Positions 1-36,535 of a stretch of 36,535 nt of DNA are shown here, in pieces; position 1 is the first letter of the stretch; each line of letters begins with the position of its first letter. This DNA comes from Chlorobiaceae bacterium (GTDB taxonomy: Bacteria > Bacteroidota > Chlorobiia > Chlorobiales > Chlorobiaceae), in assembly GCA_013334925.1 (NCBI GenBank), contig JAAXWP010000030.1, positions 1 to 36,535 on the forward strand, in the 5' to 3' direction. The position numbers and the translations under genes are program-made. Under the pieces are notes generated by a model that had not been told where the DNA came from, did not search any database, and worked only from the letters and a program-made list of their open reading frames with translations.

Positions 1-733
1 GGATGTCGCCGAACAGGTTGCTCGTCACGATGACGTCGAACTGCTTCGGGTTGCGCACGATCTGCATGGCGGCGTTGTCGACGTACATGTCGGCAAGCTC
101 GATCTCCGGGAAATCCTTGTGGACTTCATGGACGATGTTGCGCCAGAACTGCGAGACCTCCAGCACGTTGGCCTTGTCGATCGACGTGACCCTCACGTTG
201 CCGCGCTTCTGCGCAGCTTCGAATGCCAGGCGCGCGATACGCTCGACTTCGTAGCGTTCGTAGACCATGGTGTTCCAGCCACGGTTCTCGTCATATCCTC
301 TCGGCTGACCGAAGTAGATGCCGCCGGTCAGCTCCCTGAACACCACGAAATCGGTGCCCTGGACCACTTCCGGTTTCAGCGTCGATGCGTCGAGCAGGGC
401 GTCGTAAACCTTCGCAGGGCGGAGGTTTGCGAACAGGCCGAGCTCCTTGCGGATTTTCAGCAGTGCCGCTTCCGGCTTCTCTGCGTGAGGCAGGTTTTCC
501 CATTTGGGACCACCCACGGCACCCAGCAGTACGGCATCCGCGCTTTTGCAGGCCTCGAGCGTCTCGTCAGTCAGCATGCTGCCGTGCACATCGTAGGATG
601 CGCCACCGAAGAGGTGCTCTTCTACCCTGAAGGTGAAGTCGTGCTTTTTCGCTACAGCGCTCAGTACCTCGAGGGCGCCGGCCACCACTTCGGGGCCGAT
701 GCCGTCACCAGGTATGGAGACAATTTTATACAT
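1..733 (-). CDS. leuB: 3-isopropylmalate dehydrogenase, N-terminal part (runs off window)
   Basis: This enzyme carries out the NAD-dependent oxidative decarboxylation of 3-isopropylmalate, the third step of leucine synthesis in the cytoplasm. The reverse strand from 733 starts MYKIVSIPGDGIGPEV, the family's N-terminal signature. It continues with LLGAVGGPKW, FVVFRELTGGIYFG and, near the edge, VTSNLFGDI, all typical of isocitrate/isopropylmalate dehydrogenases. About 244 of the usual ~350 residues are present, and the C-terminus lies left of base 1. The gene starts 13 nt after the ilvC stop, so it is the last visible gene of the ilv operon. The choice of LeuB over isocitrate or tartrate dehydrogenase rests on the operon context and the REL(T)GG motif. 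Confidence 0.95.
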   Translation of the reverse strand, partial: MYKIVSIPGDGIGPEVVAGALEVLSAVAKKHDFTFRVEEHLFGGASYDVHGSMLTDETLEACKSADAVLLGAVGGPKWENLPHAEKPEAALLKIRKELGLFANLRPAKVYDALLDASTLKPEVVQGTDFVVFRELTGGIYFGQPRGYDENRGWNTMVYERYEVERIARLAFEAAQKRGNVRVTSIDKANVLEVSQFWRNIVHEVHKDFPEIELADMYVDNAAMQIVRNPKQFDVIVTSNLFGDI

Positions 734-746
734 GGCTCTCCCTGAT

Positions 747-1745
747 TTACTTCTTCTTGAGCCAGCTCATCATCTCACGGAGCTTCGCACCGACCTTCTC
801 GATCGGATGGTTGCGGTTGCTCTCGCGGAGGCTGTTCAGGTTGTTGTAACCCGAGTTGCACTCGTCGATGAACTCCTTGGCGAAACGGCCGTCCTGGACC
901 TCTTCGAGGATCTTTTTCATCTCGGCCTTCACGGCGGAGGTGATGAGGCGCGGGCCACGGGTCATGCCGCCGTATTCTGCGGTATCGCTGACCGAGTAGT
1001 TCATGCGGGACAGGCCACCTTCATAATAGAGGTCGACGATGAGCTTCAGCTCGTGCATGCACTCGAAGTAGGCGAGTTCCGGCGGATAACCGGCTTCGGT
1101 CAGGGTTTCGAAACCGCACTTGATCAGCTCGGCCGAACCGCCGCACAGGACGGCCTGCTCGCCGAAGAGGTCGGTTTCGGTCTCGTCCTTGAAGTTGGTC
1201 TCGATGACGCCGGCTTTGGTGCCGCCGAGGCCTTTTGCCCAGGCCAGAGCCTGCGCCTTGGCATCGCCGGTGAAGTCCTGGTGCACGGCGATGAGGCACG
1301 GCACGCCGTTGCCTTCGGTGAAGGTCCTGCGGACCAGGTGGCCGGGGCTCTTCGGAGCGATCATGATGACGTTGACGTCAGCCGGAGGCACGATCTGCTT
1401 GTAATGGATATTGAAACCGTGACCGAAAGCGAGCGTGCTGCCCGATTTCATGTTCGGAGCGATCTCGTTGTCGTAGACGCTCTTCTGCGTCTGGTCGGGC
1501 AGGAGCACCATGATGACGTCAGCCCATTTGACCGCATCGGCGACGGATTCGACCCTGAGGCCGGCCTCACGTGCCTTTGCGCAGGAAGAGCTGTCCGAGC
1601 GAAGGCCGACGCAGACGTTCAAGCCGCTGTCCTTCAGGTTCAGGGCATGGGCGTGACCCTGGCTGCCGTAGCCGAGGACGGCGATATTCTTGTTCTGCAG
1701 TACTGCCAGATCGGCATCCTGCTCATAAAAGACGTTCATTGACAT
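747..1745 (-). CDS. ilvC: Ketol-acid reductoisomerase
   Basis: IlvC converts 2-acetolactate (or acetohydroxybutyrate) to the 2,3-dihydroxy acid using NAD(P)H and Mg2+. The 332-residue protein has the length of a class I enzyme. The Rossmann motif [17 protein letters not shown] sits near residues 26-42, and the C-terminal knotted domain carries the acidic metal site around ETDLFGEQ and the block [10 protein letters not shown] second possible Met lies two codons inside the chosen start. The gene follows ilvN by 34 nt and precedes leuB by 13 nt, so it is co-transcribed with them. Confidence 0.97.
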
Positions 1746-1779
1746 ATGTTTGACTGTTTTTAGGCGTACGTAAAAAAAA

Positions 1780-2259
1780 TCAATTATCGCCGCGGTGAAT
1801 GGCTACCGCGCCGGAACGTGCGAGTTCCCGGATGCCGAAAGGCCTGAAAAGATCGATGGCTGTGTTGATCTTGTCCGGGGAACCGATGACCTCAATAGTA
1901 ATGGATTTTTGTTTGATATCCACGACTTTTCCCTTAAAAACATTGGTCAGCTCGAAAATCTCATGCTGCGTAGTTTTGGACATCTTCAGGCTCATCAGCA
2001 GCAGTTCACGCTCCACATGAGGCTGATGGGTCAGGTCGGTCACCTTGATGGTATCGACCAGACGATTGAGCTGTTTGAGCACCTGGCTGATGATCCGATC
2101 CTCGCCACGGGTGACGATGGTCATGCGTGAGATTTCCGGATCTTCGGTTTCGCCGATGGAGATGCTCTCGAGGTTGAAACCGCGAGCACTGAACATTGCC
2201 GCGACCCGGTTCAGCGTGCCGAACTTGTTTTCGACCAGTACAGAGATGATATGTTTCAT
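1780..2259 (-). CDS. ilvN: Acetolactate synthase small (regulatory) subunit
   Basis: This is the regulatory subunit of acetohydroxyacid synthase, which conveys feedback inhibition by branched-chain amino acids. The 159-residue length is normal for the family. An ACT domain occupies residues ~3-75 ([20 protein letters not shown], then [11 protein letters not shown]), and the C-terminal ALS_ss_C domain ends in [13 protein letters not shown]. It lies 5 nt downstream of ilvB, which supports translational coupling and a stoichiometric complex with the catalytic subunit. Confidence 0.96.
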
Positions 2260-2264
2260 AACGC

Positions 2265-3986
2265 TTAAACCATAGTTTTGGGATTCAGCCTGGCAAGCAG
2301 CATGTCGGAGATCGACGCACCAGCCGGGACCATCGGGAACACCATGTCTCTTCTGACAACCCTGAAATCGACCAGCATCGGGCCGTCGTTGTAAGCGAGC
2401 GCTTCAGCGATCGCCTTGCGTGCAGCTTCCGGATTGTCGGCGCTCATCGCGCGGCAACCGAAGGCTTCGGCGACCCTGACGAAGTCCGGGTTGCTCGCTT
2501 CCAGATCGGTGAACGAGTACTTCTCCTTGTGGAAGAGCTCCTGCCACTGGCGAACCATGCCGAGATAGCTGTTGTTCATCAGGAAAATCTTGATCGGCAG
2601 CTTGTGGTACACCGCCGTCACGAGCTCCTGGATGTTCATCATGAAACCGCCGTCACCGCAGATGGTGATCACCGGACGGTCGGTCACGCCGAAAGCCGCT
2701 CCGATGGTCGCCGGCAGTCCAAAGCCCATGGTGCCGAGTCCACCGCTCGTGATGATCGAACGCGGTTCGGTGAACTTGTAGTACTGTGCGGTCCACATCT
2801 GGTGCTGGCCGACGTCGGTCACGATGACTGCGTGGCCTTTGGTCTGTTTCGAGACCTCGTCGATGACGAACTCGGTCTTGAGCGAATCTGGCTCGACCGT
2901 GTAGTCCATCGGGCACTGCTTGCGCCATGCCTCGATCTCTGCGAGCCATGCGCTGTGGTCCTCCTTCGCTTTCGGCAGTTCCAGCAGGATCGATTCGAGG
3001 AAGTCCCTGGCATCGCCGACCACCGGGAGGTCGACCTTGACGTTCTTGTCGACGTTGGTCGGATCGATATCGTTATGGATCTTCTTGGCCTGCGTGGCGA
3101 AGGTCTCGATCTTGCCGGTAACCCGGTCGTCGAACCTCGCTCCGACAGCGATCAGGAGATCACAGTTATTGACCGCCTGGTTTGCCCAGAAGGTGCCGTG
3201 CATACCGAGCATGCCCATCGACAGCGGATGATCGCCCGGGAACGCACCAAGGCCCTGGAGGGTCATGGTGATGGGGATCTGCTGTTCGACGGCGATCCTG
3301 AAGAGCGCCTCCGTGGCGCCGGCCGTGATGACACCGCCACCGATATAGAAGAGCGGGCGTTTCGCCTTGGCGATCATTTTGGCCGCCTTGCTCACCTGGT
3401 TGGCATGGCACTTGACAGTCGGCTTGAAACCGCGGATGTCGACGCTTTCCGGCCATTCGAACACGCACTCTGCGGCCAGGACGTCTTTCGGCATGTCGAC
3501 CAGCACCGGGCCCGGCCGTCCGGTCGTGGCGAGGTAGAATGCCTTGCGGATGGTGAGTGCAAGCTCCCTGACATCCTTGACCAGGAAGTTGTGCTTGGTG
3601 ATCGGGCGTGTGATGCCGACGATGTCAGCCTCCTGGAACGCATCGTTGCCGATGAGCGTGCTCGGAACCTGGCCGGTGAACACCACCATCGGCGTGGAGT
3701 CCATGTAGGCGTTGGTGATGCCGGTGACGGTATTGGTCGCACCGGGGCCGGAGGTGACGAGCACGACTCCCGGCCTGCCGGTCGCACGGGCGTAGCCCTC
3801 GGCCATATGGGTTGCACCCTGTTCGTGGCGCACGAGGACATGCTTGATGTCCTTGACGTCGTGCAGGGTTTCATAGACCTTCAGCAGGGCCCCGCCGGGG
3901 TAGCCGAAGATGCAGTCGACGTTTTCACGCCGCAGACTCTCGAAAAATATCTCGGATCCGTTCAGTTTCTGTCCGGGTTCATGCAT
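2265..3986 (-). CDS. ilvB: Acetolactate synthase large (catalytic) subunit
   Basis: This thiamine-diphosphate and FAD enzyme condenses two pyruvates (or pyruvate plus 2-oxobutyrate), the first shared step of valine, leucine and isoleucine synthesis. The 573 residues show the three-domain TPP-enzyme plan. The N-terminal pyrimidine-binding domain has FGYPGGALLKVYETL and the catalytic Glu in RHEQGATHMAEGYAR. The middle FAD-binding domain follows. The C-terminal PP domain carries GDGGFMMNIQELVTAVYHKL with the GDG...N Mg-TPP motif. It is 22 nt after ilvD and 5 nt before ilvN. Confidence 0.97.
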   Translation of the reverse strand: MHEPGQKLNGSEIFFESLRRENVDCIFGYPGGALLKVYETLHDVKDIKHVLVRHEQGATHMAEGYARATGRPGVVLVTSGPGATNTVTGITNAYMDSTPMVVFTGQVPSTLIGNDAFQEADIVGITRPITKHNFLVKDVRELALTIRKAFYLATTGRPGPVLVDMPKDVLAAECVFEWPESVDIRGFKPTVKCHANQVSKAAKMIAKAKRPLFYIGGGVITAGATEALFRIAVEQQIPITMTLQGLGAFPGDHPLSMGMLGMHGTFWANQAVNNCDLLIAVGARFDDRVTGKIETFATQAKKIHNDIDPTNVDKNVKVDLPVVGDARDFLESILLELPKAKEDHSAWLAEIEAWRKQCPMDYTVEPDSLKTEFVIDEVSKQTKGHAVIVTDVGQHQMWTAQYYKFTEPRSIITSGGLGTMGFGLPATIGAAFGVTDRPVITICGDGGFMMNIQELVTAVYHKLPIKIFLMNNSYLGMVRQWQELFHKEKYSFTDLEASNPDFVRVAEAFGCRAMSADNPEAARKAIAEALAYNDGPMLVDFRVVRRDMVFPMVPAGASISDMLLARLNPKTMV

Positions 3987-4008
3987 GGTTCGAACAATTT
4001 GGTTCAGA

Positions 4009-5691
4009 TTAACACTTTGGTTTCAGGATTGCCCCCGTATTGGCCGATGTCACCATCTGGGCGTATCGGGCGAGGTAGCCTTTCCTGATTTTTGGCTCGA
4101 ATGGCGGCAGCGCCGCGATCCTTTCGGCGATCGTCTGTTCGTCGAGATCGACCGTCATCGACCGGGCCGGGATATCGATGGTGATCGTGTCGCCGGTTTT
4201 CAGGGCCGCGATCGGACCTCCATCGGCGGCTTCCGGAGAAACATGTCCGATGCAGGCACCTCTCGAACCACCGGAGAAACGGCCGTCGGTGATCAGGGCT
4301 ACCGAGTCCCCAAGCCCGCGACCCATGATGGCGCTGGTGGGCGAGAGCATCTCAGGCATGCCGGGGCCGCCGCGAGGTCCTTCGTAACGGATGACCACGA
4401 TATCTCCCGACTTGACGTCTCCGCCCATGATACCGGCGATGGCGTCATCCTGGCAGTCGTACACTTTCGCCGGACCGGTATGCTTCATCATAGAGGGGCT
4501 CACTGCGCCCGTCTTGACAACAGCGCCGTTCGGTGCGAGGTTCCCGTAGAGCACGCAGAGGCCGCCGCTCGCGGAGTAGGGGTCGGATACCGTGCGGATA
4601 ACCTTGCGATCCTTCACCTCGGCGTCGGCAATGTTCTCGCCCAGCGATTTTCCGGTAACGGTCGGCGCCGAGAGGTCGAGCAGGCCGTCGACCGTCGAAA
4701 GCTCCTTCAGGATTGCCGAGATACCGCCTGCGCGGTCGACATCCTCGATGTGCACTTCGGTCGTGGCCGGGCTCACCTTGCAGATGTAAGGGGTACGTGC
4801 CGACAGGCCGTTCAGTTCGGCGAAATCGAACTCGAGCTCCGCCTCGTTGGCGATGGCCAGCGTGTGCAGGATGGTGTTGGTGCTGCCACCCATGGCGAAA
4901 TCGAGTGCAAAAGCGTTGAGCAATGCACGACGGGTGAGGATGTCCCTCGGACGGACCTCATCGCGGACCAGGTCGACGATGCGCTTCGATGCGTTCTTCA
5001 CCAGCTCGAGCCTTCTCGGGTCGACAGCGAGGATGGTGCCGTTGCCGGGCAGCGCGAAACCGAGCGCTTCGCAGAGGCAGTTCATCGAGTTCGCGGTAAA
5101 CATGCCGGAGCAGGAGCCGCAACCCGGGCAGCCGCTCTCTTCGATGGTGCAGAGCTCCTCCTCGTTGATCTCACCGGTGCTGAATTTACCGACAGCCTCG
5201 AAGACGGAGATGAGGTCGACCTTCTTGCCCGAAGGGGTGTGGCCGGCCTGCATGGGACCGCCGGAAACGAAAATGACCGGTACATTGGTGCGCAGTGCGC
5301 CCATCATCATGCCGGGAGTGATCTTGTCGCAGTTCGGAATGCAGACCAGGCCGTCAAGGCGATGCGCCTCGACCATGGTCTCGACCGAGTCTGCGATGAT
5401 TTCACGGCTGGCGAGCGAGTACCGCATGCCGACATGGCCCATGGCGATGCCGTCGCAGACGCCGATGGTGTTGAATTCGAAAGGAACACCTCCTGCTTCG
5501 CGCACGGCCTCCTTGGCGATCCTGCCAAGCTCCTGAAGGTGTGCATGGCCAGGAATCAGCTCGTTGAAAGAGTTGCAGATGCCGATGAAGGGTTTCGAAA
5601 AGTCGTTTTTCGAGCGGACAGCTCCGGTCGCCTTGAGCAGGCTGCGGTGCGGCGCTTTTTCAAATCCTTTCTTTATGGTGTCAGATCTCAT
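4009..5691 (-). CDS. ilvD: Dihydroxy-acid dehydratase
   Basis: IlvD dehydrates 2,3-dihydroxy acids to the 2-oxo acids that precede valine and isoleucine, using an Fe-S cluster. The 560-residue length is usual. Cluster ligands are visible in [10 protein letters not shown], in [13 protein letters not shown] and in [16 protein letters not shown]. The C-terminal half has [20 protein letters not shown]. This is the first gene of the leftward ilvDBNC-leuB operon, so the operon's promoter should lie in 5692-6246. Fe-S dehydratases are oxygen-labile, which fits an anaerobe. Confidence 0.97.
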
Positions 5692-6246
5692 CGAAGTAGC
5701 TGGTTAACGGTTGAAAACAAAAAAACAGAGCCCCTGGCCTGCCTGTCCCGAAGCCTTGGAGTCTGAGTATTATCAAGTTGAATACGATGGACTTGGGAAA
5801 GGCCTGACGGGTCAGGATACAGGAATGATTACCTGTACTACGGATAGTACGGAAATTACGGAAGCGATGCCGATGAGGAGATTGAACGGATGATGCAGAG
5901 GCGAGCGGCTGACTGCCATCGACGGGACATGGCACCCGGAATCAAAGGAGCTATGGTTGGTCAGAGACGGCATTGCAATTGATCGGTTGTCGGCACGAAT
6001 GTAAGGAAATTGGAGTCAAGTTACATTTTCCCCGATATTAAGTCAAGGACTGAGTGAAAAATTCCCTTTTTTCACCTTCTTCACGCTGTTTCTGTCTGTT
6101 CACCTGGCAAGCGCCGGAAAGGCAGCTTCGGAAAAAGTGTGTTATCTTGTTGTGTAAGGATGGTGTAAAAAGTTAAAAATCCTATTTTTAAGAAAGTCGG
6201 CCAACTCGTTCATGCTGCTCATTGCAACCATTTAAATGTCAGCGTC
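5692..6246. other. Divergent intergenic region upstream of ilvD and 6247
   Basis: This 555-bp non-coding stretch must contain the promoter of the leftward ilv operon and of the rightward gene at 6247. It contains a short perfect dyad CCTGAC-GG-GTCAGG (5803-5816). It also contains three copies of TACGGA at exact 9-bp spacing (5839, 5848, 5857), which belong to a tyrosine/glycine-rich broken reading frame listed separately. No clear attenuator, T-box or terminator was seen. Confidence 0.6.
5818..5982 (+). pseudogene. Possible remnant of a Tyr/Gly-rich protein C-terminus
   Basis: Read from 5818, one frame gives YRNDYLYYG, then an in-frame TAG, then YGNYGSDADEEIERMMQRR, and ends at TGA 5980-5982. 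The YYG-YG-NYG pattern followed by a charged tail resembles the tyrosine-cluster tails of bacterial tyrosine autokinases. No upstream frame continues it, so at most this is a fragment. The protein-like composition across the stop is the only evidence, and chance is possible. Confidence 0.25.
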
Positions 6247-7830
6247 ATGTTCACTCTTCAGTCCCCGTTCCCGCAGGATCTCCCTTCGTTTTTTCTTCTT
6301 CTGAGCCTCGTCGGTTTTTTTCTGGTACTGGGTGAACTGCTGACCAGAAAGTTCGGTGTGAATGCGCTGGTGGTCAGAAAGGTACTGCATCTCGGCATGG
6401 GGGTCGTGATTTTCTTCATTCCCACCTATTTTCAGTCCAACTTCTATCCTGCTGTCGCTGCCGTGCTGTTTACCGCGCTTGGCGGCCTGAGCCTCAGGGC
6501 GGGTCTTTTGCGTTCGCTGCATGGAGAGTCTGAAAATACCTGCACGGATGAAGATGGGCCGGTCATCAGTTACGGTCCGGTGCTGTTTCCTCTGGCGTTC
6601 CTCATCCTCGTTCTTGTCTTGTGGGATGGACATCTCTGGGCCCTCCGGACCTCGATGCTGGTGATGGGAATCGGCGATGCTCTTGCCGCGCTGGTTGGTA
6701 CCGCGTTTGGGGGTCGTCATATCGAGCACATGACCAGGAGCTCCAAAACGGTAGAAGGTTCGCTCGCCATGTTTATATCGAGCTTCGTCATCCTCTCGGT
6801 CTCCCTGTTTCTTTTCCGGGAATCGTTTACCGGCGGTCTTGCAGGAAAGCCAGTATGGGAGCTCATAGCCCTGGCTCTTCTGCTCTCGCTTGTTGCCACG
6901 GGAGTCGAGGCACTGCTTTCGTATGGTCTCGACAATCTGTTCATTCCACTCTCGATCGCCTATGTACTATATGTAGTAGACATCAATCGCATGGTAACGC
7001 TCGAGGGTTTCCTGATCGGTGGCCTTTTTGCACTGTTGCTCGCACTGTTCTCGATCAAAGTCAAGTTTCTGACCAACAGTGGTGCCACGGCGACCTTCCT
7101 GCTCGGGACCAACATTTTCGGTGTGGGTGGCATGGTCTGGACCGTTCCGCTGCTGACTTTTTACCTGCTCTCCTCGGTACTCTCCAAGCTGGGCCGGAAA
7201 CGCAAGGCGAAGTTCGATCTCGTTTTCGAGAAGGGTTCGCAGAGAGATGCCGATCAGGTTTATGCCAATGGTGGAGTTGCCTGGATCATGATGGTGATCT
7301 TTTCACTTACCAACGATCCCTATATCTTTTTCTCATACCTCGGCACCCTGGCAGCTGTGCAGGCCGATACCTGGGCAACCGAAATCGGTACGATGTGGCC
7401 CAACCCAAAAGCCCGTCTGATCACCACCTTGCGGGAAGTTCCCGTGGGTACGTCGGGCGGTGTCTCCATTCCCGGTACGTCGGCTTCCTTCATCGGCTCG
7501 CTGCTCATCTGTGGGAGCGCGGCGCTCATGAATGTCGGATGGATCAATGAGGTGGGTATACTCAAGTCGCTGCTGGTCATCGGTATCGCCGGTCTGTTCG
7601 CAAGTCTCGTCGACAGTTTTTTCGGCGCGACGTTTCAGGCGCAGTACTATGATCCTATCAGAGACAAAGTTACCGAGCGCACACACAGCACCGCGGCAGA
7701 TGGCAGCAAGGTAAAAAACGAACTTATCAAAGGTTATCATTTTGTGAACAACGATCTGGTCAATACATTGTGTGCTATATCGGGTTCTGCCGTGGCGTAT
7801 TTTGTTGTACAGAACCTGGCAGCCTTTTAA
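6247..7830 (+). CDS. Fused phytol-kinase-like / DUF92 (phytyl-phosphate kinase-like) membrane protein
   Basis: This 527-residue polytopic membrane protein carries two kinase-like domains. Residues ~1-225 resemble the CTP-dependent dolichol/phytol kinase family (VTE5-like), with MGIGDALAALVGTAFGGRH and the KTVEGS motif at its end. Residues ~245-520 are DUF92 (VTE6-like), with QADTWATEIG, then VPVGTSGGVSIPGTSASFIG and the conserved LVDSFFGATFQ. In plants and cyanobacteria these two activities successively phosphorylate phytol to phytyl phosphate and phytyl diphosphate. The fusion suggests salvage of free phytol or another prenyl alcohol in a phototroph; this is inferred from the family and not shown. 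tolQ begins 24 nt downstream, so the genes may share a transcript. Confidence 0.85.
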   Translation: MFTLQSPFPQDLPSFFLLLSLVGFFLVLGELLTRKFGVNALVVRKVLHLGMGVVIFFIPTYFQSNFYPAVAAVLFTALGGLSLRAGLLRSLHGESENTCTDEDGPVISYGPVLFPLAFLILVLVLWDGHLWALRTSMLVMGIGDALAALVGTAFGGRHIEHMTRSSKTVEGSLAMFISSFVILSVSLFLFRESFTGGLAGKPVWELIALALLLSLVATGVEALLSYGLDNLFIPLSIAYVLYVVDINRMVTLEGFLIGGLFALLLALFSIKVKFLTNSGATATFLLGTNIFGVGGMVWTVPLLTFYLLSSVLSKLGRKRKAKFDLVFEKGSQRDADQVYANGGVAWIMMVIFSLTNDPYIFFSYLGTLAAVQADTWATEIGTMWPNPKARLITTLREVPVGTSGGVSIPGTSASFIGSLLICGSAALMNVGWINEVGILKSLLVIGIAGLFASLVDSFFGATFQAQYYDPIRDKVTERTHSTAADGSKVKNELIKGYHFVNNDLVNTLCAISGSAVAYFVVQNLAAF

Positions 7831-7854
7831 CCATATCTACACAGCGAGCTGATC

Positions 7855-8514
7855 ATGACTGAAAATGCCGGTACCGGAATCTTTTCCATGCTGACAGGCT
7901 CAGGACCTGTCGTGCTTTTTGTTCTCGGAATCCTGATCATCTTTTCGGTTCTCTCCTGGGCAATTATCGCCCTCAAGTTCGGCTCCGTCAGGAAATCGAT
8001 GCAGGAGTCGCAGGACTTCCTCGATTCGTTCTTCGATGTGCAGAACGTCGATCGTCTGTTCGCATCGAGCGAAAATTTCCGGAACGGTTCTCTGCCGCGT
8101 GTATTTCGCGCCGGTTACATCGAGTACAGTTCCATGCGCGACAAGACCGCGCCGGCTCAGCTCAGGGAGCGTATCTCGCTTGCCATCAAGCGCGAAGTCA
8201 ACGCCGAGAGCAAGCGATTGACCCACCTGGTGCCGTTTCTGGCGACGGTTGGCAATACGGCACCTTTTATCGGCCTGTTCGGTACGGTGTGGGGGATCAT
8301 GAGTTCGTTCCAGAACATCGGTCTCATGAAATCCGCATCCCTTGCCGCCGTGGCTCCGGGCATCTCAGAGGCGCTCATCGCAACGGCGACCGGTCTGGTG
8401 GCGGCTATTCCGGCCGTCATGGGGTACAACTACCTCACGCAGAAGATCGGTCAGCTCGAGCGTGATCTCGAGGACTTCGGTCCCGACTTCATCGATGCCT
8501 ATCTCAACCAGTAA
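7855..8514 (+). CDS. tolQ: TolQ/ExbB-type proton channel protein
   Basis: This inner-membrane subunit of the Tol-Pal energy-transducing motor uses the proton gradient with TolR to energise TolA. The 219-residue protein has three hydrophobic segments: ~15-38 (GPVVLFVLGILIIFSVLSWA) and two in the C-terminal half. The MotA/TolQ/ExbB signature TVGNTAPFIGLFGTVWGIM is followed by PGISEALIATATGLVAAIPAV. It heads the tol operon, with the ExbD/TolR gene 15 nt downstream. TolQ is preferred over ExbB because tolB, pal and cpoB follow. Confidence 0.93.
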   Translation: MTENAGTGIFSMLTGSGPVVLFVLGILIIFSVLSWAIIALKFGSVRKSMQESQDFLDSFFDVQNVDRLFASSENFRNGSLPRVFRAGYIEYSSMRDKTAPAQLRERISLAIKREVNAESKRLTHLVPFLATVGNTAPFIGLFGTVWGIMSSFQNIGLMKSASLAAVAPGISEALIATATGLVAAIPAVMGYNYLTQKIGQLERDLEDFGPDFIDAYLNQ

Positions 8515-8529
8515 CCGGGGGTCCGCACA

Positions 8530-8949
8530 ATGATGACCGGACAGAAAACCAGGCTGATGAGCGAAATCAACGTGACGCCGTTTGTCGACGTCATGCTGGT
8601 GCTGCTTGTCATATTCATGGTGACGGCGCCCATGATGACCAGCGGAGTGAAGGTTGACGTGCCCCAGACCTCGCACGAAAGGATGGATATCGATTCGAAG
8701 GCGCTGGTGGTCAGTGTCGATGCGTCACGCAGGGTCACCATCAATGATTTTCAGCTCGCTCCCGAGGATCTGACATCCCAGCTTCCCAGGATTCTCGAAT
8801 CGAAGCAGGCCGAGGAGGTTTATCTGAAGGCTGACAGGTCTCTGCCGTATGGTTTTGTCATGTCGGTCATGGCCTCCATACGAGAAGCAGGTGTCGAAAA
8901 AATCGGCATGGTAACAGAACCTGTCCAGACCCAGGACAAGAAACGTTGA
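8530..8949 (+). CDS. tolR: TolR/ExbD biopolymer transport protein
   Basis: TolR partners TolQ in the proton-driven motor. The 139-residue protein has one transmembrane helix at ~17-36 in the signature SEINVTPFVDVMLVLLVIFM, where Asp20 is the conserved proton-carrying residue, followed by a periplasmic domain (VYLKADRSLPYGFVMSVMASIREAG). A GGGGG stretch precedes the ATG. The stop codon TGA (8947-8949) overlaps a TTG that could open the next frame, but a better start lies at 8967. Confidence 0.93.
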   Translation: MMTGQKTRLMSEINVTPFVDVMLVLLVIFMVTAPMMTSGVKVDVPQTSHERMDIDSKALVVSVDASRRVTINDFQLAPEDLTSQLPRILESKQAEEVYLKADRSLPYGFVMSVMASIREAGVEKIGMVTEPVQTQDKKR

Positions 8950-8966
8950 GACCCCCGGACCTTGAT

Positions 8967-9776
8967 ATGAGCATAAGGGATGAACTGAAGCAGGAGCAGA
9001 AGCGATTTACCAGGTGGATCGGTATAGCCGCCCTGGGGCATGTTGCTGTAGTCGTGCTGTCGATTCTGTTGCAGATTTACTGGGCTCACACCCATCCTCC
9101 GCTCAAAGTGGTCAGCGTCAGTCTTGTTACCCTGCCTGGCGCACCAGGCCCGGCTGGTGGACCTGCATCTCTTCCCGAGCCGGAACCAGCACCGGTAAAG
9201 GAAGCACCTGAGCCTAAAGCTCCCGAACCGCCGGCTCCGAAAAAGGTTTCTGAACCTGCAGTTACGAAGAAGACGGTTCCAGTCGAAAATGCCAAAGCGG
9301 AAAAACAGCGCCTCGAAGAAGCACTGTCGAAACTCAAACAGAAGGCCGACAGCCGTCAGCAGTCACAGAATATCGGTAATGCTCTGGCCAACCTCCAGAA
9401 GAAGGTCGCCTCTCAGGGCAGCGGTGGTGCTCATGGCAGTGGTACCGGTGGTGGTGGCGGGCTTTACGGACCCGGCGGCGGCGCATCTGATCCCTACAAA
9501 TCCAAAATTGCCGATATTATTCAGAACAACTGGCAGTTCTCGAGCCAACTGCTCAGAAGCACTAAGGGAATGGAGGTCTATGTTGCCATCAACATTCTTC
9601 CTGACGGCACGATATCCCAGATTCGTTATGACCGCAAGGCACCAAGCGAATATCTGAACAACTCTGTGAAACTGGCATTGCAGAAATCGAGTCCGTTGCC
9701 TGCCATACCAAGGGAATATGGATCACGTTCACTCTGGGTAGGCTTTGTGTTCACTCCAGAGGGGGTGTCGCAGTAA
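8967..9776 (+). CDS. tolA: TolA/TonB-like energy transducer
   Basis: This periplasm-spanning protein links the TolQR motor to the outer membrane. The start MSIRDELKQEQ at 8967 is preferred to an upstream in-frame TTG at 8946. A single transmembrane anchor lies at ~20-40. A proline-rich stretch (EPEPAPVKEAPEPKAPEPPAP) and a charged coiled-coil-like segment follow. Next come a glycine-rich linker and a C-terminal TonB-type domain with AINILPDGTISQIRYDRKAP and LPAIPREYGS. The C-domain reads as TonB_C, so the TolA call depends on operon position; a TonB role for a transporter is the alternative. Confidence 0.85.
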   Translation: MSIRDELKQEQKRFTRWIGIAALGHVAVVVLSILLQIYWAHTHPPLKVVSVSLVTLPGAPGPAGGPASLPEPEPAPVKEAPEPKAPEPPAPKKVSEPAVTKKTVPVENAKAEKQRLEEALSKLKQKADSRQQSQNIGNALANLQKKVASQGSGGAHGSGTGGGGGLYGPGGGASDPYKSKIADIIQNNWQFSSQLLRSTKGMEVYVAINILPDGTISQIRYDRKAPSEYLNNSVKLALQKSSPLPAIPREYGSRSLWVGFVFTPEGVSQ

Positions 9777-9944
9777 GCGAAACAAAATCTCGGGATCTTA
9801 TCCGGAATTGTTCCGTGGAAGAGTGTCCTATTGATTATATTTTTTTTATATGTACTGTTCCTTATGCATAAAGAGGTTCCGGGGCTGATCTATGATTGGA
9901 GCGCATGACGCAACTTTCTGGAAGATATCCGGGCCTGAACTGCA

Positions 9945-11285
9945 ATGAGAACGTTAACCACATTTCTGACTATTATGAGGATATCAAAGATTTCCTTTGC
10001 GGGGTTATCCCTTGTGCTGTTCTGTCTGCTCCTTATGCCGTTCAGGCTTCAGGCTGAAGAGGCAAGGGAGTATATAGCCATTCGCAAACAGGGTTCCGGG
10101 CGCATTTCAATCGCTCTCGACAGGACATCGGCAAAGGGCGGCAAAGAGATTGAATGGGCCAGAAGCCTCGATGGTACGATCAGGAGCGGCCTTGACTTCA
10201 CCGGTCTGTTCAATCTCATGCAGGCTCCGGTCAACATGAAGAACGCCCAGACGGGGGCGCTCAATTTCGGATCTTTGAACTCGGTCGGCGCCGAGATTTA
10301 TACGGGTGGCAGCCTCATAAAGGTTGGCAACATGACAAGGCTCGACATGGAAGTGTACGACGCCATGAGCGGCAAGCAACTGCTTAAAAAGCAGTATACG
10401 GGCCCGGAGACTCAACTCAGGTCCATGGGTCTGCAGTTCTGTGCGGATCTGGTCGAGTTGCTGACTGGCAAAAAATGCCTGCTGTTCAACAGTAAAATCG
10501 TATTCGTTTCCACCCGATCCGGTTTCAAGGAGATTTATGAATGCGATTTTGATGGTCAGAATCTCATGCAGCTGACCAACTCACGAACCATCACTCTTAC
10601 GCCCGCATTGTCACAGGATGGCAGATATCTGGCCTGGACCGACTATGCCGGTGGTCGTCCCGATCTGTATATCCGCAACCTTCAGACCAAATCAACGGTC
10701 GCTCTCGGCAAGCCAGGCGTAAGCATCGATCCTTCCTGGAGAAATGGTACGAATGAAGTTGCAACGACACTCTCCTTTGAAGGTGATCAGGAGATCTATC
10801 TGGTCAGGCCGAATGGAACGATTTCCCGCCGCCTTACGTTTAGCAGGGGTATTGACGTATCTCCCTCTTTTTCGCCAGACGGGGCGAGAATGGCTTTTGT
10901 TTCACAGCGAAGCGGTATGCCGCAGGTCTTCGTTCAGGACGTGCAGGGAGGAGCAGCTCGCAGATTGACATTCAGCGGTTCTTACAATACCCAACCCTCC
11001 TGGTCTCCTGCAGGTGACAAAATTGCATATTCATCACTGCAAAAAAATGGTGAAATCAATATATTTGTAATAAATGCAGATGGTTCCGGTCTTCTGCAGC
11101 TGACCCGGGGCGCAAAAGACAATGAATCACCTTCATGGTCGCCGGATGGCAACATGATTGTGTTCATGTCGAACAGGCAGGGGAGGAAAAAATTATTTGT
11201 GATGAATGCTGACGGCACCAACCAGAGATCTTTACTGCAGATCGATGGTGAGCAGCAGCAGCCATCATGGTCAACTTTGAAGTAG
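9945..11285 (+). CDS. tolB: Tol-Pal system protein TolB (beta-propeller)
   Basis: TolB is a periplasmic beta-propeller that binds Pal and helps place it at the septum. The N-terminal signal peptide ends near FRLQAEEA; a second Met at 9975 (MRISKIS) gives a more conventional signal length. An N-terminal domain (~45-180) is followed by PD40 propeller blades marked [25 protein letters not shown] and [16 protein letters not shown]. The protein ends ...QQPSWSTLK. It follows tolA after a 168-nt gap, longer than elsewhere in the operon, so an extra promoter is possible there. Confidence 0.94.
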
Positions 11286-11326
11286 TGCCTGCTGTCATAC
11301 TCTGTCAATCAATAAAGGAGGCGTTT

Positions 11327-11797
11327 ATGTCCAACAACAACATGAAATATCTGGGGCGTACCCTGATCATCCCTGCCGTATTTATGCTTGGAGCATGTTG
11401 CGCTGAAGAAACGGTTCAGGCTCCACCGCCGCCACCGCCACCACCAGTCGCCACAGCACCAGCCGTTGCACCTATGGCTGATATTCAGTTCGATTTTGAT
11501 CGTTCTGATCTTACCCCGTCCGCCGAAGAGCAGATGAAAGCCAATGCCGCATGGCTGGCTGCCAATCCGGGCCGTGGCGCAATCGTCGAAGGCCATTGCG
11601 ATGAACGTGGAACCAGCGAGTACAATATGGCTCTTGGTGAACGACGGGCTAACATGGCCAAGGATTACCTGGTCAGACTTGGCGTTGATCCTGCCCGTCT
11701 GGAGACGGTCAGTTACGGAGAAGAGCGTCCGGTCGATCCAGGACATACTGAAGCAGCCTGGGTTAAAAACCGCCGAGTTCACTTTGTTGAAAAGTGA
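11327..11797 (+). CDS. pal: Peptidoglycan-associated lipoprotein, copy 1
   Basis: Pal anchors the outer membrane to peptidoglycan and is the partner of TolB. The start at 11327 is set by a strong ribosome site AAAGGAGG at 11314-11321. A longer in-frame start at 11267 would lie inside tolB. The signal peptide ends in a lipobox LGA-C24, followed by a proline-rich linker of PPPPPPPP type. The OmpA-like domain has [15 protein letters not shown] and [20 protein letters not shown], with the Asp and Arg that bind diaminopimelate. A terminator-like hairpin follows the stop. Confidence 0.95.
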
Positions 11798-11813
11798 TCA
11801 GCATTCTCTTCAT

Positions 11814-11850
11814 AGCCGGGGAAGCCGAAAGGTTTCCCCGGCTCTCTTTT
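11814..11850 (+). terminator. Hairpin with T-tract between the two pal genes
   Basis: A 10-bp perfect stem AGCCGGGGAA/TTCCCCGGCT (11814-11823 with 11834-11843) is followed by CTCTTTT. This is a plausible intrinsic terminator or attenuator inside the tol-pal cluster. It would uncouple or reduce expression of the second pal and cpoB relative to the first pal. Confidence 0.75.
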
Positions 11851-11882
11851 AAACAATAACAGACTCAAAAAGACCTAAAAGT

Positions 11883-12359
11883 ATGAAACACACGTTACCT
11901 GGTATTATCGGTGCAGCGATGATTGTTCTGGCTGGTTGTTCCTCCAAAAGCGCCGTGTCGACAGGTGATCAGACCGGAGCTGCCGGGGCGGGTTCCACGA
12001 CCACGACCACAACCGCACCTGTGTCAGGGCCGGTTCTTGGTGATATATTCTTCGATTTCGACAGCTCTGCGCTGAACACTGAATCTCAGGAGCAGCTCAA
12101 GCAGAACGCTACCTGGATGCAGAACAATGCTTCCCGCTCTGTCACGATCGAGGGCCATTGCGATGAACGTGGCACCGATGAGTACAACATCGCGCTTGGC
12201 GAACGTCGTGCCAACTCCGCAAAAGAGTATCTCCAGACTCTGGGTATCAGTGCTTCCAGACTCTCGACGGTCAGCTACGGTGAAGAGCGCCCGTTCGATC
12301 CCAGCCACAACGAAGAGGCCTGGGCAAAGAACCGTCGCGATCATTTCGTGAACAAATAA
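11883..12359 (+). CDS. pal: Peptidoglycan-associated lipoprotein, copy 2
   Basis: This second, tandem Pal paralogue has 158 residues. The signal peptide ends in a lipobox LAG-C19. The linker is Ser/Gly/Thr-rich ([16 protein letters not shown]) instead of polyproline. The OmpA-like domain repeats nearly the same blocks as copy 1: [36 protein letters not shown] and [11 protein letters not shown]. Both the Asp and the Arg of the peptidoglycan-binding pocket are kept, so it should be functional. The different linkers suggest divergence in reach or partner. Confidence 0.94.
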
Positions 12360-12376
12360 CCATACGACGGTCAATG

Positions 12377-12413
12377 ATACCGGTGGATGACGAAATACTG
12401 TCACCACCGGTAT
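12377..12413. other. Intercistronic hairpin between pal2 and cpoB
   Basis: The stem ATACCGGTGG (12377-12386) pairs with CCACCGGTAT (12404-12413). An inner TGAC/GTCA extension separated by a single bulged A gives a 14-bp stem. No T-run follows, so it is more likely an mRNA-stability element or weak pause than a full terminator. Confidence 0.55.
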
Positions 12414-12445
12414 TTACTGATTGATGAATCATTAACAGATCAACG

Positions 12446-13237
12446 ATGAAAGTTAGCAAGATTCTGTTCCTGCCCTGTCTACTGCTTTCTGCCTGCGCAT
12501 CACAAAATGACATGAAATACGTCCAGGGTGAAGTCACCAGACTCAAGGAGGACTCCCAGACGATCAAAAATCAGTCGGCAGGTTCGTATTCGGAAATTAC
12601 CCAGTATCGTGAGGAGGTAGCTTCACTTAAGGGGAGCATTGAAGAGTTGCGTCACAACCAGACAAATTCACTGAAACGGCTGGATGTCGAAGACTCGCTG
12701 ATGGTGCGTAAATCCGACGATCTGGAGTCGAGAATCGCTCGCTTGGAGCAGTATCTCGGGATATCGGACGCTTCGAAAAAAACAGGCACCAAGACATTGC
12801 CAGCAACTGAAGGCGCCAAGGGAGAAGCGACTGCGGCAACGCCTGCTCAGGCTCAGAAGCCGGCGATTGCCCAGACCGGAGATGATCCGTTGAAAGATGG
12901 ACTCGCTAAAATGGGTAAGGCCGATTATTCCGGGTCACGTGAAGCATTCAAGTCTTTCATGACCAGGAATCCCAAGTCTCCGAAAGTCGCCGATGCCCAG
13001 TTTTACATCGCAGAATCCTATTTCAGCGAGAAATGGTATGAAAAGGCCATTCTTGAATACCAGGTCGTGATTGCCAAATATACCAAGAGCCCCAAACGCC
13101 CTGCAGCACTTTACAAGCAGGCCCTGTCGTTTGAGAAGATAAACGATTCGGCCAATGCCAAAGCTCGTTTCAAGGACGTCGTCACCCTGTATCCGGCATC
13201 CCCTGAGGCCAAGCTGGCAAAGAAAAAGCTGCAATAG
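12446..13237 (+). CDS. cpoB: Tol-Pal system protein CpoB/YbgF (lipoprotein form)
   Basis: CpoB coordinates peptidoglycan synthesis with outer-membrane constriction and binds TolA. The 263-residue protein starts with a signal peptide and lipobox LSA-C17, so it is predicted to be lipidated; E. coli CpoB is soluble. Residues ~25-110 form a coiled-coil-like region with many charged residues. A low-complexity Ala/Thr/Lys linker follows. Residues ~148-263 hold TPR-like repeats (DGLAKMGKADYSGSREAFKSF, FYIAESYFSEKWYEKAILEY, ALYKQALSFEKINDSANAK). It closes the tol-pal operon before a terminator. Confidence 0.9.
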   Translation: MKVSKILFLPCLLLSACASQNDMKYVQGEVTRLKEDSQTIKNQSAGSYSEITQYREEVASLKGSIEELRHNQTNSLKRLDVEDSLMVRKSDDLESRIARLEQYLGISDASKKTGTKTLPATEGAKGEATAATPAQAQKPAIAQTGDDPLKDGLAKMGKADYSGSREAFKSFMTRNPKSPKVADAQFYIAESYFSEKWYEKAILEYQVVIAKYTKSPKRPAALYKQALSFEKINDSANAKARFKDVVTLYPASPEAKLAKKKLQ

Positions 13238-13329
13238 GTCATACTGACAGACCAGAACTGATCGCCTCGAAACTTTCTCATAAGTATCTCATTGATGGGA
13301 AATGCCAGAGGTTCACTGTTCTCAGTGAA

Positions 13330-13369
13330 GAGGATGTCTCAGATGCATACCTGAGACATCCTCTTTTTT
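13330..13369 (+). terminator. Intrinsic terminator of the tol-pal operon
   Basis: A 13-bp perfect stem GAGGATGTCTCAG/CTGAGACATCCTC with an 8-nt loop is followed by TTTTTT. It lies 92 nt downstream of the cpoB stop and is the strongest terminator on the plus strand of this segment. Confidence 0.9.
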
Positions 13370-13825
13370 GTTGCGTTCACAGGATTTCTGGTGCAATGTC
13401 CGGATCGGTTGCTTTGCAGGGCACTTTTGCTGCCAATGAGAGGCTGACGGTGCGCATATGAGTTGACAACGAGGCCGTGCAGGGAGTTATAAAGCCGATT
13501 TCAGAACAGACCGTAATTGAGAGAGGGGGGACGATATGACTTGTGCTTACCTTGTCATGCTGGTGAAGCATTGCATTTCCCGGAATCATTGTTTGTAAGT
13601 GTGACCGGTAACCGAGTGAGCACAATCAGATGATCGACTCCCTATGCCACCTAACTCTGGGAATACCCCGGTCTGGTGCTGTTGTAAACTCTGTTGAGGT
13701 GGAAATCATAACACCTGCTTGAATCAGCAATGGAGTGCCATCGTATGAAGCCTCTTGTTGAGTGATTTTCTGATTCATAGCAGGTAACCGCGGCTTTTCC
13801 GGCAACGCACTTCAGGACAGGAAAC

Positions 13826-13859
13826 AAGAAAGCCATGCTGTTTAAGGCATGGCTTTCTT
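13826..13859 (-). terminator. Hairpin downstream of the minus-strand hypothetical gene
   Basis: A 13-bp perfect stem AAGAAAGCCATGC/GCATGGCTTTCTT with an 8-nt loop lies 42 nt beyond the 3' end of the gene at 13901-14332. On the minus strand the T-tract is short (CTTG), so it may be a weak or bidirectional terminator. Confidence 0.65.
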
Positions 13860-13900
13860 TGAACAGATCTGTTTTGGTAATGCTGCTGAAACAAGCCTGT

Positions 13901-14332
13901 TTATTTGAAAAACTCGTTAAGGGTGTATGTCCTGCGGTCGATCTCGACACACAGCCCCTTGCCTTCCTGGTAAAACACGGGAATATCCCTCATGGTCCAC
14001 TTCACACCGCGTTTGTCAAAGTCGATGACATAGCGGTTTTCATTATCGAGCACAAGCTTGTTGAGATCGATAGCGATATCTGGCTGAGTAGTGAGGATAT
14101 AAATCTCGATTTCACCTGCGATCAGCTTGCGGACCATCTCTTTTGTAGGAGAGAGCTTCCTTCTTCCGGAAGCCGGCATAAGTTCGATCTGAAGGTTATC
14201 GTTACGATCCCTTTTGGCCGATGTGATGAAATACTTTTCTGCCTTGTGGACCGCATTGCCGGACCATGGGCCCGAAACACTTTTACGGACCTGGTTGGAT
14301 TCGGTGTACGGACGGCTGAGCTGACTCTGCAT
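13901..14332 (-). CDS. Conserved-looking hypothetical protein, 143 aa
   Basis: I do not recognise this protein. It is soluble, with no signal peptide or transmembrane segment, and is mixed in charge. The segment [21 protein letters not shown] looks like an ordered alpha/beta unit, and the C-terminus ends in YTLNEFFK. Regular amino-acid composition, a full-length frame and a downstream hairpin support a real gene. An internal start near [11 protein letters not shown] is not available as Met, so the first ATG is kept. It is a lone gene facing away from the curli-like operon. Confidence 0.6.
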
Positions 14333-14404
14333 GGTTCTGCTCGGTTAAATTGGCTGTGTGGCACCAGTTGCGGTGATGACCTTCGACTTCTTTCAAGTTA
14401 CTAA

Positions 14405-15051
14405 AACGCTTGCAAATAAAAAAGAGAATGGCAGCTGATTGCCTCGAAGTGAGTGAGTTTTACCATGTATCCGGTGTGCAGAAAACTTCCGGTTTTAGTT
14501 AGGGGTGATCCGTTGTCAGGAGATCCGTGTTGTCATACTTGTTATTTCGTGAGTGGCTTTATTTACCGGGGAAAAAATACGTCAATCTCAGATTGAGAGC
14601 TCTGGTGAGGTGGTGTCTGCTGTTTTGTTTTCAGGGGGTTTGCTGTTTGTTTTGTGTTGATTACTTGTTGTATGGGTGGAGTTGTTTGAGTATGAATTTT
14701 TTTCAAGAGCATGTAAATGCAATAAATAAAATAATATAATATCTATGCTATGGCTGGCGATAAAATTTTATGATTATTTTTATTGCGATTGACATTCATT
14801 ATGGGTATTATTTGTCTGTACGTAATTCTTACACTTGTCTCAAAAATGATATTGTGTGGATTACGTTATGTGTGCCCGCTGTATCGCAGTGATGCGTCCC
14901 CGTTCAGTCTCAGTTCTTCGTACCCTCAGTAGCTTCAGTTCTTCGTACCCGCTGTAGCCGTCGTTCTACGTACCCACCTTGTTTGTCGTAATCCGTACCA
15001 GTTGTAGTACCCTTTTTTGTAGCCAGAAAACTTTAACAACAGGAGTGTACT
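14405..15051. promoter_or_regulatory. Long AT-rich leader region upstream of the curli-like operon
   Basis: This intergenic region is AT-rich at about 14640-14870, unlike the flanking coding DNA, and ends with a set of 25-bp direct repeats. It must carry the promoter of the curlin gene at 15052. A 70-codon open frame at 14527-14739 is rich in Cys, Leu and Trp and looks non-coding. AT-rich leaders of this length are common for tightly regulated or acquired genes; no specific promoter was assigned. Confidence 0.5.
14889..15012 (+). repeat. Four to five imperfect 25-bp tandem direct repeats
   Basis: Units begin at 14913, 14938, 14963 and 14988, each exactly 25 bp, with a degenerate 24-bp unit at 14889. 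The first two begin with the identical 13-mer GTTCTTCGTACCC, the third with GTTCTACGTACCC, and the fourth has GTAATCCGTACC. CGTACC is the invariant core of the four clear units. The array ends 39 bp before the curlin start codon. The region is not an open frame, so a cis-regulatory role is the simplest reading. Confidence 0.85.
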
Positions 15052-15873
15052 ATGCGTACAATCAAATCGGCGTTGCTGGTTCTTGCTGCCTATGCCGTCT
15101 TCAACGCCCCAGCGTTTGCTGAAGACACGGTCATCCTTGACCAGCTTGGAACTTTAGACACAGCCAATATCAATCAGACAGGAGGGTTCGGAGGACCTCT
15201 GCACGGTGTTTTCAATCATGCAACCGTCACACAGGATGTGGATTCGTTCCAGGAAACGGCAACCATTATCCAGAATGACACCGGAATTCATTATGGTGGC
15301 AACGTCGCTAACGTTTATCAGGATGGTGCTGGAGACACCGCTAATGTGACCCAGAACGGCAGACTCGGTGAAGCCAATATCCAGCAGAATGCCGGAAGTT
15401 TGCTCAACACCGCAGAGATCAATCAGTTAGTGGGAAGTAACAGTGAACTGGCTGGAATTGTACAAACCGGTAGTCAAAATGGAGCCCTGATCAACCAACA
15501 GGGTTCAGACAACGAAGGTACGATCACTCAGAGGGGTGATAATGGCGTTGCCGAAATTGATCAGGCGCTCGGAAGCATGGGCAACTTTGCCGGTATTGAA
15601 CAGACTGGTTCGACTGATAATGCTCTTATTGCACAGACGGGTGTAAACAATTTCGGCACAGTGACGCAGAACGGCAACAATGACACGGCCAGGATGCAGC
15701 AGACCGGTTCTTTGAACAGGTCGGTGATTGTTCAGACTGGTAATACCGACAATGCCACCGTGACTCAGATTGGCATGAACAATGATGCTACTGTGACCCA
15801 GCTCGCTAACAACAAAACCGCGAATGTTAACCAGATAGGTAACAATCACTTTGCAAACGTAGTCCAGAACTGA
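15052..15873 (+). CDS. Curlin-repeat amyloid subunit (major curlin-like)
   Basis: This is a secreted beta-solenoid amyloid subunit of a curli-like fibre. The 273-residue protein has a signal peptide ending AFA-23 and no cysteine. The mature part is built of about 20 half-repeats of roughly 11 residues with an inward-facing Gln, such as TVTQIGMNNDA, NVTQNGRLGEA and VIVQTGNTDNA. This matches the curlin pattern of Gln-x-Gly-x-x-Asn repeats and gives about ten full repeats, against five in E. coli CsgA. The ribosome site AGGAG at 15041-15045 fixes the start. It is the first gene of the operon with the second curlin, csgF and csgG. Confidence 0.88.
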   Translation: MRTIKSALLVLAAYAVFNAPAFAEDTVILDQLGTLDTANINQTGGFGGPLHGVFNHATVTQDVDSFQETATIIQNDTGIHYGGNVANVYQDGAGDTANVTQNGRLGEANIQQNAGSLLNTAEINQLVGSNSELAGIVQTGSQNGALINQQGSDNEGTITQRGDNGVAEIDQALGSMGNFAGIEQTGSTDNALIAQTGVNNFGTVTQNGNNDTARMQQTGSLNRSVIVQTGNTDNATVTQIGMNNDATVTQLANNKTANVNQIGNNHFANVVQN

Positions 15874-15895
15874 ACAGATAGCTCTGTCCAGGGAT

Positions 15896-15938
15896 GATCG
15901 GGGGGATCGGCGCTTCTCAAAAAGCGATCTCCCCGATC
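15896..15938 (+). other. Strong hairpin between the two curlin-like genes
   Basis: The left arm GATCGGGGGGATCG (with CGCTT) pairs with the right arm AAGCGATCTCCCCGATC, giving a GC-rich stem with one mismatch and a small bulge. No T-tract follows. In this position it could set the ratio of major subunit to downstream secretion proteins by partial termination or by protecting the 3' end of the first message. Confidence 0.65.
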
Positions 15939-15990
15939 GCGAATGTTCTGCCCATTTGTCTTTTGTAAACACTGAACCATTGAAACAAAC

Positions 15991-16443
15991 ATGAACAAAA
16001 CGATCATGCTCCTGACCGGCATCGGTTTTCTGGCAATGGTCGGTTATTCATCAGGCGAATGCGGCGGGCCGGAAGAGTTGAAAGCAAAAACTGCCGGAGA
16101 TCTTATCGTTCCGGAAAATTCGGGAGAAAAAATGTCTGACAAAAACTATCAGGACGAAATCCTGTCCAACCCGAGAACGAGTGGCGAGGCTCGTGCCAAA
16201 TCGACAGAATCGGGCGGAAATACCGCGATCATCATACAGAACGGGTCACGCAACAAATCGAGCGTGAAACAGGCCGGAAACAACAATACGGCCGAACAGA
16301 CGCAAACCGGTATGGAGAACGAGCTTCAACTGGAGCAGACCGGCAAGAATAACAGATCTCAGGAAACCCAGACCGGCAAGCATAACCGGAAAGTTATACG
16401 GCAGAATGATTCGGAAACGGTTATCGAGCAGGTAAATCCCTGA
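15991..16443 (+). CDS. Second curlin-repeat protein (minor/nucleator-like)
   Basis: This 150-residue protein has an N-terminal hydrophobic signal (MLLTGIGFLAMVGYSSG). A ~50-residue polar, non-repetitive segment follows, then about six curlin half-repeats: AIIIQNGSRNKS, SVKQAGNNNTA, EQTQTGMENEL, QLEQTGKNNRS, QETQTGKHNRK. The repeats are basic and polar, unlike those of the gene upstream. A shorter, charged partner beside a long repeat subunit resembles the CsgB/CsgA pairing, so a nucleator role is inferred. The lone Cys pair near residue 24 does not sit in a clear lipobox. Confidence 0.8.
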   Translation: MNKTIMLLTGIGFLAMVGYSSGECGGPEELKAKTAGDLIVPENSGEKMSDKNYQDEILSNPRTSGEARAKSTESGGNTAIIIQNGSRNKSSVKQAGNNNTAEQTQTGMENELQLEQTGKNNRSQETQTGKHNRKVIRQNDSETVIEQVNP

Positions 16444-16448
16444 AAGTC

Positions 16449-16901
16449 ATGAAGAACGCGGAACCTGAGCGAGCGGATAAAAGCTTGCAGCTGATGGCCA
16501 TGTCGTTATGGTGTCGATCACTGGCCATTGGTCTCTCTTGCCTGGCGATTCTGACAGGTATGCCATCGGTCGCACAGGCGAGCAATTTCACCTTTCAGGG
16601 CCAGAATGCAGCGCTTTTTCCAAACACGAATCCCGGCAATATGTCGGTGTTCATGAACAGCGTGGAAAAGCCTCCGACGAAAACAGAGACGGTAAATCCG
16701 GCATCCATGATAGAACAGTCCATCATCAGTCAGCTCAGTTCTAAAATATACAATGACATTTTCAAGGGGGCAGCCGTCTCGGGGTATTACGATCTTGGTG
16801 ATGGAAGCGCAATCAGCTACTCTCGAAATGCCGGGACTATCAAGGTGGACATTACCGATCCTTCGACAGGAACAACGAGTTTGACCGTTCTCGATCAATA
16901 A
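16449..16901 (+). CDS. csgF: CsgF-like curli assembly protein
   Basis: CsgF caps the CsgG pore on the cell surface and places the nucleator. The 150-residue protein has a long n-region and a signal peptide ending VAQA before SNFTFQGQNAALFP; an in-frame Met at 16494 would shorten the n-region. The C-terminal part has SMIEQSIISQLSSKIYNDIF, then YSRNAGTIKVDITDPSTGTT, matching the CsgF pattern of a helix followed by a twisted sheet. The CsgG-inserting N-terminal motif (FxNPxFGG in E. coli) is only loosely kept as NPGNMSVFMNS. It starts 5 nt after the second curlin gene and ends 8 nt before csgG. Confidence 0.82.
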   Translation: MKNAEPERADKSLQLMAMSLWCRSLAIGLSCLAILTGMPSVAQASNFTFQGQNAALFPNTNPGNMSVFMNSVEKPPTKTETVNPASMIEQSIISQLSSKIYNDIFKGAAVSGYYDLGDGSAISYSRNAGTIKVDITDPSTGTTSLTVLDQ

Positions 16902-16909
16902 CATGACGC

Positions 16910-17809
16910 ATGGACATGAGAAAGACTGCCGTGTTACTTCTGATATCGAGTTTACTGACGCTTGGGGGATGCTCTTACCAGTCATTGTACAACAATGCGC
17001 TGGTCTCTGAAGCCCACGTCACCGACAGGACGAAAGCTACCGAGATTCTGATGGCGTTGCCTGTTCCGACACGTCCGATTCCAGTGGTGGTTTACGACTT
17101 TCAGGATCAGACCGGTCAGTTCAAGAATAACTCCCAGTATACGGATTATTCCAGCGCGGTGACGCGAGGGGGTTATTCGATTCTGGTGAAAGCGCTGCTC
17201 GATTCAGGCAAGGGCAACTGGTTCATGGTGGCTGAACGGGGAGGGCTTAAAAATCTGCTTCAGGAGCGGCAGATCGTAAAGGTGATGAGGGGCGAGTACC
17301 TTGGTCCGAACAATGAAAAGCTGCCCAGTCTTCCTCCGATGATGTATGGCGGCACGCTTATCGAGGGCGGTATTGTCTCATATGATTCGAATATCATGAC
17401 TGGTGGGCTGGGCGCGGTGTATCTGGGCATCGGTGGAAGTGCTCAGTATCGCAGGGATCTGGTTACCGTCTATCTCAGGGCAGTCAGTGTCGAGAGTGGC
17501 AGGGTTCTTGTTGCGGTCAACAGCTCCAAGACGATCTATTCCGTTTCGGTTGACGCCAACGTACTGAAGTATCTGACCGTAGGCAATCTGTTTCAGTCCG
17601 AGGCTGGATTCACTGTCAATGAGCCTGTCCAGCTTGCGGTTCGGCAGGCAATCGAAACCGCTGTCTACTCACTGATCATGGAAGGCCAACTCAGGCATTT
17701 GTGGGAATTCAGTGACATGGGTATGGGAGCTCAGGTTGTTGCGGAATATCTCGCACGTCGCGATGGTAAAACAGCGCAGGCGAAGGTATCGGAAAAAGCT
17801 GCTCATTGA
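16910..17809 (+). CDS. csgG: CsgG-like curli secretion channel lipoprotein
   Basis: CsgG is the nonameric outer-membrane pore that exports curlin subunits. The 299-residue protein has a signal peptide with lipobox LGG-C21. The CsgG core is clear: VVVYDFQDQTGQFK, then GNWFMVAERGGLKNLLQERQ, then GGTLIEGGIVSYDSN, and the ladder TVYLRAVSVESGRVLVAVNSSKTI. The C-terminal helix PVQLAVRQAIETAVYSLIMEG is also typical. It is the last intact gene of the operon; a decayed insertion sequence begins 25 nt after its stop. No csgE was found in the window. Confidence 0.93.
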   Translation: MDMRKTAVLLLISSLLTLGGCSYQSLYNNALVSEAHVTDRTKATEILMALPVPTRPIPVVVYDFQDQTGQFKNNSQYTDYSSAVTRGGYSILVKALLDSGKGNWFMVAERGGLKNLLQERQIVKVMRGEYLGPNNEKLPSLPPMMYGGTLIEGGIVSYDSNIMTGGLGAVYLGIGGSAQYRRDLVTVYLRAVSVESGRVLVAVNSSKTIYSVSVDANVLKYLTVGNLFQSEAGFTVNEPVQLAVRQAIETAVYSLIMEGQLRHLWEFSDMGMGAQVVAEYLARRDGKTAQAKVSEKAAH

Positions 17810-17878
17810 TCCTTGAAATACTACCCGAAATCTGGACAGCTGGTTAAATTGGAATAACCCAAAACTTCAGCAGTCTCC

Positions 17879-19277
17879 ATGAAGCAAACACGTCGTAAAT
17901 TCACGCCTGAATTCAAAACCTAAGTCGTTCACGAAGCCCTCAGCGAAAGACTATCACTGACCGAACTCGCCCTGAAGCATGAGCTTCATCCATCCCAGAT
18001 CGCCCAATGGAAGTGTGATTTCCTCGACAACGCCTCAGAAATCGTCTCGAAAGGCGATAAAGCTCAGAAAACCGAGCAGGACTATCAGCAAGAGAGCAAA
18101 AAACTCTGTAAAACCATCGGCCAGTTGAAGGTCGAGGTAGACTGGCTCAAAAAAAATGCAGTCCTGAAATCCCTGTCAGAACGACGCTCCATGGTTGAGC
18201 AAGAACATACCGAAATCAGTATGCAGCGACAATGCGAGCTGCTTTCAATCCATCGCTCCAGCCTTTATTACCAGCCGAAGAAGACCTCGAAACTGAATCG
18301 TGAGCTCATGCGGATGATTGACGAGCAGTATCTGCTGAGACCTGACTATGGCGTTTATCGCATGTGACAGTGGATGACCAGAGTTCAACCTCAAACGGGT
18401 ACGAAGGCTTTATCGCCTCATGGGTCTGGATGCCATTGGTCCCAAGCCGAACACCTCGAAACCGGCACCAGGCTACAAGGTTTATCCGTATCTGTTGCGT
18501 GGCCTAAAAATTGAACAAAGCGACCAAGTCTGGGCAACTTATATCACGTATGTGCCGATGCCCACAGCTTCATGTACCTGATGGCCGTCATTGACCTTAA
18601 GAGGCGTTATGTGCTGAACTGGTCGGTATCGAATACCATGGAAGCCAAATGGTGTGTCGAGGTTTTTCTTGAAGCTGTTTGATTACACGGCGCACCAAAG
18701 ATTGTCAACACCGATCAGGGTAGCCAGTTCACCAGCGAACTCTTCACCGAGGCTGTCATCAAAAAGGCTGACTCGAAGCTAAAGGCGGAGCGATCGACAA
18801 TGTCGACGATGATCGTCTTGCTTCCCGAGCTGTTCCTTGAATTGCCGGTATTGGCGCCGAACGGGGCATGCTTCGGGTAGCCGAGATGCTCATCCATTTC
18901 AGCCTCAAGCGCCTGTTCGATGAATCGCTTTTTGAGGGCGTCAAGCAGACCGGCCCTTGTCAAACAGGGCCTGAGGTCCGCCGCTTTCCCGGATCAGCTG
19001 GTCAATCAGCGCCTTCTGGCTGGTGGGAATCTGTTCTTTCTTTCTGGCCATAGTCATTCTCCTTTTTACATGAGAGGAAATTATGACCGTTTACACACTT
19101 TATCTCACAAACTCGTACATTTACCTGAATCCTCCGAAAGACGGCCTCGAACTTTACTAAGGGCTGAAGCAGTGGCTCAATGACAACAACACGGATCGTC
19201 GCCATACCTCGCTTGACGGAGATGTTCCGGCAACGGTTTACTATGCTAAAAAACCTCAGGCGACCGAAGCGGCCTGA
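17879..19277 (+). pseudogene. IS3-family transposase (orfA-orfB), multiply broken
   Basis: The 5' part reads MKQTRRKFTPEFKT, a stop at codon 15, then the HTH segment LTELALKHELHPSQIAQWK and the leucine-zipper region of orfA. OrfB follows with HRSSLYYQP and a stop after YGVYRM, then in other frames PKPNTSKPAPGYKVYPYLLRG. The DDE core shows QVWATYITYVPM, where the first catalytic Asp is Tyr, and NTDQGSQFTS, where the second Asp is kept. The frame is cut near AIDNV (~18803) and resumes at YLNPPKDGLELY after ~19105. It ends with VYYAKKPQATEAA at 19277. Confidence 0.9.
18805..19105 (-). pseudogene. IS256-family transposase 5' fragment nested in the IS3 remnant
   Basis: On the minus strand from 19057, after an AGGAGA ribosome site, the frame reads MTMARKKEQIPTSQKALIDQ and then RESGGPQALFDK. 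A frameshift follows, and the sequence resumes as GLLDALKKRFIEQALEAEMD and EHLGYPKHAP, with NSRNSSGSKT, the hallmark N-terminus of IS256/Mutator transposases. Only about 85 codons remain; the DDE domain and the far end are missing. The probable terminal repeat (GTGTGTAAACGGTCATAA, minus strand) lies at ~19079-19098, just outside the gene start, where the IS3 frame resumes. Confidence 0.85.
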
Positions 19278-19306
19278 AAAAACTTGGTTTTGTCAAACAG
19301 CTGCCC

Positions 19307-19823
19307 TTCAAATGGGGATTGCCTCAGTTTCCTGCGTGCTGCGAATTTCTCCTCATACAGCGTAACCGGTTCTTCAAGACAAGACTGCGTGTGTTTATTA
19401 TCGGCCGTCGAAACAGCTCGGTTTGATATTCCGTTACGATGCCTCATTCGATTTTCGGAAAAAAGAAAACTTTCTGCACGATAAACTCCCTGGATGCTAC
19501 GTTTTTACGGCCTATCGCTTGCCTTGCTTGGCCAAAACTCCCTATATTTAGCGTAGTCGCATTTCCTGTTGTACCACGCCCCCACATGTTTGAGCAGTGC
19601 CGCTTACTGAACCTCAAACTATTGGGTATGCATTCTGTCCAGCCTTCTCGTTCAGCGAGTGGTCTCTCGCTTCTCCCGGTTGTACTTATCGTGTTATTCT
19701 GTGCCATTGGTTCATATATGGCCGGATTATTCTATCACAGATACTCCAGATTTCCGGAGAATCCTATGTCCGGGTTCTTTTAGTAACCGCTGTATCAAAA
19801 TAATATATGGTACAGGGTGGTTG
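19307..19823. other. Gene-free spacer after the IS remnant
   Basis: No gene is supported in these ~517 bases. Open frames exist on both strands (for example 19439-19783 plus and 19444-19707 minus) but none has a ribosome site, domain motif or natural composition. No csgE-like sequence was recognised here. Confidence 0.45.
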
Positions 19824-20108
19824 ATGGTTACGTGTGGTTTGCTGAAATCAAATTTTTCGGATATGGAGCGGATTCATGTTCAGGTCTATATTGCAGTTGT
19901 GCTGATCCTTTCGTTTCTGATTGCGGCACTGGTATTCAATGTGGTTCCGAACGAAAGTGATTTTTACTATCAGGGTGACTATGTGACTCATCTGTTTCAC
20001 AAACCAGGGTGCCTCTATTACGGTTGTAAATCATGCACTGTCATATTCAGGGAGAGGGAAGATGCGATCAAAGCAGGATATCTCCCTTGCAAAATTTGTA
20101 ATCCATAA
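19824..20108 (+). CDS. Small membrane-anchored protein with Ada-type Cys metal-binding tail
   Basis: The protein (94 aa from 19824, or 81 aa from ATG 19863, MERIHVQ) has one transmembrane helix (VYIAVVLILSFLIAALVF). A C-terminal module follows: THLFHKPGCLYYGCKSCTVIF, then REREDAIKAGYLPCKICNP. This resembles the small Cys4 zinc-binding unit seen in Ada and many nuclease-linked proteins (xFHxxxC ... Ax AGYxPCxxC). The role is unknown. A longer open frame extends upstream, but that part reads as non-coding. Neither start has a good ribosome site. Confidence 0.6.
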   Translation: MVTCGLLKSNFSDMERIHVQVYIAVVLILSFLIAALVFNVVPNESDFYYQGDYVTHLFHKPGCLYYGCKSCTVIFREREDAIKAGYLPCKICNP

Positions 20109-20344
20109 ATCATTTTGAGTGCGTTCATGTTCGAAAACCGTTGCTTTTTCAACCTCGATTTATGACGGCCTGAAGCCGCCTCTTATCAGTTCATCAGTCT
20201 CACTTCCCGCTGCCGTATTATCCCCATCTTTGCATTTTTGGTAGTTTTCTCGCTCGGAGTCCTATTCCCTGTTGGGTTATTTCTATCCTCCTTCACGCTT
20301 TTCGTGGTTTCGTTTCTTTCAACAATTCTCAATAATGATCCACA

Positions 20345-21484
20345 ATGGCAAATTCTGAACATTTGGCAATACTCAAGGAGGGGGTTGCAGTATGGAATCG
20401 GTGGAGGCGTGATCATGCGGATATTTTGCCTGATTTGACTGGAGCACGACTTGATGGACGTAACTTGCACAGAGTGAATGTCGGGGGTGCCGATCTGAGA
20501 GGCGCCGACCTGAAGCATGCAGATTTACGGGAAGCCTATCTTGGCGGGGCGAACCTGAGCGGCGTCAATTTCCAGAAAGCGCAAATGACGGAGGCCGGCC
20601 TGGCGGACGCGAATCTGTCAGAGGCAAATCTGAACAAAGCAAATTTGCGGGGGGCATATCTGAAAGGTGCCTGGTTGATGGGGTCGTATCTGAAATGCGC
20701 AAATCTGCTGGGAGTGGATTTTTCGGAAGCCAATTTGTCTGGTGCCAATCTGACAGATGCCGATCTGTCCCTGGCTGATCTTAGTGGAGTCAATCTGAAG
20801 TCGACCAATCTTTCTGGTGCCAATATGTTGGGTGCAAACCTGCAGAATGCCATCATAGGCGCCACCGTTTTTGCAAATATCGATCTCAGTGCTGTCAGGA
20901 GTCTCAGTAAAGCTAAACATGCAGGTCCTTCAGTCATCGGAATCGACACTCTTTTCAGATCTCAGGGCATGATTCCCGAAGTATTTCTGCGAGGTTGTGG
21001 AGCACCAGATCAGATCATTGAGTTTGCCAGATCGTTGTTGGGCAAACCCAATGATTACCAGGCTTGCTTTATCAGATGCGCTGCCCAGGACAAAGAGTTT
21101 GCCAAACGACTTCATGCAGACCTTCAGGAAAACAATGTCCGTTGCTGGTATGCCTTTGAGGATATAACTACCGGGGATGTACACGGGACGGGTATTGATG
21201 AGTTCGTCCAGATCACGAACAAGATAATTCTGATTTTGTCGAGCTATTCGGTACGGAGTGATTGGGCCGGTCAAGAGGTCGAACATGCATTACATCCCGA
21301 TGACGGGAAGCATGACGGTGCGTTGTTTCCGATTCGTCTGGATGAAGCCATTATGGATTGCAGCGCCGGATGGGCGGCCAAAGTCCGTCATCAGTATCAT
21401 ATCGCGGATTTTAGCGGATGGAGGGATGGCAAGACGTATGCTGATGCGATGGCGCATCTGTTGAGGGATCTGAAAATGAAGTGA
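20345..21484 (+). CDS. Pentapeptide-repeat / TIR-domain fusion protein
   Basis: Residues ~29-185 of this 379-residue protein are pentapeptide repeats of A(D/N)LxxA type forming a right-handed quadrilateral beta-helix. A linker follows (HAGPSVIGIDTLFRSQG, PEVFLRGCGAPDQIIEFARS). Residues ~238-375 are a TIR domain: CFIRCAAQDKEFAKRLHADL, RCWYAFEDITTGD, KIILILSSYSVRSDWAGQEV. E311 in WAGQEVE is the candidate catalytic Glu for NAD hydrolysis. The usual FISYSSxD motif is altered to FIRCAAQD, so activity is uncertain. Bacterial TIR proteins often act in phage defence or NAD signalling; that role is inferred. It stands alone, followed by a small open frame and a long hairpin. Confidence 0.88.
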   Translation: MANSEHLAILKEGVAVWNRWRRDHADILPDLTGARLDGRNLHRVNVGGADLRGADLKHADLREAYLGGANLSGVNFQKAQMTEAGLADANLSEANLNKANLRGAYLKGAWLMGSYLKCANLLGVDFSEANLSGANLTDADLSLADLSGVNLKSTNLSGANMLGANLQNAIIGATVFANIDLSAVRSLSKAKHAGPSVIGIDTLFRSQGMIPEVFLRGCGAPDQIIEFARSLLGKPNDYQACFIRCAAQDKEFAKRLHADLQENNVRCWYAFEDITTGDVHGTGIDEFVQITNKIILILSSYSVRSDWAGQEVEHALHPDDGKHDGALFPIRLDEAIMDCSAGWAAKVRHQYHIADFSGWRDGKTYADAMAHLLRDLKMK

Positions 21485-21527
21485 CGTTTTTTCCCGCCTG
21501 CTCAAGGAGCCTGGGTGACTGATACGT

Positions 21528-21638
21528 ATGGATAACCAGCATCAGAACAACAAGGCAGTTTCAGAAGCAGCGTCGACTGCGATATTTTCCGAAAAGGATG
21601 ACGAAGAGCATTCCTTTGCTTTTAAACCTTCATGTTGA
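21528..21638 (+). CDS. Possible 36-aa small protein downstream of the TIR gene
   Basis: A short frame starts MDNQHQNNKAVSEAA and ends FAFKPSC before TGA 21636-21638. It is polar and acidic, with natural codon composition and a single C-terminal Cys. An AAGGAG lies at 21504-21509, but the spacing to the ATG (18 nt) is too long for a normal ribosome site. It sits between the TIR gene and a hairpin. I cannot assign a function and it may not be translated. Confidence 0.25.
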   Translation: MDNQHQNNKAVSEAASTAIFSEKDDEEHSFAFKPSC

Positions 21639-21664
21639 AAAGCGGGCGGGTTTTCAAACCTGCC

Positions 21665-21706
21665 AATCAAGGATGGCGGACAGAGAAATGTCCGCCATCC
21701 TTGATT
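21665..21706. terminator. Long perfect hairpin between convergent genes
   Basis: An 18-bp perfect stem AATCAAGGATGGCGGACA pairs with its exact complement around a 6-nt GAGAAA loop. It lies between the rightward TIR gene and the leftward outer-membrane protein gene, where a bidirectional terminator would be expected. It lacks a clear T-run on the plus strand, so factor-independent termination is not certain. Confidence 0.6.
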
Positions 21707-21762
21707 GCTATTCAGCCAGATTTCAGAGATAGAGACGTTTTCACCCCAAGACTCTTCAGCGC

Positions 21763-22326
21763 TCAGAAGCTGTATCTTGCTCCAAGCAGGAACCGATGGC
21801 AGGTTACATCATCACTCAGGAGATTGAAGGCCGTGAAATAGCGATAGCCCAAATCGACCGTGATATTCCCGGTTGCCTTTATGCCGACACCAGTGCCGAC
21901 TTGCAGGCTCAATGCGTTCTCAGTTCTGTCGTCTTGTGAAGATTTTTTCAGCGTGATGCTCGTGCCACCGGCGCCAAGCATCAAATAAGGTCTGATAGAA
22001 GGGCTCGGGATGTCGTAATACACATTGGCCAGGTAAGAAAATAATTTTGCACGAACCGTATCACTGGTTGTCTTGTCGATCTTGTTTGTCTGGTAATTCA
22101 AGTTTGCTTCAAGCCGGAAATCGCTGATCTTCAGCCCTATCCCGCCATCTATTGTTACGCCAGTGTCATAACTTGTCTGAATCGGGGTTGTGAATGGTAT
22201 GGTTTCAGTATAGCTGGAAATGACACCTGTTCCGGTAGCAGTGCTTATATAAGGGGTGGCTGCAGACGCGATCGGTGAGAGAGAGCAGAAACCCGTTGCA
22301 ACTATTACCGCGATTCTCTTTTTCAT
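21763..22326 (-). CDS. Outer-membrane beta-barrel protein (OmpW/Omp25-like fold)
   Basis: The 187-residue product starts MKKRIAVIVATGFCSLSPIA, a signal peptide ending SAA. The mature part alternates polar and hydrophobic residues in short strands: TIDGGIGLKISDFRLEANLN, AKLFSYLANVYYDIP, IRPYLMLGAGGTSITL, NITVDLGYRYFTAFN. It ends in FLLGARYSF, the terminal aromatic signature of outer-membrane proteins. The start at 22326 is chosen over an upstream Met at 22431 because only it gives a signal peptide. The gene stands alone; the ligand or function is unknown. Confidence 0.82.
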   Translation of the reverse strand: MKKRIAVIVATGFCSLSPIASAATPYISTATGTGVISSYTETIPFTTPIQTSYDTGVTIDGGIGLKISDFRLEANLNYQTNKIDKTTSDTVRAKLFSYLANVYYDIPSPSIRPYLMLGAGGTSITLKKSSQDDRTENALSLQVGTGVGIKATGNITVDLGYRYFTAFNLLSDDVTCHRFLLGARYSF

Positions 22327-23016
22327 GGTTTGATAGGTTTGAGATTGGTAGAAATATCCAGAAACGGCACTTCTTTCAACTACACCCGCTTTCCATAAAA
22401 GAGTGCAGTCTGGCATGTGGCAGATTATCACTTATTGCGGCAACATGACAAATGACAAAAAAACTGCATTCATTAGCGTGAGCCAAGACATTCTCAGACA
22501 GCAAATTTTCTGAAGCAAGCCGTATGATATCAATTTTTCCAAAGGCTTGATTGTATATATGAATATATAGGATTTATGTGTGCTGTGAAAATATGGAGTT
22601 GAATCAGGGGCAGGAAATATCGAAATCATCAAGTGTGGCTGGGGTAATATTCGGATTGCCGCGATATTCCGATATGTAATACATTGATTCAGTCGATTCA
22701 GCGGGGAAGATCGATTCAATTTCGGATATTTCTGCTGATGGTATTGTTATAAACAGACGGCTCTGTTCTTGCACGCTTCATTTATGATGACGGTGCCTGT
22801 TCTTGTATATCTTTGAGACAGATTGTTGCTGGAATAATAAAATGACTGAAGATAACTGCCGAACGCCAGTCCGGAAACTGGCTGAATAACGGAGTTCATC
22901 AGGCTGTATATCAGATTCCACCATACAAGAGTGCCGGAAAAAGACCGACTTGAGCAAATGATAGAACTTGTCGCGGATGATGGGTAACCAGCTCCCCGGT
23001 CGCGGGATTTTATATG
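22327..23016. other. Gene-free AT-rich spacer
   Basis: These 690 bases contain no supported gene. Open frames on the minus strand (22432-22719 and 22778-23125) have no motif and the second overlaps a real gene. The promoter of the minus-strand outer-membrane protein gene must lie near 22330-22450. No other element was recognised. Confidence 0.45.
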
Positions 23017-23550
23017 CTAAGTATCTTTTTTTAAGGCAGATACTTCCGACTCCTCGCTGTTGACGTTCCGGTGGTACAGGTAAGCCGCCCAGAATATGAT
23101 CAGCAGTTCGACTCCGTATCCCCAATGGCGATGACTTTGCGCGTAATCCGGGGCGATAGAAAAGAGCATATTGTCACCACTCAATACGCTGTAGGAAAAA
23201 GGCGCAAACCAATACATTCTTCCGGATACGGTGTCGAGAAACATGTGAATGAAACCTCCGAGCGTGAACAGGAATGCTGAGACTGGCAGCTGGGATTTTC
23301 TGTCGAAGTGCAGCCAAAAAGCTGACGCAATCAATAACACAGCCCAGAATATGGGGTAATGGGTGATGTAGACATGATGATTGGTGCCAGCTTCATCAAA
23401 CAGAAAAAGGTACGCAAAATCAAAATCGGGCAAAACTGAGCCAAGAAGCCCCCAGAACAGGTACGTTTTATAGGATCTGATTCGATGCTTGTACACGTCA
23501 TACAAAAGGGTGCAGGTAATGAACCCTGCTGGTAAATGAGCGAATGTCAT
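23017..23550 (-). CDS. DUF457/YdjM-type membrane-bound metal-dependent hydrolase
   Basis: This 177-residue polytopic protein begins MTFAHLPAGFITCTLL and has LGSVLPDFDF, then NHHVYITHYPIFWAVLL, LGGFIHMFLDTVSGRMYWFA and a C-terminal transmembrane helix. Conserved His and Asp (HLP, LPDFD, HHVYITH, FIHMFLD) form the metal-binding set typical of the YdjM/DUF457 family of inner-membrane predicted hydrolases. The substrate is unknown. It has no operon partner. Confidence 0.8.
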   Translation of the reverse strand: MTFAHLPAGFITCTLLYDVYKHRIRSYKTYLFWGLLGSVLPDFDFAYLFLFDEAGTNHHVYITHYPIFWAVLLIASAFWLHFDRKSQLPVSAFLFTLGGFIHMFLDTVSGRMYWFAPFSYSVLSGDNMLFSIAPDYAQSHRHWGYGVELLIIFWAAYLYHRNVNSEESEVSALKKDT

Positions 23551-24112
23551 GGAGTTCCTGACGGCGTTCTGTCAATAAGTTAATCTGTTCATGATACGGC
23601 ACGTATCTCCCAACCCGGATCAGCAGCGTTTCGTTCAGATGAAGCAGGAATGCCTCATCCGTTTTTTGTGGCAGTAGATTCCAGCTTCCATGGAAGCTGC
23701 CCTTGGCTGTTCTGTCTGTTGACTGATAATTGTAAAATATGCGTGAAATATCAGAAAATCCAGGTATGCCTGGAAAACGCCCGATGGGCCCGCAATCTTT
23801 ATTGATTCAGTCGACGTGGCCGGGTTTGTTTTTGCCAATGAGCGGCGAGCTTATCTGAATCCGGGAGGGTACTGGTTGCCGGAGCACAAAATTGATTCGC
23901 TGGCTACCTGTAATGATAATTTAAGATTATACTTGTCTTTTCCGCTCGGGTTATGGCAGGGCGGTCAATGCAGGCCAGTTTTGCCGGCGTCTCGACCTCT
24001 GGGGTCTTCATGTCGGGGTATCTTGTTTCTTCGGCGAAAATTGATCAGAATGACATTGGCGGTAGTATGGTGCTGACATAAATCGATACGGTCAATCGCC
24101 GGAATAATAACT
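23551..24112. other. Gene-free spacer with a perfect palindrome
   Basis: No gene is supported. Two dyads were seen: an 18-bp perfect palindrome CAGCTTCCATGGAAGCTG at 23682-23699 and a small hairpin CCAGG-tatg-CCTGG at 23760-23773. A plus-strand open frame at 23816-24076 shows no domain and was not called. Confidence 0.45.
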
Positions 24113-24577
24113 GTGACGGCACATAAACTTATCTTGCCCATGGATAGACAGCAAAAAGCTCTCGATCTTTTCAGACATCGATGTAACTGCAGTCAGGCAG
24201 TGTTTACTGCCTATCGGCAGCCAGAACATCTGGATGAAGAGAGCGCATTGAAAATTGCCACGATTTTTGGCGGGGGCGGTGCCGGTACAGGAAATGGACT
24301 GTGTGGTGCTGTCGCGGGCGCTCTTATGGCCTTATCGATGCGCTATGGTATGGGGGATCTGCAGGCCACCGACGCAAAAAGGGCAACCTATGAGTTGGGC
24401 TGCAAGTTCATGGATGATTTTGCGGCGGCTATGGGCTCGTGCTCCTGCGAAGCGATTCTCGGGATAAACATCGGTACTCCCGAAAATCTTCTGAAAGCAA
24501 GGGAGATGAAGCTCTTTGAAACACGATGCGAGGATGCGGTCAAAACGGCCTCGCAGTTACTGGAGCGATTGTTGTAG
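24113..24577 (+). CDS. C_GCAxxG_C_C family protein
   Basis: This 154-residue soluble protein belongs to the C_GCAxxG_C_C family (putative redox or metal-binding, function unknown). The order of conserved features is visible. CNCSQAVF lies at ~25-32, followed by the glycine-rich loop IFGGGGAGTGNGLCGAVAGA, which contains the CGA motif, and then LGCKFMDDFAAAMGSCSCEAIL. The C-terminal Cys is in FETRCEDAV. The start may instead be the Met at codon 10 (MDRQQKALDLF). Members often lie near electron-transfer or metal-handling genes; here it is isolated. Confidence 0.82.
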   Translation: MTAHKLILPMDRQQKALDLFRHRCNCSQAVFTAYRQPEHLDEESALKIATIFGGGGAGTGNGLCGAVAGALMALSMRYGMGDLQATDAKRATYELGCKFMDDFAAAMGSCSCEAILGINIGTPENLLKAREMKLFETRCEDAVKTASQLLERLL

Positions 24578-24927
24578 AGTTAACGTGCCTCATCGGGTGT
24601 ACCTTCAAATATTTGATTTTCTCTCTGGGAATCGGCTGTGAACGTGATCCATATGCAGTTTCGGATCACGATCACGGCCATACATGCAGTGATACACCGA
24701 TTACAGTGACGGGTGATCGGGAGCAATGGTCGGCATGCCGTGGTGTTGCCGATTCTTCACTTGCCTAATTCTCTTATCTTTCCGAACTTAGAGGTAATAG
24801 CTCTCGACAGATTCACCAGCAACTGCATGGTACATAGCCAGAGTTGCCGAAGCATCGGTCATGCTACTTGTTCTTGCGTATTTCGGAGTGAGAAAAGCAT
24901 GAAAAAATCAATTACAGGAGGGTAGAC
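24578..24927. other. Spacer with a small dyad
   Basis: No gene is seen in these 350 bases. A dyad CGTGATCC-N12-GGATCACG lies at 24643-24670. It has no T-run and could be an operator or part of the 3' structure of the upstream gene. Confidence 0.4.
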
Positions 24928-25143
24928 GTGAGCAGTGTAGAGCAGGCCAAGGCCGAACTTCTTTCAGTCTGGATCAAACGCTTTGAATGCCTGGAAAGCG
25001 GAGATTGCGAAGATTCATATGAAAGCATCGCAGAGAATCTGATCAAACGAATCACCAGAGACAACCCCGACTTCAGCGCTTTCGATTTCTACAACGATAA
25101 TTTCGAAGCGTATAATCCCTACATGGAAATAAGCGGTCGTTGA
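24928..25143 (+). CDS. Small acidic hypothetical protein, 71 aa, GTG start
   Basis: The GTG at 24928 is preceded by a strong ribosome site AGGAGGG (24916-24922, 5-nt spacing), which supports the start. The product is acidic and soluble, with SSVEQAKAELLSVWIKRFEC at the N-terminus and a C-terminal segment rich in Asp, Phe, Asn and Tyr (FDFYNDNFEAYNPYMEI). No known domain was recognised. Codon use is like that of real genes in the window. Confidence 0.65.
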   Translation: MSSVEQAKAELLSVWIKRFECLESGDCEDSYESIAENLIKRITRDNPDFSAFDFYNDNFEAYNPYMEISGR

Positions 25144-25426
25144 TCTGTTGATCGGGTAGTCCAGGATGCAGCGGGACTCCGAGCAATACAGTCCATTACA
25201 GGTCCTGCCGGCTCACTCTGTGCCGGTCGGGCCGTATTTGTTCTTGTGTACGGTCAGCAGCTTTGTGCCCATGCAGCATCCGACTGTTTCTATCTCGTGG
25301 TACCTGCGCATCCGGTAACCGTACGGTTACGGTTTTATGAACTGTGGATTTATCTTCTTTTTGAGCCGCCATCGATCCGGCAAACCGCAAACCCCATAAC
25401 AGCCACCATGTTGTCGTCCATTCCGT

Positions 25427-26347
25427 ATGGAGGTTAAGCAGGAAACAGCCCAGGAGTATCGCCGGCGCATTTGCCTGGCCATGAATCACATCAGCAGGCA
25501 CCTCGGTGAGGATCTTTCGCTTGATGAAATAGCTGCGGTCGCTTCGTTTTCATCCTTTCATTTTCACCGGATTTTTCGGGTTGTCGTCGGTGAAACCGTA
25601 GCCGCTTTCACGCGGCGGCTCAGGCTTGAATCTGCAGCTCACCGGCTGCTTGCAAAAGATGGAGGTAATATCACCACTATCGCTTATGCATTAGGGTTTT
25701 CGAGTTCCCAGAACTTCGCCAAAGCATTCCGTCAGCATTATGGGCTCTCCCCGTCAGCATTCAGAAAAAGCAAGAACGGAAACATCTCCTGCAAGCATGA
25801 AAACGTTTTGTCGTTGAGAAGCGAGTATACTCACTTCATGGGGTCAGCGGATTTGCCAATGCAAACATGGAGAACAGATATGAAAGCGGAAATCAGGGAG
25901 TTACCGGACTTTTTCGTTGCGTATGTCCGAAAGATCGGGCCTTACGGCAAAGAGACCTGTGGTCAGGCCTTCGGCGAGCTGCTGAGATGGGCCGGTCCGA
26001 AAAACCTTCTTGGCAAGGCCCCTGTATTCGGGGTCTATTGGGACAATCCCAAGATCACCTCACCGGAGAATTGCCGTATCGATGCCTGTGTTGGCGTTCC
26101 ATCAGGCACCGCTACGGATGGGCCGGTCGGATTGCAGACGATTCCAGGAGGGAGCTATGCAGTATGTGGATTTGAACTGGATGAGAATGGTTTCAGGCAG
26201 GCCTGGGATGAAGCTTTCGCCTGGCTTGTGGCAAAAGGGTATCAATGCGACGACAAGCCGTGTTATGAGCTTTACCACAATAATGCCGCAGAGCATCCCG
26301 AAGGTAAATGGATCGTGGATGTCTGCATTCCGTTGAAAACAGTCTGA
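25427..26347 (+). CDS. AraC-family regulator with GyrI-like effector-binding domain
   Basis: This is a transcriptional regulator of the Rob/GyrI-like architecture. Residues ~10-110 hold the two AraC helix-turn-helix motifs: LSLDEIAAVASFSSFHFHRIF and TTIAYALGFSSSQNFAKAFRQHYG. Residues ~147-305 form a GyrI-like small-molecule-binding domain (EIRELPDFFVAYVRKIGPYG, YWDNPKITSPENCRIDACVG, IPGGSYAVCGFE, PEGKWIVDVCIPL). Such proteins usually answer to xenobiotics or stress. No adjacent target gene is evident. A weak GGAG-like site is near the start. Confidence 0.9.
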   Translation: MEVKQETAQEYRRRICLAMNHISRHLGEDLSLDEIAAVASFSSFHFHRIFRVVVGETVAAFTRRLRLESAAHRLLAKDGGNITTIAYALGFSSSQNFAKAFRQHYGLSPSAFRKSKNGNISCKHENVLSLRSEYTHFMGSADLPMQTWRTDMKAEIRELPDFFVAYVRKIGPYGKETCGQAFGELLRWAGPKNLLGKAPVFGVYWDNPKITSPENCRIDACVGVPSGTATDGPVGLQTIPGGSYAVCGFELDENGFRQAWDEAFAWLVAKGYQCDDKPCYELYHNNAAEHPEGKWIVDVCIPLKTV

Positions 26348-26730
26348 ACCTGGCTTTCTGCTTCGGGTGTGTTTTTCTGATGTTCAAACTTTTCGAGCCT
26401 GTTTTCGAATTGGTTCGAGCCGTTGTTCTGAATGTTCAGCAGGTGTTCAGTAGATGTTTCACCCTGCTTCGGATATATCCGGTTCTCTGCGAGGTGGATT
26501 CACTTAACCTTGCCGTTCAACAGGTGACGGGACAATCCGCAACAGAGGCGTTGGTTCATGTGAGTTCGGGAGGCGTTTCTGGTATGTCGATTCGTTGTTC
26601 TTGCTCGGCATACGCTGCTGATCATGGTCTCGAGCCCACTCATCCCGAAGCATGAACAAAACAAAAAGAGAAGCCCCGTTTGTCCTGATCCGGGGCTTCT
26701 CTTTTGTGGTTGGCGAAAGAACGGTTTCTC
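26348..26730. other. Spacer between the AraC gene and dnaK
   Basis: These 383 bases lie between convergent genes. Apart from the dnaK terminator at 26664-26705, no gene is supported; plus-strand frames here have no motif. Confidence 0.5.
26664..26705 (-). terminator. Intrinsic terminator of dnaK
   Basis: A 15-bp perfect stem AAAAGAGAAGCCCCG/CGGGGCTTCTCTTTT with a 12-nt loop lies 25 nt beyond the dnaK stop. On the minus strand it is followed by TTTTTG, and on the plus strand by CTTTTG, so it can also act bidirectionally. Confidence 0.92.
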
Positions 26731-28653
26731 TTACTTGTCGTTACCGTCGATAACTTCGTACTCGGCATTCTCGACTGCGCCATCACCGCCGCTCTTGCCG
26801 GTCTGGCCGCTGGCGCCGGCGCCACCCTGCGGTGCAGCCTCAGGCGCACCAGCGCCTGGCTGGCCGTAGAGGTCGGAAGCGGCATCGCTCCAGACTTTGG
26901 TCAGTTCGTCCATGGCCGGTTTGATGGCGTCCATGCTGCCGCCTTTGTGAGCCTCCTTCAGCTTCTCGAGGGCGCTCTCGATTGCGGCTTTCTTTTCGGC
27001 CGGGAGTTTGTCACCAAGCTCGCTGAGCTGCTTCTCGGTGCTGAAGATGAGCGAGTCTGCTGAGTTCTTCAGGTCGATCTCCTCCTTGCGCTTCTGGTCC
27101 TCAGCGGCATGAGCCTTGGCGTCCTGTTTCATTTTTTCGATCTCGGCGTCGGTGAGTTTACCGCTTGCCTCGATCTTGATGCTCTGCTCTTTGCCGGTTG
27201 CCTTGTCTTTGGCAGATACATTGAGAATGCCGTTTGCGTCGATGTCGAAGGTCACCTCGATCTGCGGTACACCGCGTGGTGCCGGCGGGATGTCACCAAG
27301 ATGGAACCTGCCGAGGGTCTTGTTGTCGGAAGCCATCGGTCGTTCGCCCTGCAGCACGTGCACTTCAACCGAGGTCTGGCTGTCGGCAGCGGTGGAGAAT
27401 ACCTCCTGCTTGCGGGTCGGGATCGTGGTATTGGACTCGATCAGTCTGGTCATGACACCACCGAGGGTCTCGATACCGAGCGACAGCGGGGTGACGTCGA
27501 GGAGCAGCACATCGGTGACGTCGCCTTTCAGCACACCACCCTGGATCGCAGCGCCGACGGCAACCACTTCGTCAGGGTTCACGCTCTTGTTGGGCTCCTT
27601 GCCAAAGAAATCCTTCACCAGGCTCTGGACCTTAGGAATACGGGTCGAACCACCGACCAGAACAACTTCGTCGATCTCTTTCATCTCGAGCTTCGAGTTC
27701 TTGACCGCACGACGGCACGGCTCGAGGAGTTTGTCGAAGAGGTCAGCGCACATTGCCTCGAACTTCGCCCTGGTCAGGTTGATCACCAGATGCTTCGGAC
27801 CTTCCTGGGTGGCGGTGATGAACGGAAGGTTGATCTCCGTATCCGTACGTGACGAGAGCTCGATTTTTGCCTTTTCGGCAGCCTCTTTCAGGCGCTGCAG
27901 AGCGATTGGGTCCTTGCGCAGGTCGATGCCCTCCTGCTTCTTGAACTCGTCGGCCAGGTAGTCGATGATCTTCTGGTCGAAGTCGTCGCCGCCGAGGTGG
28001 GTGTCACCGTCGGTGGATTTTACCTCGAAGACGCCGTCGCCAAGTTCAAGGATCGAGATATCGAAGGTTCCGCCGCCAAGGTCGAACACGGCGACTTTTT
28101 CATTCTGCTGCTTCTTGTCGAGACCATAGGCGAGCGCTGCTGCCGTCGGCTCGTTGATGATGCGCTTGACGTCGAGACCTGCGATTCTGCCGGCGTCCTT
28201 GGTCGCCTGGCGCTGGGCATCGTTAAAGTATGCCGGTACAGTGATGACCGCCTCGGTGATCTTTTCGCCAAGGAAGTCTTCGGCGGTCTGCTTCATCTTC
28301 TGCAGGATCATGGCCGAGATCTCCTGGGGCGAATAGGTCTTGTCGCCGATCTTCACTTTTGCGTCGCCAGCGTCGTTGACGACGTCATATGAGGCGAGCT
28401 TTTTCTCGTTCGGCACCTCGTCGTACTTGCGGCCCATGAAGCGCTTGATGGAGAATATGGTGTTCTTCGGGTTGGTAACCGCCTGGCGCTTGGCAGCCTG
28501 GCCAACAAGACGCTCGCCGGTTTTGGTGAAAGCCACCATCGACGGAGTCGTACGATAGCCTTCAGAGTTTTCGATGACCGTCGGCTGAGTACCCTGCATC
28601 ACTGCTACGCAGGAGTTTGTGGTGCCGAGGTCGATTCCGATAATTTTTCCCAT
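26731..28653 (-). CDS. dnaK: Chaperone protein DnaK (Hsp70)
   Basis: DnaK is the cytoplasmic Hsp70 ATPase that folds and rescues proteins. The 640-residue length is standard. The nucleotide-binding domain starts [20 protein letters not shown] and has [19 protein letters not shown] and [16 protein letters not shown]. The linker and substrate domain show [19 protein letters not shown]. The Gly/Ala-rich tail ends [11 protein letters not shown], close to the usual EVxD-K end. No dnaJ or grpE is adjacent. hsp20 lies 92 nt upstream on the same strand, so the two may form a heat-shock unit. Confidence 0.98.
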
Positions 28654-28745
28654 GATTGATAGGTCCTTTTTTTAAGAATGGCTCAAAAATTCAGTTCATC
28701 ATCGAGCGCCCCATGTTAGTGTGGGCGCTCGATAGTTCTTTACGT

Positions 28746-29144
28746 TCAGTTGATCGAGATCTCCTTGGTTTTTTTGACGGGCTGCGCTTTCGGGAGCGTG
28801 ACATGCAACATACCATTGTCGAACGAAGCGCCGATGTGCTCCTGATCGATCAGTTCACCAATATTGAAGCTGCGGGAGAAACTGCCATAGGAGCGTTCGA
28901 TCCTGTGGTAATCCTTCTTCTTCTGTTCCTCTTCCTGCGTTCTCTCAGCTTTGATGGTCAGTACGTCGTCCTCGATGTTCAGGGTGATGTTCTCCTTTGA
29001 AATGCCGGGAAGCTCTGCATCGAGGTGAAACGCATGTTCGTCTTCGGAAATATCGACCTTGAATGCAGGTGCAGCAGCCATCTGAGAACCGCTCCAGATA
29101 TCATCGAAAAGCCTCATGGGGTCTTTAGCTATTTTCATCAACAT
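28746..29144 (-). CDS. Small heat-shock protein (Hsp20/alpha-crystallin)
   Basis: This 132-residue holdase has the alpha-crystallin domain at ~35-130. It shows [20 protein letters not shown], then [35 protein letters not shown] and the C-terminal motif [16 protein letters not shown], ending with the I-x-I-like EISIN tail used for oligomer contacts. The start is MLMKIAKDP at 29144, with an alternative Met two codons in. The upstream region 29145-29380 carries a dyad, so heat-shock control is likely there. Confidence 0.95.
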
Positions 29145-29744
29145 GATCGTCTCCTTGATGGATATTGAAAGATGCTTGATAGATGATTGATGCTTCAGTT
29201 ACTCGGCATGTCGATGCATGCCTCTACATTCATTTAAACAAATAGCGTGCCAAGCCGTTTTTGGTGGGCTTGGTGTGACAAAATGGCGTATTTGTTGTAT
29301 GGTGATGACAAGTGGTCGGTAAAAATGTCATGTGGACGGTCGTTATGACAGGCAATTCCATTGCTCAAACATCGATACTTTTATACTGACCTTCTGGTTC
29401 CGGAGCATTCGGAGAGGGGATCCCCTGGTGGCGTCGCCTGGCTCCGCATGAAAATGCAGTCATCAGTCATATTCCACAGCACTCCTGTATGAACGATCCG
29501 GAGTCTGAATAACAATCGGTGATTTGTAATTGTAGAACGGATAGAAGAGGACGGTAATGCATCGGTTCTCCCGGTATGCACCGCATCCGGTTTTGCAGGT
29601 GGAAGAGCAGTGAAGAATCTGGGAAAAGGGAGTTTCGTACGTAAGGGTCGGCAGGACGCACCGGTCCTCCGACAGACGGGAAGAGGATGGATAGCGCACC
29701 CCTCGAGGCTGGTGGCCATCCTGAGTCTGAAAGTGACCTTTACT
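29145..29744. promoter_or_regulatory. Upstream region of hsp20-dnaK
   Basis: No gene is supported in this 600-bp stretch. It holds the dyad at 29250-29273 and four TGACA/TGTCA motifs (about 29276, 29309, 29326 and 29346) within 80 bp of each other. Classical CIRCE (TTAGCACTC-N9-GAGTGCTAA) was looked for and not seen. Minus-strand frames at 29381-29719 and 29463-29699 lack motifs. Confidence 0.4.
29250..29273. promoter_or_regulatory. Dyad upstream of hsp20
   Basis: A perfect inverted repeat CCAAGCC-N10-GGCTTGG lies 106 bp upstream of the hsp20 start. On the minus strand it directly follows a TTGTCA that could serve as a -35 element. An operator role is inferred from position only. Confidence 0.4.
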
Positions 29745-30134
29745 TCAGACGGACAGGCTGCTGTTGACTTTCTGAATCCAGCTCAGGCGGTCCTGAAGAT
29801 TCTCCACAACGCTTTTCGATATCAGGAAGCAGGCATATACGATGCTGTCATCTGCAATGCGATAATAGCACTTCAGCCCCTCTTTTCTCCGGTTCACGAC
29901 GCCGTTGTCGTGCATAAGTGCCAGATGCTTCGAGATATTTGCCTGGCTTGCGCTCACTTCGTTGACGATCTCCTGAACCGTACGCTCGCCGTCACAGAGC
30001 GTTCTCAGGATTTTCAGACGCATTGGTTCCGAAAGAAGTTTGAATCTGTTAGACACAGCTTCGAGCATCTCGTCAGGCATATTGAAATGCCATTTATTTA
30101 TGTCTTCTTCAGTTATAGTAATTGTTTTGCTCAT
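29745..30134 (-). CDS. ArsR-family winged-helix regulator
   Basis: This 129-residue DNA-binding repressor-type protein has a short N-terminal extension and a winged HTH at ~30-95: [20 protein letters not shown], then [21 protein letters not shown] and the wing [18 protein letters not shown]. No classic CxCxxC metal site is present on the recognition helix; single Cys residues occur at ~48, ~89 and ~102. The inducer is therefore unknown. It lies between the hsp20 and sigma-factor genes, on the same strand, but separated from both by more than 150 bp. Confidence 0.93.
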
Positions 30135-30217
30135 GACTATGTCTAATTGCGGCTTTGTTTTTCAGGTCTGACCTGATTCTCTGAGAGTATATAGCTATTT
30201 ACACATACTATTCAAAT

Positions 30218-30258
30218 CAAAAAAACAATTCTTCGACTCTCTGGTCTTTTCAGAGTCA
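30218..30258 (-). terminator. Terminator of the sigma/anti-sigma operon
   Basis: On the minus strand the stem GACTCT...AGAGTC (30252-30257 with 30235-30240) is followed within 8 nt by TTTTTTT. It lies 44 bp past the end of the anti-sigma gene. The stem is short, so the confidence is moderate. Confidence 0.6.
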
Positions 30259-30301
30259 GGAACCCGTTTGCGGAAGTTTGAATGGAGGCGGGATACTAAC
30301 A

Positions 30302-30529
30302 CTATGAGATGACGGTCGTCATTCTGACAATGGATTCGATAAGATTTTTCGGCGCTTTTACCCGAACCATCCTCTCCTGAATGATGATTTTGGTGTTTTT
30401 CGCTTCCTGGAACTCATCGCGACACTGAGCACACGTTGCAAGGTGGTCGGAGAGCTCTTCTTCCTCTTTTGCGGTCAACTCGCCATCGATGGCCGCACTC
30501 ATGAGCACCTTCGCTTTGTTGCAAATCAT
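30302..30529 (-). CDS. Zinc-binding anti-sigma factor (RsrA-like ZAS)
   Basis: The 75-residue form starting at MICNKAKVLM (30529) is chosen because the gene would otherwise overlap the sigma-factor gene. Cys3, His29, Cys33 and Cys36 (DGELTAKEEEELSDHLATCAQC) reproduce the spacing of the redox-sensing ZAS domain of RsrA (Cys-25x-His-3x-Cys-2x-Cys). In such proteins oxidation of the thiols releases zinc and frees the sigma factor. It begins 34 nt after the stop of the ECF sigma gene. Thiol sensing is inferred from spacing, not shown. Confidence 0.85.
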   Translation of the reverse strand: MICNKAKVLMSAAIDGELTAKEEEELSDHLATCAQCRDEFQEAKNTKIIIQERMVRVKAPKNLIESIVRMTTVIS

Positions 30530-30563
30530 AATGATAAACTGATTGGTTCTGTTGTGACGGCCT

Positions 30564-31160
30564 CTATTCGCCGTTCTCAGTGTTATACCCATGCTTTTTT
30601 GCATAATCCTCGAGCTGGGCTCTCAGCAACTTCCTGCCTCGATACAACCTGGATCGTACCGTTCCAATCGGGCTTTCCACCATGTTCGCGATCTCTTCAT
30701 ACGTAAACCCTTCCATATCGCATAACTGAATGACTTCCCTGAACTCTTCGGGCAGAGACTGTAATGCCTGATAAACCTCTTCATGCAGCAGGGAGTGGAA
30801 AAAATCCGACTCAGCTTCGGTCGTGTCGCTCTGTACGTCCTTGATCGTATGGTAGAAATCCTTGATCAGATCGTAATCGACCTTGCCGGGTTCCCGCGCA
30901 TTTTTTCGAAATTTGTTAATGTAGTTGTTTTTCAGGATTTTAAACAGCCACGCCTTGCAGTTTGTTCCCCGTTCGAACGAATCGAAAAATTTATAAGCTT
31001 TCAGATAGGTTTCCTGAACCAGATCTTCGGCGTCATCGGGGTTCATGGTCAGGTGCAGCGCATAGTTATACAGTGCGTTGATATGCGCAACCGCCTCCTT
31101 CTGAAACTCTTTCTGCTTGAGCTCTTCCTGTGCTGAAAGACTTTTCTTTTTTTCCTTCAT
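30564..31160 (-). CDS. rpoE: ECF-type RNA polymerase sigma factor
   Basis: This 198-residue extracytoplasmic-function sigma factor is of the SigR/RpoE type. Region 2 spans ~24-90: [40 protein letters not shown], then [19 protein letters not shown]. Region 4 spans ~130-185: [51 protein letters not shown]. The charged N-terminal tail ([20 protein letters not shown]) is unusual in length. The zinc anti-sigma gene is directly downstream. The gene is divergent from crtH, so 31161-31340 may be its autoregulated promoter region. Confidence 0.93.
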
Positions 31161-31340
31161 GGCTTGTTGCTGTCGGGTTTTGGGAGCGGGTTATGACAGT
31201 TCGGCTTGCTTTCCCTGCAAGGAACGACATGGAAGCAGCTTATCAAACAATATAAAAATATATCTTAAGAGAATTTAGAGCTAAACCGCCATTTAACCTA
31301 CGGGTGGCGGTACCAAGCATATGAACTTATCCTGTACCAT

Positions 31341-32852
31341 ATGACGGAACGTGTTGATGTCATTGTCATCGGTGCCGGTATTGGCGGCCTGACGACAGCT
31401 GCTCTTCTTCAGGAGCGGGGATTTTCGACCATCGTTTTTGAAAAGAACAGATTTCCTGGTGGAAGCTGTTCAGCCTTCACTAACGGGGGATATACCTTCG
31501 ATGCCGGGGCATCGGTGTTTTATGGTTTCAACCATGACGACTCGAAAGGCACGCTCAATCTGCATACGAGAATCTTCCGGAAACTTGGCATCGAGCTGCG
31601 AACGATTCCCGATCCTGTTCAGATTCACTATCACATGCCGAACAGCTTCGAGGTCCCCGTTCATTACGACCGTTTCCGTTTCCTTGAGTGCCTGTACCAG
31701 CGCTTTCCGCATGAAAAAGCGGGTATCCGCCGCTTCTATGACGAACTTGAGGCTGTCTACGATATCCTGAGTTCGCTTCCGGCAGGTTCTCTCGAAGATC
31801 CTATGCATATTGCTGCCGTTGGCGCACAGCACCCGCTGAAGTCGATGTCGCTCGGCGTCAAGACGCTCTTCTCCATGGGCGGAACGGCCCGAAAGTATAT
31901 TCACGATGAGGAACTGCTTCGCTTCATCGACCTCGAGTCTTACTCGTGGGCCGTACAGGATGCTCTTGGTACACCACTGGTAAATGCTGGTATCTGCCTG
32001 GCCGATCGTCATCACGGAGGTATCAACTATCCCGTCGGTGGTTCGGGGGTCATTCCGGCGGCTCTGGTCAAAGGTATCGAAAAGTTTGGTGGTGAAGTCC
32101 GGCTGGGTACGGCAGTCGATGAGGTCATCATCGATAACGGACGGGCCGTCGGCGTAAGACTTAAAGGTGGCCAGGAAGTTCACGCTAGTGCCGTTGTCAG
32201 CAATGCGACCGTCTGGGATACCTTCAGTCGCCTCGTCACGGACTCCCGATTCCAGGTTCCTGAAGGGCGATTCGTCAAGGCTCCGAGCTGGTTTCAGGTC
32301 TATCTCGGTGTCGATGGCAGGGTGATCCCTCAAGGATTCAATGTTCATCACATTCTTGTGGAGGAGTGGGACCGGTACGATGAACTTGGTGGCACCATCT
32401 ACTTCTCTGCGCCAACGATACTTGATCCCACACTGGCGCCGTCGGGCAAACATACTCTGCATCTGTTCGTAACCGATGAAACCTGGCAGTGGGAGCGTTT
32501 TGAGCCTAAAAGCCAGGAATACCGGAAGGCGAAGGAGGATTACGCCAGATCCCTGATCGCAAGAACCGAGCGGCTTCTGCCCGGCCTGTCCGGTGCGGTG
32601 GAGCTCATGGTTACAGCGACACCACAGACTCATGAACGCTATCTCGGTCGACTTGATGGCTCATATGGCCCGATGCTGCATCCCGGCCAGAATGTGCTGT
32701 TCAAGCCGCAAAACCGCACTCCGGTGAAAAACCTGTTCATGACGGGTGACAGTACCTTTCCGGGGCAGGGGGTGATTGCGGTCACCTATTCGGGGGTATC
32801 GTGCGCATCGTACATCGCCCGGCAGCTGGGGCGTCCGCTCGAATACCTGTAA
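31341..32852 (+). CDS. crtH: Carotene isomerase CrtH-type FAD oxidoreductase
   Basis: This 503-residue flavoprotein is of the CrtI/CrtH/phytoene-desaturase family. The dinucleotide-binding site DVIVIGAGIGGLTTAALLQE with FEKNRFPGGSCSAF is at the N-terminus, and the C-terminal FAD block is LFMTGDSTFPGQGVIAVTYS. CrtH-type enzymes convert poly-cis to all-trans carotenes, needed for chlorobactene and isorenieratene in green sulfur bacteria. The CrtH call rests on sequence type and on the known presence of such a gene beside chlorosome genes in this group. It could also be another CrtI-like desaturase. Confidence 0.82.
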   Translation: MTERVDVIVIGAGIGGLTTAALLQERGFSTIVFEKNRFPGGSCSAFTNGGYTFDAGASVFYGFNHDDSKGTLNLHTRIFRKLGIELRTIPDPVQIHYHMPNSFEVPVHYDRFRFLECLYQRFPHEKAGIRRFYDELEAVYDILSSLPAGSLEDPMHIAAVGAQHPLKSMSLGVKTLFSMGGTARKYIHDEELLRFIDLESYSWAVQDALGTPLVNAGICLADRHHGGINYPVGGSGVIPAALVKGIEKFGGEVRLGTAVDEVIIDNGRAVGVRLKGGQEVHASAVVSNATVWDTFSRLVTDSRFQVPEGRFVKAPSWFQVYLGVDGRVIPQGFNVHHILVEEWDRYDELGGTIYFSAPTILDPTLAPSGKHTLHLFVTDETWQWERFEPKSQEYRKAKEDYARSLIARTERLLPGLSGAVELMVTATPQTHERYLGRLDGSYGPMLHPGQNVLFKPQNRTPVKNLFMTGDSTFPGQGVIAVTYSGVSCASYIARQLGRPLEYL

Positions 32853-32903
32853 TAAAAGGACGACAGCTAAGACAAGAAGGACTTGGGGCAATATCTTTTC
32901 TTT

Positions 32904-32941
32904 CACTTGTCACTCGTCACTTGTCACTCGTCACTCGTCAC
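32904..32941. repeat. Heptamer tandem array next to the ald stop
   Basis: Five heptamers alternate between CACTTGT and CACTCGT (32904-32938), ending in a partial CAC. On the minus strand the array (GTGACGA/GTGACAA) begins with the TGA stop codon of ald. A degenerate copy of the same type is at 36166-36203. Confidence 0.85.
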
Positions 32942-34158
32942 GCCGTCGCAAGCAGCATATCGATCTCCCGGTAGGGGAAATCGGTCAGTTCAGCAAGGAT
33001 CTTCTTGGTGACGTAGCCTTTGTAGAGATAGGTGCCCTTTCTGAGGCTGTGGCTTTTCCAGAGTATGTCCGGTATGGTTTCATGTGCCGTGAGCTTCTGC
33101 AGGAAGGGGAGCAGGGTATTGGTAAGTGCGAAGGTGGCCGTTTTTGCTACTGCGGAGGGGATGTTCGGTACACAGTAGTGCGTGACGCCGTGTTTGACGT
33201 AGATCGGATTCGTATGGGTCGTATGCCGGCTCGTGGCAAAACAGGCCCCCTGATCGATCGAAACGTCGATGATGACCGATCCCGGTTTCATGGTCTTGAC
33301 CACCTGTTCACTGACCAGCGGTTTGCGGATTTTCTGTTTGGGGCTCAGAGCGCCGATCATGACGTCCGAAATACGGGCAAGCTGTGCGATGTAGTGATCG
33401 TTCGCGATTGCGGTCACCAGGTGCCGGTTGAAAAATGCTTCGAATCTCCTCAGACGGTTGATCTCCTTGTCGATGACCGTTACCTGCGCACCGAGTCCGA
33501 GGGCATCCTGGGCAGCGAAGAGCCCGACCGTACCGGCACCGATGATGGTGACATGTGCCGGTGGAACGCCGGCGATGCCTCCAAGCAGGATGCCGCTGCC
33601 TCCATAACCGGTTTCGAGATATTTCGCCGCGGTCTGGATGGCCAGCGATCCGGCGATTTCGCTCAGGGTTCTGACGATGGGCAGCTCTCCATCCCTTGTC
33701 TCGATGAACTCGAATCCGAGCGCCGTGATGTTCTTGTCAATCAGTGTCTTGATCATCTGGCGACTGACCGTGCCGAGGTGCAGGGCAGAGATGAGCATCT
33801 GGCCCGGAACGAACATTCCCAGTTCTTCCAGTTGCGGAGGAGAGACCTTGACGACTACGTTTGCCTGCCGGTAAAGCTCTTCAGGGCAGGATGCGATCAG
33901 TGCTCCCGCTTCGGAGTAGTCGCTGTCAGTGAAATTGCAGAACATCCCGGCACCGGTTTCAACGATCACCCTGATGCCCTGCTCCACAAGGATCTGCACG
34001 CCAGCCGGAGAGAGCGCGACCCGGCGCTCGTCCTGGGCACGCTCTTTCGGCATGGCGATGGAGACGTTCATCGTTTTTTCCGGCTTGAGCAGCCATCGTT
34101 CGAGAGTCTTGACTCCAAGCTCGAATTCCAGTGTACCAAAGTCGGAAGGGTAAGCCAT
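32938..34158 (-). CDS. ald: Alanine dehydrogenase
   Basis: Alanine dehydrogenase interconverts L-alanine and pyruvate plus ammonia with NAD. The 406-residue protein has the N-terminal catalytic segment PKERAQDERRVALSPAG, the catalytic Lys in VVVKVSPP and the His in SALHLGTVS. The Rossmann fold VTIIGAGTVGLFAAQDALGL and the C-terminal block HYCVPNIPSAVAKTATFALTN are also present. About 29 residues precede the usual start; an internal Met (MNVSIAMP, at 34071) gives a normal-length protein. The heptamer array abuts its 3' end. Confidence 0.9.
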   Translation of the reverse strand: MAYPSDFGTLEFELGVKTLERWLLKPEKTMNVSIAMPKERAQDERRVALSPAGVQILVEQGIRVIVETGAGMFCNFTDSDYSEAGALIASCPEELYRQANVVVKVSPPQLEELGMFVPGQMLISALHLGTVSRQMIKTLIDKNITALGFEFIETRDGELPIVRTLSEIAGSLAIQTAAKYLETGYGGSGILLGGIAGVPPAHVTIIGAGTVGLFAAQDALGLGAQVTVIDKEINRLRRFEAFFNRHLVTAIANDHYIAQLARISDVMIGALSPKQKIRKPLVSEQVVKTMKPGSVIIDVSIDQGACFATSRHTTHTNPIYVKHGVTHYCVPNIPSAVAKTATFALTNTLLPFLQKLTAHETIPDILWKSHSLRKGTYLYKGYVTKKILAELTDFPYREIDMLLATA

Positions 34159-34274
34159 CTGTAGTTCAGTTCATCAGTATTTCTGCAAAAATATGCCAGT
34201 CGGTAACGCGCCTTCTATGGGCAAGGCGTTCAGCCGGCGTTTCTGACGGCATGTCGAAGGGGGCAAGCTCAGCC

Positions 34275-35186
34275 TCATGGCCTGGCCGTGATCGTGACCC
34301 GCTCGATTGCCGTTTTCGGTGCATTATGAATAGCGCAGGACGCCCCCGGAAGGTGCAGCATGCCACCAGTCACGGCACAGAGCAGACCATTTACTGTGTC
34401 CAGTGCGCCACCGGCTGCGCTGCCAATGGAATTGAAAGCCCCACCCGCAACACCTCCTACGGTATTGAGAGCTCCTCCGGCGACCCCGCCCACCGAATTG
34501 AGAACACCTCCGGCGGCACTGCCGATCGTGTTCAATGCGCCACCGGCCACGCTGCCCAGGGCATTGAAAGCGCCTCCGGCGACTCCGCCAACGGTATTGA
34601 AAACACCTCCAGCAACTCCGCCAATCATGTCGGCCGCACCCTTCGCGACGCCGCCGACCAGGTTGACCGGAGCCTGCATGAAGGGGAGTGTCTCAACGAG
34701 ATTGTTCATGGCGAGCTGGGATGCGGGAGCGAAGCCGCTGGCGATCTTGCCGATGGTATCGATAGGGTTGAGCCGTCCAGCCTGGACTCTCGATACGATG
34801 TTTGCCGCACCGGAAGGAAGCTTGTTCACGACATTGTAACCGATGGTCTGGGCGTAGGTGATGAATCCGGGGATATTCAGGCCGAGAACGAGCCTTCTCA
34901 GGGTTTCAGCCCTCGAAATAACCCGAATGGTTCCCTCCTTGACGATGACCGTCTGGCAGGCAAGGCGACCGCCCTCCTGGAAGAGCTTGTCGGAAATGAA
35001 GGCCTTCTCTTCATCGCTTGGCTGGGACAGGCAATCCGCACCCTCGCGGACATAGACGAAACAGCTCTGGCAAATGCCGTTACCTCCGCAGATGTAGCCG
35101 ATATGGGCCTTGTTCTGCTTGGCTGCGTTGAGGAGCAGGTCGCCGACCTGGGCTTCGCAAGGTCTGTCGTTGATATAGATGATCAT
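34275..35186 (-). CDS. Chlorosome envelope [2Fe-2S] protein (CsmI/J/X family) with hendecad-repeat tail
   Basis: This 303-residue chlorosome-surface protein has a plant/adrenodoxin-type ferredoxin domain at ~1-95. Cys33, Cys39 and Cys42 (ICGGNGICQSC) plus Cys77 give the CX5CX2C...C set. A middle region (~98-176) follows. Residues 178-265 then hold eight perfect-length 11-residue repeats, such as GGVAGGVFNTV and GSAAGGALDTV. Family members are usually ~220-245 aa, so the repeat block accounts for the extra length. In the chlorosome these proteins are thought to control energy transfer through redox quenching. I cannot say which of CsmI, CsmJ or CsmX it is. Confidence 0.88.
   Translation of the reverse strand: MIIYINDRPCEAQVGDLLLNAAKQNKAHIGYICGGNGICQSCFVYVREGADCLSQPSDEEKAFISDKLFQEGGRLACQTVIVKEGTIRVISRAETLRRLVLGLNIPGFITYAQTIGYNVVNKLPSGAANIVSRVQAGRLNPIDTIGKIASGFAPASQLAMNNLVETLPFMQAPVNLVGGVAKGAADMIGGVAGGVFNTVGGVAGGAFNALGSVAGGALNTIGSAAGGVLNSVGGVAGGALNTVGGVAGGAFNSIGSAAGGALDTVNGLLCAVTGGMLHLPGASCAIHNAPKTAIERVTITARP
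34392..34655 (-). repeat. Eight in-frame 33-bp repeats encoding an 11-residue unit
   Basis: Codons 178-265 of the chlorosome protein encode eight successive units of consensus G-(G/S)-(V/A)-A-G-G-(A/V)-(F/L)-N-(T/S/A)-(V/I/L), with no insertion or deletion between units. The first unit (GGVAKGAADMI) is most divergent. Third-base variation between units shows the array is not a very recent expansion. Confidence 0.95.
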
Positions 35187-35311
35187 GGCAGTGGAATTTG
35201 CATTGAGAAACCGGCTCTATGAAATCGTACCTATGAACAGCTTACTGCATTGTAATTATAATATAATCAAAATACCCCAGAAGCGAGGTGGGGGGAGGTA
35301 GTATGGTCTCG

Positions 35312-35351
35312 AAAAGAGGCTGCCCCGAATCACTTCCGGGACAACCTCTTT
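35312..35351 (-). terminator. Hairpin after the 227-aa chlorosome gene
   Basis: On the minus strand AAAGAGGTTGTCCCGG pairs with CCGGGACAACCTCTTT-like sequence (arm AAAGAGGCTGCCCC, with G-U pairs). CTTTTC follows. It lies 53 bp beyond the stop of the gene at 35404 and before the start of the 303-aa chlorosome gene at 35186, so the two genes need not share one transcript. Confidence 0.7.
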
Positions 35352-35403
35352 ACAGGAGAGCTCAGACCGATGCCGTCATGCGCATCGAATCAGGTTGTCG
35401 TCT

Positions 35404-36087
35404 TCAGTTGCAGACGACGGTGTTTTCTTCATGAAGTTGAAGCACTTCGGGAGAAACCTTCACTTTGCCAGCGTCACAGTTGCATGCGGTTGATTTCGGA
35501 ACTTCAGCCCCTGCTGTTGCCTTGCCGTTGACCTCTACGGCGCCGGTGGTTGCCGGTTCTGCAGTCGTTGTTGCCGGGGCTGCACCGAAAGCGGACTGGA
35601 TTGCATCGATGACCAGCTGAATGGCGTCACCGATCGCGGCTACCACATCCGAGATCAGCTCAAGCGGATTTACCTGGTGACCCTCCATATCGCGACGTGC
35701 CTGGAACGCAATAGTGTCAGTGAACTTCTCGGCTGCTTCCCATCCCATTTTCCCCATGTAGGCAGGCACCTGCCAGGGAGTGTTCAGGGTCATCCGCGCC
35801 GCCTCCTCGACGGTCGTCAGGATACTGATTTTACCAGGCTTTTCGATCGTCGTCTGACAGGCCATCCTGGTTCCTTCACTGATAAGCCCGTCGGAGAGCA
35901 TGGCTTTCTCTGCGTTCGTCATGGGAGAGAGCAGATCTGCACCTTCGAGAACCTTGACGTAGCAGGTCTGACAGAGGGCATTGCCGCCACAGAAATAACC
36001 GATATGGCTGTGGCTGGCGCGGGCAACGTCAAGCAATCTATCGCCGGTCTTGGCACTGCATTCCCGGTCGTTGATCGTGATGTTCAT
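35404..36087 (-). CDS. Chlorosome envelope [2Fe-2S] protein (CsmI/J/X family)
   Basis: This 227-residue protein is a paralogue of the downstream neighbour. The N-terminal ferredoxin domain has Cys33, Cys39, Cys42 (FCGGNALCQTC) and Cys77 in RMACQTTIEKPG. The C-terminal domain (~98-180) has AARMTLNTPWQVPAYMGKMG and DVVAAIGDAIQLVIDAIQSA, an amphipathic envelope-type segment. A Thr/Ala/Glu-rich linker and a Cys-containing tail (STACNCDAGK, ending TVVCN) follow. Its length matches CsmJ or CsmX of green sulfur bacteria; I leave the symbol open. Confidence 0.9.
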   Translation of the reverse strand: MNITINDRECSAKTGDRLLDVARASHSHIGYFCGGNALCQTCYVKVLEGADLLSPMTNAEKAMLSDGLISEGTRMACQTTIEKPGKISILTTVEEAARMTLNTPWQVPAYMGKMGWEAAEKFTDTIAFQARRDMEGHQVNPLELISDVVAAIGDAIQLVIDAIQSAFGAAPATTTAEPATTGAVEVNGKATAGAEVPKSTACNCDAGKVKVSPEVLQLHEENTVVCN

Positions 36088-36165
36088 GATTGTATGATTT
36101 TATGTTCCAAATTCGATACTCATCGTAAATCATAACGATACCTAAACAGGAAAAAGTTGCATTTA

Positions 36166-36203
36166 AGTAACGAGTGAAGATGAGTGAAGAGTAACGAGTT
36201 AAG
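36166..36203. repeat. Degenerate heptamer-type array
   Basis: GTAACGA and GTGAAGA units recur here (with TGAGTGA and GTAACGA further on). This is the same family, on the opposite strand, as the array at 32904-32941, but much decayed. It lies between a chlorosome gene and the partial gene at the window edge. Confidence 0.6.
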
Positions 36204-36260
36204 AAGCGTGGCGAGATGGGTAAGGGACGACGGAGGGGAGGTCCCATCGTCCCTGAATGG

Positions 36261-36535
36261 TCACTTCCCGTTGCCCTCGATCTGCTTCAGCAGTTTTCCG
36301 TAGCGCTCCATCAGCGGGATCGGGTCGATGTCTACCCCTTCTGGATGGTTGAAGACGAGTTTCATCTTCTTGTCATGCTTGAACTGGGGGCGGTAGGCGA
36401 TCAGCGACGTGTCCTGGAGGCCAGCGATCAGGTTATTGAAGAAGCTGCCCTCATAGAACTCTTTATCGTCGTTCGAGGGCAGGAAAATGGTGGCGGTGGA
36501 TAGCTGGAGGTCGATTCTCTCCAGTCCGATCGATG
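36261..36535 (-). CDS. Unrecognised protein, C-terminal part (runs off window)
   Basis: The minus strand gives about 90 residues up to a TGA at 36261-36263. They include SIGLERIDLQLSTATIFLPS, FYEGSFFNNLIAGLQDTSL, YRPQFKHDKKMKLVFNHPEG and the end MERYGKLLKQIEGNGK. The composition is regular and globular, without transmembrane segments. I do not recognise the family. The N-terminus lies beyond base 36535. Confidence 0.65.
   Translation of the reverse strand, partial: SIGLERIDLQLSTATIFLPSNDDKEFYEGSFFNNLIAGLQDTSLIAYRPQFKHDKKMKLVFNHPEGVDIDPIPLMERYGKLLKQIEGNGK

Follow-up and report, generated by a model that had tools for sequence, protein, structure and literature searches.

CsgE is present in the curli systems of Gammaproteobacteria and Bacteroidota and absent from those of Alphaproteobacteria (PMC3521004), so that it does not strictly define curli. 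The alphaproteobacterial systems are without CsgC and CsgD as well, and many members, though not all, carry CsgH (PMC3521004). CsgE-less curli as such are therefore already known in Alphaproteobacteria. For green sulfur bacteria, no earlier description of curli was found in the open literature. Here we analysed a stretch of 36,535 nucleotides from a member of the Chlorobiaceae (contig JAAXWP010000030.1; hereafter the window), in which a first-pass annotation had proposed a curli-like amyloid operon without csgE. We consider it probable (roughly 0.85) that the window holds a CsgE-less curli (type VIII secretion) operon that was acquired horizontally and exports CsgA and a CsgB-like protein via CsgG-CsgF. 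The argument draws on the following features.

14640-14888 (about), no strand: upstream stretch rich in A+T (31% G+C), likely to hold the promoter
14910-14975, +: ahead of csgA, 2.6 copies of a 25-bp tandem direct repeat, TCAGTTCTTCGTACCCNCNGTAGC (pattern matched in 0 of 100 shuffles)
15052-15873, +: csgA, 273 aa, the major curlin subunit, with 21 curlin strands after a Sec signal peptide (Curlin_rpt, PF07012, E=4.9e-21, 8 stretches)
15893-15945, +: between csgA and csgB, a strong RNA hairpin (-27.5 kcal/mol, z -4.2, no T run)
15991-16443, +: csgB-like minor subunit, 150 aa, an N-terminal non-curlin part and then ~3.5 curlin repeats (Curlin_rpt, 2.4e-9)
16147-16218, +: part of the minor-subunit gene that encodes its conserved box of 24 residues, NYQDEILSNPRTSGEARAKSTESG (Chlorobiaceae-only profile)
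16449-16901, +: csgF, 150 aa, whose N-terminal plug for the pore is altered and reads FQGQNAALFPNTNPGN (CsgF Pfam, 2.4e-5)
16910-17809, +: csgG, 299-aa lipoprotein, outer-membrane secretion pore (PF03783, E=3.2e-52)
17144-17149, +: D79-Y80 codons of csgG, the aligned positions in mature E. coli CsgG being N55-F56 of the constriction
17880-18370, +: frameshifted remnant directly after csgG, reading like an IS3-type transposase (read from sequence)

The order csgA-csgB-csgF-csgG, with all four reading frames intact (15052-17809, + strand), and the Pfam assignments bear out the tight succession of two curlin-repeat proteins, CsgF and CsgG that had been proposed. The host marker pscD adjoins the operon (PF10657, E=6e-86), and the claim of a curli-type gene set in a green sulfur bacterium, known here from its genes, is thereby supported. 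The arrangement csgA-(csgA)-csgB-csgF-csgG recurs elsewhere in the Chlorobiaceae, in several different chromosomal settings: the operon is carried by 10 of the 86 genomes of the family, and curlins are absent from 77 of the 86. At these loci the curlin genes are intact and frequently duplicated, and for csgG, csgF and csgA a dN/dS of ~0.14-0.26 was obtained from one pair of relatives; where measured, the operon is under purifying selection. Among plasmids no CsgF was found, and all CsgG matches were below 60% identity. We conclude that this is a real, accessory curli system, which lacks CsgE throughout the lineage.

CsgA contains 21 regularly spaced psi-x-Q strands, that is, ~10.5 repeats versus 5 in E. 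coli CsgA, in agreement with the doubling noted in the first-pass annotation. The protein is acidic (23 D/E versus 5 K/R), and its mature N-terminus reads EDTVILDQLG, with no N-terminal VVPQYG (N22) signal. An N22-like leader is an exception among curli subunits (PMC10192328). Coupling between the loss of CsgE and that of the N22 leader was considered and ruled out, since CsgE-bearing Bacteroidota are also without this leader. In the predicted structure of CsgA (pLDDT 73.5, pTM 0.73) the strands are stacked; a Foldseek search with this model returned no significant solved fold, the curli structure 8c50 ranking 37th with E=0.57. The proposed fold is accordingly that suggested by the sequence together with a model of middling confidence. 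CsgF scores 24.9 bits, just under the Pfam cut-off of 25.8, and its orthologs in the same slot of relatives pass the cut-off; judged by these matches, the 16449-16901 product is a clear CsgF ortholog. CsgG aligns with the solved E. coli CsgG structure (E=4.6e-49, 170 bits), and the lipobox cysteine and the crevice Trp237 are retained in every CsgG compared. Both the exchange of N55 for an acidic residue (D/E) in the CsgG constriction and the altered CsgF plug are common to Chlorobiaceae and their near alphaproteobacterial relatives. The same holds for the box of the minor subunit, a non-curlin element with the pattern 'QDEVLSNP..SGAARA': the profile built from Chlorobiaceae alone retrieved proteins that occupy the corresponding position in alphaproteobacterial operons, with E=3e-6 and 8e-5.

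The source genome is 100% complete and was searched by profile. No CsgE was found at cut-off anywhere in it, nor was any CsgC or CsgH over cut-off, and none of the 86 Chlorobiaceae genomes gave a CsgE match that reached the cut-off; the same search detected CsgE in all positive controls, namely E. coli and six CsgG-bearing Bacteroidota genomes. The earlier claims that csgE and csgC are missing, made for the window, thus hold genome-wide. CsgD is a member of the huge LuxR family. An unrelated gatekeeper may be encoded elsewhere in the genome.

Two histories could account for this gene content. The operon might be part of the vertical Bacteroidota/Chlorobiota heritage, with csgE lost locally, perhaps when a transposase landed after csgG. 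Such a history would be in keeping with the presence of CsgE in other Bacteroidota curli (genomes tested here; PMC3521004) and with the decayed transposase immediately 3' of csgG, although a Pfam scan of 18125-18364 alone, within this remnant, returned nothing. However, CsgE is equally missing from family genomes that do not have the remnant, and displacement of CsgE by the transposase was rejected, no relative having csgE at that spot. The phylogenies are also difficult to reconcile with vertical descent. In the CsgG tree Chlorobiaceae form one clade (100/100), which is nested among Alphaproteobacteria (support 96/97 for the grouping with four of them and 100/99 for that with all twelve), and the CsgF tree agrees; AU tests rejected a clade with other Bacteroidota for CsgG (p=2e-5) as well as for CsgF (p=4e-4). 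Consistently, Chlorobiaceae CsgG shares 57-64% identity with the CsgG of near Alphaproteobacteria, as compared with 41-51% for Bacteroidota CsgG. We therefore regard vertical inheritance with local loss as highly improbable. Since the CsgG and CsgF trees nest in Alphaproteobacteria, and since L135, a locus from Alphaproteobacteria on a contig of 806 kb, shows the order csgA-csgA-csgB-csgF-csgG and has the box of the minor subunit and the CsgF plug in common with the window, the operon was most likely acquired from Alphaproteobacteria by ancestors of the present hosts. The absence of CsgE would then have been inherited with the transferred operon rather than having arisen by local loss, since curli of the alphaproteobacterial branch normally have no CsgE (PMC3521004).

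How export proceeds without CsgE, and what is exported, may be viewed in several ways. The box of the CsgB-like protein might act as a substitute escort or gate: it is kept in Chlorobiaceae and in near CsgE-less Alphaproteobacteria, invariably between csgA and csgF, and the alphaproteobacterial loci L066 and L067 retain it without clear curlin repeats, which suggests that it matters apart from nucleation. Yet more distant CsgE-less Alphaproteobacteria have no such box, which would therefore be dispensable for CsgE-less export in general; moreover, the minor subunit is probably itself exported, and the structure model of its box part is of low confidence (pLDDT ~55). This substitution is in our opinion unlikely. 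A combined version for this curli branch (Chlorobiaceae plus near Alphaproteobacteria), in which amyloid would leave with no gate of its own, the CsgG constriction bearing an acidic ring and the 'SNP box' of the minor subunit docking at CsgG or CsgF, where it would do the escorting and sealing of CsgE and thus join secretion and nucleation in one protein, strikes us as quite unlikely. Alternatively, CsgG-CsgF might be a general export pore for other cargo, the curlin-repeat proteins being incidental or non-amyloid. CsgG-like proteins without curlins do occur in many Chlorobiaceae (a ~245-aa type) and in marine phages, but the operon type of CsgG is always found beside curlins in Chlorobiaceae, with the sole exception of one genome (G008) whose contig ends inside csgF, and the curlin genes, so often duplicated, show purifying selection; we hold this possibility to be very unlikely. 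As for function, the first-pass annotation had suggested that the fibre could hold extracellular sulfur globules, which we take to mean at the cell surface. The host is indeed a green sulfur bacterium, as pscD attests, and organisms of this kind generally form such globules; the operon, however, is rare in Chlorobiaceae, so that the fibre cannot be generally needed for globules. One of the curlin-less genomes is, we presume, that of Chlorobaculum tepidum, a well-studied globule former. The suggestion thus finds no support, and we give it very little credit.

According to the preferred reading, that of a transferred CsgE-less curli operon, Sec would export CsgA and the minor, nucleating or anchoring CsgB-like protein to the periplasm, from which the unfolded subunits would cross the lipoprotein pore CsgG, with CsgF lining its outer mouth. 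Outside, they would assemble into amyloid fibres of the beta-solenoid type, with CsgB-CsgF-CsgG as their link to the cell. No homologue stands in for CsgE as gate and escort in the periplasm; the pore, its constriction being changed, probably works by diffusion, like that of the CsgE-less Alphaproteobacteria that would have been the source of the operon. A point against this explanation is that repulsion would be expected between an acidic CsgG ring and an acidic CsgA.

Control of stoichiometry may be sought in the RNA, as the hairpin after the last csgA gene probably allows a higher output of CsgA than of CsgB. A spacer hairpin of differing sequence is present at all nine Chlorobiaceae loci read. 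It was rejected as an intrinsic terminator, the one in the window having no T run; a hairpin followed by T8 was seen only in alphaproteobacterial L066. No known RNA families were found around the operon. The AT-rich leader described earlier must be placed further upstream: an AT-rich stretch does exist at ~14640-14888, whereas the segment originally named (14889-15051) has 48% G+C. The best sigma-70-like match (14783-14811) is weak, with 9 of 12 positions, not above chance. The 25-bp tandem repeat is a possible regulator site; by eye, nothing similar precedes csgA in another locus (L055).

These observations extend curli to green sulfur bacteria, with Alphaproteobacteria as the most likely horizontal source, and provide a small four-gene module in which curli export without CsgE becomes directly testable. 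The system would be the first candidate for amyloid-based attachment in green sulfur bacteria, and a putative role in adhesion or biofilm formation could matter in mats, biofilms and consortia.

Compared with E. coli curli, the module shares curlin repeats, CsgF and the CsgG lipoprotein pore, and displays several coordinated departures: the genes form one A-B-F-G operon in which neither C, E nor CsgH has a counterpart, CsgA is twice as long and without N22, the CsgF plug is altered, F7, R8 and N17 of CsgF are not retained, N55-F56 of CsgG has become an acidic D-Y constriction, and the minor subunit has a new box. Bacteroidota curli (e.g. Chryseobacterium) resemble it in their CsgG and CsgF homologues and in that the curlin strands of their subunits follow immediately on the signal peptide; unlike it, they have CsgE (6 of 6 tested) and a CsgG of ~460 aa with a long C-terminal part and an N/S/T-W/F constriction. 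The CsgG-like pores of marine phages (Melnitz, HTVC008M) belong to the CsgG family with ~42% identity, but as phage genes are of marginal relevance. The closest likeness is to alphaproteobacterial CsgE-less curli (L135, L066, L067), in whose clade the CsgG and CsgF of the window find their nearest relatives. CsgH, missing here, is also missing in two near Alphaproteobacteria tested, and L135 matches the window in gene order, minor-subunit box and CsgF plug; what sets the present system apart from them is the phylum of its host.

The four open reading frames that the first-pass annotation had assigned to a curli-like operon are real and lie exactly where it placed them, all on the + strand:

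14910-14975: 25-bp tandem repeat, inside the leader (14889-15051) upstream of csgA
15052-15873, +: csgA, Curlin_rpt (Pfam 4.9e-21, eight stretches)
15991-16443, +: minor subunit (csgB-like), Curlin_rpt (Pfam 2.4e-9)
16449-16901, +: csgF (Pfam 2.4e-5; 24.9 bits, just below the 25.8 cut-off)
16910-17809, +: csgG (Pfam 3.2e-52)

The CsgG product aligns with solved E. coli CsgG over 255 residues (E=4.6e-49), and CsgA matches Pontibacter CsgA (entry 8c50) at 5.4e-20. Since the 21 psi-x-Q strands of CsgA are spaced mostly 11 residues apart, the protein holds about 10.5 two-strand repeats. The AT-rich leader proposed at 14889-15051 was not borne out at that position (48% G+C), but an AT-rich stretch does exist at 14640-14888 (31% G+C). 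Within this genome, curlins are confined to the operon and there is a single CsgG.

The apparent lack of csgE extends well beyond the window. A profile search with a positive E. coli control found no CsgE in this genome (2.73 Mb in 101 contigs, completeness 100%), nor did any of the 86 Chlorobiaceae genomes surveyed yield a match at cut-off; the absence is thus genuine and a trait of the lineage. The same test was negative in all seven alphaproteobacterial genomes examined and positive in all six Bacteroidota genomes. CsgH and CsgC fell below cut-offs in ten and eleven curli-bearing genomes, respectively, the present one among them. According to Dueholm and co-workers (PMC3521004), csgC, csgD and csgE are missing from Alphaproteobacteria.

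The csg operon is accessory. Curlins over cut-off occur in 9/86 Chlorobiaceae genomes, and a tenth carrier, G008, shares this CsgG and CsgF, which lie there at a contig end. Most loci retain the order csgA-(csgA)-csgB-csgF-csgG; two (L057 and L061) have an extra csgA downstream of csgG. The operon lies between pscD and dnaK here and in G018, in a second shared context in G036, G065 and G080, and in a third in G001, G008 and G009; among the loci compared, no further gene adjoining the operon is common to these contexts. Elsewhere in the genus the pscD-dnaK interval measures from ~140 bp to several kb and is free of csg genes, which marks it as a variable insertion slot. The slot and other features of the contig are as follows (transposase remnants read by eye):

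14333-26730: pscD-to-dnaK slot, containing, among others, the csg genes, IS remnants and a pentapeptide-TIR protein
17880-18370, +: IS3-like transposase remnant, directly after csgG
18715-18963, -: IS256-like transposase remnant, after csgG
20345-21484, +: protein combining pentapeptide repeats with a C-terminal TIR domain, in the slot; possibly a defence or signalling protein
34275-36087, -: two adjacent 2Fe-2S ferredoxin-domain proteins, one with a long Gly/Ala-rich repeat; possibly chlorosome envelope proteins of CsmI/CsmJ type

In one genome, G065, csgG is present twice and csgA at least four times (loci L057, L058, L059). A second CsgG-family protein, mostly of ~245 aa (L001-L028), is found in many curlin-free Chlorobiaceae genomes (for example G001, G004, G005, G020 and G041-G050), and marine phages (matches H1-H6; MZ577098, KC465899) encode CsgG genes ~42% identical to that of the window.

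Beyond the family, the closest CsgG relatives come from Alphaproteobacteria (64, 61, 57 and 51-52% identity), with Bacteroidota behind at 41-51%. In the CsgG tree the Chlorobiaceae form a single clade (100/100) nested among Alphaproteobacteria, joined with the near alphaproteobacterial loci L066, L067, L068 and L135 at 96/97 and with all twelve alphaproteobacterial sequences at 100/99; a clade of Chlorobiaceae and other Bacteroidota was rejected (p=2e-5). The CsgF tree, in which the Chlorobiaceae fall just short of one clade, is concordant (99/98; Bacteroidota grouping rejected, p=4e-4). The L135 locus, whose genome belongs to the class of the alphaproteobacterial MAG L066, has the Chlorobiaceae gene order, csgA-csgA-csgB-csgF-csgG, on an 806-kb contig; its CsgF N-terminus reads SPLVFQGQNAALFPGANPSDTALLMNSV, and its minor subunit has SDYQSQILNNPELNDRARAES followed by curlin repeats. 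The simplest reading is that some Chlorobiaceae descend from an ancestor that received the whole CsgE-less operon from the alphaproteobacterial side, with loss or spread afterwards; the direction depends on tree nesting and on the assignment of several MAGs. The csg genes are under purifying selection, dN/dS between two relatives (L056 and L063) being ~0.14 for csgG, ~0.15 for csgF and ~0.26 for csgA.

The residue alignments took E. coli CsgF and CsgG as references; where the CsgG letters could be compared with the solved structure, they agree. Sec signal peptides are present, and CsgA would first be driven by Sec into the periplasm. In E. coli, V3, Q5 and Y6 of the CsgA leader VVPQYG are held in a CsgG crevice of I121, L172, L236 and W237 (PMC6957492). 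W237 is invariant in every CsgG compared, and nearly all Chlorobiaceae retain L172 and L236, with I121 replaced by T. The VVPQYG leader is not present on Chlorobiaceae CsgA; nearly every CsgA has a curlin strand, psi-x-Q-x-G, directly after the signal peptide, with spacing identical to that of V3-P-Q5-Y-G7, and this first strand may stand in for the leader in CsgG recognition. At the CsgG constriction, N55-F56 is D/E-Y in 11/11 Chlorobiaceae and 4/5 near alphaproteobacterial sequences, as against N/S/T-W/F in 28 Bacteroidota, and an acidic ring is predicted; a one-residue insertion leaves the placing of residue 51 uncertain. Read against PMC6957492, the N-terminal CsgF plug retains F5 and N9, with F7 changed to G, R8 to Q and the constriction N17 to S or G, changes that may widen the outer ring. 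As E. coli lacking CsgE still secretes curli if CsgG is overproduced (PMC6957492), export without CsgE is mechanically plausible.

Outside the cell, CsgA would stack as strands, as in its AlphaFold model (pLDDT 73.5, pTM 0.73); a fold search with this model returned nothing significant. The minor subunit, whose structure model is of low confidence, carries a 24-residue non-curlin box ahead of ~3.5 curlin repeats. A Chlorobiaceae-only profile of the box picks up alphaproteobacterial proteins in the same operon slot (3e-6, 8e-5); in L066 and L067 the box is kept and clear curlin repeats are absent. The spacer upstream of csgB folds into a strong hairpin at 9/9 Chlorobiaceae loci read, with stem sequences unrelated between locus groups; z is -2.1 to -6.8 for pieces picked after folding and -2.0 to -5.3 for whole spacers against single-base shuffles. 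No hairpin was found in csgA1-csgA2 spacers. By stabilising or attenuating the mRNA, the hairpin probably favours CsgA over CsgB.

The sulfur-globule role once suggested for the fibre is unsupported; by analogy, adhesion or biofilm formation would be the default guess. A search of the open-access literature gave no paper tying curli to Chlorobi, Chlorobium or Chlorobaculum. In kind, the system is CsgE-less curli; its novelty as a variant lies in its host group, its transfer and the coordinated changes.
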